A stretch of 64,000 nt of DNA, from positions 248,001 to 312,000 of the forward strand of contig WGLU01000001.1 of the NCBI GenBank assembly GCA_016125375.1, written 5' to 3'. This DNA is from Pseudomonadota bacterium (lineage in GTDB: Bacteria > Pseudomonadota > Alphaproteobacteria > UBA1280 > RI-95). The stretch's first letter is position 1. Each line of letters starts with the position of its first letter. Shown here one piece after another: positions 1 through 64,000 of the stretch. The position numbers and the translations under genes are program-made. The notes under the pieces are model-generated. The model was not told the DNA's origin, made no database searches, and saw only the letters and a list, made by a program, of their open reading frames with translations.

Positions 1-2
1 AC

Positions 3-776
3 ACGTTTCTACGGCCACTCCGCGCGCAATCACGGGATGCTCTCCGGCAATGGTTGAAGGCTCGTGGTTATTCGTGGCTGGAGGACCCCAGTAATGCGAA
101 TCGAGCTTTCAAACGCGTCAGGCTTCGGGAGCTTATGCAGCAAAATGCGGATGTCCTGAATGCAGAAGCACTGGCCAGCACTGTGGATGCATTGATTGAT
201 GCTGACAATCTTTTGAATACACAAGCGCACAACTGGATTGCTTCCCATGCAAGAGAGGTCATTCCGGGCGTCTTTGTATGCGGCCATACGTTGGAACAAT
301 TGCCGGATGAACATCTTCTGCGCGTTTTTTCAGGGCTCTCGCAACGCCTGTCACCTATGGCAGATATTCCCCGTGGTTCAAAGGTGCTGCAAGCCCTTAA
401 AAACATGCGAACAAGGCATCACGTACGTTTGGGGGCGTTGGATGTTTGGCACACAGCTGTGGGTTTTGTGCTGGCGTCGACAGCTTATGGTCATGCGGAT
501 TTCTTTACCATAAAAAATGCAGGTAAGTCCTTGCACACCAACCAGATTCAGTTTGGACGTGATTTGCCGGCCAAACTACGTCAGAGCATTTTTAAACGGT
601 CATTTTTTCCGTTAACCATCAGAAATCATATGCCTTTCTGGTGTGATGATGAGGGAAGAATTGCAGCGGCATTTGCAGGTGAGGGGTTAACCCTTCCGGG
701 CCAGACCACACAGCTTTTGGCAGAATGGTCACCGGACCCCGTGCATTTTCTTGCCTTGCAGAGTGTGCGCGACTAA
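3..776 (+). CDS. tilS: tRNA(Ile)-lysidine synthase, C-terminal part
   Basis: The frame is open from the left edge, so the ATP-binding N-terminus lies outside the window. The visible start reads TFLRPLRAQSRDALRQWL and then GYSWLEDPSNAN, which is the TilS pattern of an R-x-x-L stretch followed by W-x-(E/D)DPSN just after the N-type ATPase domain. TilS ligates lysine to C34 of the AUA-reading tRNA-Ile in the cytosol. The remaining about 240 residues form the helical middle and the C-terminal domain. ftsH follows 17 nt downstream, a tilS-ftsH order common in bacteria. A TTG at 54 could be mistaken for a start but is internal. Confidence 0.88.
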   Translation, partial: TFLRPLRAQSRDALRQWLKARGYSWLEDPSNANRAFKRVRLRELMQQNADVLNAEALASTVDALIDADNLLNTQAHNWIASHAREVIPGVFVCGHTLEQLPDEHLLRVFSGLSQRLSPMADIPRGSKVLQALKNMRTRHHVRLGALDVWHTAVGFVLASTAYGHADFFTIKNAGKSLHTNQIQFGRDLPAKLRQSIFKRSFFPLTIRNHMPFWCDDEGRIAAAFAGEGLTLPGQTTQLLAEWSPDPVHFLALQSVRD

Positions 777-817
777 GATGAACAAACATTTTAATGACCA
801 ATTCCGAGGACTTTCCC

Positions 818-2725
818 GTGGGTAATAATCGTAACGTTCTGATATGGCTTTTGATGCTGGTGGCTTTCTTCCTGATGTGGGCATCTTTCCAAAGGGAGAA
901 CGTCCAGAGCGGGCGGGAGATTACCTATACCGAGTTTATGAAGAATGCGGATGAGGGCGTCTACAGCCAAGTACGTATCCGCGGTGAAAAATTGATGGGT
1001 GTGCGTGCCGATGGCGCAGACCGTAGCATCGCTCCATACGACCCGGATATGGTCAAAATCCTGCGCGACCGTGGTGTGAATGTACGGGCTGAGGCAACTG
1101 ACCCGGGCGTGATGTCCATTCTGCTGGGCTGGGTGCCCATGCTGATCTTCATCGCGTTCCTGTTCTGGATGATGCGCCAGCAAATGGGCGGCAAGGGCGG
1201 AGCCATGTCGTTCGGGCGCTCCCGCGCAACGCTGCTGACAGAGAACCAGATTAAAGTCACCTTTGATGATGTGGCAGGCGTGGACGAAGCCAAGCAGGAG
1301 TTGGAAGAGATTGTCCAGTACCTCAAAGACCCGGGCCGCTTTAGCCGCTTGGGTGGTAAGATACCGAAAGGGGCTTTGCTCGTAGGTTCGCCCGGTACAG
1401 GTAAAACCTTGCTGGCCAAAGCCGTAGCGGGTGAGGCTGGTGTACCGTTCTTCAGCATCTCAGGTTCCGACTTTGTGGAGATGTTCGTGGGTGTTGGTGC
1501 CGCTCGGGTGCGTGACCTTTTTGAACAGGGTAAAAAGAACGCTCCCTGCATTATCTTTATCGATGAGATTGACGCCGTTGGCCGTCACCGTGGTGCGGGT
1601 TTTGGTGGTGGTAACGATGAGCGTGAACAAACGCTGAACCAGTTACTGGTAGAAATGGATGGCTTTGACTCGAACGAGGGTGTCATCCTGCTTGCAGCAA
1701 CCAACCGTCCCGATGTGCTTGATCCGGCATTGATGCGTCCGGGCCGTTTTGACCGTCAGATTGTTGTACCGCTGCCGGATATTCGTGGCCGTACGCAGGT
1801 GCTGAAAACCCACATGCAGAAAGTGCCGTTGGGCGCAGATGTGGATGCCGAGGTTATTGCCCGCGGTACGCCGGGTTTCTCGGGTGCTGACCTTGCCAAC
1901 CTTGTCAACGAAGCTGCCCTGATGGCCGCCCGCCGTAACAAGCGTTTGGTCGATATGGAAGATTTTGAAGCAGCCAAAGACAAAGTAATGATGGGTGCGG
2001 AACGCCGCAGTACCGTCATGACGGACGAGCAGAAAAAGACAACGGCTTACCATGAGGCAGGACACGCTATTGTAGCCATGTATTTGGACGGGCCGACCGA
2101 CCCGGTACACAAGGTCACCATCATCCCTCGCGGTCGTGCGCTTGGTGTCACCATGCAGTTGCCGGAGGAAGACAAGTTCACCTATGACCGGAAATATCTG
2201 GAGAATCAGATTTCCATTCTCATGGGCGGCCGTCTGGCAGAGGAGCTGGTGATGAACCAGATGACGACCGGTGCAGGTAACGACATTGAGCGCGCGACGA
2301 ATCTTGCACGTAAAATGGTTTGCTCGTGGGGTATGAGTGACAAGATGGGCCCGCAGACCTTTGGTGAAGGCGAAGGTGAGGTTTTCCTCGGTCGTGACTA
2401 CGCCTCCCAGAAGTCCGCCTTTGTATCGGAAGAAACATCCGCTGCTGTTGACCGTGAGATCCGCAAGTTCATTGATTCGAACTATGACCGGGCCAAAAAG
2501 CTGTTGCAGAAGCACATGGACAAGTTGCATCAGCTGTCCCAAGCGTTGCTGGAATATGAAACGCTGGACAAGCACCAAATTGACGATTTGTTCTCCGGCA
2601 AAGGTATCGTTGTGAAAAGCAGCTACCAGCGCAAAAAAAGCGCAGGTGGTAAAGATGTTGGCAAAACCACAACCAAGCCCAAAAGCAAATCCAAGCCCAA
2701 GGGCGACCCAATCCCCGAAGCGTAA
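818..2725 (+). CDS. ftsH: ATP-dependent zinc metalloprotease FtsH
   Basis: Membrane-bound AAA+ protease that degrades misfolded membrane proteins and regulators such as RpoH and LpxC. An ATG at 794 is in frame but has no ribosome site. The GTG at 818 lies 7 nt after GAGGA and begins [12 protein letters not shown], like typical FtsH N-termini, so I prefer it. Numbering from 794: first membrane segment at about 14-30, periplasmic loop, second segment at about 105-122, Walker A GSPGTGKT at 198-205, Walker B IIFIDEID near 253, SRH region, and zinc motif HEAGH at 420-424. The C-terminus is lysine rich. Walker A has Ser where FtsH almost always has Pro. Confidence 0.97.
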
Positions 2726-2745
2726 GTTAGGAACGGAGTAAACGG

Positions 2746-4107
2746 ATGAAACGCCAGTTCTTCGGCACCGACGGGGTGCGTGGTAAAGCTAATACCGGTA
2801 ATCTGACGCCAGAGATGGCCATGCGCCTGGCGCAGGCAGCTGCGCAAGTGTTCCGTGCGAACTCAACGCAGGCACGCCCAACAGTTATTATTGGTAAGGA
2901 CACGCGCCTGTCAGGCTATATGTTCGAGTCGGCCATGGAAGCAGGCTTTACCAGCATGGGCTTTTATACCCTGATGGTCGGCCCTATGCCCACACCGGCC
3001 GTAGCGCTGCTGACCCGCAGCCTGCGTGCGGATTTGGGCGTTATGATTTCTGCTTCACACAATCCTTTCCAGGATAACGGCATCAAGTTCTTTGCCGGTG
3101 ACGGGTTCAAACTGGCGGACGAGCTGGAAATGCAGATCGAAGACCTGATGCTCCATCCTGAGAAAATCCAGTTGGCTGAGGCCGATGCGATTGGTCAGGC
3201 CGTCCGTGTGGATGATGCTGCCGGCCGATACATGGAGTTCTGCAAGACGACCGTAGACCGGGATTTTAAACTCGACGGGATGAAGGTTGTTGTGGATTGC
3301 GCGAATGGCGCGACCTACAAAATTGCACCGAAGATTTTCTGGGAACTGGGTGCTGAAGTTATTCGTATTGGTTCCAACCCTGATGGGCGCAACATCAACC
3401 AAAAATGCGGTTCAACCGACCCGGATGCCATGCGCAGCGCGGTTGTCGCTTTTAATGCAGACATTGGCGTTGCTTTGGATGGTGATGGTGACCGCCTTAT
3501 CCTGTGTGACGAGCATGCACGCGTTATTGATGGGGATCAGATTATGGCTGCCATTGCGGCCGACTGGCATGCCCGCGGCCTGCTTAAGGGGCAGGGGCTG
3601 GTTGCCACGCAAATGAGCAATATGGGTCTTGAGCGGTTTATGCTCGATAAAGGCCTGCACCTTGTTCGCGCCAACGTTGGTGATCGCTATGTGGTCGAGG
3701 CCATGCGCGCAGGCGGGTACAACTTTGGTGGTGAGCAGTCGGGTCACCTGATTTTTATGGATCATGTAACGACTGGTGACGGGATTGTTGCAGCGCTCCA
3801 GTTCCTGTCGGTGATGAAACGTACGGGCAAAAAGGCCTCCGAACTCGCACGCACATTCATGCCGTACCCGCAATCCCTCCAGAACGTGCGTTTGACGGGG
3901 CTGACTGCGGACGAAGTGTTGGGTAAGGGCGCCGTGCAGGCTGTGATTAAGGATTCCGAGAGCAGCCTGAACGGTCATGGCCGTGTGCTCATCCGCAAAT
4001 CCGGTACAGAACCTGTGATCCGCGTGATGGTAGAGGCTGCGGAAGAAACCGCCGTAAATGCCCACCTGAGCCGCATTGTGGCAGCTATCGAAGCTAATTT
4101 GGCCTAA
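2746..4107 (+). CDS. glmM: Phosphoglucosamine mutase
   Basis: Converts glucosamine-6-phosphate to glucosamine-1-phosphate for UDP-GlcNAc, peptidoglycan and LPS synthesis. The 453 residues match the family length. Seen: FFGTDGVRG at the N-terminus, phosphoserine loop ISASHNP with the catalytic Ser at 104, metal loop DGDGDR at 245-250, sugar-binding GGEQSGH, and phosphate-binding RKSGTEP near the end. It starts 20 nt after ftsH with GGAACGGAG upstream, probably cotranscribed with it. Many alphaproteobacteria also keep glmM next to ftsH. A hairpin terminator follows. Confidence 0.97.
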   Translation: MKRQFFGTDGVRGKANTGNLTPEMAMRLAQAAAQVFRANSTQARPTVIIGKDTRLSGYMFESAMEAGFTSMGFYTLMVGPMPTPAVALLTRSLRADLGVMISASHNPFQDNGIKFFAGDGFKLADELEMQIEDLMLHPEKIQLAEADAIGQAVRVDDAAGRYMEFCKTTVDRDFKLDGMKVVVDCANGATYKIAPKIFWELGAEVIRIGSNPDGRNINQKCGSTDPDAMRSAVVAFNADIGVALDGDGDRLILCDEHARVIDGDQIMAAIAADWHARGLLKGQGLVATQMSNMGLERFMLDKGLHLVRANVGDRYVVEAMRAGGYNFGGEQSGHLIFMDHVTTGDGIVAALQFLSVMKRTGKKASELARTFMPYPQSLQNVRLTGLTADEVLGKGAVQAVIKDSESSLNGHGRVLIRKSGTEPVIRVMVEAAEETAVNAHLSRIVAAIEANLA

Positions 4108-4141
4108 GCTGTAACTTTCTCCACTCGAGCCAAGAAATACT

Positions 4142-4170
4142 AAAACGGCAGGTTCGCCCTGCCGTTTTAA
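4142..4170 (+). terminator. Intrinsic terminator after glmM
   Basis: An 11-bp perfect stem AAAACGGCAGG/CCTGCCGTTTT with a five-base loop starts 34 nt past the glmM stop. The T-run is short (TTTT), so it may be leaky, and the next gene lies only 20 nt on. Confidence 0.75.
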
Positions 4171-4189
4171 CTTGTAAGGAGGGGACTGT

Positions 4190-4474
4190 ATGATCTCTAA
4201 CTGCGCAAGTTGTGGGTACAACGCCTATGCTGACCCCGTCACGGGGATTGTTCGCCGCAAGGATGAGGTAACGGGTGCGTTTGAGCCAGCCAGTGTTCAG
4301 CCGCTCGGTCAGTTGCCTGATTCTACGGTGGCTACAGTTGCAGGACAGGACACATTATCCTCAGGTGTACTGAGTGCATCTCTTGCTGTGCAAGAAGGTG
4401 CAGCTCCTGCGCGTATCGGTGGTGCTTATATAGAGCAACCCCAGATTCCTGCCGGTGTGTCGGTAGAGGCTTAG
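4190..4474 (+). CDS. Unknown 94-residue protein with N-terminal CxxC
   Basis: Not recognised. A strong ribosome site (AAGGAGGGG) lies just before the ATG and a perfect hairpin follows the stop, so a gene is likely although it is short. The N-terminus MISNCASCGYNAY carries a C-x-x-C pair that could bind metal or form a disulphide. The rest is Ala/Val/Pro-rich and looks disordered. No signal peptide or membrane segment is visible. Codon use matches the neighbouring housekeeping genes. It sits behind the glmM terminator and so may be read through from ftsH-glmM or have its own promoter. Confidence 0.6.
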   Translation: MISNCASCGYNAYADPVTGIVRRKDEVTGAFEPASVQPLGQLPDSTVATVAGQDTLSSGVLSASLAVQEGAAPARIGGAYIEQPQIPAGVSVEA

Positions 4475-4487
4475 TATCCAAATGCGG

Positions 4488-4515
4488 AAAGCCGCCCCGG
4501 AAGGGGCGGCTTTCT
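4488..4515 (+). terminator. Intrinsic terminator between convergent genes
   Basis: An 11-bp G+C-rich stem AAAGCCGCCCC/GGGGCGGCTTT with loop GGAA, placed between the stop at 4474 and the opposing stop at 4520. The T-tail is better on the plus strand, but it may serve both genes. Confidence 0.85.
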
Positions 4516-4519
4516 TACG

Positions 4520-5239
4520 TTAGAGGTGCGGCAATAGCGGCGCGAGTGTGGGCTCATCGCCCCAGCGCAGGGTGAGGTGGGCACGCAGCATGAGTCGGTA
4601 ATCACCCAGTGGGCAGATGACCGCACGCATGACGTTGTGCAGGCCCATCCTTGTGAGCGCATCCGCAAGCGGCAGAGCCACATCAACGCCCCAACCTTCT
4701 GCAAATTGCAACAGGCACAGTGCATGGAGTTGCTTGAGAGCCTCTTCGGGATCACCCCATATCACCATCAGCGCCGTCGCCAGCGCGCAGGTGGTGGGTT
4801 TATCGAACAGACCTTTGCACACATGTACCGTATCGTGGGTGATGTAGAAAGCAGCCGCAGAAAGGGCGGCAGCCAGCATCGGCTCTGTATGCGGAAAGCC
4901 GTTGGAGAGGACTTTGAGAAACACCACCGCTTTTTCGTCCAGCTCGGCCGGTTTGGCATCGGCGACGGCATCGCACAGCCAGATGATATTCCGGACCCGT
5001 TCGGGGTCGGCGGAATGCACCTCGGCCGAGAGGACGAAGTTGGAGATGGCGTGTTCGTAGATGTTTTCCAGACTCCCCACAAGGGCGCTGCGCTGTTCGG
5101 CGCTGAGAGCCGCATTCCGGAACAGGCGCGCCACATGGAGGCCGCGATTGTCCTGAATGTTTGGGGTTTTGTCAGTCAGATAGTCGCATACGGTCTTGAA
5201 CAGGTCCGCAGGCGGCATGGCGGAATGCGGAGAGGTCAT
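4520..5239 (-). CDS. Unknown helical protein
   Basis: Not recognised. An upstream in-frame ATG exists at 5308, but the ATG at 5239 is preceded by AGAGGTG at proper spacing and begins MTSPHSAMPPADLF, so I chose it (239 aa). The sequence is rich in Ala, Leu and amphipathic helices with several Cys residues (for example near CALATAL and LHALCLLQF), like a helical-repeat protein. No membrane segment, signal peptide or catalytic motif stands out. It is transcribed alone, converging on the 4190 gene and lying downstream of the rpoH terminator. Confidence 0.6.
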   Translation of the reverse strand: MTSPHSAMPPADLFKTVCDYLTDKTPNIQDNRGLHVARLFRNAALSAEQRSALVGSLENIYEHAISNFVLSAEVHSADPERVRNIIWLCDAVADAKPAELDEKAVVFLKVLSNGFPHTEPMLAAALSAAAFYITHDTVHVCKGLFDKPTTCALATALMVIWGDPEEALKQLHALCLLQFAEGWGVDVALPLADALTRMGLHNVMRAVICPLGDYRLMLRAHLTLRWGDEPTLAPLLPHL

Positions 5240-5336
5240 GGTCACCTCTGGGCACGGGGTTGAAGGGGAAATCTTAAGAAAAACGGCAATAAGTGCGTAT
5301 AAAGCCACACTACCCCATTTCGCACTGTGCGGGCAA

Positions 5337-5367
5337 TGCGAAAAGCCCCGCTTGGAGGACGGGGCTT
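5337..5367 (-). terminator. rpoH terminator
   Basis: Perfect 8-bp stem AAGCCCCG/CGGGGCTT with a nine-base loop, followed on the minus strand by TTTTCG. It lies 36 nt after the rpoH stop. Confidence 0.75.
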
Positions 5368-5402
5368 GACGACTGGCTAACTTATTATGGTGGTCGGACT
5401 TC

Positions 5403-6254
5403 TTAGGCGGCCTTTTTCACCATAAACTTGCGGATCTTGTTAAAAGCGCGCACTTCCAACTGGCGGACACGCTCGCGGGAGATGCCGTAACGGTGGCTCA
5501 AATCTTCCAACGTAATCACTTCTTCACGCAGGCGGCGGGCAATCAGGATGTCGCGTTCGCGTTCGTCCAGTTGAGTCAGCGCTTCTTTCAGGGATGCGTG
5601 GCGCATGGAGAAAATCTCTGTTTCGCTGTACGACTCTTCCTGATTGGGACGCTCTTCAACCAGCCAGTCCATCCATTCGCTGCCAACATCGGCAGAGATC
5701 ATGGCGTTCAGGCTTTGGTCGCCGGACATCATGCGTTGGTCCATACCAATCACTTCCTCGGTTTTTACACCAAGCTCGTGAGCAATAATTTCGATAGCTT
5801 CTTCGCTCAGCGCTTCGTTCTCTACCTCGCGGAGGCGGTTACGCAGCTTGCGCAGGTTGAAGAACAGCTTCTTCTGTGCGGCTGTCGTACCAATCTTGAC
5901 CAGCGACCAGGAGTGCAGGATATATTCCTGAATAGAAGCTTTAATCCACCACATGGCGTAGGTGCTCAGGCGGAAACCCTTATCCGGGTCAAAGCGGGTG
6001 ACGGCATGCATCAGGCCGATGTTACCTTCCTGAATCAGCTCGCTCAGGGGCAGGCCGTAGCCGCGGAAGCCGATGGCAACCTTAACAACCAGACGCAGGT
6101 GGCTGTTAATCAGGCGGTGTGCTGCCTTACGTTCTTTCTTTTCCAGCCAGCGGCGGGCGAGGTCTTGCTCCTCCTCGAAAGACAAAGTCGCGTACTGCTG
6201 AATCGAGTTGATGTACTGCTGTACGGCTTTCATATCTTCTGTGTATCGCGCCAT
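5403..6254 (-). CDS. rpoH: RNA polymerase sigma-32 factor RpoH
   Basis: Heat-shock sigma factor directing RNA polymerase to chaperone and protease promoters. The 283 residues fit the family. Visible: region 2 with LSELIQEGNIGLMHAVTRFDP and STYAMWWIKASIQEYI, the RpoH-specific box QKKLFFNLR at 127-135, and region 4 helix-turn-helix LEDLSHRYGISRERVRQLE near the C-terminus. It is monocistronic with its own terminator. FtsH, which degrades RpoH in enterics, is encoded nearby. The 150-nt 5' leader can form alternative hairpins (see the separate entry). Confidence 0.96.
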   Translation of the reverse strand: MARYTEDMKAVQQYINSIQQYATLSFEEEQDLARRWLEKKERKAAHRLINSHLRLVVKVAIGFRGYGLPLSELIQEGNIGLMHAVTRFDPDKGFRLSTYAMWWIKASIQEYILHSWSLVKIGTTAAQKKLFFNLRKLRNRLREVENEALSEEAIEIIAHELGVKTEEVIGMDQRMMSGDQSLNAMISADVGSEWMDWLVEERPNQEESYSETEIFSMRHASLKEALTQLDERERDILIARRLREEVITLEDLSHRYGISRERVRQLEVRAFNKIRKFMVKKAA

Positions 6255-6288
6255 CTTCTTCTGCTTCCCTTAAATGCTTCCCAAAAGT

Positions 6289-6335
6289 CCGAGGCTTACG
6301 TTTCTTTGCCGTAGCCTTGATTTATCAGGCCTCGG
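6289..6335 (-). promoter_or_regulatory. Foldable rpoH 5' leader
   Basis: In the rpoH leader CCGAGGC at 6289-6295 pairs perfectly with GCCTCGG at 6329-6335. A competing inner pairing joins GGCTTACG (6293-6300) to CGTAGCC (6310-6316) with one bulge. The two share bases and so could be alternative folds 35-80 nt upstream of the start codon. Function is inferred only; many rpoH leaders are thermally controlled, but neither stem covers the ribosome site. Confidence 0.3.
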
Positions 6336-6405
6336 GCACCATATGATTTTTATCGTCCGGTGCTTGTAATCGTTTATGGGCAGGTGCGAAAGATTGGAAC
6401 TGACC

Positions 6406-6435
6406 AAACCGCTGACAGCGGTTTTTATTGTTTTT
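6406..6435 (+). terminator. Orphan terminator-like hairpin
   Basis: Perfect 8-bp stem AAACCGCT/AGCGGTTT with loop GAC, followed on the plus strand by a T-rich tail (TTATTGTTTTT). Both flanking genes are on the minus strand, where the hairpin lacks a T-tail. It would therefore end a plus-strand transcript for which no gene is visible, perhaps a small or antisense RNA from 6255-6405. Confidence 0.4.
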
Positions 6436-6437
6436 AA

Positions 6438-7391
6438 TCAGATGGTTACTTTGAATAAGTCGAGAATTTTCAGCATGTCTTCTGGTGGCTTTGTCGAAAA
6501 TTGCAAAACTTTTTTTGTATGCGGATGTGTAAAGCCCAAAACCGCAGCGTGCAGGGCTTGATGGTCAAGCGCAGCAACGGCTTTCGCTTGCTCGAGGGTA
6601 AGTTCGGGCCATTTTTTAGGGCGGGCGTAGACAGGATCGCCCAGTACCGGATGCCCCAAATGTTGCATATGAACACGTATCTGGTGGGTACGCCCCGTGT
6701 GTAATTTGAGTCTGGCCAGACAGAATGGTGCAAAACGCGCTAATACTTCATAGGCTGTTTTTGCTGGTTTTCCTCCACTTTTGAGGACTGTCATTTTTTT
6801 TCTATCACCCGGATGGCGACCTATGTTTCCCTCGACCTCACTTTTGGAAGGTGAGAGTTGTCCGGTCAAAATAGCCAGATAAAAGCGTTCCATTGTGCGG
6901 TTAGCAAATTGTTCGCTGAGCCCTTGATGGGCAATATCGTCTTTGGCAACGACCATGACACCGCTGGTGCCTTTATCAAGCCTGTGCACAATACCTGGAC
7001 GTTCAACGCCACCAATACCGGATAATTTACCGCCGCAGTGGTGGAGCAGGGCGTTGACCAGCGTACCGTCAGGGGTGCCGGTTGCAGGATGCACGGCCAT
7101 GTCTGCGGATTTGTTGATGACAATAAGGTGCTCATCTTCGTACAGAACATCCAGCGGTAGGTTCTGGGGGAGGACACCTAGCGGCGTTGGGGCAGGGACA
7201 GTGACAACATAAACATCTCCAGTGGATGTTTTATGACCGGTTTTTGTAACGGGCTGCCCATCGCTACGGCAAACGAGACCATCCGCAATCAATTTTTGCA
7301 CGCGTGCGCGGGACAGGTCTGCCAGTGCTTCTGTCAGCAACTGGTCTAACCGCTGGCCGGATGTATGGGCTGTAATGGTGTGCTGTGTCAA
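6438..7391 (-). CDS. rluD: Ribosomal large-subunit pseudouridine synthase, RluD type
   Basis: Isomerises uridines in 23S rRNA (helix 69 for RluD itself). N-terminal S4-like domain begins SGQRLDQLLTEAL. The catalytic core has HRLDKGTSGVMVVAKDD with the catalytic Asp, then NRTMERFYLAILTG and LKLHTGRTHQIRVHM. The frame can be extended to a TTG at 7463, but TTG 7391, after GGGAA and starting MTQHTITAHTSG, fits the family N-terminus better. Which RluA-family member it is cannot be proven by eye. The position next to rpoH is common in alphaproteobacteria. Confidence 0.9.
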   Translation of the reverse strand: MTQHTITAHTSGQRLDQLLTEALADLSRARVQKLIADGLVCRSDGQPVTKTGHKTSTGDVYVVTVPAPTPLGVLPQNLPLDVLYEDEHLIVINKSADMAVHPATGTPDGTLVNALLHHCGGKLSGIGGVERPGIVHRLDKGTSGVMVVAKDDIAHQGLSEQFANRTMERFYLAILTGQLSPSKSEVEGNIGRHPGDRKKMTVLKSGGKPAKTAYEVLARFAPFCLARLKLHTGRTHQIRVHMQHLGHPVLGDPVYARPKKWPELTLEQAKAVAALDHQALHAAVLGFTHPHTKKVLQFSTKPPEDMLKILDLFKVTI

Positions 7392-7457
7392 AGCTTTTCC
7401 CGTGTACGCTGTTTGCAGGCAAGTTAGCAAAAAAATAACGCGACCACAATTTTCCCC

Positions 7458-7486
7458 TTGCAAGGAAAAAGCTAAAAACGTATATG
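7458..7486 (+). promoter_or_regulatory. tRNA-Glu promoter
   Basis: TTGCAA at 7458-7463 and TATATG at 7481-7486 are 17 nt apart, and the tRNA begins 17 nt after the -10. This is a good sigma-70-type match. Confidence 0.7.
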
Positions 7487-7502
7487 TACCTCTGTTCCGA
7501 GG

Positions 7503-7578
7503 GCCCCCTTCGTCTAGAGGCCTAGGACGCTACCCTTTCACGGTAGAAACAGGGGTTCGATTCCCCTAGGGGGTACCA
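7503..7578 (+). tRNA. tRNA-Glu (UUC)
   Basis: 76 nt with encoded CCA. Acceptor GCCCCCT pairs with AGGGGGT (G:U at the top pair), anticodon stem CTACC/GGTAG encloses loop CTTTCAC with anticodon TTC, and T-arm AGGGG-TTCGATT-CCCCT is intact. It has its own promoter and terminator. It marks the left border of the accessory stretch. Confidence 0.97.
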
Positions 7579-7615
7579 AACAAAAACGCCTGCCTTGTGC
7601 AGGCGTTTTTGTTTG
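7579..7615 (+). terminator. tRNA-Glu terminator
   Basis: Very long perfect stem AACAAAAACGCCTGC/GCAGGCGTTTTTGTT with loop CTTGT, beginning directly after the tRNA CCA. Confidence 0.92.
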
Positions 7616-7714
7616 GTTTAATTTTTTATTGAGTCCCAAAAATAAAGGGTATAGCATCCCGCTACTCTTTAACTTTTCTCTCTTTTTACTGCTTTCCAGA
7701 CACATGAGGCACAT

Positions 7715-8416
7715 ATGATTGCCGCTGCTGTTGTGATTGTACTGGTGATTGCCGGTTACATCATTGTCCGCCATTTGGGGCGCGTTGCCGACCGGGCGGA
7801 AAAAGAAAACACGCAAATGGCGGAAACGCCGACCACCCCACCTGTATTCGCAGCTCCCGCTGTGATGCCGCCCGTCCGTCCGACGACGTTGCCGGATGAT
7901 GAAGAGGAAGCTCTTCCCACGCCTGCGCCGGAAGACGCTATGCCGGCACCTGTGCCGGTGCCTGCGACCATGCCGGTTCAGCCCCGTTCGCGTGCTTTAC
8001 CGCTGGTCCGTGGCTATACGGCGGCTGAGGTCAAGGACCGCATGAACCAACGGAGTGCGGAAAACGAGCGCACCGGACGTTTTGTCCCGTTCCCGGTCTT
8101 TGGCCTGGTGATGTCCTGCAAGAAGGATATCCGGTCCGAGGCTGACAAGTGGCTCTCCGACGCGGGTATCTACAGCTACGCCCAGCGGGGATTCCTTAAG
8201 GGCAAGCAGAAACCCGAGGACCTGATCCTTGCGGTTAACGATATGCTGCCCGAGCTCAAGCGCCGTGGTGCTGATCGCATCATCCTGTTCTATTACGGTC
8301 CGCAGAGTGCGCTGACCAAGATCCTGGAACTGCTCCTGACCGTTGCTGATGTGCAGGTTATGGAGTATGTGCACGGCAAGGGCTATCAGCCCGGGTTTGT
8401 GCACTATCGTTCCTGA
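7715..8416 (+). CDS. Membrane-anchored protein with SAVED-like C-terminal domain (tentative)
   Basis: The start ATG follows GAGG. One N-terminal membrane helix (IAAAVVIVLVIAGYIIV, about residues 2-18) leads to a long Pro/Ala/Glu-rich linker (about 35-95), then a soluble domain of about 135 residues. The end of that domain, IILFYYGP...LTVADVQVMEYVHGKGYQPGF, resembles the last strand-helix-strand of SAVED domains (hydrophobic strand, F-Y-x-G-P, helix, V-x-x-Y...Y-x-P). This is pattern memory, not a search result; the domain could be something else. It is the first of the C-ending-codon genes, standing alone behind a pyrimidine-rich leader (7663-7698). Confidence 0.6.
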   Translation: MIAAAVVIVLVIAGYIIVRHLGRVADRAEKENTQMAETPTTPPVFAAPAVMPPVRPTTLPDDEEEALPTPAPEDAMPAPVPVPATMPVQPRSRALPLVRGYTAAEVKDRMNQRSAENERTGRFVPFPVFGLVMSCKKDIRSEADKWLSDAGIYSYAQRGFLKGKQKPEDLILAVNDMLPELKRRGADRIILFYYGPQSALTKILELLLTVADVQVMEYVHGKGYQPGFVHYRS

Positions 8417-8426
8417 CAAGCGTAAT

Positions 8427-8459
8427 AAGACCCGCCGTGTTGCGGGTCTTTTCTTTTTT
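8427..8459 (+). terminator. Intrinsic terminator after the 7715 gene
   Basis: 9-bp perfect stem AAGACCCGC/GCGGGTCTT followed by TTCTTTTTT, 10 nt past the stop. Confidence 0.92.
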
Positions 8460-8523
8460 GCGCTGCCAGAACGATTTATGGGTTTTTTCTGTTGCATTAA
8501 GATTTTGGTTCATAGATAGTTAC

Positions 8524-8542
8524 GGAATGCTTACGGCATTCC
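8524..8542 (+). promoter_or_regulatory. Inverted repeat upstream of the AAA+ gene
   Basis: Perfect 7-bp arms GGAATGC/GCATTCC around TTACG, then TTATTGTTT. It lies about 98 nt before the AAA+ start and after the previous terminator, so it is either a backup terminator or an operator. Confidence 0.4.
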
Positions 8543-8639
8543 TTATTGTTTGGATTGTCAGCCGATCTTTTTTCACTTTTTCGCTTTTGTATCTCTGACA
8601 CCTTTATCTTTCGACCTTGATTCACAAGGAGTCCAAAAC

Positions 8640-9704
8640 ATGGCTTCTTTCAACCCGAAGGGGGTCTCCTTCGACGCGTTCGTTCGCGCCATGGATGCCG
8701 TCGGCTACATCGCCGTCGACCCTGACGCGCTCATGTCCGCCTACCTCACGGTTCAGGACATGGCTCACTGCGACGCCACCAAAGGCCCCATCAAGACGCT
8801 CATTCTCGACGGTCCCCCCGGTACCGGTAAGTCGTTCATCGCTGAATGTCTTGCCCAGCTGCTTGGCGGCGACTATCTCGAGTACAACTGTCACCCCGAC
8901 TCGAGCTTCGAAGACTTCGTCAAGGACATCAACATCGAGGCGCCTGTGGCGGCCCAGTCGGGCTACCTGCAGTCGGCGCCGACCAAGGAGGACCTGTACC
9001 TCCTCGGCCCGCTTCTGCAGGCCATCAAGATGTCGGCCACCACGCCGGTGGTGTTCCTGATCGACGAACTCGACAAGGCCCGTCCCGCTGTCGACGCGCT
9101 GCTGCTGACCACCCTGAACTCGGGCCGTATCACGGTCATGGGTCTGGGCCAGGACGGCAAGAGCGCGGTCATCAACGCGAACCGGCAGAACATTCTGATC
9201 GTCATCGCGAAGAACGACGAGCGTGACCTGCACCCCGCGCTTCTGCGCCGCGGCCGCGTCATCTACATCGACTATCCGCACCCGGATATCGAGACGCGCA
9301 TCATCCGCGAGCAGGCCGGTGTCGGCCCCGAGGCCGCGCGGTCCATCGTGACCCAGGCCAACAAGCTCCGCAAAAACAAGAGCATCAGCAAGCCGCCTTC
9401 GCTGCCTGAACTGGTGCGTCTTGCGCAGGACTTCCGCCGCATGGCGGATGCTGCCAGCGGTAACATGATCAAGGAGACGGATGGTTCCCTGACCTGCCGC
9501 GTGCCGAAGGAACAGCTCAACAAGGCGTTCCTCAACGGCATGCTCGCCAAGGCGGAGGATCAGCACCTCGGTCGCCAGCTGCTGAAGGACAAGTCCTTCG
9601 GTACGGCGTTCCTGAGCGCGGTCCTGCGCGGTCTGGGTGTCAAGGACACCAGCATCCGTTACCTCCAGAAATCGAGCCTGCTCGCCGGTTCGGCGGGCAA
9701 GTAA
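8640..9704 (+). CDS. AAA+ ATPase, MoxR/CobS-like
   Basis: 354 residues. AAGGAG precedes the ATG at 8640 (MASFNPKG); an in-frame start at 8550 has no such site. Walker A DGPPGTGKS is near residue 58-66 and Walker B VVFLIDELDKA near 138, followed by sensor-1 IVIAKNDERDLHP and an arginine-finger-like ALLRRGR. This is the short single-domain MoxR/CobS type, which works with a VWA-domain partner to remodel proteins or insert metals. The partner candidate is the VWA gene at 10194, so the pair resembles CobS-CobT. No cobalamin genes are nearby, so a cobaltochelatase role is not supported. Codon use is strongly C-ending. Confidence 0.85.
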   Translation: MASFNPKGVSFDAFVRAMDAVGYIAVDPDALMSAYLTVQDMAHCDATKGPIKTLILDGPPGTGKSFIAECLAQLLGGDYLEYNCHPDSSFEDFVKDINIEAPVAAQSGYLQSAPTKEDLYLLGPLLQAIKMSATTPVVFLIDELDKARPAVDALLLTTLNSGRITVMGLGQDGKSAVINANRQNILIVIAKNDERDLHPALLRRGRVIYIDYPHPDIETRIIREQAGVGPEAARSIVTQANKLRKNKSISKPPSLPELVRLAQDFRRMADAASGNMIKETDGSLTCRVPKEQLNKAFLNGMLAKAEDQHLGRQLLKDKSFGTAFLSAVLRGLGVKDTSIRYLQKSSLLAGSAGK

Positions 9705-9719
9705 GCTCGTTCTCAGTTC

Positions 9720-10128
9720 TCAGATAAATCCGGGCGCGTTTCTCGCCGTCAACAAGGGGGGTAATACCCTGGGGGTTAAACCCTTCCGGCTCCGGCTGGG
9801 TTGTTGCAGGTGGATGGCGTGCCCGGGTCGATCGCGTTCGTCCTGACGTAGATTGACTATTTTCTGGGCCCCCAACCATAACCCGAGCACTACGATCGGG
9901 CGGTTGTGGCACGGCGAAGGCCAAGACCGGGTCAACGGCGAAAGCCCGCGGCTTGTGGTGAAATCTGCTGCGCATCGGGGAGGGGAAACCCAAACCGGTG
10001 TTCAGCGGCACCCCACCTTGCCTGGTCACCTGAAAGCGTCAACGCTCGAGAGGGCGGTGGCGTGGAAGGGTTCGTAGGGGTAAGGACTTTCGGTTTCTGC
10101 CGGTGGGGTTTTCCCCACCGGTTTCTTT
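9720..10128 (+). ncRNA. Candidate structured RNA between the AAA+ and VWA genes
   Basis: 489 nt separate the two genes and hold no convincing reading frame. Many complementary segments are seen: CAACAA 9750-9755 with TTGTTG 9801-9806; CAACC 9873-9877 with GGTTG 9902-9906, enclosing CCCGA 9882-9886 with TCGGG 9896-9900; GGC-GAAA-GCC at 9937-9946; GGG-GAAA-CCC at 9982-9991; GGTG/CACC at 9997-10012. The last two GAAA hairpins have GNRA loops. A strong terminator ends the region. It could be an independent RNA or a long structured 3' UTR of the AAA+ gene. I do not recognise RNase P, tmRNA, SRP RNA or a known riboswitch in it. Confidence 0.5.
10100..10128 (+). terminator. Terminator of the structured region
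   Basis: 9-bp perfect stem CCGGTGGGG/CCCCACCGG with loop TTTT, followed by TTTCTTT. It separates the AAA+ transcript or RNA from the VWA gene. Confidence 0.93.
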
Positions 10129-10193
10129 ATATGATCATTCTCTCAGACTTTTCTTTTCACTCCTTTATGACCTTCTTAACCAAGAGGTGACAT

Positions 10194-12110
10194 ATGGCGG
10201 ACAAAACCCCGCTCGATATGCGCACCGTGCGTCGTCTGCTGAGCGCCTACGTCAAGTACGGTGCCAGCGGCATGTGGCGTGTAGACCCCAAGACCGGCGA
10301 GGCCAAGCTGCCCATGGATGGCAGCAAGTCCGAGCACGATATCCTGCCCAGCGAGCTGAAGAAGATCCTCGAGGATATCCTTCACGAGCCGGGTAAGATT
10401 CCGCCGGAATGGGCGGATCTGGTCAAGGGACACAACGACGCGCAGAGCGCGATCCGCGACAAGCTGGATCCCTCCCAGAAGAAGCAGTTCGACGCTTTCT
10501 GGGATAATCTCAAGAACGCCGGCAAGGGCGAGCTTGATGCGCTGGAAAACAGCGTGACCGAGATGGATCCCGCCGTGCGGGACGCCATCAAGGAATCTCG
10601 CCGCGAGCGCCAGAGCTTTGCCTCCAGGGCCCTCACGGACTGGCTTGAGGCCAACCCCCAGCCGCAGGAAGGCGATGACAAGAAGGACGATAAGTCCGAC
10701 GGTCAGGACCAGGACAAGCAGCAGGGCGATGGCAAGGAGCAGTTCGACGAAGACCAGATGGATGAAGGCGACCCGTCCGAGCAGGATGGTTCGGACAAGT
10801 CCGATGGCGACGGCGACGAGGACGGTGACGACGACGGCTCCGGTGACGGGGACGGCGATGAATCCGAAGACGGCGACGGCGAAGGTGATTCCGACTCCGA
10901 TTCCGACAGCGACGGCGACGGCAAGGGGAAAGGCAAGGGCAAAGGTCAGGGCCAACCCCAAGACGGCGACGGCGAAGGTGACGGTGAAGGTCAGCCTCAG
11001 GACGGCCAGCAAGGCAAAGGCCAGGGCAAGGGCAAACCCGGAGAGGGTAAGCCGGGCCAGGGCAAGGGCCAGCAGGGTCAGCCGGACAAGTTCGACGACA
11101 ACTCCGCGCGTGAAGACTCCCAGCCGGGCCACGAAGAGTGGCTCAAGCAGCTGGAAGACGAAACGCAGAAGCAGGAGCAGAAGAACGAACAGCAGCAGCA
11201 GGCCGACACCGATGCCAAAGAAAAGGCCGGTGAGACCAGCGACGCTGACGGCGAAGATGGTAAGGGCAAAGGCAAGGACGTTCCGTCCACCCGCCCGCGC
11301 GACAACCATCCGGAAGGTGTCTTCAACCTCAGCGAAAACATCCCCAACAAGGAGGATGTGGAAGCGGCGAAGCAGGCGTTTGCGCGTCTGATCTCTCGCG
11401 GGCGTAATAACCCGACCCGCCTCCCGCGCTGGAAGATGAATGACCTGACCAAGCGCCTGAGCACGTTCCGTAACCCGAAGCCGGCCAAAAAGCCGACTCT
11501 GGAGCGGAAGGCCATCGTCTTCATCATCGACAACTCTCCGTCGATGGCGCATCTGGAACGCGAATCCCGTGCGCTGGCCGCGGCACTCAGTGCCTCGGGC
11601 GGTCCGGGCGGCGCAGACGTCATCGTCTGCCTCAGCTCGAACGGCGATTACAGCTCCAGCCGCCCGCTCACCGCCGGCAATCATGACGGTGCGTGGTTCC
11701 GCAACGGCAAGCTCATGGGCCTTCTGCCCAAGCCTGCGCCTGGTAGCGGAGTGGACGAGAGCGATTCTGCCCGTTGTTGGGAGTGGTTCCTCCGCAAGTA
11801 CCTGCCTGGTCAGGGTGTGGAGGTGCAGCTCATCGGCATCTACGGTGACAGTGACGGTACCCGCCAGTGGGCGTTCATCTCGAACGTGGCCAAGGGCGTC
11901 CGGTGCATCTGGTTCAACCCGACGGGTAAGGGTGCGGGCATTCCCATCGAGGAAGTCTACAACCCGGACCTGACGCACGGTGGTATCGGCCGCCCGCCTG
12001 GCTACGTGCCTGGCGATAAGCGGTACGAAAAGTTCACCGGACGTTACTTCATCCGTGTGGACACCGTCCGCGACATCGCAAACGCGCTGCGTAAAGTAGC
12101 GGGTATGTAA
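10194..12110 (+). CDS. VWA-domain protein, CobT-like
   Basis: 638 residues after AGAGGTG and CATATG. N-terminal about 165 residues are helical. About 165-330 is a low-complexity acidic and Gly/Lys/Gln region (DGDGDE, GKGKGKG types). The C-terminal VWA domain starts near 438 with KAIVFIIDNSPSM; D-N-S-P-S is the MIDAS D-x-S-x-S motif. An acidic linker before a C-terminal VWA domain is the CobT layout, and an adjacent CobS/MoxR-like ATPase supports partnership. The substrate is unknown. Its own terminator follows. Codons are C-ending, unlike the housekeeping genes. CobS/CobT-like pairs are also known from large phages. Confidence 0.82.
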   Translation: MADKTPLDMRTVRRLLSAYVKYGASGMWRVDPKTGEAKLPMDGSKSEHDILPSELKKILEDILHEPGKIPPEWADLVKGHNDAQSAIRDKLDPSQKKQFDAFWDNLKNAGKGELDALENSVTEMDPAVRDAIKESRRERQSFASRALTDWLEANPQPQEGDDKKDDKSDGQDQDKQQGDGKEQFDEDQMDEGDPSEQDGSDKSDGDGDEDGDDDGSGDGDGDESEDGDGEGDSDSDSDSDGDGKGKGKGKGQGQPQDGDGEGDGEGQPQDGQQGKGQGKGKPGEGKPGQGKGQQGQPDKFDDNSAREDSQPGHEEWLKQLEDETQKQEQKNEQQQQADTDAKEKAGETSDADGEDGKGKGKDVPSTRPRDNHPEGVFNLSENIPNKEDVEAAKQAFARLISRGRNNPTRLPRWKMNDLTKRLSTFRNPKPAKKPTLERKAIVFIIDNSPSMAHLERESRALAAALSASGGPGGADVIVCLSSNGDYSSSRPLTAGNHDGAWFRNGKLMGLLPKPAPGSGVDESDSARCWEWFLRKYLPGQGVEVQLIGIYGDSDGTRQWAFISNVAKGVRCIWFNPTGKGAGIPIEEVYNPDLTHGGIGRPPGYVPGDKRYEKFTGRYFIRVDTVRDIANALRKVAGM

Positions 12111-12119
12111 ACGAACGAG

Positions 12120-12149
12120 AGAGCCCGGCATTCGCCGGGCTCTTTTTTT
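12120..12149 (+). terminator. Terminator after the VWA gene
   Basis: 10-bp perfect stem AGAGCCCGGC/GCCGGGCTCT with loop ATTC and a run of T, 9 nt past the stop. Confidence 0.95.
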
Positions 12150-12161
12150 GTATATTTTTGC

Positions 12162-12190
12162 TTGCACGGGTCATGGTGTTGGGGTAAAAA
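12162..12190 (+). promoter_or_regulatory. tRNA-Gly promoter
   Basis: TTGCAC at 12162-12167 and TAAAAA at 12185-12190 with a 17-nt spacer; the tRNA begins 20 nt further on. Confidence 0.55.
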
Positions 12191-12209
12191 CACTTCTGTT
12201 CCTGATTGA

Positions 12210-12284
12210 GCGGGAATAGCTCAGTGGTAGAGCACAACCTTGCCAAGGTTGGGGTCGAGGGTTCAAATCCCTTTTCCCGCTCCA
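12210..12284 (+). tRNA. tRNA-Gly (GCC)
   Basis: 75 nt with encoded CCA. Acceptor GCGGGAA pairs with TTCCCGC, anticodon stem CAACC/GGTTG holds loop TTGCCAA with anticodon GCC, and T-arm GAGGG-TTCAAAT-CCCTT is intact apart from a terminal wobble. It lies inside the accessory stretch. Confidence 0.97.
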
Positions 12285-12285
12285 G

Positions 12286-12317
12286 AAAAAACCGCCTCGC
12301 AAGAGGCGGCTTTTTTA
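12286..12317 (+). terminator. tRNA-Gly terminator
   Basis: 7-bp stem CCGCCTC/GAGGCGG with loop GCAA and TTTTTT, directly after the tRNA. Confidence 0.9.
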
Positions 12318-12339
12318 TGCCCAAATTGAGGGGCATTAC

Positions 12340-12372
12340 AAAAAAAGAAGCCCCACCTTGCGGTGGGGCTTC
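12340..12372 (-). terminator. Terminator of the acyltransferase/acyl-ACP synthetase gene
   Basis: 11-bp perfect stem GAAGCCCCACC/GGTGGGGCTTC with a four-base loop; on the minus strand a run of seven T follows. It is 7 nt after the stop. Confidence 0.95.
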
Positions 12373-12378
12373 ATGTCG

Positions 12379-14751
12379 TTAGTCGTCGGTATCGGTGCTG
12401 CCACCGGCCAGCTTTTCAGCCAGTTCCTTGGCGCCCACGTAGTCGGTCTTGCCGGTCCCCAGCAGGGGGATGGCATCGACCGTGTAGATCTTACGCGGCA
12501 CGAACAGCTCCGGCATGCCTTCGGCTTTCGCCTTGGCCAGCAGGTCCGAACGGTCCGGCGTATTCTCCGTGGTCAGCAGCACCAGCTGCTCGCCCTTCTT
12601 GTCGTCGGGGATGGCGGTCACCACGTTCTGGGCATTGTTCCAGACGCGGTTGGCCAGATCTTCGACGCCATTGAGGGGGACCATTTCGCCAGCGATCTTG
12701 GCGAAGCGCTTGGCACGGCCCTTGATGGTGATGAAGCCTTCGGCATCGATGGCCACGATGTCGCCGGTGTCGTACCAGCCGTCGCCGAAATCACTCGACG
12801 GCGGAACCAGAACGCCCGGGTTGTCGTGGAACATGTAGCCTTTCATCACGTTCGGACCGCGCACATGGAGGCGCGCGCCATCTGTGATGCCCGGAATCTC
12901 TTCCAGTTTGGCTTCCATGCTCGGCAGCAGCCGGCCAACCGAACCTTCGCGGTTCTGCAGCGGCGTGTTGAAGCTCAGCACGGGGCTGGTCTCCGTGGCG
13001 CCGTAGCCCTCGAAGATACGCTTGCCGAAACGCTCGAACCACACCTTGGCGGTGGCGGCCTTCAGCTTCTCCGCACCGGCCAGAACGAGGCGCAGGCGAT
13101 AGAAGTCGTACACGTGGGCATACTTGGCGTAGCCCGCGAGGAAGGTGTCCGTGCCGAACATGATGGTCGCGTTGCAGTCGTAGAAGACTTCCGGAATCTC
13201 CTTGAACTTGAGCGGAGACGGGAAGAGGAACACCGGAATGCCCGAGAGCACCGGCAGCAACGTACCAGCCGTGAGGCCGAACGAGTGGAACATCGGCAGG
13301 GCGTTGAGCACCTTGTCCGTGGGGGTGAAGTCCACGCGGGCCGCAACCTGCAGCCGGTTGGCATTCAGGTTGGCGTGGCTCAGAACCACCGCCTTCGGCG
13401 TACCCTCGGAACCCGAGGTGAACAGAATCGCCGCCGGCGCCTGGGCATCGCCCGAGGTACCGAACCACTGGAGGCTCTTGGCAGCCAGCAGGCCGCGCAG
13501 CTTGTCACCACGGGTAACCGTGGCGCCGATGTCCTCCAGATAGACGAGGTTCACCTTCTCGGCCAACAGAGCGGCAATGTCGGTGAGGCCACCGGCATCG
13601 ACGAACTTGCGCGAGGTGATGACCGTTTTCACGCAGGCCGTATGGCAGGCCGCGAGCATGCCCTTCACACCGGTCGTGAAGTTCAGCATCGCCGGGACGG
13701 CGCCAGCGGCATGCAGACCGAAGAAGGTCACAACCGTGGCGTTGGCGTTGGGCAGCATCACGCCAACAGCCTCGCCGGGTTTGGCGAACTTGGCGAATTT
13801 GCGTCCCAGCACCTGTGAACCGATGAGGAGCTTGCCGTAGGTCAGGCCTTCGGTGTCGGTCGTCTCGGTGTTGATGTTCTCGCAGATGGTATGGCCGGTG
13901 CCGTGGATGGCAACCGAGTCCAACAGACCCTGGGTAAGGGTCTTCTTGTCCCAGCCGGAGGCCTCGAACATCGCGCCCGACATCAGGTTGTAGAGGTGGT
14001 CACCGCCGCGCTTGTTGCGGCCACCGCCCGTGGTGGGCGTTTCCAGCCGGCGTTCCGGCAGGACGATGATTTTCACCTTGGCGAAGAGGCTGCGACGGAC
14101 CTTGCCGCCCATGCGCGACCAGAAGGTGTACTGCGCACCCTCGACCCGGATGGGGAGAATGGGCGCTTCGGCCTTCTGCGACACCATGACCGAACCCTCG
14201 TAGATTTTCATCAGCGAGCCGGTCAGCGTCAGACGACCTTCCGGGAAAATCACCACGCGGTGGTCTTCCTTCAGGCGGTTGACGAGGGTCTTCATCGACA
14301 TGGGGTTGAGCGGGTCAACCGGCAACACTTCGGCGATGGGCTTGGCCAGCCGGACCATGAATGCCCAGAAGGGCTTCTCGGAGGTCTGGCGGTTCATCGC
14401 GAAGGTCAGCTTGTCCGGCATGTACGCCACCAGAGCCGCCGCGTCGATGAACGACGGGTGGTTCGGGGTGATGAGCACACGCTTGCCGGCCTTGCGGTAG
14501 TTCTCGAGCCCTTCGACTTCGATGCGGTGGAAGAGTTTCAGGTAACCGCGCAGCATGCCACGCAGCATCAGGCCCTGAATCTTCTCGGGCATGATCTTCC
14601 AGAACAGGGCAAAGGCGCCCAGGCCCAGAACCGTGTAGAGCGCTGCGAAGAGCAGCGTCGTCCAGCCCAGCAGGCTGCCGATCATGAACAGGAACAGGCC
14701 CCAGAAGACAGGCCAGAGTTCCCGCGAAAGCAGGTTGAGGATGGTTTTCAT
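12379..14751 (-). CDS. aas: Fused 1-acyl-phospholipid acyltransferase / acyl-ACP synthetase (Aas-like)
   Basis: 790 residues, start after AAGGGA. Two N-terminal hydrophobic segments (about 12-52) are followed by a PlsC-type domain with NHPSFID (the H-x4-D motif) near 99 and FPEGR near 170. An AMP-binding domain follows from about 280: ILFTSGSEGTPKAVVLSH is the phosphate loop, then EGYGATETSPV, GWYDTGDIV, and a C-terminal GTGKTDYVG with the adenylation Lys. Aas-type enzymes re-acylate lysophospholipids at the inner membrane using an acyl-ACP intermediate. The usual enteric partner lplT is absent. Codons are C-ending and the gene stands alone between tRNA genes, suggesting transfer. Confidence 0.92.
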   Translation of the reverse strand: MKTILNLLSRELWPVFWGLFLFMIGSLLGWTTLLFAALYTVLGLGAFALFWKIMPEKIQGLMLRGMLRGYLKLFHRIEVEGLENYRKAGKRVLITPNHPSFIDAAALVAYMPDKLTFAMNRQTSEKPFWAFMVRLAKPIAEVLPVDPLNPMSMKTLVNRLKEDHRVVIFPEGRLTLTGSLMKIYEGSVMVSQKAEAPILPIRVEGAQYTFWSRMGGKVRRSLFAKVKIIVLPERRLETPTTGGGRNKRGGDHLYNLMSGAMFEASGWDKKTLTQGLLDSVAIHGTGHTICENINTETTDTEGLTYGKLLIGSQVLGRKFAKFAKPGEAVGVMLPNANATVVTFFGLHAAGAVPAMLNFTTGVKGMLAACHTACVKTVITSRKFVDAGGLTDIAALLAEKVNLVYLEDIGATVTRGDKLRGLLAAKSLQWFGTSGDAQAPAAILFTSGSEGTPKAVVLSHANLNANRLQVAARVDFTPTDKVLNALPMFHSFGLTAGTLLPVLSGIPVFLFPSPLKFKEIPEVFYDCNATIMFGTDTFLAGYAKYAHVYDFYRLRLVLAGAEKLKAATAKVWFERFGKRIFEGYGATETSPVLSFNTPLQNREGSVGRLLPSMEAKLEEIPGITDGARLHVRGPNVMKGYMFHDNPGVLVPPSSDFGDGWYDTGDIVAIDAEGFITIKGRAKRFAKIAGEMVPLNGVEDLANRVWNNAQNVVTAIPDDKKGEQLVLLTTENTPDRSDLLAKAKAEGMPELFVPRKIYTVDAIPLLGTGKTDYVGAKELAEKLAGGSTDTDD

Positions 14752-14932
14752 GGGGTTCCCTTTATGAAAGGGGCATCAGCCACAAAATGAGGAGGAGGGG
14801 AAAAGAAGAAAAGGTAATCGTATACAATCGAAATGTTGTACGCGACTCACGCGCGCGACGCAACAGAAAACTCCTGGGTTAAGTTATTTCTTCAATGATT
14901 AAAATATGAGCATTCAAGCCATATTCCATAGC
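14752..14932 (-). promoter_or_regulatory. Leader and promoter region of the 12379 gene
   Basis: Holds no gene. On the minus strand a pyrimidine-rich leader (14791-14813) precedes the start. TTGTATACG lies at about 14820-14828, and GTACAA/TTGTAT half sites nearby form an imperfect inverted repeat. TATACA elements also sit before the 22992 and 44809 genes. Confidence 0.4.
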
Positions 14933-14962
14933 AAAAAACCCCGCCTGAAAGCGGGGGTTTTT
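14933..14962 (-). terminator. Terminator of the tRNA-Cys/Asn transcript
   Basis: Stem CCCCGC/GCGGGG with loop CTGAAA flanked by A- and T-runs; on the minus strand it ends in TTTTTT directly after the tRNA-Asn CCA. Confidence 0.88.
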
Positions 14963-14964
14963 GT

Positions 14965-15040
14965 TGGCTCCGATGACAGGACTCGAACCTGTGACCCAAT
15001 GATTAACAGTCATTTGCTCTACCAACTGAGCTACATCGGA
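14965..15040 (-). tRNA. tRNA-Asn (GUU)
   Basis: 76 nt with encoded CCA. Acceptor TCCGATG/CATCGGA, anticodon stem AATGA/TCATT with loop CTGTTAA and anticodon GTT, T-arm ACAGG-TTCGAGT-CCTGT. Cotranscribed with tRNA-Cys upstream, 64 nt apart. Confidence 0.97.
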
Positions 15041-15104
15041 ACAACGGTGTCTTTTTTAGCGTTAACAGCGCTGGCTGTAAAGCAAAAAAGAAACCAAAAA
15101 ATGC

Positions 15105-15179
15105 TGGAGGCCGGGAGGGGATTTGAACCCCTGAATGGCGGTTTTGCAGACCGCTGCGTTACCACTTCGCCACCCGGCC
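15105..15179 (-). tRNA. tRNA-Cys (GCA)
   Basis: 75 nt with encoded CCA. Acceptor GGCCGGG/CCCGGCC, anticodon stem GCGGT/ACCGC with loop CTGCAAA and anticodon GCA, T-arm AGGGG-TTCAAAT-CCCCT. First gene of the Cys-Asn transcript. Confidence 0.97.
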
Positions 15180-15195
15180 AACGGGCATGGCTGTT

Positions 15196-15224
15196 TTTGT
15201 ACTTTATTGCGCCTGTCTGGTCAA
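15196..15224 (-). promoter_or_regulatory. Promoter of the tRNA-Cys/Asn transcript
   Basis: On the minus strand TTGACC (15224-15219) and TACAAA (15201-15196) are 17 nt apart, with the tRNA-Cys 5' end 16 nt further on. Confidence 0.65.
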
Positions 15225-15308
15225 TGGAGATTTTGTTTTTGTGGCTTTTATGGCATAGTGTTGCGGCTTGCATAGAGCATAAGAATATATCTGCGGAGAA
15301 GTACCCTC

Positions 15309-15959
15309 ATGAACTTTGAACAAGCGCGCTTCAATATGGTGGAGTCGCAACTGCGTCCGAACAAAATTACCGACCACGATCTGTTGAGTCGTTTTGCAAC
15401 GGTACCGCGTGAAAAGTTTGTTGATCATGCCGCTCAGAGCATGGCTTATGCGGATGAGCCGATGAGCATGGGCTATAACCGCAAACTGATGGCACCCATG
15501 GTATGTGCCCGCCTGTTGCAGGAGTTGATGCTGGACGCAACTGATCATGTTCTGGTCGTTGCTGGTGGCACAGGGTACAGTGGCCTGCTGGTGGCGCCTC
15601 TTGTGGAGCAGATGACTATTCTGGAAGAGAATCCCTACCTGTCCGATATTGCCCGCAAGAACATGCTGGATTTGGATGTGACAAATGTCAAAATCGTCAG
15701 TGGCAAGCCTGAAGGCGGTGTCACTAAAGGTATGTTTGACAAAATCCTGATCGACGCTCCGGCTGCTGAAGTACCGCATGGGCTTTTCGACCAGCTTAAA
15801 AACGGTGGCCGATTGGCCGTCGTTGCTGGTGCGCCCGGCTCTTTGCTGGAGGCAACTCTTTATACGAAAAACGGCAAGACTTTGTTCGAGCATGCCTTGC
15901 TTGAGACAAAAGGTGAAATTTTGCCAAACTTTGCAGCGCAGGAGCGTTTTGTCTTTTGA
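15309..15959 (+). CDS. PCMT-family methyltransferase-like protein
   Basis: 216 residues of the protein-L-isoaspartate methyltransferase family, in the position before tolC where alphaproteobacteria often carry such a gene. The N-terminus NFEQARFNMVESQLRPNKI and PREKFVDH are family-typical. The SAM-binding loop reads VLVVAGGTGYSG, less canonical than the GTGSGY of the true Pcm at 33760, so activity is uncertain. GGAGAAG lies before the ATG. The stop overlaps the next gene's start (TGATG), so the two are translationally coupled. Confidence 0.82.
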   Translation: MNFEQARFNMVESQLRPNKITDHDLLSRFATVPREKFVDHAAQSMAYADEPMSMGYNRKLMAPMVCARLLQELMLDATDHVLVVAGGTGYSGLLVAPLVEQMTILEENPYLSDIARKNMLDLDVTNVKIVSGKPEGGVTKGMFDKILIDAPAAEVPHGLFDQLKNGGRLAVVAGAPGSLLEATLYTKNGKTLFEHALLETKGEILPNFAAQERFVF

Positions 15960-16285
15960 TGCATGCGATTACGGTACAGGAGCTCAAACAGCTTCTCGAC
16001 GACGGGCAGAACATCTTTCTGCTGGACGTACGGGAAGATGATGAGGTACGGGACCTGCCGATGAAGGGGCAGAAGTTCCACCATATCCCACTTGGGCAAC
16101 TCCCTGATAGATATGATGAATTACCGCACGACCGTGCAGTCGTTGTTTTCTGCAAGGCCGGAGGCCGTAGTGCACGGGCAATTGATTTTCTTGAGGCGCA
16201 GCACGGGTTTCGGAACCTCACAAATCTGATTGGCGGTATGACCGCATGGGCGAAAGAGATTGACCACACTTTGCTGCCCGCCTAA
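15959..16285 (+). CDS. Rhodanese-domain protein
   Basis: 108-residue single rhodanese domain. Active-site loop CKAGGRSAR carries the Cys that would accept sulfur as persulfide; LDVREDDE near 22 and the C-terminal GGMTAWAKEID are family marks. The start ATG overlaps the stop of the preceding methyltransferase-like gene by one base; the TTG three bases earlier is less likely. It is cytosolic and lies before tolC, 27 nt away. The sulfur donor and acceptor are unknown. Confidence 0.92.
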   Translation: MHAITVQELKQLLDDGQNIFLLDVREDDEVRDLPMKGQKFHHIPLGQLPDRYDELPHDRAVVVFCKAGGRSARAIDFLEAQHGFRNLTNLIGGMTAWAKEIDHTLLPA

Positions 16286-16312
16286 CATGGCCTTATAACA
16301 AGAGGAAAACCC

Positions 16313-17653
16313 ATGTTCCGTAAGCTTAGCATCGCTTTGACAGCATTTGGGACCCTGACCGCGGCGTCGGCAGCGTCGGCCATGAGTCTTTCCGAAGCTT
16401 TGGACATGGCGGCATCTAATAATCCGCAACTCTTGTCTGCCCGTGCTGCTGTACGCAGCAGCGATGAAAAATTGAATCAGGCCGAAGCCGATTACTACCC
16501 CGACGTTGATGCCAATGCGAGCTGGAGCAATGTTAATCGGGACTTTAGTAACGGTACGAACAGCAAATCCCACCCCAAAAACTATGGCGTGACACTGAAA
16601 CAAGAAATTTTCAGTGGTTTTGGTACACTTGCAGCAACACGTGCTGCGCGGAACACCCTTAAGGCAACAGAAGCGGGCCTGTCCGAGTTGGAACAGAGCG
16701 TTCTGCTTGATGCGGTATCTGTTTATATCGATGTGCTCCGCGACCTTGAAGTGGTCAAGTTGAACAGCTATCAGGTAGAAGTGCTGGACAAGCAGTTGGA
16801 GGCGACCAAGTCGCGCTTCAAGCTGGGCGAGGTGACACAGACAGACGTCCAACAAGCAGAAGCCCGTCTGGCAGCTGCCCGCGCAGAAGCCGTGAATGCG
16901 GAAGGCACACTTGTGACGTCGCGTGCCAAGTTTGAAGAAATCATCGGCACGGCTCCCGAGAATCTGGATTGGCCTGCCTTGCACTTCACCTTGCCTGACA
17001 ATGCGGACGAAGTGATGGATAGGGCCTTGTCAGAACATCCGAGCCTGGTCAAATCCCTTGCCGTACTCGCTGCCCAAAAATATACGGTGGAAGGTGCCAA
17101 ATCCTACTACTACCCCAGCCTGTCGGCACAGGCGACCATGGAAAAGAACATTGATGCCAGTGGTGGTGTGAACGGGGACTTTGAAAACCGCACGGTAAGC
17201 TTGAACCTGAGCGTGCCCTTGTTCCATGGTGGCGAAAACGTGAGCCGCGTGCGCCAGACAATTGCAGACCGTGAAGGGGCAGAGCAGGATTATCAGGATG
17301 TGCGCCGTAACGTTAAGCGCGAGCTGGTTGATGCTATGAACCTCTACAAAACGGTCAAAGCGCGTCAGGTATCTCTTGAGGATGCGGTTGAAGCAAACCG
17401 TCTGGCCCTGCGCGGTGTTGAGAAGGAAGCCGAAGTGGGTTCTCGTACTGTTCTCGACGTATTGGATGCCCGGCAGGAGTACCTGAGTGCGCAAGTCGAT
17501 CTGGCAGGCGCCAAGCATGACAGTTTGGTTTCAGCCTTCCGTCTGAAAGCTGCCATGGGCGAGCTGACAGGTGATAATCTCAAAGCCTTGTTTGCACCCA
17601 AACCGGTTGATGGTACCAACCCCGCTGAGATTCAGTTCGATCCCGAGAATTAA
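16313..17653 (+). CDS. tolC: TolC-family outer-membrane efflux protein
   Basis: 446 residues with a signal peptide (MFRKLSIALTAFGTLTAASAASA, cut before MSLSEAL). Two OEP repeats of long helical hairpins are visible: first half with LGEVTQTDVQQAEARLAAARAE, second with VGSRTVLDVLDARQEYLSAQVDL; both show the TDV/LDVLDAR-type pattern of TolC. It forms the outer-membrane duct for RND, MFS or ABC exporters and type I secretion. RBS AAGAGGAAA. The partner pump is not in the window. A terminator follows. Confidence 0.94.
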   Translation: MFRKLSIALTAFGTLTAASAASAMSLSEALDMAASNNPQLLSARAAVRSSDEKLNQAEADYYPDVDANASWSNVNRDFSNGTNSKSHPKNYGVTLKQEIFSGFGTLAATRAARNTLKATEAGLSELEQSVLLDAVSVYIDVLRDLEVVKLNSYQVEVLDKQLEATKSRFKLGEVTQTDVQQAEARLAAARAEAVNAEGTLVTSRAKFEEIIGTAPENLDWPALHFTLPDNADEVMDRALSEHPSLVKSLAVLAAQKYTVEGAKSYYYPSLSAQATMEKNIDASGGVNGDFENRTVSLNLSVPLFHGGENVSRVRQTIADREGAEQDYQDVRRNVKRELVDAMNLYKTVKARQVSLEDAVEANRLALRGVEKEAEVGSRTVLDVLDARQEYLSAQVDLAGAKHDSLVSAFRLKAAMGELTGDNLKALFAPKPVDGTNPAEIQFDPEN

Positions 17654-17664
17654 GAACAGTATTG

Positions 17665-17696
17665 AAAAACCCGCTCTTCTGGAGCGGGTTTTTTCT
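17665..17696 (+). terminator. tolC terminator, shared with the opposing gene
   Basis: Stem CCCGCTC/GAGCGGG flanked by A and T runs, 12 nt after the tolC stop and just before the opposing stop at 17695. Confidence 0.92.
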
Positions 17697-18831
17697 ATTT
17701 TGCCGTTTTCTCGCGTTTCGGACGGGCGACGGCTTGGCGTAGCTCGCGCTTTACCTCCGGCCGGTCCTGACGACGGGTGGATGTGGTTGTAACCTCTCGG
17801 TTGAGTGAGCGTACAAGGCAGTACATATCCACAGGTTTATTGCGGTTTGCCTTGAGCACCAGGCGGGGCAGATGTTTCAGGTCTGGCTCATCAGATTCTT
17901 CGGGCAACGGGCCGGAACGCTGAATGCCAAAATCGCCTACAAAGCTATGGTACTCCTTGGCCAGTTGCTCTAACAGCTTGTCTGGGATCGGGCTATTCAA
18001 GCGAATAACCACTTTGTCGCCAATGTAGCGTAGCGAGTGGTAGCGACGGTAGAAGTTCTGAATATAGTCTGCCGCGTCCGCAACGTTTTGGAAGTGGCGG
18101 AACAAATACAGATCCTCAGGACTGATGTTTTTATTATCCAACAGGCCCTTTTTGACGAATTTAATCCATTCTTTCCAGTAAGTACTGCCCGGGTGGTCCA
18201 GCACAACGAAAGGAACGGGCATGGAGCGGCCTGTCTGCATCAGTGTCAGTGTTTCAAAGGCCTCGTCCATTGTGCCGTAACCGCCGGGTAACAGAACAAT
18301 GGCATCTGCTTCACGTACAAAGGCGAGCTTACGGGAGAAAAAGTACCGGTAGGTAATCAGGTACTTGCTCTTGGCAATAAACTCATTCACCGACTGCTCA
18401 AAGGGAAGGTCGATGTTTACACCTATGGAGTGCTCAGGACCTGCGCCCTCGTGGCCTGCAGCCATTACGCCTGGGCCGGCGCCTGTGATAATCATGTAGC
18501 CCAGTTGGACCATCTGCTGGGCAAACTCTACGCAGATTTTGTAGTCCGGGTGATCCGGCTTTGTACGTGCCGAACCAAAAATGGTGATTTTGGGGAGGTG
18601 GCGGATGTTGCGGAACATCTTGGCGGTTTCAAACATCTCCGCCACGGTATTTACAATCAGCTTACGGTCATACTCGTTAATTTCGTCGCTCAGCAGATGC
18701 TCTGCGGCTTCTTGCGGGGTGCGGCGTCGCACGGGGGCAGAAGCATCGTGAATCAGCTCCTCAAAGGAGACATGCTTGTTTTTCAAAATTGAATTCCTCG
18801 ACTTATCTTCGTATTCTTCATCACTTAGCAT
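17695..18831 (-). CDS. LOG-family protein (putative nucleotide 5'-monophosphate nucleosidase)
   Basis: 378 residues. The Rossmann core has KITIFGSARTKP near 82, GAGPGVMAAGHEGA near 117 and PGGYGTMDEAFE, the PGG-x-GT-x-x-E signature. Members hydrolyse nucleoside monophosphates to base and ribose-5-phosphate (LOG releases cytokinin; PpnN acts on purine nucleotides). It has about 80 residues before the core and a basic C-terminal tail, longer than the roughly 200-residue LOG proteins and closer to the long alphaproteobacterial branch. It interrupts the usual tolC-popZ order on the opposite strand and shares a 77-nt divergent promoter region with popZ. Confidence 0.9.
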   Translation of the reverse strand: MLSDEEYEDKSRNSILKNKHVSFEELIHDASAPVRRRTPQEAAEHLLSDEINEYDRKLIVNTVAEMFETAKMFRNIRHLPKITIFGSARTKPDHPDYKICVEFAQQMVQLGYMIITGAGPGVMAAGHEGAGPEHSIGVNIDLPFEQSVNEFIAKSKYLITYRYFFSRKLAFVREADAIVLLPGGYGTMDEAFETLTLMQTGRSMPVPFVVLDHPGSTYWKEWIKFVKKGLLDNKNISPEDLYLFRHFQNVADAADYIQNFYRRYHSLRYIGDKVVIRLNSPIPDKLLEQLAKEYHSFVGDFGIQRSGPLPEESDEPDLKHLPRLVLKANRNKPVDMYCLVRSLNREVTTTSTRRQDRPEVKRELRQAVARPKREKTAK

Positions 18832-18908
18832 ATATGTTACATTGACCTAGTTTACTAGGGTATGCTAGAAAATCTATACACATAAAGCAAATAAGGAACT
18901 TACCTTCG

Positions 18909-19832
18909 ATGAGCGAAAAGGCAACCGCGCAAAACGGTTCTATGGAGGAAATCCTCTCTTCCATTCGCACCATCGTCAAGGAGGAAGCGGACAAGGACGG
19001 TGCAACTCCCGTGCAGGACCCGCCCGCCGCTGCGATGGATGACGTGCTGGAGCTGACCGACATCGTCGAAGAAAATGCTGCTGCTCAGGCTGCTCCCACG
19101 GATGAAGAAGCTCCTCAGGCTGTTGAAGAGCCTGTTGAGGATGACATTGTTGATATTCAGGCCTTTGCTGAAAAAGGCGAAATAAAACCTGCTGATGAAG
19201 AGGCCGTGAAGGCCGCCCGCGCCCAGTACGATGTTGGCGCTTTTGATGACACCCCTGCGATGGAACAAGAGGCTCCCCAAATGTCGGATAAAGAACAAAA
19301 CACCGCAACTGCTGCCGAAGATGCCGCTGCCGAGATGATGGGCGAAGCACCCGCTGCCGGCGGCGCAATGCCGAGTGCAGAAGATTTGATGGCAGAGCTG
19401 ATGGGTGGTAATATGGACGAAATCCCTGATGCCGAGGCGCCTACAGAAGCTTCTGCTGCTGATATTGACGCAACAGCCATGTCAGATGATACGGGAGCTA
19501 TGGAAGCAGCGGTTGCTGCACCGGAGGCAGTGGAAGATGTGGAAGAAGCTGTAGAGGCTGCACCTGAAGAACCTTCCGCCGAGATGCAAGAGCCTGTTGC
19601 TCCTGCGGTTGCGCCAGCTCCTAAACAGCAGGCATATGAGCCGGCTCCCGCGCCCAAGCGTAAAGTTGGCCTGAAGGCCATCCCGACCGCTGACGGTCTA
19701 CAGATCGGGTTCCCTATTGAAGTGCTGGCAGAGGCTCTGCGCCCGCTGGTGCGTGAGTGGGTGGAAGAGAACCTGCATGACATTGTTGAAAAGCTGGTGC
19801 GTGAAGAGCTGACCAAGCTGGTTGACAAATAA
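18909..19832 (+). CDS. popZ: Polar organizing protein PopZ / DUF2497 family
   Basis: 307 residues with the two hallmark ends: N-terminal SMEEILSSIRTIVKEE and C-terminal helices EALRPLVREWVEENLHDIVEKLVREELTKL. The long middle (about 30-250) is acidic, Ala/Glu/Pro-rich and disordered, as in PopZ. In Caulobacter PopZ forms a polar condensate anchoring ParB-parS and signalling proteins. Location before valS and after tolC is conserved in alphaproteobacteria. Longer than Caulobacter PopZ (about 177 aa), mainly through the disordered part. Confidence 0.88.
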   Translation: MSEKATAQNGSMEEILSSIRTIVKEEADKDGATPVQDPPAAAMDDVLELTDIVEENAAAQAAPTDEEAPQAVEEPVEDDIVDIQAFAEKGEIKPADEEAVKAARAQYDVGAFDDTPAMEQEAPQMSDKEQNTATAAEDAAAEMMGEAPAAGGAMPSAEDLMAELMGGNMDEIPDAEAPTEASAADIDATAMSDDTGAMEAAVAAPEAVEDVEEAVEAAPEEPSAEMQEPVAPAVAPAPKQQAYEPAPAPKRKVGLKAIPTADGLQIGFPIEVLAEALRPLVREWVEENLHDIVEKLVREELTKLVDK

Positions 19833-19889
19833 GCGCCACCCCGCTAAACCCCAGGCAAGACCTTAATTTATCCAACGGCAGGACATATC

Positions 19890-22520
19890 ATGCTGGACAA
19901 AACCTATGACCCGACAGCGGTAGAACAACGCCTCTATAAACAGTGGGAAGAAAGCGGCGTTTTTGAGCCGAACGGTAACCATAATGCCCAGCCGTTGGCG
20001 ATTATGATGCCCCCGCCGAATGTGACAGGCACGCTGCACTTGGGCCATGCGCTTGATAATACCTTGCCGGATATGCTGGTGCGCCGCGCCCGCATGATGG
20101 GTAAAGATGCTTTTTATCAGCCGGGTACTGACCACGCCGGTATTGCCACCCAGATGGTGGTGGAACGTGAGTTGGCTAAACAGGGCTTAAATCGCCGCGA
20201 TATGGGTCGGGAGAAGTTTCTGGAGAAAGTCTGGGAATGGAAGGCCTACTCGGGCGGCAGCATTACCGGTCAGATGCGCCGGCTCGGTGTGTCGTGCGCA
20301 TGGCAGCGTGAGCGTTTTACGATGGACGATGGTCTGTCTAAAGCTGTTCGCAAGGTTTTTGTAGAGCTGTACAAAAAAGGCCTGATTTATCGCGGCAAGC
20401 GCTTGGTGAACTGGGATACGGTTCTGGAAACCGCGGTTTCGGACCTTGAAGTCAAGCACAAGGAGCTCAAGGGGCACCTTTGGCACATTCGTTACCCGCT
20501 GGCGGAAGGTGAGGGCCATGTCGTGGTAGCTACCACTCGCCCTGAAACATTACTGGGTGATATGGCCGTAGCCGTACATCCTGACGATGCCCGCTATAAA
20601 AAATTGCACGGCAAACAGGTTAAGCTGCCTCTGACAAATCGCACTATTCCGGTTATCTGCGATGAATATGTAGATCCAGAGTTTGGTTCCGGTGTGGTTA
20701 AAATCACTCCCGCGCATGACTTTAACGACTTTGAAGTCGGCAAACGTCATGGGCTGGAAATGCTGAATGTCTTGACCACCGACGGCAAGATTAATGACCA
20801 CGGCGGCAGCTATAAAGGGCTGGACAGGTTTGTGGCCCGCAAGCAGATGGTTAAAGATCTGGAAGCGCAAGGGCTGATTGAGAAGATTGAAGACCACATC
20901 AATAACGTTGGTCATGGCGAGCGTGGCGGCCAGCCCATTGAGCCGTTCCTGACCGAGCAGTGGTATGTGCAAGCACAGCCCTTGGCAGATAAAGTATTAC
21001 AGGCCGTTGATCAGGAGAAGGTCACCTTTGTGCCTGAGCGCCAGAAAAAGATTGCGCTTAACTGGCTGAATAATATTCAGGACTGGTGTATCTCCCGCCA
21101 GTTGTGGTGGGGGCACCAGATCCCTGCGTGGTACTGTGCCGATTGCGGTGAAGTAACGGTGGAAATGGATGACCCGAGCTCCTGTGCCCACTGCGGCAGC
21201 AGCCATATCAAACGTGACGATGACGTGTTGGATACGTGGTTCAGCTCGGCGCTGTGGCCGTTCTCTACCCTCGGTTGGCCGGATAAAACCCCTGAACTCA
21301 CCAAATATTATCCGACGCATGCCATTATGCCGGGCGTGGATATTCTCTTCTTCTGGGTCATTCGCATGATGATGATGGGCCTGGAGTTTATGGGCGAGGT
21401 GCCATTCAAGACCATTTACCTGCACGCGTTGATTTTGGACGAACATGGACAGAAAATGTCCAAATCCAAAGGGAATACGGTCGACCCGCTGACGGTGATT
21501 GACCAGTTTGGCGCCGATGCGCTGCGCTTTACGCTCGCAATTCAGGCAGCGCCTGGTCAGGATATGCGTATCTCCGACACGCGTCTGGAGAACAGCCGTA
21601 ACTTCCTGACCAAAATCTGGAATGCCGCCCGCTATGCCGAGATGAACGAAGCCAAATACGACGCCAAGTTCAATCCGTCCGTGGCCAAGCACCCCGTTAA
21701 CCTGTGGGTCATGGGTGAGCTTGCCAAAACACTGGCGGACATGGACAAAGCTTACGAAGAGTTCCGCTTTAACGACGTAGCGCAAAGTATGTACCAGTTT
21801 ACGTGGAACACGTATTGCGATTGGTATCTGGAGCTATCTAAACCACTGGTATACGGTGATGACGAAGCGTTGAAAGCCGAAACCAAAGCTGTTATGGGCT
21901 ACGTGTTCGAGAAGTTGTTGCGTGTCCTGCATCCGGCCATTCCGTTTGTGACGGAAGAACTGTGGCAGAGCCATACGGATGCGGATACAGGCGAAGGACT
22001 GATTGCACAGGCATGGCCGACGGCTGAAGATTTGCCGACAGACAGTGCCGCCATGGCAGAAATGAACTGGCTGATTAAAGTGGTGAGCGCCATCCGCGCC
22101 GCCCGGGCAGAAAACCGGGTGCCGCCGAAGGAAGAGATTGCCGTAAAGGTACGCGGTGGCAGCGATGCGGATAAGGCACTGTTCGCCAAGCTTGGCGGTA
22201 TGATTACCTTCCTGACCAAAACCAACGGGTTTGTGCCGACAACGGATGAACCCTCCAAGACCGATGTGGTTGCTGTTGCGGAAGGGCTGGAGATTATTCT
22301 ACCTCTCGCAGGCATTGTTGACTTTGAGGCAGAGAAAAAACGGATTGAGAAAGAAATCGCCAAGTTTGAGGCTGAATTGAACAAGCTTGAAGGCATGTTG
22401 GGGAATCCGGGCTTTATGGCACGCGCACCTGAACATGTTGTTGCCGAGCAGAAGGCACGTAAGGAAGTCATCCTTCAAGACTTGGAGAAGCTTCGTGCGG
22501 TCTACGACGCCCGCAGCTAA
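19890..22520 (+). CDS. valS: Valyl-tRNA synthetase
   Basis: 876 residues, class I synthetase charging tRNA-Val. HIGH motif is HLGH at 50-53 within PPPNVTGTLHLGHAL; KMSKS is at 522-526. The CP1 editing domain lies between (TTRPETLLGDMAVAVHP). A zinc-type C-x2-C...C-x2-C cluster is seen in AWYCADCGE...CAHCGSSH. The C-terminal coiled coil (EAEKKRIEKEIAKFEAELNKLEGML) binds the tRNA. It begins 57 nt after popZ and ends at a terminator. Confidence 0.98.
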   Translation: MLDKTYDPTAVEQRLYKQWEESGVFEPNGNHNAQPLAIMMPPPNVTGTLHLGHALDNTLPDMLVRRARMMGKDAFYQPGTDHAGIATQMVVERELAKQGLNRRDMGREKFLEKVWEWKAYSGGSITGQMRRLGVSCAWQRERFTMDDGLSKAVRKVFVELYKKGLIYRGKRLVNWDTVLETAVSDLEVKHKELKGHLWHIRYPLAEGEGHVVVATTRPETLLGDMAVAVHPDDARYKKLHGKQVKLPLTNRTIPVICDEYVDPEFGSGVVKITPAHDFNDFEVGKRHGLEMLNVLTTDGKINDHGGSYKGLDRFVARKQMVKDLEAQGLIEKIEDHINNVGHGERGGQPIEPFLTEQWYVQAQPLADKVLQAVDQEKVTFVPERQKKIALNWLNNIQDWCISRQLWWGHQIPAWYCADCGEVTVEMDDPSSCAHCGSSHIKRDDDVLDTWFSSALWPFSTLGWPDKTPELTKYYPTHAIMPGVDILFFWVIRMMMMGLEFMGEVPFKTIYLHALILDEHGQKMSKSKGNTVDPLTVIDQFGADALRFTLAIQAAPGQDMRISDTRLENSRNFLTKIWNAARYAEMNEAKYDAKFNPSVAKHPVNLWVMGELAKTLADMDKAYEEFRFNDVAQSMYQFTWNTYCDWYLELSKPLVYGDDEALKAETKAVMGYVFEKLLRVLHPAIPFVTEELWQSHTDADTGEGLIAQAWPTAEDLPTDSAAMAEMNWLIKVVSAIRAARAENRVPPKEEIAVKVRGGSDADKALFAKLGGMITFLTKTNGFVPTTDEPSKTDVVAVAEGLEIILPLAGIVDFEAEKKRIEKEIAKFEAELNKLEGMLGNPGFMARAPEHVVAEQKARKEVILQDLEKLRAVYDARS

Positions 22521-22524
22521 AAAT

Positions 22525-22551
22525 AAAAGGCACCCGCAAGGGTGCCTTTCT
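22525..22551 (+). terminator. valS terminator
   Basis: 10-bp perfect stem AAAGGCACCC/GGGTGCCTTT, loop GCAA, then CT-rich. It probably also stops the opposing gene ending at 22556. Confidence 0.9.
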
Positions 22552-22555
22552 CGAT

Positions 22556-22855
22556 TCAGAGGGTGTATTCCTCGAAGAGCTGGCCGGTGCGCCAGTCGTA
22601 GACGCGGACCTTCTTGGTACCTTTCGGCACGTTCAGCGTTTCGTTCAGCGTGACGGTGGTCATCACCGTCGTGGCTCCACCTTCCGGTGCCTTGAGGCTG
22701 ACGTGCACGGTGTAGACGTCGCCGTCAACCTGCGTGTCGACCTTGAAGGCGTAACCACCGCTGGTCGCCTGGTACAGGGCATTGATCTTGAGCGTGTGGG
22801 TCTTGAAGACGAGGCCGCTGCTCTTCAGGCTCGCCGCCATCATACCTTGCCGCAT
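22556..22855 (-). CDS. Unknown 99-residue beta-rich protein
   Basis: Not recognised. Start ATG has GGGAG six bases upstream; codons are C-ending with AAG and GAC, unlike valS beside it. The sequence alternates short hydrophobic strands (TLKINALYQA, YTVHVSLKA, VTLNETLNV, KKVRVYDW), suggesting an all-beta fold. No signal peptide or membrane helix. Its leader is pyrimidine-rich (22879-22910 on the plus strand as purines). It is a single-gene unit using the convergent terminator with valS. Confidence 0.6.
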   Translation of the reverse strand: MRQGMMAASLKSSGLVFKTHTLKINALYQATSGGYAFKVDTQVDGDVYTVHVSLKAPEGGATTVMTTVTLNETLNVPKGTKKVRVYDWRTGQLFEEYTL

Positions 22856-22956
22856 GGGGAACTCCCAAATTAACGATTGGGGACTAAAAGAAAAGGGCAG
22901 GCAGATAAAACATCAGGTGAGGCTGGTTGTAACATAATGGGTCCCCGGACCAAAGC

Positions 22957-22987
22957 AAAAAGGCGCAGGATTGAACCTGCGCCTTTT
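22957..22987 (-). terminator. Terminator of the 22992 gene
   Basis: Stem AGGCGCAGG/CCTGCGCCT with a six-base loop and T-run on the minus strand, 4 nt after the stop. Confidence 0.93.
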
Positions 22988-22991
22988 GTCG

Positions 22992-23462
22992 TTATTTGCC
23001 CGACTTGTAGTTCGGGTTGATGGTCTTGAGCATGGCCCGCGTCTGCGGGACATCCAGACAGGTGAAGCCAGTCCAGTCCTTGACGATGATGAGGCGGAGC
23101 ACGCCTGCATGGGCCTGCAGCCAGAACACCGTCTTGCCACGCGCCCAGAAGGACTCGATCTCGGTAACCACGCCGGCGCCGACGCGGTTGACCGCATTGG
23201 GAACGTCATCGGCCTGAACATCGTCGGGAAAGGTGCAGAACGCGCCGAACTCGCAGGCGTTGCACAGATCGACGAAGAACTGCATGTAGTTATTGGGGTT
23301 GCCGTCGCGGTAGGCACCGAAGGCCTGGGCAACAGCCGGATCACCCGGATTGATGACGCTGAAGCCGATGTCGGTCAGGATGTCGACCAGCAGGGCCTCT
23401 TCGGCGGTGCCGTACATGCTCATGGGGTGTGCAAAGTACAGCTTGTTGTTCGGGTTGCTCAT
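22992..23462 (-). CDS. Nucleoside 2-deoxyribosyltransferase-like protein (tentative)
   Basis: 156 residues from ATG 23462 (MSNPNNKLYFAHPMS), with AAGGGA upstream; the frame runs further upstream but without a ribosome site. The opening strand KLYFAHPMSMYGTAEE, then a helix, GFSVINPGDP, and GAGVVTEIESFWARGKTVFWL resemble the nucleoside deoxyribosyltransferase/DUF4406 fold, in which an Asp and the late Glu act on the glycosidic bond. The late E is present in VVTEIE; the family's other residues cannot be confirmed. Relatives are frequent in phages. Single gene, C-ending codons, pyrimidine-rich leader (23477-23505). Confidence 0.55.
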   Translation of the reverse strand: MSNPNNKLYFAHPMSMYGTAEEALLVDILTDIGFSVINPGDPAVAQAFGAYRDGNPNNYMQFFVDLCNACEFGAFCTFPDDVQADDVPNAVNRVGAGVVTEIESFWARGKTVFWLQAHAGVLRLIIVKDWTGFTCLDVPQTRAMLKTINPNYKSGK

Positions 23463-23524
23463 GAGAGATTGTCCCTTAAAAAGGGGGCGAAAAGGAAAGA
23501 GGGGAATAACGAAGTAATATTCTG

Positions 23525-23540
23525 AAGTGTATACAATTAT
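23525..23540 (-). promoter_or_regulatory. TATACA element upstream of the 22992 gene
   Basis: TGTATACAATTA occurs about 65 nt before the start codon in an otherwise gene-free stretch. A TATACA element is also found before the 12379 and 44809 genes and may be their -10 region or a shared operator. Confidence 0.3.
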
Positions 23541-23551
23541 GGTCGGTGCGT

Positions 23552-23582
23552 CAAAAGGAAAGCGCACAGTTTCCTGTGCGCC
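23552..23582 (-). terminator. Terminator of the MFS gene
   Basis: 8-bp stem GCGCACAG/CTGTGCGC with a four-base loop; on the minus strand it continues TTTCCTTTT, 5 nt past the stop. Confidence 0.85.
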
Positions 23583-23586
23583 TTCT

Positions 23587-24804
23587 TCACCGTTTATTGA
23601 AGGTTTGCAGCTGCAATACCTTAATCAGAGGCACCATAGCAGCGACTGCAATAAGTGCCGCAATCAGCAACAGCGTTGCCGGTATCCCTACTACAGGACT
23701 CAGCCAGCCAGCCAGTAACAGACCTGCCATGCCGTACAGTTGCTGCATCAGCCCGAAGACCGAGAGTACAGTCGCTCTGATGTCGGACGCGTCTCCGTCT
23801 TCGGCATGCTCATCCAGCAAGCGGTTGACCAGATCGGTGAACACGATGTTCCCCAAGCTCCAGCTGCAAGCACAGATGACCATCCCGACGAATGCAAGCG
23901 GACTTTGCACAACAGCGAGGATGACAAACCCGCTGATGATGGCAGGCAACAACAGCCAGGCGAGGGTCCGTAAACCCAACAGGCGTTCAATAGCCTCTGC
24001 ATAGCGGGCAGAGACCGCCCGCAGCAGAAAGTTAGCCATGAGCATGAAGCCAAAAACCTCGCTGCTGACGCCGTAGTCTGTCATCAGCTTTTGGGCCGAC
24101 CAGAAGGGGACAATGGTCGTACCCATCAAGACAGCAGGATAGACCATCAGCCAGCGTATCTCGGTGTGGCCATGCACGGCATAACGCACAACGTTAGAAA
24201 GGTCTTGAAGATGGTTCTCGCTTTTACGGACTTTCCTTTGCGGTTCCGTCAGTGTCATCAACACCCCCAGTGCTGCAAGGAAGCACAACAGCGTCAAAAG
24301 TACGGGTAACTCAGGCGCAACGCTGAAAAGCACGCCACCTGCAACCATGGAGAATCCCTCGGAGAGGTATTCCCATTGTCGTTGTTTACCCAGTTCAGCC
24401 CGTGCTGTATGACGCTTGCCAAGCGCGCTCAGGGCATCGTACAACAATGCCTGCACGGTTCCGGAGTACATCACGCAGCCAACTGCCATCAACAGTTCAG
24501 CAACGATGAACATGCCCAACCCGTAGGCGAACAGCATCACACCCAGACCAGTGGCGTAAAACATAGTACCCACCAGCAGGGTTTTCTTGCGGGACCAGCT
24601 ATCGGCCAGATACCCGGTCGGGACTTCCAGCGTGATGACGCCAGCCCTGAAAATGGCCTGCGTTATCATGAACAGGCCCATGTCCACCCCCCGCAGAGAA
24701 AAGAACATAACGATGACCGGCACGATAAACAGTGCGGCCGTCAACACTTTTACCAGCCGCAGTTTAAGCGGCACAGTCATTAAAGCTTCATGGGTTACAG
24801 TCAT
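23587..24804 (-). CDS. MFS transporter
   Basis: About 405 residues with roughly twelve hydrophobic segments. Motif A between helices 2 and 3 reads GYLADSWSRKKTLLVG, typical of the major facilitator superfamily. Two starts are possible: ATG 24813 touches AAAGG directly, ATG 24804 has it at 8 nt and is preferred. The substrate cannot be told; such 400-residue MFS members are often drug or metabolite exporters. It is a single gene with its own terminator, read in the same direction as the upstream 39-codon gene but separated from it by a terminator. Confidence 0.88.
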   Translation of the reverse strand: MTVTHEALMTVPLKLRLVKVLTAALFIVPVIVMFFSLRGVDMGLFMITQAIFRAGVITLEVPTGYLADSWSRKKTLLVGTMFYATGLGVMLFAYGLGMFIVAELLMAVGCVMYSGTVQALLYDALSALGKRHTARAELGKQRQWEYLSEGFSMVAGGVLFSVAPELPVLLTLLCFLAALGVLMTLTEPQRKVRKSENHLQDLSNVVRYAVHGHTEIRWLMVYPAVLMGTTIVPFWSAQKLMTDYGVSSEVFGFMLMANFLLRAVSARYAEAIERLLGLRTLAWLLLPAIISGFVILAVVQSPLAFVGMVICACSWSLGNIVFTDLVNRLLDEHAEDGDASDIRATVLSVFGLMQQLYGMAGLLLAGWLSPVVGIPATLLLIAALIAVAAMVPLIKVLQLQTFNKR

Positions 24805-24837
24805 ATCAGGCATCCTTTACCCTGTGAAAACGGCAAG

Positions 24838-24869
24838 AAAAAACCGGGGCCGTAAAGGCCCCGGTTTTT
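24838..24869 (-). terminator. Terminator after the 39-codon gene
   Basis: Very stable stem AACCGGGGCC/GGCCCCGGTT with loop GTAAA; both strands have T-tails. On the minus strand it lies 23 nt after the stop at 24892. Confidence 0.9.
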
Positions 24870-24891
24870 AACAAGCTCTGATGCTAAAAAC

Positions 24892-25011
24892 TTAGAGAGG
24901 ATCCTCCACAGCAAACATACGGACGGCGCCAATAGCCATCACGCCCGCAATAAAGCGGGTGGACAGACCATTCAGGCCGTACGGTTTGTTGCAGTGTTGG
25001 GTCCAGACCAT
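24892..25011 (-). CDS. Small protein, 39 residues
   Basis: Short frame reading MVWTQHCNKPYGLNG..., with a small hydrophobic stretch (RFIAGVMAIGAVRMFAV) and ending EDPL. Unknown family. Support comes from context: a TTGACT promoter with a perfect 21-bp palindrome upstream, GGAG in front of the start (12 nt, longer than ideal), and a strong terminator directly after. The hydrophobic stretch is just long enough for a membrane helix or an amphipathic peptide. It lies between erpA and the MFS gene, all on the minus strand. It could instead be a regulated small RNA. Confidence 0.5.
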   Translation of the reverse strand: MVWTQHCNKPYGLNGLSTRFIAGVMAIGAVRMFAVEDPL

Positions 25012-25053
25012 GGGTCGGTCTAACTCCGTTTTAGCGTTGGTACATGAAATATG

Positions 25054-25080
25054 TTATTGTGCGCTGCACAATAAAGTCAA
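25054..25080 (-). promoter_or_regulatory. Promoter with palindromic operator for the 39-codon gene
   Basis: Minus-strand TTGACT (25080-25075) is followed by a perfect inverted repeat TTATTGTGC-N3-GCACAATAA at 25074-25054, with a -10 candidate TAACAT starting inside its distal end. The palindrome thus fills the spacer, a classic repressor position. It lacks a T-run and so is not an erpA terminator. Confidence 0.65.
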
Positions 25081-25107
25081 CAGGCATGTAACATTATTTT
25101 TGAAAAG

Positions 25108-25485
25108 CTACAGGCTGAAGGAATTGCCGCACCCGCATGATGAAGTGGCGTTCGGGTTGTTGATAACGAACTGCGCGGCCTCTAGCGTTTCCACGTAATC
25201 GATTGTGGAACCTTTCAGGTAGTTGAACGACATCATGTCGATGAGAACGGTGATTCCGTCTTGCGTAATGGCAATATCGTCCGGGTTCTGTACAGTGTCG
25301 AACTTGAAGTTATACGAGTAGCCATTGCAGCCGCCGCCATTCACAGTAACGCGCAGGAAAAGATCGTCGCGCCCTTCATCTTTGAGGAGTTTGGCCACGC
25401 GCTTGGCCGCGGCAGTTGTAACGCGCACGCTCAATATATCCGACGCAGCGGGGGCTGGTGTGTCCTCAAAAGCAATCCGAACCAT
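25108..25485 (-). CDS. erpA: Iron-sulfur cluster insertion protein, ErpA/IscA family
   Basis: 125 residues. The three conserved cysteines are in GGGCNGY and C-terminal SSCGCGNSF, which carry the transferred Fe-S cluster. The N-terminal 20 residues are an extra tail before the core ILSVRVTTAAAKRVAKLL. It is divergent from dgt across 97 nt, as in many alphaproteobacteria. ErpA and IscA cannot be separated with certainty by eye. Confidence 0.93.
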   Translation of the reverse strand: MVRIAFEDTPAPAASDILSVRVTTAAAKRVAKLLKDEGRDDLFLRVTVNGGGCNGYSYNFKFDTVQNPDDIAITQDGITVLIDMMSFNYLKGSTIDYVETLEAAQFVINNPNATSSCGCGNSFSL

Positions 25486-25582
25486 AGTTTTGCACCCATG
25501 CAGTTAAACCTGTTATATATTTAGGCTTAGGTGAAACGCGGTAAAAAAGCAAGACACACCGCACAAAAGGGAGACAATACCC

Positions 25583-26725
25583 ATGCGCCAATTGGCACCA
25601 TACGCAACTCAAGCCCATGCCTCCCGCGGTCGTTTTTACGATGAGCCGGCCTCTAAAAACCGCAGCGTGTTCCAGCGTGACCGGGACCGTATTATCCATT
25701 CAGATGCTTTTCGTCGTCTGCAATACAAAACACAGGTTTTTGTGAATCACGAGGGTGACCATTATCGGACTCGTCTGACACATACGATTGAAGTTGCGCA
25801 GATTACGCGATCGATTTGTCGTGCCATGGGGTTGGACGACGATCTGGGAGAGACCGTCGCACTGGCGCATGATTTAGGGCATCCGCCGTTTGGCCATGCG
25901 GGCGAAGATGCTTTGAACGAAGCGATGCACGCCCATGGTGGCTATCGTCACAACGAACAGACGCTGCGCTTGGTCCGGCACATGGAAAACCGCTACCTTG
26001 CTTTTAAAGGTCTGAATCTGACGTGGGAGGCCTTGGAAGGGATTGCCAAACATAATGGGCCAGAAAAGCATGCCGGTGACCCAGTATTTGAAGGACTGGA
26101 AGCCGAGAGTTGGTGCGGGCTGGAAGCTCAAGTCGCTGCACAAGCGGACGATATTGCCTATAACCACCACGATCTGGATGACGGCATCACCTCAGGTATC
26201 CTGAAGCTCGAGCTGGTACGCGAGCTCCCTCAGTTTGAACGCTTTTATGCGCAGTTTGAGGATGAGTATCCGGATGCACCGCCCTATACGTTGGTGCGGG
26301 AGACGATCCGTCGCATGATTTCTGCACAGGTAGAGGACATTATTCGCAACTCGGAACGTCTTATCGAGGCGTCCGGTGTGGAATCAGTTGAGGATGTCCG
26401 TGCAGCAGGGCAGGGGTTGATCCAGTTTTCGCCCGAAGTTGGTCAGCAGAATCAGGAATTGAAGAGGTTCCTGCGCGAGCATATGTACCGCCATTACCGT
26501 GTCAACCGCATGGCACTTAAGGCCCACCATGTTGTGAAGCGGCTTTTTGAAACTTTTATGGAACACCGCCGCTGCCTGCCTGATGATATTCAGGCCAAGC
26601 TGCCTAAGGACAAGCATGATGCGGACGGCAAGGCTCGGGTTGTGTGCGACTATATTAGCAGCATGACAGATAGGCATGCCAACGTGGAGTATACACGTCT
26701 TTTTGACCCGATGACGCGTACCTGA
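25583..26725 (+). CDS. dgt: Deoxyguanosinetriphosphate triphosphohydrolase-like protein
   Basis: 380 residues, HD superfamily; releases triphosphate from dNTPs. Metal ligands are visible: YRTRLTHTIEVAQI (first His), ALAHDLGHPPFGHAGE (HD), and further D in DDIAYNHHDLDDG. N-terminal SKNRSVFQRDRDRIIHSDAFRRLQYKTQVF is diagnostic. GGGAG before the ATG. Its stop overlaps the start of the ArgRS-like gene by one base (TGATG), so they are coupled. Confidence 0.95.
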   Translation: MRQLAPYATQAHASRGRFYDEPASKNRSVFQRDRDRIIHSDAFRRLQYKTQVFVNHEGDHYRTRLTHTIEVAQITRSICRAMGLDDDLGETVALAHDLGHPPFGHAGEDALNEAMHAHGGYRHNEQTLRLVRHMENRYLAFKGLNLTWEALEGIAKHNGPEKHAGDPVFEGLEAESWCGLEAQVAAQADDIAYNHHDLDDGITSGILKLELVRELPQFERFYAQFEDEYPDAPPYTLVRETIRRMISAQVEDIIRNSERLIEASGVESVEDVRAAGQGLIQFSPEVGQQNQELKRFLREHMYRHYRVNRMALKAHHVVKRLFETFMEHRRCLPDDIQAKLPKDKHDADGKARVVCDYISSMTDRHANVEYTRLFDPMTRT

Positions 26726-27693
26726 TGCACCCATTTTTGCATCTGCAACAGCTGATATTTGAGCTGCTTTGCGAACATATGCCTGCGGTAGATGCCGCCA
26801 TGTGGGTATTGCTGTCTGTCAAACCTTCGGAAGAAACGGGGCTGGTATGGGTGCCACACCATCCGGCATTAGCTGTGCCCCTTTTGCAGATGATAGTTGC
26901 ACAGCCGGGTAAGGGCGGTAACTGGCTCAAGCTAGCGGCAGCAAATATGGCGGATTTCAAACCTCCTGCATGTATGCGGCATATCACGTGCGCTGTTAAG
27001 GCGTGGCACACGGATGTGAGCTCACCAAGGGCGCTGCGCACAAAGTACTTGAGTGAATTTGTAAAAAATATTTCTGATACAAATGGTTATTCAACAAATG
27101 TATATATCGGAGATGAAGTTCCGTATACATTACCTCAGCAAAACAAGCGGATAGATGTGTTCTTCTACGGCGAAGACGCAATAAATCCACAACCTAATGG
27201 CATCTGTGTTCAGCTGGCTAAGTATGCACCCAAATCACAGGAAGAAATATTCCATATGCTTTCTGTACCAGCAGGTGAGGCTGCGAATCTGCCACCAGAT
27301 ATGGGCTTACCCGTGAGAGGTAACCCCTGGTTTCTCGTAATGCTCGCTCGGCTCCGAGCGAATATACTGGCAGAAAACTGGCGATTGGTCTTGGAAGAGG
27401 GGATTTATACACCGGAGTCTCTGGGAGATAACCAATTGGAATCATATGTTTATGCACTCCTAATGGCAGCTCCCTGGCATGCACAGCAGGCGGTACTACA
27501 GGCAGGACCACATACCCTTTGTTTTTATGCGAAGAAACTAGCCACTGCGTGCGACTCTTGGTACACTAAAAACCGAATTTTAGTGCCCGCAGATGTACCG
27601 GGAACGCAGGCACGCCTTGCACTGGCAAGTGACGTGGCTTCCGTTTTGGGCACAATCACCGCCTGTTTGCCGTCAGAACACCTGATGCAATAA
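26725..27693 (+). CDS. Truncated, degenerate arginyl-tRNA synthetase-like protein
   Basis: 322 residues where dgt-argS-SPOR order predicts argS (about 560-590 aa). Residues 1-90 resemble the ArgRS N-terminal domain (PFLHLQQLIFELL...PGKGGNWLKLAA). ALRTKYLSEFVKNISDTNGY followed by YIGD matches the helix and strand after HIGH, but HIGH itself is replaced by SSPR. RIDVFFYGEDAI recalls the (L)IDVWGADH strand, and NPWFLVMLARLRAN the NPVFYVQYAHAR helix. The C-terminus (LESYVYALL...FYAKKLATACDSWY...TQARLALASDVASVL) is the DALR anticodon-binding domain, ending near EHLM. Most of the catalytic core and KMSK are gone. The frame is intact yet unusually A+T-rich, so it is either a pseudoenzyme or in decay. 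Confidence 0.75.
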   Translation: MHPFLHLQQLIFELLCEHMPAVDAAMWVLLSVKPSEETGLVWVPHHPALAVPLLQMIVAQPGKGGNWLKLAAANMADFKPPACMRHITCAVKAWHTDVSSPRALRTKYLSEFVKNISDTNGYSTNVYIGDEVPYTLPQQNKRIDVFFYGEDAINPQPNGICVQLAKYAPKSQEEIFHMLSVPAGEAANLPPDMGLPVRGNPWFLVMLARLRANILAENWRLVLEEGIYTPESLGDNQLESYVYALLMAAPWHAQQAVLQAGPHTLCFYAKKLATACDSWYTKNRILVPADVPGTQARLALASDVASVLGTITACLPSEHLMQ

Positions 27694-27719
27694 AAAGTAA
27701 GAGATAAAGGAGAGCCCTG

Positions 27720-28535
27720 ATGTTTGTCCGCCGTCCCCGCCATGCAGCTTATTCGGTGCAGTCCCCGTACATGTGGGTCAAGCGTGCCGTTGTTGGTGCG
27801 GCTTTCGTAAGTTTTGCCGGGCTCATTTGGTATGTGACGTCCAACCGCGATACGTTGGAAACCGAGAACCTGAACCCCCCTTTAATCCAGGCACCTATCA
27901 GCCCGATCAAGGAGCGTTCAATGGAGCCGGGTGGGATGGAAATCCCCAATCAAGACAAGGAGGTGTTTAATCTTCTTGATTCGACATCTGAAGAAGATGC
28001 CGGTGACGTAAGCCGTGCAGTTGAAGCATCCCGCGCGAAGCCATCCGAAGCAGATAATCTGGCTGATGTAGCCCCTGAAAAAGTGGCCGAGAAAGTCGTG
28101 ACGCACGATCCTGAGCCAGCATCGGCACCCGTGCCTGTTCAGGCACCTAAGCCTGCTGTAGTTGAAGCTGTTAAAGCGCCCGAACCTGCAAAAACAGAGT
28201 CCTTTACCAATAAGATTGCCGCAGAACGACAAAAACCCGTTACTGCCAAACAAGAACCAGCCGTGGCTGCACCACAGGAACCTGCAAAGGGCGAATGGGC
28301 TGTGCAGTTGGGCTCTTACACAGCAGAAGATGCAGCCCTCAAGGGTGTGAAAATCTTTCAGGATAAGTTCCCGGAGCTGTTAACCGGCCTGACGCCTGTC
28401 GTTAAGATGGTGAAGCTGGAGAAGGGTACATATCACCGTGTTTACTTTACCGGCCTGGCGTCCAAATCCGCCTCCGCCGATCTGTGTGCCAAGTTCAAAC
28501 AAAAAAATCAGGCGTGTTTGAATGTTAAGCAATAA
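27720..28535 (+). CDS. SPOR-domain membrane protein
   Basis: 271 residues. A short cytoplasmic N-terminus is followed by one membrane helix (AVVGAAFVSFAGLIWYVT, about 21-38), a long Pro/Ala/Lys/Glu-rich periplasmic linker and a C-terminal SPOR domain from about 195 (EWAVQLGSYTAEDAALKGVKIFQ ... YHRVYFTGLASKSASADLCAKF). SPOR domains bind denuded glycan at the division septum. AAGGAG before the ATG. It overlaps nagZ by 14 nt, so the envelope genes are coupled. Confidence 0.9.
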   Translation: MFVRRPRHAAYSVQSPYMWVKRAVVGAAFVSFAGLIWYVTSNRDTLETENLNPPLIQAPISPIKERSMEPGGMEIPNQDKEVFNLLDSTSEEDAGDVSRAVEASRAKPSEADNLADVAPEKVAEKVVTHDPEPASAPVPVQAPKPAVVEAVKAPEPAKTESFTNKIAAERQKPVTAKQEPAVAAPQEPAKGEWAVQLGSYTAEDAALKGVKIFQDKFPELLTGLTPVVKMVKLEKGTYHRVYFTGLASKSASADLCAKFKQKNQACLNVKQ

Positions 28536-29544
28536 GGCCATTGCTCCGCTGGTTGTCGGCATCCCCGGTACAACGGTGGATCCAGATACGCGCGCCGTAC
28601 TGGCTGCACTGAACCCTGTCGGGTTTATTCTCTTCAAACGTAACTGCGAGAGCAGGGAGCAGGTAGAGGCCCTCTGTAAGGAACTTACAGGACTGTGCCC
28701 TATGGCGCAGAAACTGATCTTTATTGATCAGGAAGGTGGTCGCGTAAATCGTATTCTGTGGGAACCGTATATGGCTCCCCCGGGAGCCACCATTGGTGCA
28801 TTGTATCACCGTAATCAGGCACTGGGCCTGCGTGCGGCAGAGCTGAACGGTTACATAATCGCCGCACAGCTGGCGACATACGGTATTACGGTGGATTGCC
28901 TGCCTGTGGCTGATATTGCGGTGGATGGTGCAGATGCTGTTATTGGTGACCGTGCCTTCAGTAAGGACCCAAAAGCCGTGGCTGCACTGTGTGCTGCGAC
29001 TATGAAGGGTCTGCTGGCCGGTGGCGTTTGGCCTGTTATCAAGCATGCGCCGGGTCATGGGCGTGCAATGGCGGATTCTCACAAGGAATTACCGGTTGTC
29101 AAAACAGATGCAACAACATTGGAAGCTGTGGACTTTGTCCCGTTTGCCATTAATAACCGTGCGCCTTTTGTGATGACGGCGCATATCCGATATGACGCCT
29201 ACGACGCCAAGGCCTGCGCAACCGAGTCTACCATTATGGTGAACGATGTGCTGCGGGATAAGCTTGGCATGAGTGGCCTGATTGTAAGTGATGACTTGAA
29301 CATGCAGGCGCTGGCGGGCGATACCCCCAGCCGCGCGCGCAGAGCTTTGGCTGCTGGCTGTGATTTGTTGCTCCACTGCAATGGCAATCTGGATGAGCTT
29401 CGTAGCCTAGTAGGTGTGACAGAACTGTCTGAGCAGGCCAGGAAGGCCATTGAAAATTTGCCGAGCCGTGGTTTGCCGCGTCCGGATAGCCTCATGGAGG
29501 CTGTTGCCGAAATGCGGGGGCTGCTGAGTGATGCCGCAGCTTGA
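28522..29544 (+). CDS. nagZ: Beta-N-acetylhexosaminidase
   Basis: 340 residues, glycoside hydrolase family 3, cytosolic; removes GlcNAc from recycled anhydro-muropeptides. Seen: IDQEGGRVNRI, substrate loop KHAPGHGRAMADSH with the His-Asp acid/base pair, and IVSDDLNMQAL where the Asp is the nucleophile. It overlaps both the SPOR gene and the downstream protease gene. In many alphaproteobacteria scpA-scpB follow nagZ; here they do not. Confidence 0.95.
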   Translation: MLSNKAIAPLVVGIPGTTVDPDTRAVLAALNPVGFILFKRNCESREQVEALCKELTGLCPMAQKLIFIDQEGGRVNRILWEPYMAPPGATIGALYHRNQALGLRAAELNGYIIAAQLATYGITVDCLPVADIAVDGADAVIGDRAFSKDPKAVAALCAATMKGLLAGGVWPVIKHAPGHGRAMADSHKELPVVKTDATTLEAVDFVPFAINNRAPFVMTAHIRYDAYDAKACATESTIMVNDVLRDKLGMSGLIVSDDLNMQALAGDTPSRARRALAAGCDLLLHCNGNLDELRSLVGVTELSEQARKAIENLPSRGLPRPDSLMEAVAEMRGLLSDAAA

Positions 29545-30211
29545 CCTGTCGCCGCTGACTATCCTGTTCTTCCTTATTACCTGGGCGCCCGGTCTTATTT
29601 TAGGCATTACCCTGCATGAAGCTGCCCATGGCTTTGCTGCCCGTCAGTGTGGCGACAATACTGCCTATGCGCTTGGACGAGTGACCCTTAATCCACTCAA
29701 ACATATTGACCCTATGGGAACAATTGCCTTGCCCGTATTGATGGGGCTGATGAGTGGCGGGAGCTTCATTTTTGGCTACGCCAAACCGGTTCCGGTTAAC
29801 TTTTCCCGACTGAACGATATTAAATGGGACACGGTGCGCGTCGCAGTTGCAGGGCCTGCGGCTAATTTTGTCATTGCCTTGCTGGCAGTGCTGTTGATGC
29901 ACGCTGCTGTTCTCCTGCCACAGTTGGGACAGGTGTTGACGATTCCCGGACTGGTGATGGCCGTTAAGATTAATGTCCTATTGATGGTTTTTAACCTGGT
30001 CCCTGTGTTGCCACTTGATGGTGGCCGCGTTTTGCAGGCCCTGTTGCCACATGAGGCTGGACGAGCTTTTGCAGAAACGGAACGCTGGGGTTTTTTCCTT
30101 GTGATGGCACTGGCTTTTTCCGGCATTTTGTTCCGTATCATTGGTCCCGTTATGGATATTCTGATGAGTGCTATGTTACAGTTAGCGCCACGTGCCCTTT
30201 ACGGGATGTAA
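29531..30211 (+). CDS. Site-2 protease family (M50) membrane protein
   Basis: 226 residues from ATG 29531, inside the end of nagZ. Zinc motif HEAAH lies in ILGITLHEAAHGFAARQCGD (near residue 30), and NLVPVLPLDGGRVLQ carries the second-site N-x-(2)-P...DG motif. About five hydrophobic segments. This is the short M50 group without a PDZ domain, often of unknown substrate. The gene takes the place where scpA would be expected. Confidence 0.9.
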   Translation: MPQLDLSPLTILFFLITWAPGLILGITLHEAAHGFAARQCGDNTAYALGRVTLNPLKHIDPMGTIALPVLMGLMSGGSFIFGYAKPVPVNFSRLNDIKWDTVRVAVAGPAANFVIALLAVLLMHAAVLLPQLGQVLTIPGLVMAVKINVLLMVFNLVPVLPLDGGRVLQALLPHEAGRAFAETERWGFFLVMALAFSGILFRIIGPVMDILMSAMLQLAPRALYGM

Positions 30212-30236
30212 AAAGAAAAAGAAGAAGCCTGAACGC

Positions 30237-31016
30237 ATGAAGTACTTGCTGTTACTGCTGTTGACTGCCCCGGGACTGGGGTTGTTCCTGTCTGTAGGCG
30301 CATTGTACTGGTGGCGCAGGCGCCCCGAACGTGCGCGCAAGGTTCTTGTCGCGGCTATTCTGCTCGGCTGGATGATGTCAACCGAGGCCGTTGGGCGCTT
30401 TATGTCGACCGCGCTGATCGCTCAGGTGCGAGGCACCAGCATCGAGAATGCCAAGAATGTAGATTTGATCCTGGTCTTAAGCGGTGGCATGGAATACGTG
30501 GGTAAAACAGGCTGGATACCGACCCGTGACTCTTACCAGCGCATCATGGTGGGGTATCAGGTGCAACAGAATGTGGGCTCCCGCACGCCGATTCTGATTA
30601 GTGGCGGTAAGACCCACGGCCCGCGCTATCCGTCGGAGGCATCCGTTTGCCGGGATACCATTGACCGCAATCATGCAGAGCTAACACCTATCTGGCTTGA
30701 AGAGAGCTCCCTGAATACGTACGAGAGTGCACTCGAGAGTGCACGGATTATCCGTGAGAAAAACGTCCGTACGGTACTGTTGGTCACGTCCGAGGTTCAT
30801 ATGCTCAGGGCACTCGCCGCTTTTCGTGGCCGCGGCATCGATCCTGTACCGTTCCCGGTATTTGTGCTGGAGCGCGGTCCGCTATCCGTGCAGGATTTCC
30901 TGCCATCCTGGCGCGGTGTTGAGCTGACCGGAAAGGCGGTTTACGAAATTCTGGGCATTGCAGGATACTATGCGTCTGGGTATGTCCGTCTGGAAGACAT
31001 ATTTTACAAGGCATAA
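30237..31016 (+). CDS. YdcF/ElyC-family (DUF218) membrane protein
   Basis: 259 residues from ATG 30237; an upstream in-frame start would overlap the protease gene. Two N-terminal membrane segments (about 3-22 and 33-50) precede a DUF218 domain: DLILVLSGGME, ILISGGKTHGP, EESSLNTYESALESARII and VLLVTSEVHMLRALAAF. Family members such as ElyC affect peptidoglycan and lipid-carrier metabolism. Lies between the M50 gene and tatA, 45 nt ahead of tatA. Confidence 0.85.
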   Translation: MKYLLLLLLTAPGLGLFLSVGALYWWRRRPERARKVLVAAILLGWMMSTEAVGRFMSTALIAQVRGTSIENAKNVDLILVLSGGMEYVGKTGWIPTRDSYQRIMVGYQVQQNVGSRTPILISGGKTHGPRYPSEASVCRDTIDRNHAELTPIWLEESSLNTYESALESARIIREKNVRTVLLVTSEVHMLRALAAFRGRGIDPVPFPVFVLERGPLSVQDFLPSWRGVELTGKAVYEILGIAGYYASGYVRLEDIFYKA

Positions 31017-31061
31017 AGCCGTGCTAAGCTAGCACAACGGTTTAACGAAAGGAAAAAGCAC

Positions 31062-31361
31062 ATGTTTGGACTGGGTCAATGGGAACTGCTCATCATTCTG
31101 GTGATCGTGCTCATGGTATTTGGCGCGGGCAAGCTGCCCGGTGTGATGAAGGAACTGGGTAACGGTGTACGCTCCTTCAAAGACAGTATGAACGGTAAAG
31201 ACGACGCTGCTGAAGGCGAAGAGGACGAAGCACCGAAAGCTGTTAAAAAGGCTGCGCCTAAAAAAGCTGCTGCAAAGCCTGTTAAAAAGGCCCCTGCTAA
31301 AAAGCCTGCAACAAAGACAGCTGCCAAAAAATCGCCTGCCAAAGGCAAGAAAAAGGCTTAA
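31062..31361 (+). CDS. tatA: Sec-independent translocase subunit TatA
   Basis: 99 residues. N-terminal membrane helix GQWELLIILVIVLMVFGAGKLP then the amphipathic helix KELGNGVRSFKDSMNG with the typical FGAGKLP hinge. TatA oligomers form the passage for folded twin-arginine substrates. The last about 45 residues are an Ala/Lys/Pro repeat tail (KKAAPKKAA, KKAPAKKPA) like histone H1, unusual for TatA. First gene of tatABC. Confidence 0.95.
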   Translation: MFGLGQWELLIILVIVLMVFGAGKLPGVMKELGNGVRSFKDSMNGKDDAAEGEEDEAPKAVKKAAPKKAAAKPVKKAPAKKPATKTAAKKSPAKGKKKA

Positions 31362-31399
31362 CTTGCCTTTAAGCAAAGCAAGCTAACGGCGGAGGGGCT

Positions 31400-31651
31400 A
31401 TGTTCGATATCGGGTTGGCCGAGGTTTTTGTCGTCCTTGTGGTGGCGCTGTTCGCCATAGGGCCGGACCGCTTGCCAGAGGCTGCCCGCGCGCTTGGCCG
31501 CGTTATCCGCAAGATGCGCAAAGTGCTGGGTGAGCTCCGCAGCGCTCTGGATGAGGCTCTTGCGGAAGACGAGCGTAAACAAGCCCCCGCAGCCTCGCAG
31601 CCTGCCGAGCCAAAAGCCAAAAAAGCACCAAAAAAGGATAAAAAACCATGA
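31400..31651 (+). CDS. tatB: Sec-independent translocase subunit TatB
   Basis: 83 residues, short for TatB. N-terminal MFDIGLAEVFVVLVVALFAIGPDRLP is diagnostic, followed by an amphipathic helix EAARALGRVIRKMRKVLGEL and a Lys/Pro/Ala tail. TatB binds TatC to form the twin-arginine receptor. Starts 38 nt after tatA and overlaps tatC by 4 nt (ATGA). Confidence 0.94.
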   Translation: MFDIGLAEVFVVLVVALFAIGPDRLPEAARALGRVIRKMRKVLGELRSALDEALAEDERKQAPAASQPAEPKAKKAPKKDKKP

Positions 31652-32454
31652 GTGCCAAGAAAGGCAAAGCACACATGGAACCCTTGCCGGTAGAGGATGA
31701 CGGGCTGGATACGACGGAAGCACCACTCACCGAGCATTTACGTGAGCTGCGCAACCGTTTAGGCATTGCCATAGCCTCTGTATTCGTCGTTTTCGGCCTG
31801 AGCTATGCTTGGCATGAGCAGGTTTTCAAGTTCCTCATCCGCCCGCTGACGACATCGCAATACGCCAAAGGCACCCAGATGATTTATACCGGGTTGCCGG
31901 AATTGTTCTTCACGTATGTCAAACTGTCGTTCCTTTGCGGTTTATTCGTGGGGTTCCCGGTTATCCTCTATCAGATATGGCGGTTTATTGCCCCTGGTCT
32001 ATATAAGAGCGAGCGGGGTGTGTTGATGCCGTTTCTGATTATGACGCCTGTTTTGTTTTATGCGGGCGGCGTATTTACGTACGTAGCTGTGATGCCTATC
32101 GCTGTAGACTTCTTCCTGCAGTTCCAGACTGATGCAATTGCCCCCATGCCATCGGTAAAAGAATACCTGTCCTTCCTGACATCTATGACGTTTGCGTTTG
32201 GCATTGCGTTCGAGCTGCCCGTTATTTTGCTGCTGCTGGCCAAGGCCGGACTGGTAACAGCCAAGCAGCTTTCGGCAGGGCGGCGTTACGCGATTGTTGC
32301 TATTTTCGTGGTTGCTGCCATCCTGACGCCACCGGACCCAGTGTCCCAGCTTTTGCTAGCCTTCCCGATGCTTTTCCTGTATGAAATATCGGTTTGGGGC
32401 GCGCGGATGATGCAGAGCAAAAAAGACGACGCCACCGTACAGACTTCTGAGTAA
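31648..32454 (+). CDS. tatC: Sec-independent translocase subunit TatC
   Basis: 268 residues with six hydrophobic segments. The N-terminal cytoplasmic motif APLTEHLRELRNRL and LCGLFVGFPVILYQIWRFIAPGLYKSER are the signal-peptide binding regions; late MTFAFGIAFELPVILLLLAKAGLVT and ILTPPDPVSQLLLAFPM are conserved. Completes tatABC; serS begins 25 nt later. Confidence 0.97.
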   Translation: MSAKKGKAHMEPLPVEDDGLDTTEAPLTEHLRELRNRLGIAIASVFVVFGLSYAWHEQVFKFLIRPLTTSQYAKGTQMIYTGLPELFFTYVKLSFLCGLFVGFPVILYQIWRFIAPGLYKSERGVLMPFLIMTPVLFYAGGVFTYVAVMPIAVDFFLQFQTDAIAPMPSVKEYLSFLTSMTFAFGIAFELPVILLLLAKAGLVTAKQLSAGRRYAIVAIFVVAAILTPPDPVSQLLLAFPMLFLYEISVWGARMMQSKKDDATVQTSE

Positions 32455-32479
32455 ATAATTACGTAACGGACATAGCCCG

Positions 32480-33754
32480 ATGTTGGACATCAAATGGATT
32501 CGCGAAAACCCCGCAAAACTGGATGACGCGCTCAAAGCGCGTGGCGGTAAGCCTGTATCTGCTGATTTGCTGGAAATTGACGCCTCCCGCCGTGAGATTA
32601 TGACCCGTCTGCAGGCCCTGCAAAGCAAGCGTAATGACCTCTCCAAAGAAGTGGGGATGCTTAAGTCTAAAGGGCAGAACGCCGACCACCTGATGGACGA
32701 GGTCAAAAACATTGGCCCTGCCATGAAAGATCTGGAACAGCAAGAGCGGGATCTGGAAGGAAAGTTCAACGGTATTCTGGTTGCACTGCCGAATATCCCA
32801 CAGTCTGACGTGCCTGTAGGTAAAGATGAGAATGACAATAAAGAGGTTCGTCGTTGGGGAGAGCTGCCGCGCTTTAACTTTGAGCCCAAGCCCCATTATG
32901 AACTGGGCGAAAATCTGGGGCTTATGAACTTTGAGGTCGCTGCCAAGCTAAGCGGTAGCCGTTTCGCGTGGTTGAGCGGCGATCTGGCGCGCCTTGAGCG
33001 TGCACTGGCCATGTTTATGCTGGATACCCAAACACGTGAGCATGGTTACACCGAGGTTATACCGCCGTTCTTGGTCAACGACGATACTGCTTTTGGTACC
33101 GGTCAATTACCTAAGTTTGAAGAAGACCTGTTCAAAACCACCAATGGTATGTGGCTGATTCCAACAGCCGAGGTGCCGCTGACCAACTTTGTGCGTGACG
33201 AAATTGTTGCTGGCGATGTGTTGCCGCTCAAGTTCTGTGCTTATACACCATGTTTCCGTAGTGAAGCTGGTTCGGCGGGGCGTGACACACGCGGTTATAT
33301 CCGTATGCACCAGTTCACCAAAGTGGAAATGGTTCAGATTACATCGCCGGAGAAATCCGTGACGGCATTGGAAGAAATGTGCGGTCATGCCGAAAATATT
33401 CTGAAAAAGCTGGAACTGCCGCACCGTGTGATTACGCTGTGCACAGGTGATATGGGCTTCTGCTCACAAAAGACCTACGACCTTGAGGTCTGGTTGCCAG
33501 CACAAAATACTTACCGCGAGATTTCGTCCGTATCCAACTGCGGGGACTTTCAGGCCCGTCGTATGAAAGCCCGTTATCGCGACGCTGATGGCAAACCCCA
33601 ATTTGTGCATACATTGAACGGTTCTGGCCTGGCTGTAGGTCGCACATTGGTTGCTGTGATGGAGAACTACCAGGACGCTGATGGCAGTATTCGTATTCCA
33701 TCCGTTCTGCAGCCGTATATGGGTGGCCAAAAATGCATTGAGGTTAAAAAGTAA
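32480..33754 (+). CDS. serS: Seryl-tRNA synthetase
   Basis: 424 residues, class II. The N-terminal coiled-coil arm ([23 protein letters not shown]) contacts the tRNA-Ser long arm. Motif 2 is in [25 protein letters not shown] and motif 3 in [20 protein letters not shown]. It charges tRNA-Ser and tRNA-Sec. Follows tatC and precedes pcm in the alphaproteobacterial order; surE, often found between them, is missing. Confidence 0.98.
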
Positions 33755-33759
33755 CCGAG

Positions 33760-34437
33760 ATGACGGCAGGTAGCAGCACTAATCTTGAACGCGCGAAATT
33801 GAGGTTTATTGAAGATCTCAAAGAGGCGGGCATTACGGCCCGCAGCGTGCTTGAGGCCATTAAAAAGGTGCCGCGTGAGGCCTTTATGCCACCTGCATTC
33901 AAAGCTGCGTCCTACGAGAACCGCGCACTGCCAATCGGCGAGGGACAAACAATATCCCAGCCGTACATCGTTGCGCTGATGACCCATGCACTGGATGTTC
34001 AGCCTGCCCATAAGGTGCTGGAAATTGGAACCGGATCTGGCTATCAGGCTGCAATACTCTGTAAGCTCGCCCGTCGTGTTTACAGTATCGAGCGCTTTTC
34101 CAGCCTTGCTGCCGGCGCAGACAAACTGTTGGCGACCCTGAACATCACCAACTTTGTTGGTAAAGTGGGGGATGGCAGCGTGGGTTGGCCTGAACAAGCC
34201 CCTTTTGACCGAATCATTGTTACAGCGGCCTCACCGAAAGTCCCGCAACCTTTGCTCGAGCAACTCAAAGTTGGCGGCTTGTTGGTTATCCCGATTGGGC
34301 CGCAAGAAGGTGAGCAACGCTTGATGCGGTATTACAAACGAAATGATGGTACGATAGGCGAGTACTTTTTGGGGAACGTCCGGTTTGTGCCATTGGTCGG
34401 CAAAGAAGGCCTGAAGCCAGACGCCAAAAGCGCCTAG
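33760..34437 (+). CDS. pcm: Protein-L-isoaspartate O-methyltransferase
   Basis: 225 residues. Repairs isoaspartyl residues by SAM-dependent methylation. SAM loop VLEIGTGSGYQAAILCKLA is canonical, as are VPREAFMPPAF, GEGQTISQPYIVALMT and the late DRIIVTAASPKVPQPLLEQL. Compare the less canonical paralogue at 15309. Begins 5 nt after serS, so they are cotranscribed. Confidence 0.95.
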   Translation: MTAGSSTNLERAKLRFIEDLKEAGITARSVLEAIKKVPREAFMPPAFKAASYENRALPIGEGQTISQPYIVALMTHALDVQPAHKVLEIGTGSGYQAAILCKLARRVYSIERFSSLAAGADKLLATLNITNFVGKVGDGSVGWPEQAPFDRIIVTAASPKVPQPLLEQLKVGGLLVIPIGPQEGEQRLMRYYKRNDGTIGEYFLGNVRFVPLVGKEGLKPDAKSA

Positions 34438-34447
34438 GAGAAGAAGA

Positions 34448-35044
34448 ATGATAAAGCAGCTCTATAACTGGGTTTTGCAAATGGCCAGTCATCCGCAGGC
34501 GGAGATGGTGTTGTTTATTGTGGCTTTTGCCGAGTCGTCTTTTTTCCCGATTCCACCTGATGCGCTGCTCATTCCGATGATTATCGTTCATTTTGATAAA
34601 GCTTTCCGCTATGCGCTGGTCTGCACAGCAGGCTCCGTACTTGGCGGTATCTTCGGCTACGCCATTGGCGCGTTGGCGTTTGACAGTATCGGCCAGTGGG
34701 CCGTGAGCTTCTACGGCATGCAAGACTCGTTTGAGTTGCTCCAGAAATGGTACCGTGAGTATGATGTTTACATCGTTGGAGTGGCTGGTTTCTCGCCGAT
34801 TCCATATAAAGTGTTTACGATTTTCAGCGGCTTTATGCACGCGTATCTGCCTAGCTTTGTTATGGCATCCACCATATCCCGCGGTGCGCGCTTCTTCCTG
34901 ATCGCATGGTTGCTGTGGCGCGGTGGACCGCGCTTTAAAACGTGGATTGAAACCAACTTGTATCCGCTGACTATGGCAGCTGGTATTATTCTTATCATGG
35001 CTATTGTGCTGGTGAAGTTCCTGCTGCAGGGCGCACCGCAATAA
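34448..35044 (+). CDS. DedA/VTT-family membrane protein (YqaA-like)
   Basis: 198 residues with about five membrane segments. Seen: FAESSFFPIPPDALLIPMII, GSVLGGIFGYAIG, and GFSPIPYKVFTIFSGFMH, which match the SNARE-associated/VTT pattern (E near the start, F-x-P-x-P, G-x-x-x-G). Family members are linked to lipid scrambling and undecaprenyl-phosphate recycling. GGAGAAGAAG before the ATG, 10 nt after pcm. Confidence 0.9.
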   Translation: MIKQLYNWVLQMASHPQAEMVLFIVAFAESSFFPIPPDALLIPMIIVHFDKAFRYALVCTAGSVLGGIFGYAIGALAFDSIGQWAVSFYGMQDSFELLQKWYREYDVYIVGVAGFSPIPYKVFTIFSGFMHAYLPSFVMASTISRGARFFLIAWLLWRGGPRFKTWIETNLYPLTMAAGIILIMAIVLVKFLLQGAPQ

Positions 35045-35081
35045 TTTGACGCAACACCCCACCCGTAAGGACGCTTAAAGA

Positions 35082-36083
35082 ATGATAAAAAATATCCGCA
35101 CCCTTACAGCCGCAACTGCCATCACAATGTTGGCAGGCTGTGCAACCCAGCCACCTGCACCTGTTGTTAATGGACGTGCAGCGCAACGATCTTCTGCGTA
35201 TAGCTATACTCCGCCCGCAGTTTCATCACAGACAACAAAGCCCAGCATGCACATTGTTCAACAGGGCGACACGCTGTCCGGCATTGCCGATAAGTACAAC
35301 ATGACCGTGGATGATTTGATGGAGGCAAATAACCTATCATCACCTGATATGTTGCGTCTGGGTCAGAAATTGAAAATTGAAAAGCCCGTCAAACATTACA
35401 GCCTGACCCGTCGTGAAATTCAGGAACCCTTGACCGAGCAAGCAGAGGAGGTTGCCCCTGCAGCAGCACAGTCAGGCGGTGCAGTTAGTTATACGCACCA
35501 CAAAGTCAATGCAGGCGAGAACCTGTTCCGCATCGGGTTGAAATATGGCGTATCGCCGCTGGATATCATGGCAGAGAACGACATCCAAACGCCCGAATCC
35601 TTGAAAGCAGGTACAGTACTGCGCATTCCTGTCGCCGTCACCAAAGGTGTCAGCGAGAGTGACGAGCGGGCGATTGTTAAAATCAATCAAGAAGCTGCGA
35701 AAGCAAAAGGGTTCATCTGGCCGGTCAGAGGTAAGGTATTGGAAGGGTTCGGCCCTAAATCCGCAGGTATTGCAAATACGGGTATTAAGATTCTGGTACC
35801 GGAAAACACGCAAGTGCTGGCAGCGGAGCAGGGGACTGTCATCTATGCGGATAATGGTTTGTCCTCCTACGGCAATCTGATTCTATTGCGTCATAATAAT
35901 GGTCTGATTACGGCCTATGCGCACAACAATAAGATTTTGGTCAAACGGGACGAACGCGTGGCAAAAGCTCAGGTGATTGCCTTGTCTGGCAAAACTGGTA
36001 ACGTAGACCGCCCGCAACTGCATTTCGAAGTACGCCGTCGTGCCCGTGCCATCGACCCGATGACTGTTCTGCCTAAACGCTAA
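35082..36083 (+). CDS. LysM/M23-domain lipoprotein, NlpD-like
   Basis: 333 residues. Lipoprotein signal ends in LAGC (Cys at about 21). Two LysM domains follow: HIVQQGDTLSGIADKYNMTVDDLMEANNL and the second at HKVNAGENLFRIGLKYGVSPLDIMAEND. The C-terminal M23/LytM domain (GKVLEGFGPKSAGIANTGIKI ... LHFEVRRRARAIDPM) lacks a clear H-x3-D and HxH pair: I see NTGIKI where GHxGIDI-type residues are usual. It is therefore probably an EnvC/NlpD-style amidase activator, not an active endopeptidase. Confidence 0.9.
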   Translation: MIKNIRTLTAATAITMLAGCATQPPAPVVNGRAAQRSSAYSYTPPAVSSQTTKPSMHIVQQGDTLSGIADKYNMTVDDLMEANNLSSPDMLRLGQKLKIEKPVKHYSLTRREIQEPLTEQAEEVAPAAAQSGGAVSYTHHKVNAGENLFRIGLKYGVSPLDIMAENDIQTPESLKAGTVLRIPVAVTKGVSESDERAIVKINQEAAKAKGFIWPVRGKVLEGFGPKSAGIANTGIKILVPENTQVLAAEQGTVIYADNGLSSYGNLILLRHNNGLITAYAHNNKILVKRDERVAKAQVIALSGKTGNVDRPQLHFEVRRRARAIDPMTVLPKR

Positions 36084-36097
36084 GAGAGACTGAATAC

Positions 36098-36616
36098 ATG
36101 CCCCACCATCCACTGAAAAAGCTTATCCGTGACGTGCCCAACTTTCCTAAGGAAGGCATTTTGTTCCGGGATATTTCCCCGTTATTGGCGGATGGAGAGG
36201 GGTGGCGTAAAGCTGTTGACGAGATGGCCGAACGGGTCGCCAAATATAAACCGGATATGCTGGCTGGTATTGATGCCCGCGGATTCCTTGTCGCGGCGCC
36301 AGTGGCGTACAAGTTGGGTATTGGCTTTGCGATGGTACGTAAAAAAGGGAAGTTGCCCTGGAAAACGGTCGAGCATACCTATGAGCTTGAATACGGCAGC
36401 GATACTTTGCAGTTAAATGCGGACGCATTTGCCCAAGGTCAGCGTGTCGTCATTTGTGATGATTTGCTTGCGACCGGTGGTACGGCAGGTGCTGCAGTAG
36501 AGCTGGTACGCAAGACTGGGGGTAACCCGGTTGCGCTTGCATGCCTGATTGAACTAGCAGGTTTGGGAGGCGCAGCCAAACTGGGCATCCCGTCAGAATC
36601 GCTGCTTGTTTACTGA
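36098..36616 (+). CDS. apt: Adenine phosphoribosyltransferase
   Basis: 172 residues. Salvages adenine to AMP using PRPP. The PRPP loop is VVICDDLLATGGTAGAAVEL; N-terminal IRDVPNFPKEGILFRDISPLL and GIDARGFLVAAPVAYKLGIGF are diagnostic. Follows the LysM protein by 14 nt. Its last 7 nt overlap the convergent nadK stop region. Confidence 0.97.
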   Translation: MPHHPLKKLIRDVPNFPKEGILFRDISPLLADGEGWRKAVDEMAERVAKYKPDMLAGIDARGFLVAAPVAYKLGIGFAMVRKKGKLPWKTVEHTYELEYGSDTLQLNADAFAQGQRVVICDDLLATGGTAGAAVELVRKTGGNPVALACLIELAGLGGAAKLGIPSESLLVY

Positions 36617-37461
36617 AGGCCCGTCGGAAGATCCCATCCCAGCTTGAGGCGAAGTAAATCAAAAAAGTTGCGCCGGGGGTCGTGGAGCAGTTTAAGGCTG
36701 TGTCCCGCAAGCCGTATTGTAAGCTTTTCGCCCGCACTTAAAGTGCCCGCACTGCGTCCGTCCAAGCTTATATGGGCTTGCGGTGTTTTAAGTGTAATCG
36801 TGACTTCCTCCGGCGGAATAACGACAGGTCTGAATGACAATTTGTGTGGCGCGATTGGGGCTAGAACAAGGCTTGCCAATGTCGGGTAGACGATTGGCCC
36901 GCCGGTAGAAAGGTTGTATGCCGTAGACCCCGTGGGAGTGGCAATAATCAGGCCATCAGCTTTGCCAGATGTCATGTACCGCGGCCCAACATCCACAGCA
37001 TAACCCATCATTTTATCCTGAGTGTCCCGCTGGATGACGGCATCGTTCAGGAAAGGCTCCGTGACTTCTTGGCCGTTCAGGTTAAAGGTCGCGGTAAAAT
37101 AAGGACGCTCTTCCAGCTTATAAGCCCCGGAGAGCAGACGCTCGACCAGATTATCCACATTATTCAACTCAACCTCGGTCAGAAAACCAACACGGCCGAG
37201 GTTGATGCCAATTACAGGCGTGTCGGAGCCGTAAAGATGGCGGGCAGCAGCCAAGAAAGTCCCATCCCCCCCGACAACAATCACCGCATCAGATTTATGT
37301 GCCAGTTCCACAGGAGGAAGGGCTGTTGCGGCACCAAGTTTGGGGCCATCGGCAGCGACAAGAACGGTAACCCCACGTGCTACCAAGGCATCCGCTACGG
37401 ATGTGGCGGTTTTTATGGCGTTTTCTGTATCACGCTTAAGGATAAAGCCGACAGTTTTCAT
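36610..37461 (-). CDS. nadK: NAD kinase
   Basis: Makes NADP from NAD. From ATG 37461 (AGGAG 8 nt upstream; MKTVGFIL) 283 residues; an in-frame start lies 27 nt further upstream. GGDGT at about 65 is the catalytic Asp motif, FLNDAVIQR is the NE/D motif, and ATPTGSTAYNLSTGGPIV is the substrate loop. It interrupts the plus-strand run between apt and yajC and shares a 143-nt divergent region with yajC. Confidence 0.96.
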   Translation of the reverse strand: MKTVGFILKRDTENAIKTATSVADALVARGVTVLVAADGPKLGAATALPPVELAHKSDAVIVVGGDGTFLAAARHLYGSDTPVIGINLGRVGFLTEVELNNVDNLVERLLSGAYKLEERPYFTATFNLNGQEVTEPFLNDAVIQRDTQDKMMGYAVDVGPRYMTSGKADGLIIATPTGSTAYNLSTGGPIVYPTLASLVLAPIAPHKLSFRPVVIPPEEVTITLKTPQAHISLDGRSAGTLSAGEKLTIRLAGHSLKLLHDPRRNFFDLLRLKLGWDLPTGLQ

Positions 37462-37604
37462 AGCGCTCTCCTGTTCTTGTCGCGCCATTATATCAGCGGA
37501 TTGCGGTTTTTCGAGCTTATTGCGCCTGATGGCGTAGACTTTACCCGCCTGTTTGGAGTAATGTTAACCCCGTTTGAATACCAAAAGAAAAGGATGGCCG
37601 ACTG

Positions 37605-37955
37605 ATGTTGATTTCCGAAGCATGGGCCCAAACGGGCGCACCCGTAGCCGCAGCGCCCGGCGATATTGTAACTTCCTTGCTGCCCTTTATCCTCATTCTG
37701 TTTATTTTCTGGATGCTGATTTGGCGTCCCCAGTTGCGCAAACAAAAAGAGCATATGGAGCTGATGCAAAATCTTAAACGTGGTGACCGCGTGCTCACCA
37801 GCGGTGGATTGATTGGCAATATCTCCAAAATCGTCGACGATACCACTGTTGAAGTTGAGTTTGCCGAGGGTGTCAAAATCAAGTGTGCCCGCCACCATGT
37901 GACAGACCTGATTGACCGCGCAAAGTCGTCTGCCGAGAGCAAAAAAGCGAAGTAA
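37605..37955 (+). CDS. yajC: Preprotein translocase accessory subunit YajC
   Basis: 116 residues. One membrane helix LLPFILILFIFWMLIWRP near 27-44, then the conserved QLRKQKEHMELMQNLKRGDRVLTSGGLIGNI. Associates with SecDF. AAGGA precedes the ATG. The N-terminal extension (MLISEAWAQTGAPVAAAP) is common in alphaproteobacteria. First gene of yajC-secD-secF. Confidence 0.96.
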   Translation: MLISEAWAQTGAPVAAAPGDIVTSLLPFILILFIFWMLIWRPQLRKQKEHMELMQNLKRGDRVLTSGGLIGNISKIVDDTTVEVEFAEGVKIKCARHHVTDLIDRAKSSAESKKAK

Positions 37956-37966
37956 GGCACCTGAAT

Positions 37967-39550
37967 ATGTTGAAGTTCCCCCTTTGGAAAAAAGTTGTTG
38001 TTTTTATCGTCCTCATTTGGAGCGTTCTGTACGCCCTGCCCAACTTTATGACGCCGGAGATGCGGGAGCGCGTGTCGTTCCTGCCCATGCGCACGTTGAA
38101 CCTTGGTCTGGATTTGCAGGGCGGTGCCCACTTGGTGCTGGAAGTGGATATTAACAGTGTCATCAACCGTGCCTATCAGAACATCGAGGGTTCGGTTCGT
38201 GATACCCTGCGTGCCGAGAAGCAGCGTTATAAAGGCCTGAATGCGCACGGTACGGAAGAAGTCGCCTATGAAGCCTTCTCTCCTGAAGATGCAGAGACGC
38301 AAGCCAAAACACTGCGCAGCAAAATATCTGATACATACGTCAACGTTGATGGCACTCACGTATCGCTGACTTTAAAGCCAGAAGTGTTGAGCGCGAAGCG
38401 CCAACATGCGTTGAGCCAGACATTGGAAATCCTGCGCTCCCGTGTGGACGAATTTGGTGTGTCCGAGCCGGTTATTCAGCGTCAGGGTGACGACCGCATC
38501 ATTATTGAATTACCGGGTGTTGAAGACTCTGCGCGTGCCAAGTCCGTCATCGGACGCACAGCACAGCTGACCTTCCATCTGGTGGATGAGTCTGTTAGCC
38601 CGTCTGAAGCTGCTAGCGGTAACCTGCCTTTGGGTAGCGGTATCTTTTATGAAGAGCGTGTAACTCCCGAGACTGGGCAAAAAGTCAAGATCCCGTATGT
38701 CCTGAAAAAGCGTCCCGAGATTACGGGTGATAACCTTTCTGGCGCGCAGTCCACATTCGACCGTTATGGCCAACCGGCAGTGACGATTCGTTTCGACAGC
38801 CGTGGTACACGCAAGTTTGCCGAGCTGACCACCAAGTACGTGAACCACCGTATGGCGATTGTTCTGGACGGGCAGGTATATTCCGCGCCTGTTCTGCGTG
38901 AGCCTATCTTGGGTGGCTCTGCCGAAATTACTGGCTCCTTTACCGTGCGCGAAGCGGAGGACCTTTCAACCGTTCTACGCGCAGGTGCCCTGCCTGCGAA
39001 GGTGGAAGTGGTGGAAGAGCGCACCGTTGGCCCGTCTTTGGGGCAGGACTCCATTGAAGCCGGCCAAAAAGCTGTTGTACTCGGGTTTGTGTTTGTACTG
39101 GCGCTGATGCTCGTCTTTTACCGCGGATTTGGCGTTGCTGCAAATATGGCGTTGTTCTTCAACGTGGCACTTATTCTTTCTGTCATGAGCTTCCTAGGCG
39201 CGACTCTGACCATGCCGGGTATTGCGGGTATTGTGCTGACCATCGGTATGGCGGTGGATGCCAACGTGCTGATTTTTGAGCGTATTCGTGAAGAAACGAA
39301 CCGTGGTAAAAGCCCGACTGTGGCCATCGACTCCGGGTTCTCTTCAGCATTCGGGACAATCCTGGACGCAAACATCACCACCATCATTGCCGCTGCCGTG
39401 ATGTATGGCATGGGTAGTGGCCCCATTAAAGGCTTCGCCCTGACATTGAGCGTGGGCATCCTCGCCTCTATGTTCACGGCCGTGATGGTAACGCGCCTGA
39501 TGATTCTGACGTGGTTGAAAAAAGCACGTCCCAAAACACTGACTGTATAA
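37967..39550 (+). CDS. secD: Protein translocase subunit SecD
   Basis: 527 residues with six membrane segments: one near 7-25, then five after about 365. LGLDLQGGAHLVLEVD is the D1 motif, RVDEFGVSEPVIQRQGDDRIIIELPGV the periplasmic P1 region, and GMAVDANVLIFERIREE the D4 proton-relay region. Uses the proton gradient to complete export. 12 nt after yajC. Confidence 0.98.
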   Translation: MLKFPLWKKVVVFIVLIWSVLYALPNFMTPEMRERVSFLPMRTLNLGLDLQGGAHLVLEVDINSVINRAYQNIEGSVRDTLRAEKQRYKGLNAHGTEEVAYEAFSPEDAETQAKTLRSKISDTYVNVDGTHVSLTLKPEVLSAKRQHALSQTLEILRSRVDEFGVSEPVIQRQGDDRIIIELPGVEDSARAKSVIGRTAQLTFHLVDESVSPSEAASGNLPLGSGIFYEERVTPETGQKVKIPYVLKKRPEITGDNLSGAQSTFDRYGQPAVTIRFDSRGTRKFAELTTKYVNHRMAIVLDGQVYSAPVLREPILGGSAEITGSFTVREAEDLSTVLRAGALPAKVEVVEERTVGPSLGQDSIEAGQKAVVLGFVFVLALMLVFYRGFGVAANMALFFNVALILSVMSFLGATLTMPGIAGIVLTIGMAVDANVLIFERIREETNRGKSPTVAIDSGFSSAFGTILDANITTIIAAAVMYGMGSGPIKGFALTLSVGILASMFTAVMVTRLMILTWLKKARPKTLTV

Positions 39551-39566
39551 GAGGGGGGGAAGAACC

Positions 39567-40532
39567 ATGCGTTTTAAACTGGTACCCGATCAAACCAATT
39601 TTGACTTTATGCGCCTTAAGTGGGCGTGTCTGGTCCTGTCTGTCCTGATGTTCGTTGGCACCTTTGTGTCGCTGTTTGCGCAGGGGCTGAACTACGGTAT
39701 CGACTTTGCCGGCGGTACGCTGGTGCAGCTCAAGACCGAGAAGGTGGTTGATATTGCCGACATTCGCAACTCGCTCAAATCGCAAGGCTGGGTGGGGTTG
39801 GTGATTCAGGAATATGGTGCGCCGGATGAAATCCTGATTCGTATCCCGGGGGACCTGGAAAAGGGCCAGTCTGCCGTGATGGCGGAGAAGGTGCGCAGTG
39901 CGCTTGACGGCCTGACCAAAGGCACCACGGTGCGCCGTGTAGAATACGTTGGTCCGCAAATTGGTGCCGAACTGAAAAAGCGTGGTTTGACTGCCATTCT
40001 GCTGTCCTGCTTGGCGATTGTTATCTATGTGAGCCTGCGCTTTGAGTTCCGTTTCGGTGTGGCCGCTGTGGTGGCACTGGTGCACGACGTTCTGTTGACC
40101 GTTGGTGTATTCAGCTTCCTGCAGAAGGAAATCACCATGCCGGTACTGGCAGCGGTGCTGACAATTATCGGCTATTCGCTGAACGATACCATCGTGGTGT
40201 TCGACCGCGTGCGCGAAAACATGCGCCGCTACAAGCGTAAAGAGCTTTCTGACGTGTTGAACCTGAGCGTGAATGAAATGCTGAACCGGACGATTATGAT
40301 GACGCTGACTACCCTAGTGGTGCTGGTTGCCCTCTTTGTCTGGGGTGGCGAGGTCATCCACGACTTTGCTTTTGCACTGCTCTTCGGCGTGCTGGTGGGC
40401 ACATATTCGTCCACCTATATCGCCGCGCCTGTGGTATTGTGGATGCAACGTTTCAATTTTGGGGCGGAAGGCAAGGGCACGGATGGTGCCGACGATACTG
40501 CCGCTTCTGATAAAAGTGCGCTGAGCGCCTAA
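39567..40532 (+). CDS. secF: Protein translocase subunit SecF
   Basis: 321 residues, six membrane segments. N-terminal KWACLVLSVLMFVGTFVSLF and LNYGIDFAGGTLVQLK, then GPQIGAELKKRGLTAILLS and TIIGYSLNDTIVVFDRVREN are SecF signatures. Partner of SecD, 17 nt downstream with AGAGGGG before the ATG. Confidence 0.98.
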   Translation: MRFKLVPDQTNFDFMRLKWACLVLSVLMFVGTFVSLFAQGLNYGIDFAGGTLVQLKTEKVVDIADIRNSLKSQGWVGLVIQEYGAPDEILIRIPGDLEKGQSAVMAEKVRSALDGLTKGTTVRRVEYVGPQIGAELKKRGLTAILLSCLAIVIYVSLRFEFRFGVAAVVALVHDVLLTVGVFSFLQKEITMPVLAAVLTIIGYSLNDTIVVFDRVRENMRRYKRKELSDVLNLSVNEMLNRTIMMTLTTLVVLVALFVWGGEVIHDFAFALLFGVLVGTYSSTYIAAPVVLWMQRFNFGAEGKGTDGADDTAASDKSALSA

Positions 40533-40552
40533 TAACAAAAGGGAAGAACGTC

Positions 40553-41167
40553 ATGACCTACGCTGTACGTGAAGAACTGAAACCCGCTGGCCTGAACGGC
40601 ATCAGCGACGCCCAGATCAATGATCACTGGAACCTGTACGTCGGTTACGTCAACCAGACCAATGCGCTGAAAACCGAGCTGGAAACCCTGCGTAAAGAAG
40701 GCAAGGGTGCAACGCCTGCCTATGCTGATCGTCGCCGCCGCTTTGGTTTTGAAATGAATGGCATGGTGCTGCACGAATACTACTTCGGCAACCTGAAAAG
40801 CAGCGTTGCTGACAGCGCAGCTGCCGAGTTCAAAAAGGTTGTGACCGAGAAGTGGGGCAGCTTTGACGCCTGGAAGGAAGATTTTGTGAACACAGGCAAG
40901 AGCCGCAGCATCGGCTGGGCTGTTTGCGCCATGGACCCGCTGACGGGTGATGTAAATAACCACTTTATCCAACTGCATGAAGAAGGTAACGTCGCTGGTT
41001 ACCACCCTGTGCTGGTAATGGATGTGTGGGAACATGCATATATGGTTGACCACAAGGCTGGTGGTCGTCCAGACTACATTAGTGCTTTCTTCAGCAACGT
41101 GAACTGGACCGTTGTTGAACACCGCCTGAAGGACGCGATGCAAAAAACTGCATCCAAGCGCCACTAA
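40553..41167 (+). CDS. sodB: Superoxide dismutase, Fe/Mn type
   Basis: 204 residues, cytosolic. Metal ligands: a His in the N-terminal helix (DHWNLYVGYVNQTN, where the family has H-x4-Y-x2-Y), His in GMVLHEYYFGNL, and Asp/His in MDVWEHAYMVDHKAGGRPDY. This is a divergent N-terminal form, lacking the usual TLEYH-HxK(H/T)H-xxYV sequence, but the C-terminal half is clear. GGGAAGAAC before the ATG; 21 nt after secF. Confidence 0.92.
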   Translation: MTYAVREELKPAGLNGISDAQINDHWNLYVGYVNQTNALKTELETLRKEGKGATPAYADRRRRFGFEMNGMVLHEYYFGNLKSSVADSAAAEFKKVVTEKWGSFDAWKEDFVNTGKSRSIGWAVCAMDPLTGDVNNHFIQLHEEGNVAGYHPVLVMDVWEHAYMVDHKAGGRPDYISAFFSNVNWTVVEHRLKDAMQKTASKRH

Positions 41168-41209
41168 GACGGTAGGCCGCACCGCAAGAATAAGAAACGG
41201 AGTGCGACG

Positions 41210-41737
41210 GTGATTAAATCAGCCTTTTCTATTTCGGCTTTGGCATTAGGGGCAGGTTTGCTGCTTGCCCTTGGTGCTGCAACTGCATCAGCCCAGACGG
41301 CAGACCGCAAGATGGAAATCGAGTTCCGTCGTCTTGACCAACGCATCAGCCGCTTGAGCGATGAAAACGAACGCCTGATGAAGGACGTGCGTGAATTGCA
41401 GCGCCAGAATGAAGAGATGATGAAGAAGAACGCTCTGTTGGAGAAAAAGGCCAACGAAGCGTTTGATGATGTCACCCGTATGCGCAATACCGACATGGCA
41501 AACCTTGCCGCTGCGGACAAACAGATTGTTACCCGTGTTGACGGTATTCAGAAGTTGATTGCTGAGGAAACGCCCACATGGAACTGGGGCAGCCTGACCC
41601 GTGACTGCAAAGACATTGGTACACATCAGCAGATTCAGAGTGTACGCAGTGGTGACAGTAAGTTCACCTTGCGTTACCTGTGCTTTGATGGCCGCGCCAT
41701 CCACCTGGGTACCGAGCTGAACCAGCCACCTCAGTAA
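41210..41737 (+). CDS. Secreted coiled-coil protein of unknown function
   Basis: 175 residues, GTG start with GGAG upstream. Signal peptide cut after ATASA-QT. Residues about 33-110 form a charged coiled coil (RRLDQRISRLSDENERLMKDVREL), resembling the trimerising helix of YbgF/CpoB, but no TPR follows. The C-terminal part has two Cys (TRDCKDIG, LRYLCFDG) probably bonded in the periplasm. Function not recognised. Confidence 0.75.
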   Translation: MIKSAFSISALALGAGLLLALGAATASAQTADRKMEIEFRRLDQRISRLSDENERLMKDVRELQRQNEEMMKKNALLEKKANEAFDDVTRMRNTDMANLAAADKQIVTRVDGIQKLIAEETPTWNWGSLTRDCKDIGTHQQIQSVRSGDSKFTLRYLCFDGRAIHLGTELNQPPQ

Positions 41738-41751
41738 GGCTATAAAAATAA

Positions 41752-41785
41752 AAAGAACCCCGCCCAATGGCGGGGTTCTTTTTAT
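41752..41785 (+). terminator. Bidirectional terminator
   Basis: 12-bp perfect stem AAGAACCCCGCC/GGCGGGGTTCTT with loop CAAT and A/T runs on both sides, between convergent stops at 41737 and 41786. Confidence 0.95.
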
Positions 41786-43144
41786 TCAGGCCGTCTTGGC
41801 AAGTGGTTGAGAGAGTAGAGGGCTTGTTTGCAGCCAAGTATCAAAGTCGGCCATGGCGCGCTCGCCGTAAGCAGGTTTGCGGTCCTTTTTGCCCACGCGC
41901 TTGCCTGTCAACGGTGGCAGAAGACCGTAGTTAATATTCATGGGCTGGAAAGTCTCGGCCTCAGCACCACCGGTAATATGGCTATGCAGAGCACCCAGCA
42001 TGGTAGTGGCGGGAGGCATATCCATCGGCGTTTCTAGAATCTCAGCGGCGAGCAGCAAACCTGCCAGTGCGCCCATGGCGGTAGACTCCACATATCCTTC
42101 GACACCCGTCACCTGACCAGCAAAGCGGATATTCGGCTTGGCCTTAAGCCGCAGGTTTGCATCCAGTACTTTGGGGGAGTGAATGAAGGTGTTTTTGTGG
42201 ATGACGCCATAGCGGACAATCTCCGCATTCTCCAACCCTGGAATGAGCTTGAGAACCTCTTTCTGCGCGCCCCATTTCATGCGGGTTTGGAAGCCCACCA
42301 TGTTGTAGAGCGTGCCGAGCTTGTTGTCGCGGCGGAGCTGCACAATCGCATAGGGTTTTACGGTCGGATTGCGGGGATTGGTCAACCCCACAGGTTTAAG
42401 GGGACCAAAGCGCAGCGTTTCCGGGCCTCGGTCAATCATCACTTCAATGGGCAGGCAGCCTTCAAAGTAGGGGACATTTGCATCTTCCGGGTTATGGCCG
42501 ACGGATTGTTCGGCATTCTGAGCGGCTGTGATAAAGGTCATATACTGCTCCTGCGTCATGGGGCAGTTGATGTAGTCGGTTTTATCGCCCTTGTCGTAGC
42601 GGGACTGCTCCCAAGCAACGTCCATGTTAATGGACTCACGGGTGACAATCGGGGCAACGGCATCAAAGAAGGCCAACCCTTCCTCTCCGGTTGCCTGACG
42701 GATGGCTGCTGCTAGTCCATCAGAGGTCAACGGGCCTGTAGCGATAAGCGTGTACGGATGGTCTGGCAGCTCGCTTATTTGCTCGCGCACGATGGTAATA
42801 TTGGGGTGCGCCTCCAAGGCATTGGTAATGGTTTCGGAGAACGGTTCGCGGTCTACGGCTAGCGCTCCGCCAGCTGGAACCTTATGGCTATCTGCCGACT
42901 GCATGATCAGGCTGCCCAGCTTACGGAGCTCGGTGTGCAATACGCCCACGGCATTTTTGGTTACGTCTCCACCACGGAAGGAGTTGGAGCAGACAAGCTC
43001 GGCCAGTTTATCGGTTTTGTGAACGCTGGTGGTATGGGGGCCGCGCATCTCGTACAGCACAACGCTGATGCCCCGTGTAGCCAGTTGCCAGGCAGCTTCG
43101 CTGCCGGCCAATCCACCGCCGATAATATGAACTGTCTTATCCAT
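41786..43144 (-). CDS. trmFO: tRNA (uracil-5-)-methyltransferase TrmFO, folate-dependent
   Basis: 452 residues from ATG 43144, which has GGGAG at 6 nt; the ATG two codons earlier touches the GGGAG. FAD-binding [29 protein letters not shown], and late [23 protein letters not shown] are TrmFO signatures. It uses methylenetetrahydrofolate and FADH2 to make m5U54 in tRNA. Confidence 0.96.
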
Positions 43145-43204
43145 AACCATCTCCCAACATTTCAGGCCCTACACATAGGGTAAACAGGCGCGAATTACAA
43201 CCTT

Positions 43205-43963
43205 TTAGGCTTTGGCGTCGCCGAGTGTACAGGTAATCATCAGATGGTCTGAGAACCGTGAGATGGCTTTGGCTTGCTTGATAATAAACGAATCGCAGCA
43301 GAAGACGTGGTCCAGATCCCAGCGCATGGATTCGGGCAGGCCGTTAGGGAATGTGCGCAGCTTGCTGCCGATAAGCTTGGCTTTGCGGAATAATGAAGAT
43401 GTTTTGCGTGCAAAGGCCTCGGTGCAATTGAAGTCACCCGCAAGGATAATCCGGCGGCCGAGGGTCTTTTGTTTTAGGACAAACTTGCTCAGGGCACGCA
43501 TCTGTATGCCGTGCAGCCATCCGTTCAAGGCAAGGTGTACGCCGACAATAACGATGTTTTGTGCCGGTAGCCACAGGTGCGCATAACCCCAGCCTGCGGA
43601 AAGAGCGTGGACAGTATCTTCCGGCATGCGGTTTTTGCTGCTCTTCTGTTTGGTAGCCAACATAACCCCAATGTTAAAGCGTCCGCTGTACCATTGGCTT
43701 GGACGATAGGAGAAGGATCGAAATCCTTGTTTGCGCAGCTTCTTTTTAAGTTTGCCAACAGCTGTACTGGGAATTTCGGTCAGGCAGAGAATGTCCGGTT
43801 TCTCTTCCTTGATTTGCGCCACCATATCGCGGAAGTCTTCTGGATAGAGCCAGTTGATGAGGCGCTTGCTGCAGCAGATAAAAGCGAGAAACTGGAAGAG
43901 CAGCGTATGGAGCGGAGTCCGTCCGTTTGCACCGCACATTGTATTGTAAACCAGAATTTTCAC
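43205..43963 (-). CDS. Endonuclease/exonuclease/phosphatase-family protein
   Basis: 252 residues. Catalytic pattern of the EEP fold: N in LVYNTMCG, E in ILCLTEIPS, H in GVHLALNGW, D and N in LAGDFNCTEA, D-H in RWDLDHVF and SDHLMI. The substrate is unknown: DNA, phosphoinositides and sphingomyelin all occur in the family. There is a hydrophobic patch near 20-40 (LLFQFLAFICC) but no clear signal peptide. Single gene. Confidence 0.85.
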   Translation of the reverse strand: MKILVYNTMCGANGRTPLHTLLFQFLAFICCSKRLINWLYPEDFRDMVAQIKEEKPDILCLTEIPSTAVGKLKKKLRKQGFRSFSYRPSQWYSGRFNIGVMLATKQKSSKNRMPEDTVHALSAGWGYAHLWLPAQNIVIVGVHLALNGWLHGIQMRALSKFVLKQKTLGRRIILAGDFNCTEAFARKTSSLFRKAKLIGSKLRTFPNGLPESMRWDLDHVFCCDSFIIKQAKAISRFSDHLMITCTLGDAKA

Positions 43964-44121
43964 ACGCTGTTCCTATACTGAAGTCATGTACTTAACATAG
44001 TGTCTACGGGCAATTTGCTCAAGCGTTAAGCGCTGGCCTTGAAAGCAGGGAACAAGCAGCGCATATGGTCCGTATAGGTCGATCTCGTTTTCTTTTCACC
44101 CCGGACACAAGGAACACTGTA

Positions 44122-44709
44122 ATGTTGGGTCTTTCGCGTCTGTTCGGCTTTGGGCGCCCCCAGCCCAAAGTCTTCGACTCCAAGCACCCCACCTGGGTGC
44201 ATGTGCACGCCGTTACGCTCGACAGCGGGAACGGTGTCAATCTCAGCACTGATGAGGGCATCGAAGTCAGTCTTTGCCGTGCCGAAACGCGCTGTCTGAT
44301 GGATATTCTGACCGCGTACGAGGACAAGCGTCCCCGTGTGCGTGTCAAGCTCCCGTCCTGTGTGGCGGGTGAAGAAGGCCCGGAAGTGGAGCTGCTGGTC
44401 CTGGGCCAGCAGCTCACGGACGCCGGCGAAACTGTGGTCGAGGCCGAATCGGTCGCCGATGCACTCAAGCGTCAGCAGGAAGAGGGTCTTGCCCGTCTGG
44501 GTGAGGTCTATACCAAGGCGCAGCTTAAGCTGCTTGATGGTATCCAGCTACTGCTCACTCCGTGCAAAACGGGCATCGGCTATTCGATTCCCTTCAGCGC
44601 GGGAATGAACGGCTGCGTCCGCCCCGGTCCCGACTATGCGTCGGCATTGGCGGCTTTGCGCGCCAAGTCGATCAAGCTGGTCATGCCGGAGCACCGTACC
44701 ATCCAGTAA
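44122..44709 (+). CDS. Unknown 195-residue protein
   Basis: Not recognised. I choose ATG 44122 (MLGLSRLFGFGRPQP), which has AAGGA about 7 nt upstream; the frame is open further upstream. N-terminal basic-hydrophobic stretch, then a mixed region with beta-type strands (WVHVHAVTLDSG, VRVKLPSC, EVELLVLG), a long charged helix (VADALKRQQEEGLARLGEVY) and a C-terminal Gly/Pro region. No membrane helix or known motif. It has C-ending codons, a pyrimidine-rich leader (44081-44101) and its own terminator. Confidence 0.6.
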   Translation: MLGLSRLFGFGRPQPKVFDSKHPTWVHVHAVTLDSGNGVNLSTDEGIEVSLCRAETRCLMDILTAYEDKRPRVRVKLPSCVAGEEGPEVELLVLGQQLTDAGETVVEAESVADALKRQQEEGLARLGEVYTKAQLKLLDGIQLLLTPCKTGIGYSIPFSAGMNGCVRPGPDYASALAALRAKSIKLVMPEHRTIQ

Positions 44710-44720
44710 GCAAACGATTC

Positions 44721-44750
44721 GAGGGCCTGCCATTGCGCAGGCCCTTTTTT
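44721..44750 (+). terminator. Terminator of the 44122 gene
   Basis: 8-bp perfect stem GGGCCTGC/GCAGGCCC with loop CATTGC and TTTTTT, 13 nt after the stop. Confidence 0.94.
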
Positions 44751-44765
44751 ATGCCCTAAAACGTC

Positions 44766-44796
44766 AAGAAGCCCCTGCAAATCATGCAGGGGCTTC
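44766..44796 (-). terminator. Terminator of the 44809 gene
   Basis: 12-bp perfect stem GAAGCCCCTGCA/TGCAGGGGCTTC with a five-base loop; minus-strand tail TTGACG is T-poor, but the stem is very stable. 12 nt after the stop. Confidence 0.82.
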
Positions 44797-44808
44797 TATC
44801 TAGACGCA

Positions 44809-45063
44809 TCAGAGCTTGGCATGCTTGAGCAGCTCCTCGGTTTTGGCCTGCCAGTCGGCCGGAGTGACATCCGGCTTGGCAATCAGGGTGAAGACCCACA
44901 TGGCGGGTGCCTTGCGGTCCTCGGAGTTCACGGCATTGAGGTCGAACTTGTCCACGGGCACACCCAGCCGCAGGGCGAGGGTGGCGATGGTGCCGGCCAG
45001 CTTGGCGGCTTTGCCGTGGGACTTCTTGGCGTGAACGGGCAGCAGGTTGATGGACAGGCGCAT
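44809..45063 (-). CDS. Unknown 84-residue protein
   Basis: Not recognised. ATG 45063 is chosen because GGGAG lies 8 nt before it; an ATG five codons upstream has no such site. Sequence starts MRLSINLLPVHAKKSHGK and ends with a predicted helix TPADWQAKTEELLKHAKL. Basic N-terminal half, no membrane segment. Codons are C-ending. The leader (45090-45184) is pyrimidine-rich and preceded by a TATACA-GCTA-TGTATA inverted repeat. Single gene. Confidence 0.55.
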   Translation of the reverse strand: MRLSINLLPVHAKKSHGKAAKLAGTIATLALRLGVPVDKFDLNAVNSEDRKAPAMWVFTLIAKPDVTPADWQAKTEELLKHAKL

Positions 45064-45078
45064 TGGCTTGACTCCCAT

Positions 45079-45288
45079 GGGTTGGAGTGCTGGAAAAGAG
45101 CAAGGAAAGGGTAATCCCTCGGGCGCCGACCCATGTTACGGGCGTCCGGTTGTTAAAACAGAGAAGAAGGGCAGATAGAAAAAGTAATGTGTATACAGCT
45201 ATGTATATCTGAGCAGACTTGAGTCTGTAAAGAGAGATTTATGGGTTATTATCTTCCTCTGTGACGTAAAGGTAGTTGAGTTCCCGCG
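45079..45288 (-). promoter_or_regulatory. Regulatory region upstream of the 44809 gene
   Basis: No gene found in these 210 nt. A perfect inverted repeat TATACA-GCTA-TGTATA lies at 45192-45207 and another, CAGACT-TG-AGTCTG, at 45214-45227. They probably form the promoter/operator of the 44809 gene. No terminator for uvrA, which ends at 45289, is obvious. Confidence 0.4.
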
Positions 45289-48153
45289 TCAGGCTACTTT
45301 GTCCTTTTTTGTAGTCAGCAGCTTTTTGAGGAATATGCCGGTGTAGCTGTCTTTATGGGCTGTCACCTCTTCAGGGGTTCCTTCGGCCACAATGGTGCCG
45401 CCGCCGGCGCCGCCTTCGGGACCTACGTCCACCAGCCAGTCAGCGGTTTTGATGACGTCCAGATTATGCTCGATGATAATCATGGTGTTGCCTTCGTCCA
45501 CGAGGCGGTGGAGGACTTTGAGCAGCAGGTCGATGTCCGCAAAATGCAGGCCTGTGGTCGGTTCGTCCAGAATATACAGGGTTTTGCCCGTCGCGCGTTT
45601 AGAGAGTTCTTTGGAGAGTTTAACCCGTTGTGCCTCGCCACCCGACAGGGTAGTTGCAGGCTGGCCGAGGCGGATGTAGCTCAGGCCCACATCCATCAGA
45701 GTTTGCAGCTTGGTGGCAATGGCGGGTACGTCCTGAAAGAAGCGCACGCCTTCTTCGACAGTCATGTCCAGCACGTCGGCGATGGACTTGTCGCGGTATT
45801 TGACCTCCAGCGTTTCGCGGTTGAAGCGCTTGCCGTGGCAGACGTCGCAGGGGACGTAAACGTCGGAGAGGAAGTGCATCTCTACTTTAATCAGCCCTTC
45901 GCCCTGACAGGCCTCGCACCGCCCGCCTTTGACGTTGAACGAGAAACGCCCCGGCGCATAGCCGCGCGCGCGGGATTCCGGCAGTTTAGTGAACCAGTCC
46001 CGGATGGGGGACATTATGCCTGTGTAGGTGGCGGGGTTGGAGCGCGGGGTGCGGCCAATGGGGGACTGGTCGATATCGACGACTTTATCCACATTCTCCA
46101 GTCCGTCTATTTTTTTGTGCGGGGCCACGGGCTCTTTGCTGCCGTTGATGCTTTGCGCAGCGGCGGCGTAGAGCGTATCGAGCACCAGTGTGGACTTGCC
46201 GCTGCCCGAAACGCCTGTGACGCAGGTCATGACCCCGAGCGGGAAGGTGACGGTGACGTCTTTCAAGTTATTACCCGTGGCGCCAATGACCTTGATGCCG
46301 TTCTTCATATCCGGCTTGCGGCGCTTGGCGGGCACGGCAATGGCGCGCTCACCGCGCAGGTAGGCGCCGGTGATGGAGTCCGGGTTGGCTTTAATGGCGT
46401 CCACAGTGCCTTCTGCCACCACTTGGCCGCCGTGCTCGCCGGCACCTGGGCCCATGTCGATAATATGGTCGGCGAGGCGGATGGCATCCTCGTCATGCTC
46501 GACCACCAGTACGGTATTGTCGAGGTCGCGCAGCTTAACCAACGTAGCCAGCAGGCGGTCATTATCGCGCTGGTGCAGGCCGATGGAGGGCTCGTCCAGT
46601 ACGTACAGCACACCGGTAAGGCCCGAGCCGATCTGAGAGGCGAGGCGAATACGTTGAGATTCCCCACCCGACAGGGTACCTGCCTTGCGGTTGAGGTTGA
46701 GGTAGGTCAGCCCTACCTCGGTCAGGAAGGACAGGCGGGCATTCACCTCCCGCATGATGGGCGTGGCGATGGCCTGTTGCTTGTCGGTCAGTTTGGGCAG
46801 CAGGGTGTCAAAGTAGCCTTTGGCATCGGCAATGCTCATATCCCCGTACTGGAAGATGTTCTTGCCCATGATTTTGACGGCAAGGGCATCGGGGTTCAGG
46901 CGTTGCCCGTTGCACTCGGGGCAGGGAGCAGCGCTGCGGTACTGGCTCAGCTCATCGCGTTGCCACGGGTATTTGGCCTGTGCCCATGCACGCTCTAGGC
47001 GGGGGATGACACCCTCGAAAGGTTTGTCTGCCTTGTGGGTTTTGCCCGCGTCTTTGTAGGTGAAGGTGACTTCTTCGTCGCCGGAGCCGTAGAGGACGAT
47101 GTTCTGGGCGCTTACATCCAGCTTTGCAAAAATGGTGTTGAGGTCAAACTTGTAGTGCTTGGCCAGCGCGGAGAGGGTCTCCATCTGCGCCTGACTCAGC
47201 TCTTTCGGCCAACTGCGAATGGCGCCGCCGAGGAGGCTCTTGGTTTTGTCGACAATAAGGTCGGGGTTGAAGAACACAACCTCGCCCAGACCATCGCAAT
47301 GGCGGCAGGCACCGTATGGGCTGTTGAAGGAGAATAAACGCGGTTCCAAATCAGGCATGGCGTGGCCACAGATGTGGCAGGCGTATTTTTCGGAGAAGGT
47401 GGCCGTGGCCGGGAGCTCCGCATCGCCATCGCCTTTGCCCACAGGCTCTACGTGCACAAGGCCTTCGGCAAGTTTGAGGGCGGTCTCAAGGGATTCGGCA
47501 AGGCGCTGCTGATTGGTGTCACGTACGACAAGGCGGTCAACAATCACGTCAATCTCGTGGCGGAGGTTTTTGGTCAGCTCGGGCGCGTCGGCAATGTCGT
47601 AAGTTTCGCCATTGATGCGGACACGGGTAAAGCCCTGCTTCTGGTAGCCTAGGAGTTCTTTTTTATATTCGCCTTTGCGGCCGCGTACAACGGGAGCAAC
47701 CACCTGAAGACGGGTACCTTCCGGCCAGGCCATGACGGCGTCCACCATCTGAGAGACGGTCTGGGCTTGGATTGGAATGTCGTGCGTTGGGCAATGGGGG
47801 GTACCCACTTGCGCGTACAGCAGGCGCAGGTAGTCGTGAATTTCGGTAATCGTCCCAACAGTCGAACGCGGGTTTTTGCTGGTGGTTTTCTGGTCGATGG
47901 CAATAGCAGGTGACAGGCCGTCGATACTGTCCACATCCGGTTTGTTAGATACGTTCAGGAACTGGCGGGCATAAGCGGACAGGCTTTCTACAAAGCGGCG
48001 CTGGCCCTCGGCATACAGGGTATCAAAGGCAAGGGAGGACTTACCACTGCCCGAAAGGCCGGTAATCACTGTCAGCGTCCGCTTGGGAATATCCAGCGAT
48101 ACGTTCTTCAGGTTGTGCTGACGTGCACCTTTGATGGAAATGTGGCTGACCAC
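45289..48153 (-). CDS. uvrA: Excinuclease ABC subunit A
   Basis: 954 residues from GTG 48153, with AGGAG 8 nt upstream and start [17 protein letters not shown]; further upstream in-frame codons do not look like UvrA. Two ABC ATPase modules: Walker [11 protein letters not shown] near 30 and [10 protein letters not shown] near 650; signatures [14 protein letters not shown] and [15 protein letters not shown]. Zinc clusters CHICGHAM...CRHCDG and CEACQGEG...CDVCHG. Scans DNA for bulky lesions with UvrB. Divergent from ssb, as often seen. Confidence 0.98.
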
Positions 48154-48198
48154 GGTTACGGCTCCTGCTATGGGTGACGGAAAAGGGTACAAAGACTG

Positions 48199-48226
48199 TT
48201 GCAAAAAACCCTGTAACTGCCATAAT
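48199..48226 (+). promoter_or_regulatory. ssb promoter candidate
   Basis: TTGCAA at 48199-48204 and CATAAT at 48221-48226, spacer 16 nt, 66 nt before the ssb start. The uvrA-ssb intergenic region shows no GTTC-N7-GTTC, the usual alphaproteobacterial SOS box. Confidence 0.5.
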
Positions 48227-48291
48227 CCTGACCCTGAGCACTTTATATAGCCGAAGTGGGTTTCAATACAAGTCTAGGAGCACGGAAAGTT

Positions 48292-48765
48292 ATGGCAGGC
48301 AGTCTGAATAAAGTCCAAATCATCGGCAACGTAGGCCGCGACCCTGAAGTTCGTTACACAGGTGATAACCGCGCAGTTGCAAACGTAACCGTTGCTACCA
48401 GCGAGAACTGGACCGACAAGAGCGGTCAAAAACAGGAAAAAACCGAATGGCACCGCGTGGTTGTATTCGGCAAACTGGCTGAAGTTGTCGAGAAGTATCT
48501 GAAAAAAGGCTCCAGCGTTTATTTTGAAGGCAAGCTGCAAACCCGTAAGTGGCAAGGCCAGGATGGTCAGGACCGCTACACGACTGAAATCGTGGTTGAT
48601 CAATTTGGTGGCCAGATGGTGATGCTGGGTGGTCGTGGCGGTGCAAGCAGCTCCGATGACAGCTACTACAATCAGGATGCGGGTTCCTCGTCAGCTTCTG
48701 CAGGTGCAATGGCTACCAGCAAAATGAGCGAAGGCCCTGCCTTTGACGACGATATCCCATTCTAA
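48292..48765 (+). CDS. ssb: Single-stranded DNA-binding protein
   Basis: 157 residues from ATG 48292 ([19 protein letters not shown]). OB fold to about residue 110 with [33 protein letters not shown] Gly/Ser-rich linker leads to the C-terminal DDDIPF tip that recruits repair and replication proteins. Coats single-stranded DNA in replication, recombination and repair. Confidence 0.98.
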
Positions 48766-48778
48766 GATTTATTGACGC

Positions 48779-49552
48779 ATGAGCGATAAAGAACAAAAAA
48801 CGCCTTACACAACATCCCCCTTGCCGCCAGAAGATGACGGTAGGGGGATTTTGGCTTACCTGCGTGCAAACTTCCTGACCGGCATTGTGGTACTAGCACC
48901 GCTGGTTATTACCCTGTGGCTGCTCAAGACGCTGATTATCTCTGTCGACGAGTTTGTGCTACGGTTTATTCCCCCGTATCTGCATACCAATCATCTGCTT
49001 GACTGGTATTTTAATATCCAGCTGCCGTTCGAAGTGCGGGGTATGGGTGTTATCATCGGCTTTATCTTTATCATCTCGGTAGGTGTATTTGCCCGTAACT
49101 TTCTGGGCAAGCAGCTTGTTGCCATGGGCGAGAATCTGCTGAACCGCATTCCAGGCATTCGCTCTATCTATGTGTCTATCAAACAGGTGTTAGAAACAGT
49201 CACAACGAGCAGTTCCAAATCCTTCCGCGAAGTCGTGTTGGTTGAATATCCCCGTAAGGGCATCTGGGCGCTGGGTTTTGTATCGGGCGAAACAGAGGGT
49301 GAAGTTCAATCGCTGGAAGATGACCGGTTGATTAACGTGTTTTTGCCCACCACACCTAACCCGACCAGCGGTTTTTTGCTATTTGTACCGAAGAAAGACC
49401 TGCGTGTGCTGCACATGACTGTGGAGCAGGGCATTAAGCTGGTTATTTCCGCCGGTATCGTAACGCCAAGCTTAAGCGAAGGCAAGGCAGCGCTCAAGCA
49501 GGCCAAGCTCGCCAAAAAGGCCGAGGCTCAGGCGGAGAAGGACGCAGAGTAA
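48779..49552 (+). CDS. DUF502-family membrane protein
   Basis: 257 residues with two membrane segments (about 31-55 and 85-103) followed by a conserved cytoplasmic region: LLNRIPGIRSIYVSIKQVLET, EYPRKGIWALGFVSGETEGE and TTPNPTSGFLLFVPK are DUF502 signatures. C-terminal helix is Lys/Ala/Glu-rich. The function is unknown. 13 nt after ssb, convergent with recG. Confidence 0.9.
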   Translation: MSDKEQKTPYTTSPLPPEDDGRGILAYLRANFLTGIVVLAPLVITLWLLKTLIISVDEFVLRFIPPYLHTNHLLDWYFNIQLPFEVRGMGVIIGFIFIISVGVFARNFLGKQLVAMGENLLNRIPGIRSIYVSIKQVLETVTTSSSKSFREVVLVEYPRKGIWALGFVSGETEGEVQSLEDDRLINVFLPTTPNPTSGFLLFVPKKDLRVLHMTVEQGIKLVISAGIVTPSLSEGKAALKQAKLAKKAEAQAEKDAE

Positions 49553-49576
49553 CTGCCAGCTACCGCATGCAGACAT

Positions 49577-49606
49577 TAAAAAACACGCCTGATGGCGTGT
49601 TTTTTT
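49577..49606 (+). terminator. Terminator between the DUF502 gene and recG
   Basis: Stem AAAACACGCC/GGCGTGTTTT with loop TGAT and T/A runs on both sides, between convergent genes. Confidence 0.92.
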
Positions 49607-49613
49607 GTGGGCG

Positions 49614-51692
49614 TTAGCCGGATTGCATCAAACGCGTGGCTTCGTCGCGGCCAAAGAGCTGCATCAGCCATTTAAGGCCGTCTTCCACCTCTTGCGGTTG
49701 GGTTTCGGATAGGTATGCCTTAGCAAGGTTGCGGGCTTCCACAATCAGGTGCTTGTCCCGCTGGAGGTCGGCAATCTTTGTGATGATGTGGCCGGACTGG
49801 GCGGTGCCGAGGGTCTCGCCGGGGCCGCGCAGCTCAAGGTCTTTCTCCGCGATGATAAAACCGTCCTCGGTCTGGCGCATCACGTCCAGCCGTTCGGCGG
49901 CGTACTGCCCGAGCGGCGGGGCGTAAAGCAAAATACAATGGGACTGCAAGCTGCCACGCCCCACGCGCCCGCGCAACTGGTGGAGCTGGGACAGGCCAAA
50001 GCGCTCGGCGTGTTCAATAATCATTGTCGTGGCGTTGGGCACGTCCACGCCGACCTCAATCACCGTGGTGCTGACCAGGATGCCGAACTGACCGTCCTTG
50101 AAGGCCTGCATGGTAGCCTCCTTTTCCGCCGGTTTCATCTTGCCGTGGAGGAGGGCAACCTGTGCGCCGTAAATCTGCTGCAGGTGTTCGCAGCGCTGCG
50201 TGGCGTTGGCGAGGTCGGTTTTCTCGCTTTCGTCCACAAGGGGGCAGACCCAGTAGACCTGCTCGCCCTTATCCAGCACGCGCTGGAGTGCTGCAGCCAT
50301 ATCGTCGAGTCTGTCGGTGCTGTTGACGGTGGTTTTGATGGGGGTGCGCCCGGGCGGTTTTTCGCGAATGACGGAAATATCCATGTCGCCGTAAGCGGTC
50401 AGCGCCAGCGTGCGCGGAATGGGGGTGGCGGTCATGACCAGAATATCCGGGTGGATGCCTTTTTCGGACAGGGCAAGGCGCTGGCGCACGCCAAAGCGGT
50501 GTTGCTCGTCGATAATCACAAGACTTAAGGCCTTAAACGCGACCCCTTTTTGAATCAGCGCGTGGGTGCCGAAGACAAGCTGGGCGCTGCCGTCAGCCAC
50601 GGCGGCATTGGCGTTGCGGCGCTCGGCCGCCTTTTGTTTACCGGTAAGCAGCACGCAGGTCACGCCCAGCGGGGCGAGGTATTTTTGCGCGTTGATGAAG
50701 TGCTGCTGCGCCAGAATCTCGGTTGGTGCCATCATGGCGACCTGGTAGCCCGCCGCGATGGCGCGCAGGGCTGCCGCAAAAGCGACGAACGTCTTGCCAG
50801 CGCCAACATCCCCCTGGACAAGGTGGAGCATTGGCTCCGGCGTGGTCATGTCGCGGTCGAGCTCGGCAATAACCTTCTGCTGGTCGCCGGTCAGGGTAAA
50901 GGGCAGGCTGTCCAGAAAACGCTGGCGCAGCTCAAAGGTGAGCGGATGGGCGATACCGGGGTGGGTGCGGGTTTCTTGGCGTGCTTGCAGGAGCGCCATT
51001 TGCCAGGCGAGCATTTCGTCAAAGGCAAGACGGCTGTGAGCCGTGCCTTCAGGAGCGATATCTGTTTCGGTTCTGGGCAGGTGCAGGGTACGCAGGGCGC
51101 CCAAAAAATCCGGCCATTGGCGGGTGTGCATCACCTCCGGCGGCAGCCACTCGGGCAGCGGGGCTTCCGGCAGGGTGGCGAGGGTACTACCCACTGCTTT
51201 GGCCAGCATGTTCTGGGTAATGCCTGCGGTGAGCGGATACACCGGCCACAAGCGGGCAAGGTCGTGAATGTCGCGGCTGGCGGGCATGGCTTCGGGGTGG
51301 AGGATTTGTTTCTCGGTCAGCAGGGCTTCCACCGTGCCGCTGATGATGATTTCTTTCCCTTCCGGGAACTTGGTCTTAAGCCAGTTGGAGCCGTTGAAAA
51401 AGACGAGGGTCATGATGCCCGTTTCGTCCGTTACCGTAATGCGCCACGGTGCACGGGTGCCGCGCGGCGTGGGCTGGTGCTTGACCACCTGCACGCGCAG
51501 GGTGCACAGCGTGCCGTGCTCGGCATGGGCAATGGTGGTGACGTGGCGGCGGTCGATGGTGGCGGTCGGCAGGTGCAGCAGCAGGTCGGCATAGCGCATG
51601 CCCCCAACCAGTTTAGCCACTTTGGGCACCAGCTTGGGCGGGATGCCTGCCAAGGCTTCCATAGGGGCGAAAATGGTGGTTGGAAAAGCCAT
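49614..51692 (-). CDS. recG: ATP-dependent DNA helicase RecG
   Basis: 692 residues. N-terminal wedge/OB domain to about 230, then helicase motifs: I GDVGAGKT, Ia MAPTEILAQQH, II IIDEQHRFGV, III MTATPIPRT, and VI QLRGRVGRGS. Regresses stalled forks and resolves recombination intermediates. Divergent from sdhE-mfd, an order found across alphaproteobacteria. Confidence 0.98.
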   Translation of the reverse strand: MAFPTTIFAPMEALAGIPPKLVPKVAKLVGGMRYADLLLHLPTATIDRRHVTTIAHAEHGTLCTLRVQVVKHQPTPRGTRAPWRITVTDETGIMTLVFFNGSNWLKTKFPEGKEIIISGTVEALLTEKQILHPEAMPASRDIHDLARLWPVYPLTAGITQNMLAKAVGSTLATLPEAPLPEWLPPEVMHTRQWPDFLGALRTLHLPRTETDIAPEGTAHSRLAFDEMLAWQMALLQARQETRTHPGIAHPLTFELRQRFLDSLPFTLTGDQQKVIAELDRDMTTPEPMLHLVQGDVGAGKTFVAFAAALRAIAAGYQVAMMAPTEILAQQHFINAQKYLAPLGVTCVLLTGKQKAAERRNANAAVADGSAQLVFGTHALIQKGVAFKALSLVIIDEQHRFGVRQRLALSEKGIHPDILVMTATPIPRTLALTAYGDMDISVIREKPPGRTPIKTTVNSTDRLDDMAAALQRVLDKGEQVYWVCPLVDESEKTDLANATQRCEHLQQIYGAQVALLHGKMKPAEKEATMQAFKDGQFGILVSTTVIEVGVDVPNATTMIIEHAERFGLSQLHQLRGRVGRGSLQSHCILLYAPPLGQYAAERLDVMRQTEDGFIIAEKDLELRGPGETLGTAQSGHIITKIADLQRDKHLIVEARNLAKAYLSETQPQEVEDGLKWLMQLFGRDEATRLMQSG

Positions 51693-51745
51693 AAGCTGCC
51701 GTGTTATCCTTGTGTTTTAAGCATGTTAAGACTATACACTATGCC

Positions 51746-52009
51746 ATGGACAGACAACTGCTCGAAAAAGAAATTCGCTTTCGTGCCTCCCGCCGCGGCC
51801 TGAAAGAGACCGACCTGCTTTTTGCCCGCTTCCTGAAGGACGGGCTTGAGGGCTTGAGTGACGATGACCTGCTGGCGCTGCGCGAGGTTCTCCACCACAC
51901 AGACCAAGACCTGCTTTTGTGGGTGATTGAAGGCCACCTGCCGCCCGAGCAGGATACCCCCCTCATGCGCCGCCTGCAGGCCTGCGCGCGGGAGCTGCAT
52001 AAACCATGA
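51746..52009 (+). CDS. sdhE: FAD assembly factor SdhE
   Basis: 87 residues from ATG 51746 (MDRQLLEKEIRFRASRRGLKE); an upstream in-frame start would add 15 unlike residues. RASRRGLKETDLLFARF is the RG-x-x-E motif of SdhE/DUF339, which inserts FAD into succinate dehydrogenase. No strong ribosome site. The stop overlaps mfd by 4 nt (ATGA). Confidence 0.93.
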   Translation: MDRQLLEKEIRFRASRRGLKETDLLFARFLKDGLEGLSDDDLLALREVLHHTDQDLLLWVIEGHLPPEQDTPLMRRLQACARELHKP

Positions 52010-55000
52010 CCATGGCCGCCCAGCTTAAACACCAAAGCCGACATATGATGGGTGTGGACGACCCGGCGCTGGGCTATTTTGCCACCCGCAGCGCCCAAAA
52101 AAGTGCGCACCCCACAGTGCTGGTTGCGCGCAACCATAATCACGCTGTTCAACTGCTGGATGAGGCGGCTTTCTGGGCGCCCAAGCTGGATGTGCTGTTT
52201 TTCCCCGCCTGGGATGTGCAGCCCTATGACCGCCTGTCTGCCGACGGGGATATTCAGGCCGCGCGGCTCCATACGCTCGCCGCACTCAAAGGCGGGCTTA
52301 AGCAGGCGCTGATTGTGACGACCGTCGGGGCGATGTCCACCCGCGTACCGCCTGCGGGGCATAACGCCATTCAGACGTTGCACCTGAAAAAGGGTGAGCA
52401 GTATGGCCGCGACAAGCTGGTCACGCTGCTGGACCATTTGGCTTACCGTCGTGTGAGCACGGTGATGGAGGCTGGCGAGTTTGCCGTACGCGGCTCGCTG
52501 CTGGATGTGTTCGTGCCGGGGCAGGAGGCGCCTGTTCGTATCGACTTTTTTGATGACGAGATTGACAGCATCAAGGTCTTTGACGCGCTGACCCAGCGCT
52601 CGGAAGAAGACCTGAAGGCCTTTACCATCGCTCCTTTGAGCGAGGTGGTGCTGAACGAGGGCAGCATCGCCGCGTTCCGTAAAGGATACCGCGCGCGCTT
52701 CCCCGAAGGGGCGGACGATGCGCTCTACCGTGACATCAGCAACGGCATGTCCAACACGCTGATGGGGCACTATCTGCCGCTGTTTTATGAAGCAGAACTC
52801 TCCAGCCTGTTCGATTATCTGCCAGCCGGCGCGACATTGATTGCCGAGAGCAATTTTGAGGCCGCGGTCGCCGCCCGTAACGACCAGATACGCGAAGGGT
52901 ACACCGCACGCTTAAAACCTGCTGATACTGCATGGGAAAAGGAAGAGGGCGAGGTCTACCGCCCCTTGCCACCTGAGCTCCTGTACCTGAGCGAGGCAGA
53001 CTGGCAAGCGGCGCAGGAAAGCCATGACTGGGTCTATCTGGATGCGTTTGATAGCGATACGGCGGAGCATCTGGCGCTGACCAGCCATTTCCCGTACCGG
53101 ACAACGTATAAAACACAGGCCGCAATTATGGAGGCGGTGATTACCGACCTTGATGCGGCGCTGAAGAACGACCAGCGCGTGCTCTTGAGTGTGCTCACTC
53201 CCAGTGCTGCCGAGCGGATGAAGCATATTCTGGCCGAGCATGACTTCCACCGTGCGGTGGTGGTAGACGACTGGCACAAGGTTAAAGACCGGGCAAGCGC
53301 CCACATTGCTGTTACGCCTTTAGGTTTTGGCTTTACGGCGCAGACGGATGGGCTGTTTGTGCTGACCGAGCAGGATATTTTCGGCGAAAAACAAAACCCC
53401 CGCCCGCAAAAGCGCCGCAAAAAGGCCGAAGAGCTTATCAGCCACTTTAGCGAGTTGGAGGTGGGCTCCCTCGTGGTGCACGAGGAGCATGGCATTGGCC
53501 GTTTTACGGGGCTGGAAACCCTGACCGTGGACAAAACCCAGCAGGACTTTGTGGTGCTGGAATATGACGGCGGCGACAAGTTGTACGTGCCTGTGGTGTC
53601 CATGGATGTGCTGAGTCGTTATGCGGCGGAGGACAGCCTGCAAAAGCTGGACAAGCTGGGTGGTGCCGGTTGGCAGGCGCGCAAGGCGAAGGTGAAGAAA
53701 AACCTGCTGGAGATGGCCGCCGGCCTGTTGCGTATCGCCGCCGAGCGCCAGACCCAGAAAGGCCACCGTTACGCGAAGCCTGACGGGCTGTACGACGAGT
53801 TTGTCGCCGGGTTCCCCTACGTCCCCACGCCAGAACAGCAAGCCGCCATTGACGATGTGGAAGACGACATGTACGGCGAGCGCCCCATGGATCGCCTTGT
53901 GGTGGGTGATGTGGGTTTTGGTAAAACCGAAGTGGCGCTGCGGGCGGCCTTTGTCGCCGCAGCGGACGGGCGGCAGGTGGCGGTGATTGCGCCAACAACC
54001 CTGCTGGCACGCCAGCACTATGCGGTGTTCCAGAAGCGCTTTGCGCCGTTCCCCTTTAAAGTGGCGATGCTGAGCAGTTTGGTAAAACCTGCCGAAGCTA
54101 AACGTGTGCGGGACGGCCTTGCCAAAGGCGAGGTTGATATTGTGGTGGGCACCCATGCGCTGCTGAGCAAGAGCATCAGTTTTGACAACCTCGGCCTTGT
54201 CGTTGTGGATGAAGAACAGCGCTTTGGCGTGGCGCATAAGGAAAAGCTGAAGCAGCTCCGCGCGACGGTGGATATTCTGACGCTTACGGCCACGCCGATT
54301 CCGCGTACCCTGCAAATGTCGCTGGCCGGGATGCGGGAGCTTTCCACCATTACCACGCCACCGGTTGACCGGTTGGCCGTGCGCACGTGGGTGATGGGTT
54401 TTGACGGTAAAGTCCTGCGCGAGGCCATCCTGCGGGAGATTTTCCGTGGCGGGCAGGTGTATGTGGTGACACCGCGGGTGGTGGGCATCGAAAAGCTTAC
54501 CCGTAACCTGCAAGAGCTGGTGCCGGAGGCGAAAATCCGCGTCGGGCACGGCCAGATGCCGAGGGACGAGCTGGAAGCCGTGATGGAGGACTTTTATGAC
54601 GGCAAGTTCAACGTGCTGGTATCGACCACCATCATCGAGTCAGGGATTGATATCCCTACCGCCAACACGCTGATTGTGCACCGGGCGGATAAGTTTGGTC
54701 TGGCGCAGCTTTATCAGATCCGCGGGCGGGTAGGGCGCTCCAAAGTGCGGGCGTACGCATATTTTCTGCTGCCGGATGGTGGCCGCGTGGGCGAAGATGC
54801 GCTCAAGCGCCTGAAAATCCTGCAACGGTTGGACGGCATCGGCGCCGGCTTTACGCTGGCCAGCTACGATATGGACATGCGCGGCCCCGGCAACCTGCTG
54901 GGTAAGGAGCAGAGCGGGCACATCCGTGAGGTGGGTTTTGAGCTGTACAACCAGATGCTGCGCGAGGCGATTGAGCAGTTGCAGGCCGAGCGTGACGGCA

Positions 55001-55464
55001 CGGACTATGAAGGCGATGACGCCTTTGTACCTGTGCTGAATCTGGGGATTTCGTACCTCATCCCGGATGATTATGTGGTTGACCGCAACCTGCGGATGAG
55101 CCTGTACCGTCGCCTGTCGTACCTGCGGGAAGAAGGGGAGCTTGCAGCCTTCCGTGACGAGCTGATTGACCGGTTCGGCCCGCTGCCGAAAGAGGTGGAG
55201 ACGCTGCTGGCGGTCATCAGCATCCGCAACCGCTGCCGCAAGTTGAATATTGCCCGTCTGGATGTGGGCGAAAAGGGCAGCGTGCTGACCTTCCATAACG
55301 AGCGGTTTGCCAAGCCGGAGGCTTTATTGCACTATATCTTCCAGAACACGGGTGTGGTAAGTTTACGCCCCGACCAAAAGGTTGTGCTGCATCGCCGCTG
55401 GGCCGACGACCACGCCCGCATGAACGGCATTAGCCAGTTTTTGTTAACGCTGGAAAGTTTGTAA
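52006..55464 (+). CDS. mfd: Transcription-repair coupling factor Mfd
   Basis: 1152 residues. UvrB-like N-terminal domain (RRVSTVMEAGEFAVRGSLLDVFVPG), RNA-polymerase-interacting domain near 480 (GSLVVHEEHGIGRFTGLETL), then a RecG-like translocase with GDVGFGKTEVALRAAF, VVDEEQRFGVAHKE, LTATPIPRTLQMSL and QIRGRVGRS, and a C-terminal TRCF domain. Displaces stalled RNA polymerase and recruits UvrA, which is encoded in the same region. Overlaps sdhE. Confidence 0.98.
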   Translation: MTMAAQLKHQSRHMMGVDDPALGYFATRSAQKSAHPTVLVARNHNHAVQLLDEAAFWAPKLDVLFFPAWDVQPYDRLSADGDIQAARLHTLAALKGGLKQALIVTTVGAMSTRVPPAGHNAIQTLHLKKGEQYGRDKLVTLLDHLAYRRVSTVMEAGEFAVRGSLLDVFVPGQEAPVRIDFFDDEIDSIKVFDALTQRSEEDLKAFTIAPLSEVVLNEGSIAAFRKGYRARFPEGADDALYRDISNGMSNTLMGHYLPLFYEAELSSLFDYLPAGATLIAESNFEAAVAARNDQIREGYTARLKPADTAWEKEEGEVYRPLPPELLYLSEADWQAAQESHDWVYLDAFDSDTAEHLALTSHFPYRTTYKTQAAIMEAVITDLDAALKNDQRVLLSVLTPSAAERMKHILAEHDFHRAVVVDDWHKVKDRASAHIAVTPLGFGFTAQTDGLFVLTEQDIFGEKQNPRPQKRRKKAEELISHFSELEVGSLVVHEEHGIGRFTGLETLTVDKTQQDFVVLEYDGGDKLYVPVVSMDVLSRYAAEDSLQKLDKLGGAGWQARKAKVKKNLLEMAAGLLRIAAERQTQKGHRYAKPDGLYDEFVAGFPYVPTPEQQAAIDDVEDDMYGERPMDRLVVGDVGFGKTEVALRAAFVAAADGRQVAVIAPTTLLARQHYAVFQKRFAPFPFKVAMLSSLVKPAEAKRVRDGLAKGEVDIVVGTHALLSKSISFDNLGLVVVDEEQRFGVAHKEKLKQLRATVDILTLTATPIPRTLQMSLAGMRELSTITTPPVDRLAVRTWVMGFDGKVLREAILREIFRGGQVYVVTPRVVGIEKLTRNLQELVPEAKIRVGHGQMPRDELEAVMEDFYDGKFNVLVSTTIIESGIDIPTANTLIVHRADKFGLAQLYQIRGRVGRSKVRAYAYFLLPDGGRVGEDALKRLKILQRLDGIGAGFTLASYDMDMRGPGNLLGKEQSGHIREVGFELYNQMLREAIEQLQAERDGTDYEGDDAFVPVLNLGISYLIPDDYVVDRNLRMSLYRRLSYLREEGELAAFRDELIDRFGPLPKEVETLLAVISIRNRCRKLNIARLDVGEKGSVLTFHNERFAKPEALLHYIFQNTGVVSLRPDQKVVLHRRWADDHARMNGISQFLLTLESL

Positions 55465-55474
55465 GAATACCGTC

Positions 55475-55939
55475 ATGGCCAAGAAAAAAGCCGCCAATAG
55501 CCCTGTCATCAGCGATAACCGCCGCGCGCGGTTTGACTATGAGGTGCTGGAGAAAATCGAGGCAGGCATCATGCTGACGGGGACAGAGGTGAAAGCCCTG
55601 CGCGAAGGGCAGGGGCAGCTGACCGACGCCTATGCCACCTTCAAAGATGGCGAGATGTGGCTGCTGAATGCGCACATTGCCGAGTACTCCCACGGTAACC
55701 AGTTGAATCACGACCCGCGTCGAACGCGTAAGCTGTTGCTGCACAAGAACGAGATTATGCAACTTAAAGTTCAGCGGGAAAAAGAGCAGCTTACCATTGT
55801 GCCGCTGCGCCTGTACTGGGCAAAGGGCAAGGTAAAGGTAGAGCTTGCCGTAGCGCGTGGTAAAAAGCTGCATGACAAGCGCCAGACCAGCAAAGACCGT
55901 GACTGGCAGCGACAGAAGGCCCGCATTTTGCGGAGTTAG
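55475..55939 (+). CDS. smpB: SsrA-binding protein SmpB
   Basis: 154 residues. Core RRARFDYEVLEKIEAGIMLTGTEVKALREGQGQL and NHDPRRTRKLLLHKNEI are canonical; the C-terminal tail DKRQTSKDRDWQRQKA enters the ribosomal mRNA channel. With tmRNA it rescues stalled ribosomes; no tmRNA gene is visible here. 10 nt after mfd. Confidence 0.97.
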   Translation: MAKKKAANSPVISDNRRARFDYEVLEKIEAGIMLTGTEVKALREGQGQLTDAYATFKDGEMWLLNAHIAEYSHGNQLNHDPRRTRKLLLHKNEIMQLKVQREKEQLTIVPLRLYWAKGKVKVELAVARGKKLHDKRQTSKDRDWQRQKARILRS

Positions 55940-55941
55940 AG

Positions 55942-56667
55942 ATGATGCAGCATGTTCCGCATCTGAGTGCGTTACCGCAGGTGTTACAAGAGCTAGCAAC
56001 ACGTATTGGCGTGGATGCTACAGTGGCTGTGGTGCCACTGGGAGCTAAAATCCTGCCAGGCGATCTGATTGCTGTCCGGCATGCAGATAAAATTTGCGAC
56101 ATTGTGGTCGCTGCCCAAGTTGAAGGTGAAGCGTTAATAGCTGAAACGCTTTATCTGGATAAAGCCGGGGCGGATGTTTGGCTGGCGGCGGTGCCTTCGG
56201 TCAAAACGGGTGCGGCGCGGACGCTTACGGTACCGGTGGGTGATGATGTGACTTACCTGATGCGCCTACTGTTAACTGTGATGCCCTCAGCCGTTTGTGT
56301 ATCACAGGAAAATCTGCCGATGCTTGGGCGTGTGACAGCAATTCATACCACTTACGAAAACTTCTTCACGCTGATGAGCCCTGAGGTTCCGGCCAGTGTA
56401 CAGGGCGAGCGGCAGCTTGAGCTAACGACTGCCATGATGACAGCACAGACTTTGATGGATAGTGGCGAGCGGCAAGTTGCCGCACTCTTGCGGTATACGC
56501 TGGACGTGCTGGCGCAGAAGGGATTCAAACAGATTACGACGGCAGGTATTTATGACCCTCTCACGATGCAGGAACTGCATGACAAGGTCGGTAAGGAAGC
56601 TTTTTTGTTTGTAGAGGTGGATGATATTGGCAAACCTATGCGGCAAAGCTTACGCCTTGCTGTGTAA
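55942..56667 (+). CDS. Unknown 241-residue protein
   Basis: Not recognised. Two adjacent ATG codons follow a GGAG. It begins 2 nt after smpB, so it is probably cotranscribed. The sequence is mostly alternating helices and strands (VAVVPLGAKILPGDLIAVRH, CDIVVAAQVEGEALIAETLY, KEAFLFVEVDDIG) without membrane segment or signal peptide. A PLGAKILPGDLI-type motif may mark a small beta barrel, but no catalytic pattern is evident. Confidence 0.65.
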   Translation: MMQHVPHLSALPQVLQELATRIGVDATVAVVPLGAKILPGDLIAVRHADKICDIVVAAQVEGEALIAETLYLDKAGADVWLAAVPSVKTGAARTLTVPVGDDVTYLMRLLLTVMPSAVCVSQENLPMLGRVTAIHTTYENFFTLMSPEVPASVQGERQLELTTAMMTAQTLMDSGERQVAALLRYTLDVLAQKGFKQITTAGIYDPLTMQELHDKVGKEAFLFVEVDDIGKPMRQSLRLAV

Positions 56668-56685
56668 GATAAATTGCGAAAGCTG

Positions 56686-56714
56686 TTGAACTTGCGGCGT
56701 AAGTCAATTATATA
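56686..56714 (+). promoter_or_regulatory. rpoZ promoter
   Basis: TTGAAC at 56686-56691 and TATATA at 56709-56714 with a 17-nt spacer, 38 nt before the start codon. Confidence 0.75.
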
Positions 56715-56752
56715 GGGAACTCGCCGTCTATTTTTAAGATGAGGTTTTTGTT

Positions 56753-57211
56753 ATGGCCCGCGTAACCGTTGAAGATTGCATTGAAATTATCCCCAACCGC
56801 TTTGAGCTGGTCCTGATGGCCGCTCAGCGTGCCCGTGACATCGGTGCCGGTCAAATGCTGACCGTAGACCGTGACAACGACAAAAACCCTGTTGTTGCCC
56901 TGCGTGAAATTGCCGAGCAGACCCTGGATATGGGCGAGCTGCAAGAGCATATTGCCCGTGGCGTAAACCGTTCCGGCGATGCAACCCTGGAAGACGATGC
57001 AATCGAGTCCCTTCAATTCGGTGAGAATGCATGGCCTGTAAGCCCTGAAGAGTTTGCTGAAGCCGCCTCTGCCGAGATTCAGGAAATAGACTTTGAAGAT
57101 GGCGAAGGCGTTGATAAAGGCGATGACGATATGGCCGACCTGAATGAAGTGGACATGAGCGACATGGATATGGGTATGGACATGAGCATGGATGGCGACG
57201 ATAAGTTTTAA
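56753..57211 (+). CDS. rpoZ: RNA polymerase omega subunit
   Basis: 152 residues. Core [30 protein letters not shown] is diagnostic. Omega stabilises beta-prime folding and forms part of a ppGpp site; the spoT-like gene follows directly downstream. The C-terminal half is an acidic extension (about 75-152) ending in a Met/Asp repeat ([16 protein letters not shown]), longer than the about 90-120 residues usual for the subunit. Own promoter and terminator. Confidence 0.96.
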
Positions 57212-57225
57212 GCCTGCTATCTTTT

Positions 57226-57257
57226 AAAAAGGCCTGCGAAAAACAGGCCTTTTTTTA
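57226..57257 (+). terminator. rpoZ terminator
   Basis: Stem AAAAGGCCTG/CAGGCCTTTT with a seven-base loop and a T-run, 14 nt after the stop. Confidence 0.93.
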
Positions 57258-57347
57258 TTGGCCGCAGGGGGTGCTTTTCGCTGGAGCAACATAGGCCTGT
57301 GTGGCAGAATAACCGCTTGTAATAACCTTGCGACTGTTGAGCTGCCG

Positions 57348-59519
57348 ATGATCCGCCAGTACGAGCTGATTGATAAAATCCAGAAATATAACGACAAGGC
57401 CAATGTGGCACTGATTAACCGTGCTTACGTGTTTTCTATGAAGGCACACGGCAATCAGAAACGAGCCAGCGGCGAGCCGTATTTGACACACCCGCTGGAA
57501 GTGGCGTCTATTATGGCGGATATGAAGATGGACGACGCGTCCATCTGTACGGCACTCCTGCATGATACCGTGGAAGATACACTGGCAACTGTAGAGGAAA
57601 TCCGCGAGCTGTTCGGGGATGAGGTTGCGATGCTGGTAGACGGCGTGACCAAACTCTCCCGCATTACCTTTAACGACAAGACCGTGGAGCAGGCGGAGAA
57701 CTTCCGTAAGCTGTTTCTGGCCATGTCGAAGGACATCCGCGTCCTGCTGGTTAAACTGTCGGACCGGTTGCACAACATGCGCACCATCGGGCATATGAAG
57801 AAGGAAGCCTCCAAGCAGCGTGTGGCGCGTGAAACGCTGGATATCTTTGCGCCGCTTGCCGACCGTATCGGTTTGTATGCCGTTAAGACCGAACTGGAAG
57901 AGATGGCCTTTGAGGTGCTTTATCCTGAAGAGCATGCCAACATCCTTGCCCGACTAGACTATGTGCGATTGCAGGATGATATTATCCCGCGCATTTGCGA
58001 CGAACTGCGGGAGGTGATGACCGAGCACGACATTCCTTGCGAGGTAAATGGTCGGGAAAAAACGACATACTCCATCTATCGCAAGATGGTGAAAAAGAAC
58101 CTGACATTCGACCAGTTGACGGACATTGTGGCCTATCGGGTCATCGTGAAGGATGTGCCTACATGCTATGAAGTGCTTGGGCATATTCACAACATTTACA
58201 AGGCGATTCCAGGGCGGTTTAAGGACTATATTTCCAACCCCAAACCGAACGGTTATCAGTCGCTTCACACATCGGTTATCGGTCCGTATGCCAACCGGAT
58301 TGAGATTCAGATCCGTACCAACGAGATGCATGAGGTTGCGGAAAACGGGATTGCCGCCCACTGGCTGTATAAGCAGAAAGAGGGCAAGACTATTTCCCCG
58401 TCTGATGAACGGCACCCGCAGTATGCCTGGTTGCGGCAGCTGATTGAGGCGCTCCAGAATACGGATGACCCTCAGGAGTTTATGGAAAATACCAAAATGG
58501 ACCTGTTCGAGGACAACGTGTTTGTCTTCAGTCCTAAGGGTGATTTGATTTCGCTGCCGCATGGGTCCACTCCGCTGGATTTTGCGTATTCCATTCACTC
58601 GGCAGTTGGGCATAGCTGCCAGTCCGCCAAAGTAAACGGACGGATTGTTCCGCTACGGACCAAACTGCAAAACGGTGATCAGGTAGAGATTATTACCGCC
58701 AAGAACCAGCGCCCATCGCCGGGCTGGCGGGAGTTTGTGGTCAGCGCAAAGGCTAAGGCTGCCATTAACCGCTACCTACGCTCACTGGAACGAGAAGAGC
58801 AGGAACGCCTCGGCCGTGAAATGCTGGAGAAAGCTGCACGTCGTGAGTCCTACAGCTATAACGAAAAAGACCTGAATAAGTGCTTCGAACAACTGGATGT
58901 ACGCTCGCTGGAAGACTTGTATGCTGGTATTGCACAGGGACGGCTTTTCCCACGGCAGGTCTTTGATGTGCTCTACCCGCAACAGCAAGAGGTAAACCGC
59001 ACCGAACAGGAGCTGGCAAACATCTCCACCATCCGTCGCCGGGTGGACGACGATACGGTCATCGGTATTGATGGACTGATTGCCGGTATGGCTTTACACA
59101 TCGGCCGCTGCTGTAATCCGCTGCCGGGTGAACCGATTGTAGGGATTATCAATACAGGTCGCGGCGTAACCATTCACGCCAAGAACTGCCGTAATCTTGA
59201 CCAGTATGACGACGAGCCGGATCGTTGGATTCCTGTAAAGTGGAATGAAACAGCACTGGACAACGACAAGGCGAACAAGGCATTTCAGGCACGCCTGCGT
59301 GTCAGCCTCGCGCATGTCCCTGGCTCTCTGTCCAGTTTCTCTACGGCGATTTTCAACGTAGACGCCAACATTGTAGACCTGCGGATTGATAACAAAAATA
59401 CAGATAGTTTTGACATTGCCTGCGATGTTGAGGTCCAGAACCTTGCTCATTTTGAACGGTTGATGTCTGCACTGCGTAATTTGAGCTGCGTGTCTGCTGT
59501 TGAACGTGTGGTGGGATAA
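57348..59519 (+). CDS. spoT: Bifunctional (p)ppGpp synthetase/hydrolase
   Basis: 723 residues from ATG 57348 (MIRQYELIDKIQKYN); an upstream in-frame TTG adds sequence overlapping the terminator. HD hydrolase: HPLEVASIMADM and LLHDTVEDT. Synthetase: RFKDYISNPKPNGYQSLHT, with RFKD as in bifunctional enzymes, and EIQIRTNEMHEVAENGIAAHW. Then TGS (VFVFSPKGDLISLPHGSTPLDFAY) and C-terminal ACT domain. Sets ppGpp levels in starvation. rpoZ-spoT order is conserved. Confidence 0.97.
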   Translation: MIRQYELIDKIQKYNDKANVALINRAYVFSMKAHGNQKRASGEPYLTHPLEVASIMADMKMDDASICTALLHDTVEDTLATVEEIRELFGDEVAMLVDGVTKLSRITFNDKTVEQAENFRKLFLAMSKDIRVLLVKLSDRLHNMRTIGHMKKEASKQRVARETLDIFAPLADRIGLYAVKTELEEMAFEVLYPEEHANILARLDYVRLQDDIIPRICDELREVMTEHDIPCEVNGREKTTYSIYRKMVKKNLTFDQLTDIVAYRVIVKDVPTCYEVLGHIHNIYKAIPGRFKDYISNPKPNGYQSLHTSVIGPYANRIEIQIRTNEMHEVAENGIAAHWLYKQKEGKTISPSDERHPQYAWLRQLIEALQNTDDPQEFMENTKMDLFEDNVFVFSPKGDLISLPHGSTPLDFAYSIHSAVGHSCQSAKVNGRIVPLRTKLQNGDQVEIITAKNQRPSPGWREFVVSAKAKAAINRYLRSLEREEQERLGREMLEKAARRESYSYNEKDLNKCFEQLDVRSLEDLYAGIAQGRLFPRQVFDVLYPQQQEVNRTEQELANISTIRRRVDDDTVIGIDGLIAGMALHIGRCCNPLPGEPIVGIINTGRGVTIHAKNCRNLDQYDDEPDRWIPVKWNETALDNDKANKAFQARLRVSLAHVPGSLSSFSTAIFNVDANIVDLRIDNKNTDSFDIACDVEVQNLAHFERLMSALRNLSCVSAVERVVG

Positions 59520-59522
59520 AGC

Positions 59523-60170
59523 ATGTCCTCATTCTTCAAGGTAGAAAAAAATCGCCGCCGCGGTGTGCATCGTAAGAGACGTAGTTTCTTGGAGCATGCC
59601 CGCGAATGGTTATGGCCGAGCAGCGGTTGGTTTGCCTTTATGCGTTGGCTGGAGCTAGTTCTTAAGCGCAAATCAGGCAGCGCACATGAGGTTGCGTTAG
59701 GGTTTGCAGCCGGTGTCTTCATTTCATTTCTGCCAATTAACGGGTTTCACTTTCTGGGCGGGGCACTCGTGGCCTATGTGCTGGGTGGGAGCATTCTGGC
59801 ATCGGCTATCGGTACCTTTGTTGGTAACCCTTGGACGTTCCCGTTTATCTGGTTGGCAGCGTTGGATCTGGGCAACTATGTGCTAGGTGTGCAGAATCCG
59901 CATCAACTGCCTGAAAGCTTTAGCCTGAAGACAGTGTTCGGTAATTTTTCATTCTGGGCCGAGCATTATATCTGGCCGATGATGGTTGGCGGGTTTCCGT
60001 TAGGTATTATTGCCGCAGCGCTGTTCTATTTCCCTTTGAGGTATAACATTGAGCGTTACAGAGAAAGACGGCAGCAGATGTTGAATGAGCGTCGCCGCTT
60101 GCTCGTTAAACTGGCTCAGGTTAAAGAAGCGTCCAAAGAAAAAATCTTCTCTCTGCGGGATGGCAAATGA
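59523..60170 (+). CDS. DUF2062-family membrane protein
   Basis: 215 residues. A basic N-terminus is followed by SAHEVALGFAAGVFISFLPINGFHF and GTFVGNPWTFPFIWLAALDLG, the DUF2062 core with about three membrane segments, and a charged C-terminal helix. The function is unknown. It starts 3 nt after spoT and overlaps acpS by 4 nt. Confidence 0.9.
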   Translation: MSSFFKVEKNRRRGVHRKRRSFLEHAREWLWPSSGWFAFMRWLELVLKRKSGSAHEVALGFAAGVFISFLPINGFHFLGGALVAYVLGGSILASAIGTFVGNPWTFPFIWLAALDLGNYVLGVQNPHQLPESFSLKTVFGNFSFWAEHYIWPMMVGGFPLGIIAAALFYFPLRYNIERYRERRQQMLNERRRLLVKLAQVKEASKEKIFSLRDGK

Positions 60171-60541
60171 TCGTCGGTATTGGTTGCGATCTATGTAAAA
60201 TCGATAGAATTGAGCGCTTGTACTTACGCTATGGCCAACGTTTTGTAGGTCGCCTGCTTAGTCCTGAGGAGCGACAGGGAGAGGTTATGACGCCTGCTTT
60301 TATGGCCAAGCGTTTTGCGGCAAAAGAGGCTGTCGTTAAGGCTATGGGCACGGCTTTCCGTCATGGTTTATTTTTAAAGGATGTTCAGGTTCTGCGTACG
60401 CAAAGCGGTCAGCCCGAAGTCGTTCTGTCCAGTAGAGCGCGCGCTTTTGTGCCGCAGCACGCAGTCGTGCACCTGTCTCTCGCGGATGAAGGTGGTTTTG
60501 CGCTGGCCTATGCGCTGATCGAGGCACCACGGCATGATTAG
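60167..60541 (+). CDS. acpS: Holo-[acyl-carrier-protein] synthase
   Basis: 124 residues. Attaches 4'-phosphopantetheine to ACP. GIGCDLCKIDRIERL (metal-binding Asp) and KRFAAKEAVVKAMGTAF (Glu/Lys) are the family motifs. ATGA overlap with the DUF2062 gene and 8 nt overlap with the RnfH-like gene show tight coupling. Confidence 0.96.
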   Translation: MIVGIGCDLCKIDRIERLYLRYGQRFVGRLLSPEERQGEVMTPAFMAKRFAAKEAVVKAMGTAFRHGLFLKDVQVLRTQSGQPEVVLSSRARAFVPQHAVVHLSLADEGGFALAYALIEAPRHD

Positions 60542-60800
60542 CGTCACCATCTGCTATGCCTTGCCACGTAGGCAGGTGTCCCATGTGCTTGATGTCACCG
60601 AAGGGGCAACGCTTCAGGCAGCTATAGAGCAAAGTGGTATTTTGGCTGAGTTCCCTGAAATACAGTTGACCGCCATGAAGACGGGCATATACTCGGAACT
60701 CAAGCCGTTGGATACTATCCTGAATGATGGTGACCGCGTAGAGATATACCGCCCCGTGCCCGACCAGCGTCGCACACTGCGTAAACAAACAGGAAAATAA
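60534..60800 (+). CDS. RnfH/RatB-family ubiquitin-like protein
   Basis: 88 residues. ISVTICYALPRRQVSHVLDVTEGATLQAAIEQSGI and LNDGDRVEIYRPVPDQRRTLRK match the RnfH beta-grasp family. The role is uncertain: some members sit with rnf genes, others with ratA. Inserted between acpS and lepB. Confidence 0.85.
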   Translation: MISVTICYALPRRQVSHVLDVTEGATLQAAIEQSGILAEFPEIQLTAMKTGIYSELKPLDTILNDGDRVEIYRPVPDQRRTLRKQTGK

Positions 60801-60802
60801 CG

Positions 60803-61567
60803 ATGACCAAAAGCCCTGCCAATCCATCTTTGTTGCGCCGCATCCTCTTTCCCGCTCCAGATACCGGAATGTATGCTGTTTTTATGGAATATCTGCGCAT
60901 CCTCGTAACGGCACTGCTGATTGCCGGTAGCATCCGTACATTTTTATTCGAGCCCTATAAAATCCCGTCCAGCTCTATGATGCCGACGTTGTTGATTGGC
61001 GATTTTTTGTTCGTGAACAAGTACACCTTTGGCACACATATCCCGTTTACCGATATTCGCTTTGGTACGCGTGCCCCGGAGCGGGGAGATATTGTGGTTT
61101 TTCGCAAAAGTCTGGCTGGCCAGCCGGTTACCAATTACATCAAGCGCATTGTCGGTGTGCCAGGTGATACGCTGGCTTACCGTGACAAACATCTGTACAT
61201 CAATGAGGTGAAGCAGCCCCAAACGCTTGTTGGCCCGTTCAGCTATGAAGATGGTGGCCGTTCCATCCACGGGCAGATTTTCACCGAGCAATTGGGCGAT
61301 GTGGAACACAGTGTGCTTATTGAGCCGGGTGAGGGTGAGCAGGTATTCTCGACTGTTGTACCCGAGGGCAAATTCGCCGTTGTGGGAGATAACCGCGATA
61401 ACAGCTTTGATAGCCGTGCCTGGAACCGCCCGTACTGGAGCTTTATTGATCAAACCGAGATTGTTGGCCGGGCAGAGTTCCTGTTCTGGTCATGGGACAG
61501 TCACTTCATCCCGCGTCTGGACCGGGTGTTCGGTACCTTGCGCGCTCCCCACAAGGCACAGGGTTAA
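60803..61567 (+). CDS. lepB: Signal peptidase I
   Basis: 254 residues, one N-terminal membrane segment (about 31-48). Catalytic Ser in IPSSSMMPTLLIGD, Lys in NYIKRIVGVPGD, and GDNRDNSFDSR box E. Cuts signal peptides of Sec substrates at the periplasmic face. In one operon with rnc, era and recO. Confidence 0.97.
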   Translation: MTKSPANPSLLRRILFPAPDTGMYAVFMEYLRILVTALLIAGSIRTFLFEPYKIPSSSMMPTLLIGDFLFVNKYTFGTHIPFTDIRFGTRAPERGDIVVFRKSLAGQPVTNYIKRIVGVPGDTLAYRDKHLYINEVKQPQTLVGPFSYEDGGRSIHGQIFTEQLGDVEHSVLIEPGEGEQVFSTVVPEGKFAVVGDNRDNSFDSRAWNRPYWSFIDQTEIVGRAEFLFWSWDSHFIPRLDRVFGTLRAPHKAQG

Positions 61568-61569
61568 GT

Positions 61570-62250
61570 ATGCAGAACCTGCAACAGGCCATTGGTTATA
61601 CCTTCAAGAATCAGTCGTTGCTTGAAGAAGCGCTGACCCACAGCTCGTGCGACAAGCGCGATGAGCAGGGGGCAGGCGTTAACAATGAGCGGCTTGAGTT
61701 CTTGGGCGACCGTGTGCTCAACTTTACTGTTGCCGATTTGCTCTTCCGCGCTTACGGAGAGGATAACGAGGGCAGGCTGTCCAAACGCCATGCCGCACTG
61801 GTCAAGCAAGAGATGCTGGCTCAGATTGCTGACAACATTGGACTGGGTGCTGCCCTCAAACTGGGTAAGGGTGAAAATGCCAGTGGCGGGCGGGAAAAAG
61901 CGACGATCCTTTCCGATGCGCTCGAGGCTGTTATCGCAGCGATATATATTGATGGTGGTTTGGAGGCCGCGCGGACGTTTATCAGTACCCGTTGGGAGCC
62001 CATGATGCATGATGTGCGCCTGAAAGACCCTAAGTCGCGCCTGCAGGAGTTGTTGCAGAGCAAAGGACTGCCGTTGCCTGAATATTATCAGGAGTCGGTG
62101 AAGGGCGAGGCCCATGCGCGGGTGTTCGTCTTCCGCGTTAGTACACCTACCCATGGTGAAGGGACGGGCGAAGGGACCTCTAAACAAGCGGCACAGCAGG
62201 CAGCTGCAGCAGATTTACTTGAGAAAATTACTGGAAAGAAGCACGCATGA
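61570..62250 (+). CDS. rnc: Ribonuclease III
   Basis: 226 residues from ATG 61570, directly after lepB. NNERLEFLGDRVLNF is the catalytic signature; ILSDALEAVIAAIYID has the second acidic site. The C-terminal dsRBD begins at DPKSRLQELLQSKGLPLP. Processes rRNA precursors and structured mRNAs. Overlaps era by 4 nt. Confidence 0.97.
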   Translation: MQNLQQAIGYTFKNQSLLEEALTHSSCDKRDEQGAGVNNERLEFLGDRVLNFTVADLLFRAYGEDNEGRLSKRHAALVKQEMLAQIADNIGLGAALKLGKGENASGGREKATILSDALEAVIAAIYIDGGLEAARTFISTRWEPMMHDVRLKDPKSRLQELLQSKGLPLPEYYQESVKGEAHARVFVFRVSTPTHGEGTGEGTSKQAAQQAAAADLLEKITGKKHA

Positions 62251-63152
62251 CCCAATCCCCCGTTAAAAGCCGTTGCGGCTTTGTTGCGATTATTGGTGCG
62301 CCGAATGCGGGTAAATCCACGTTTATGAACGGGGCGCTGGGTGAAAAAATAGCGATTGTTACACCAAAGGTGCAAACTACCCGAATGAATATGCGGGGCA
62401 TTCTGACCGAGGGCGATACGCAGATGGTCTTTGTGGATACGCCTGGTATTCACAAACCACGCCGTCAGTTTGACAAGGCAATGGTCAATGCTGCCTGGCA
62501 AGCTTCAAGCGATGCTGATGCTGTGCTACTGCTGGTGGACGCACAAAAGGGGTTCAACGGTGATGTACAGCGTATTCTGGCTGATATTGCCGAAGTAAAG
62601 GCGCCTAAGATTCTGGTCCTGAACAAAGTGGATAAAATGCCGCGCGAAAAACTGCTGCCGCTGATGGGTAAGGCAGGTGCAATGGGCGTTTTCGACCATA
62701 TTTTTGCCATTTCTGCCCTCAAGAATGACCGCATTAAGGACGTCATCAAGTGTCTGAAAGGCTATATGCCCGAGGAGCCGTTCCACTACGATCCGGAAGA
62801 CCTCACGGATACGCCGATGCGCGTCATTGCGGCGGAAGTTACACGCGAACGTGCTTTCATGCTGCTGGGGGATGAAATTCCGTATTCTGTGAATGTAGAA
62901 ACTGTTGGTTACGTGGTACAGGAAGACGGTTCTATCAGAATCGACCAGAACATTCTGCTGGAGCGTGACGGGCAGAAGAAAATCGTTATCGGTAAGGGCG
63001 GCAGCATGCTCAAGAAAATCGGTGAGCAGGCCCGTAAAGCGCTGAGCGAAATGACCGGGGCCGAAGTGCACCTGTTCTTGCAGGTGAAAGTGCGCGAAGG
63101 CTGGGCCAGTGACCCGCACCTGATGCGCAGTCTGGGCCTGAGCGACAAATAA
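62247..63152 (+). CDS. era: GTPase Era
   Basis: 301 residues. G1 GAPNAGKSTF, G3 DTPGIHKP, G4 NKVDKM, and a C-terminal KH domain KIVIGKGGSMLKKIGEQARKAL. Binds the 3' end of 16S rRNA in 30S assembly. lepB-rnc-era-recO is a widely conserved order. Confidence 0.98.
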   Translation: MTQSPVKSRCGFVAIIGAPNAGKSTFMNGALGEKIAIVTPKVQTTRMNMRGILTEGDTQMVFVDTPGIHKPRRQFDKAMVNAAWQASSDADAVLLLVDAQKGFNGDVQRILADIAEVKAPKILVLNKVDKMPREKLLPLMGKAGAMGVFDHIFAISALKNDRIKDVIKCLKGYMPEEPFHYDPEDLTDTPMRVIAAEVTRERAFMLLGDEIPYSVNVETVGYVVQEDGSIRIDQNILLERDGQKKIVIGKGGSMLKKIGEQARKALSEMTGAEVHLFLQVKVREGWASDPHLMRSLGLSDK

Positions 63153-63162
63153 GGCACTTGCC

Positions 63163-63873
63163 GTGGCCGAGCGCGCAGATGAAGGAATAGTTCTGAGAAG
63201 CTGGCCAAATGGCGAAGGCCATGCGATTGTGTCGGTTTTCTCCGCCCATCATGGCAGGGTGCAGGGCTTGGTCAAAGGAGGTGATAAAAAGAAGGCGCTT
63301 CTTCAGCCTGGTAATTTGGTCACCTTTGTCCACCGCCGTCGGTTAGACAGTCAGCTCGGCACCCTTTCCCCGGATTTAGAAAAAGATATTTGCGGCCTGG
63401 TCTTTTACAGCCCCGCGCGGTTACATATGCTCCGTTATGTAGGGGAACTGCTGTACTATGCGTTGCCGGAAGAACAGCCGTATCCACGCTTTTTTGACAC
63501 GCTCCGACGTTTCGTGACAGAGTTGAATGGTGCCAAGACATGGCAGCGACTGGCTTTTCTGGAACTGGATTTACTGGGTGCTCTGGGGTTTGGGTTGGCC
63601 CTTACACCGGAAGAGGCCGTGACAGATGCGCATGGTAGCCCACTTTACTATGTATCGCCGAAAACAGGCAGAGCAGTGAGTCGGGAAATGGGGATGCCTT
63701 ACCATGATAAAATGCTACTGCTCCCGAAACTTTTTGGTGGGGTTGAAGGCGGATTCCTTGACGTTTTCAAATTAACAGGGCATTTTCTTAGGGTTGCGCT
63801 GGCAGAAAGAGATTTGCCAAGCCGCAAAACCTTACTTGAACTTGGCACCAAATCGGATTTTACAGACGCATGA
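63163..63873 (+). CDS. recO: DNA repair protein RecO
   Basis: 236 residues with a GTG start giving [22 protein letters not shown], as in RecO N-terminal OB folds. [20 protein letters not shown] and SRKTLLE near the end are consistent; the zinc cysteines of some RecO proteins are absent. Loads RecA with RecR. Stop overlaps parC by 4 nt. Confidence 0.92.
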
Positions 63874-64000
63874 GTCAGCTTATTCAGGCCAGTTTTACGG
63901 ACGAGATTAAATCGCGCTATTTGACCTATGCGCTTTCGACCATTATGTCCCGCGCATTGCCCGATGTGCGCGATGGCCTTAAGCCCGTTCAGCGCCGCGT
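63870..64000 (+). CDS. parC: DNA topoisomerase IV subunit A, N-terminal part
   Basis: Runs off the right edge. The visible 43 residues include [28 protein letters not shown], close to the ParC pattern ([11 protein letters not shown]) and unlike GyrA (MSVIVGRALPD). Overlaps recO by 4 nt. The catalytic Tyr lies outside the window. Confidence 0.92.

Follow-up and report, generated by a model that had tools for sequence, protein, structure and literature searches.

Few large structured RNAs are known in bacteria, and a good number of these lack an assigned function. OLE, ROOL and GOLLD are ornate large bacterial RNAs whose functions are poorly understood, and ROOL and GOLLD reside in phages and prophages, frequently close to tRNA islands (PMC12286853). 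Pairs of a MoxR AAA+ protein and a VWA protein, such as NorQ/NorD (PMC9976466) and RavA/ViaA (PMC10585395), are known as machines that remodel proteins and insert metals. In the literature covered by a term search, there was no report of an RNA component in such machines. To our knowledge, none has been described. Ro60/Rsr VWA proteins associate with Y RNAs.

In the window, which is the whole stretch of 64,000 nucleotides that was analysed, an AAA+ gene and a VWA gene are separated by a gap of 489 nt (9705-10193) that contains the RNA described here (Table 1). We regard the RNA as real, uncatalogued, narrowly distributed, structured and linked to the AAA+ gene, with support from compensatory changes in a homologue in a second genome, UBA6503; any function given to it here is putative. 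Our preferred reading, to which we give a probability of roughly 0.55, is that this is a new, narrowly distributed structured RNA that forms the 3' portion of the transcript from the AAA+ gene and, with less certainty, may act in trans, with the AAA+ protein and, through it, the VWA protein as the candidate partner. OLE, ROOL and GOLLD would be its closest RNA analogues in kind, but not in sequence. It resembles them in its length of hundreds of nucleotides, its multi-domain fold, its conserved unpaired motifs and a possible pseudoknot, but it is shorter and has no sequence or covariance match to them. Whereas ROOL and GOLLD occur on phages and prophages, this RNA was found only 3' of an AAA+ gene in two genomes that belong to a single order. 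The neighbours are a MoxR-like AAA+ protein, with NorQ as its best PDB relative, and a VWA protein, as in NorQ/NorD and RavA/ViaA. A VWA protein encoded beside a structured RNA is also reminiscent of Ro60/Rsr and the Y RNAs; in contrast to that system, however, no TROVE domain was detected, the RNA has roughly four times the size of a Y RNA and its place is behind the AAA+ gene rather than the VWA gene.

Table 1. Features of the AAA+/RNA/VWA locus (positions in the window)
Feature	Position	Strand	Details
MoxR-like AAA+ ATPase gene, 354 aa	8640-9704	+	Pfam AAA_5, 55 bits
Structured RNA, from P1 through the terminator tail	9730-10128	+	homologue at L004 minus strand 1457-951; Rfam match absent
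Domain 1, with P1 (9730-9738 / 9818-9826) as closing helix	9730-9826	+	9 bp in both genomes, 4 double changes
Conserved arms CUCGCnnUCAnCA (9742-9754) and UGnUGCAnGnGGAUG (9802-9816)	9742-9816	+	sequence kept in UBA6503
Helix P3	9750-9755 / 9801-9806	+	2 double changes
Helix P4 (9827-9833 / 9851-9857)	9827-9857	+	7 bp, 1 double change
Invariant GACUAUUU	9855-9862	+	identical in both copies
Stacked hairpin P5 (9873-9877 / 9902-9906)	9873-9906	+	3 double changes
Helix P6, within P5	9882-9886 / 9896-9900	+	2 double changes
P6 apical loop GC[A/G]CUACGA	9887-9895	+	
Hairpin P7, conserved ACGGC-nnn-GGCCAAG	9911-9925	+	loop GAAG here, UUCG in UBA6503
GGG-GAAA-CCC hairpin GGGGAAACCC	9982-9991	+	identical in UBA6503
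Conserved ACCUU-GCC box	10014-10022	+	
3' box [U/C]CGUAGGGG	10072-10080	+	contains CGUAG
Intrinsic terminator with a stem of 10 pairs (10099-10122) and a T-rich tail	10099-10128	+	terminator prediction
Gene for a VWA-domain protein of 638 aa with an acidic/Gly-rich linker and the MIDAS motif DNSPS	10194-12110	+	adjoins the RNA here only

The gap, which is single-copy in the source genome, was found to carry no coding signature between 9705 and 10193, either in codon-position GC or in its ORF peptides compared with the UBA6503 gap. Its GC content was flat across the three codon positions (0.65/0.59/0.57) compared to 0.63/0.41/0.85 in the AAA+ gene, and both flanking genes showed strong periodicity. 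The short ORFs of the two gaps have no convincing peptide in common. An ORF of 129 aa on the minus strand (9640-10029) was rejected as a gene because it has no convincing peptide counterpart in UBA6503. An earlier, sequence-only reading of this DNA had described the gap as non-coding, which agrees with these results, and had named a decayed coding gene as the case that would speak against a structured RNA. The flat GC, the missing common peptide and the compensatory changes described below argue against that case.

The Rfam scan that had been suggested at the same time was conducted, and no family matched: among 4227 families (Rfam 15), none reached its gathering threshold in the whole window, and even at E<=10 there was no convincing match for the gap or for its UBA6503 homologue. 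The weak matches below the gathering scores differ between the two copies, with none in common. Covariance models for RNase P (RF00010), tmRNA (RF00023 and RF01849) and the catalytic cores of group I and group II introns gave no match at the RNA locus. The source genome's normal RNase P RNA (G000:C1:18754-19088, 312.6 bits) and its tmRNA (G000:C7:258141-258494, 176 bits) were found on other contigs. Thus, the earlier impression that the element is none of these large RNAs was borne out. It is extremely improbable that the element is a diverged form of one of them or a decayed gene. The size falls in the range of the known RNAs and there are isolated local resemblances, GGCCAAG and GGGGAAACCC among them. 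Against this explanation stand the intact RNase P and tmRNA genes at other sites of the genome, the lack of an Rfam match at E<=10, the flat codon-position GC, the missing conserved peptide and the compensatory changes. In addition, the tmRNA of this order (G000:C7:258141-258494; L033) is of the standard type (RF00023, 174-177 bits) and not the permuted alpha_tmRNA, which is useful for lineage placement, and ARAGORN gave the tag AEDNFEYALAA for the UBA6503 tmRNA.

The homologue lies directly 3' of an orthologous AAA+ gene (56% identity) on contig DJLZ01000005 of the MAG UBA6503 (G005), a genome from another family of the same order. This copy was located by inspecting the region 3' of the AAA+ orthologue and not by DNA similarity. 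Behind that gene are about 700 nt without a recognisable gene, followed by a convergent PfkB-type gene, which takes the far-side position held here by the VWA gene. The RNA is about 510 nt long in UBA6503 compared to about 400 nt here. Local alignment of the two gaps gave a score of 418, and shuffled sequences gave a mean of 263 (sd 24; z = 6.5), with 0 of 500 shuffles as high; the wrong-strand alignment scored 238. About ten sequence motifs are common to both RNAs, in the order CUCGCnnUCAnCA, AAACCCUUC, UGnUGCAnGnGGAUG, CCGGGUCG, GACUAUUU and the GCRCUACGA hairpin loop, and then ACGGC-nnn-GGCCAAG, GGGGAAACCC, ACCUU-GCC and CGUAGGGG on the 3' side. The two copies share common descent.

The structure rests on two sequences, with an alignment partly anchored by hand on the motifs and on the helices themselves, and on this basis five mutually compatible helices (P1, P3, P4, P5 and P6) pair in both genomes, with 32 pairs, none broken and 12 double changes. 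When common helices were enumerated from the aligned pair, P1, P5, P3 and P6 were among the top entries. Sliding the partners by 1-3 columns reduced pairing in the P4-P7 core from 100% to 18-48%. Helices of 5 bp or more that carried at least two double changes numbered six, compared to a mean of 1.7 in column shuffles, of which 3/200 were as high. The domain closure by CAACAA/TTGTTG noticed in the sequence-only reading is present as P3, and the nested hairpin noticed there, CAACC/GGTTG enclosing CCCGA/TCGGG, is P5 with P6 inside it. Both GNRA hairpins that it listed are also present, and all these features lie at the coordinates given there, but only the hairpin at 9982-9991 was kept in UBA6503; the other, a GAAA-tetraloop hairpin (GGCGAAAGCC) at 9937-9946, is not conserved in the homologue. 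The CUACG of the P6 loop is complementary to the CGUAG of the 3' box in both copies, so that a pseudoknot between these two invariant strands is possible. A complementarity of 9 nt (9779-9787 / 10064-10072) is perfect here and lost in UBA6503, and was rejected as a helix.

Fold energy was also calculated. The gap gave z = -3.1 on the plus strand and 0.05 on the minus strand, and the UBA6503 copy folds better than its shuffles as well (z -4.1). Windows of 200 nt in the flanking coding genes reach z -2 to -3.7, and fold energy is, therefore, weak evidence and was rejected as proof of a structured RNA. The convincing support is comparative and comes from the UBA6503 homologue, in which five helices show compensatory changes. 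A homologue of this kind is what marks a conserved structured ncRNA, and its absence had been named in the sequence-only reading as a refutation; on two sequences, the outcome favours the proposal of a structured RNA of about 400 nt.

Two covariance models, of 121 and 142 positions, were used to scan 289 relatives, 385 genomes of the class, 6 of the order and 398 of the phylum. Since these sets overlap, the distinct genomes number about 960 or fewer, and among them the only members were the source genome and UBA6503. Matches in G242 (24.7 bits) and G247 (27.8 bits) were rejected because they lie within coding sequence, and weak matches in G003 (13.9 bits) and G002 (10.8 bits) were regarded as noise. 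DNA similarity searches against the genome's own relatives, plasmids and phages showed no homologue outside the source genome, and pattern searches of IMG/VR gave chance matches only. The RNA was also sought at 80 loci of named genomes with AAA+ relatives and occurs at none except that of UBA6503 itself; the AAA+ relatives at the other loci are general MoxR-like proteins of at most 37% identity.

The AAA+ protein has NorQ and CbbQ as its best PDB relatives. Among the 289 relatives, orthologues (54-57% identity) were found only in UBA6503 and in G003, which is from the genus of UBA6503, and the other AAA+ relatives in this set are general MoxR-like proteins of at most 38% identity. The protein is a separate MoxR-like branch, seen among the 289 relatives in this order only. 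Against the NCBIfam model MadB_ATPase it scored 81 bits, far under the cut-off of 475.

The sequence-only reading had suggested that the RNA could be a non-coding partner of the AAA+/VWA pair or a regulatory 3' UTR. Its link to the AAA+ gene holds in both genomes, but its link to the pair does not. The VWA gene of UBA6503 lies 260 kb from the AAA+ gene and the RNA and is preceded by another gene. In G003 the AAA+ and VWA genes adjoin, with 121 nt between them, and the RNA is absent there; a simple terminator hairpin alone stands behind the AAA+ gene, and the covariance models found no member anywhere in the genome. The G003 contig stops 128 nt past the VWA gene and, thus, a displaced copy is conceivable. 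Because of the 260 kb in UBA6503, the RNA is taken to go with the AAA+ gene and not to be a VWA leader. If the RNA were a riboswitch or 5' leader for the VWA gene, its attenuator would be the 10099-10122 hairpin, and this would suit the window, where RNA and terminator are immediately 5' of that gene. This explanation is strongly disfavoured by the distant VWA gene of UBA6503 with its different upstream neighbour, and by the single covariance-model match of that genome, which lies behind the AAA+ gene with a convergent gene next. A leader should precede its target gene in each genome that carries it, and in UBA6503 there is neither a VWA gene nor a co-directional gene downstream.

The AAA+ gene and the RNA are probably co-transcribed. 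The AAA+ stop codon and P1 are 25 and 28 nt apart in the two genomes, on the same strand, and in both genomes this spacer has no recognised promoter or terminator. A common transcript is the simplest reading of so short and plain a spacer. The strong terminator noted earlier was found again by prediction, and a terminator also closes the UBA6503 copy. A scan for sigma-70-like sites gave no promoter-like site within 9560-10220 or at the UBA6503 locus. This result, and a link to the AAA+ gene that persists despite changed surroundings, make it quite unlikely that the RNA is an independent gene with its own promoter inside the 3' coding end of the AAA+ gene, a merely historical neighbourhood and a function unrelated to AAA+/VWA, even though G003 has both protein genes without the RNA and large RNAs such as GOLLD and ROOL usually act alone (PMC12286853).

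Another possible explanation is a cis-acting 3' UTR element that shields the AAA+ mRNA or adjusts how it decays and terminates and has no separate function in trans. The position of the RNA on the same strand, 25-28 nt past the stop codon and ended by a terminator in both genomes, is what such an element would show. We consider it somewhat unlikely, since the size of the RNA and the number of its invariant unpaired motifs (GACUAUUU, the GCRCUACGA loop and CGUAGGGG) go beyond the needs of mRNA protection, and the G003 gene has only a simple terminator hairpin. With modest confidence, a stable trans-acting RNA is favoured, with the AAA+/VWA machine as the first candidate partner. Such an RNA would be transcribed as the 3' portion of the AAA+ mRNA, and its folded tail might persist as a stable RNA, possibly released by RNase cleavage near 9705-9730, and might then act in trans. 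The most economical partner would be the MoxR-like AAA+ ATPase from the same transcript and, via this protein, the VWA protein; the RNA could serve as a scaffold or as a client RNP remodelled by the AAA+/VWA machine. That G003 keeps an AAA+ orthologue without the RNA behind it counts against this explanation. A bolder idea, a new class of large structured RNA that is built into a MoxR AAA+/VWA machine or serves it as a dedicated substrate, is doubtful.

The RNA is uncatalogued and backed by compensatory changes, and its tie to one protein gene in both cases provides a concrete candidate partner. Binding by the AAA+ or the VWA protein would make RNA part of how MoxR machines work, and a true component or dedicated substrate would place an RNP in a protein family whose known roles are limited to protein remodelling and metal insertion. 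Without such binding, it would still represent a new family of RNAs, from a proteobacterial order with small genomes.

The VWA protein has a long linker rich in acidic residues, Gly and Lys (window 10680-11290), the length of which differs greatly among orthologues. Its C-terminal domain, with the MIDAS-like motif DNSPSM, has no sequence match in Pfam, NCBIfam or the PDB, and the protein apparently represents an undescribed VWA family. On the minus strand, 12379-14751 of the window is one gene of 790 aa, the product of which begins with an acyltransferase domain and continues with an AMP-binding domain of the acyl-CoA/ACP synthetase-like kind. Finally, long pyrimidine-rich tracts, such as TCTTTTTTCACTTTTTCGCTTTTG, were seen in the AAA+ 5' leaders of all three genomes and in the VWA 5' leader (window 8550-8640 and 10150-10193; L004 minus strand ~2660-2625; L005 minus strand ~2320-2285; L178 450-490). 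They occur in both leaders even where the genes are 260 kb apart. Similar tracts are found 5' of a few other genes in the window and, therefore, they may be a general feature of leaders.
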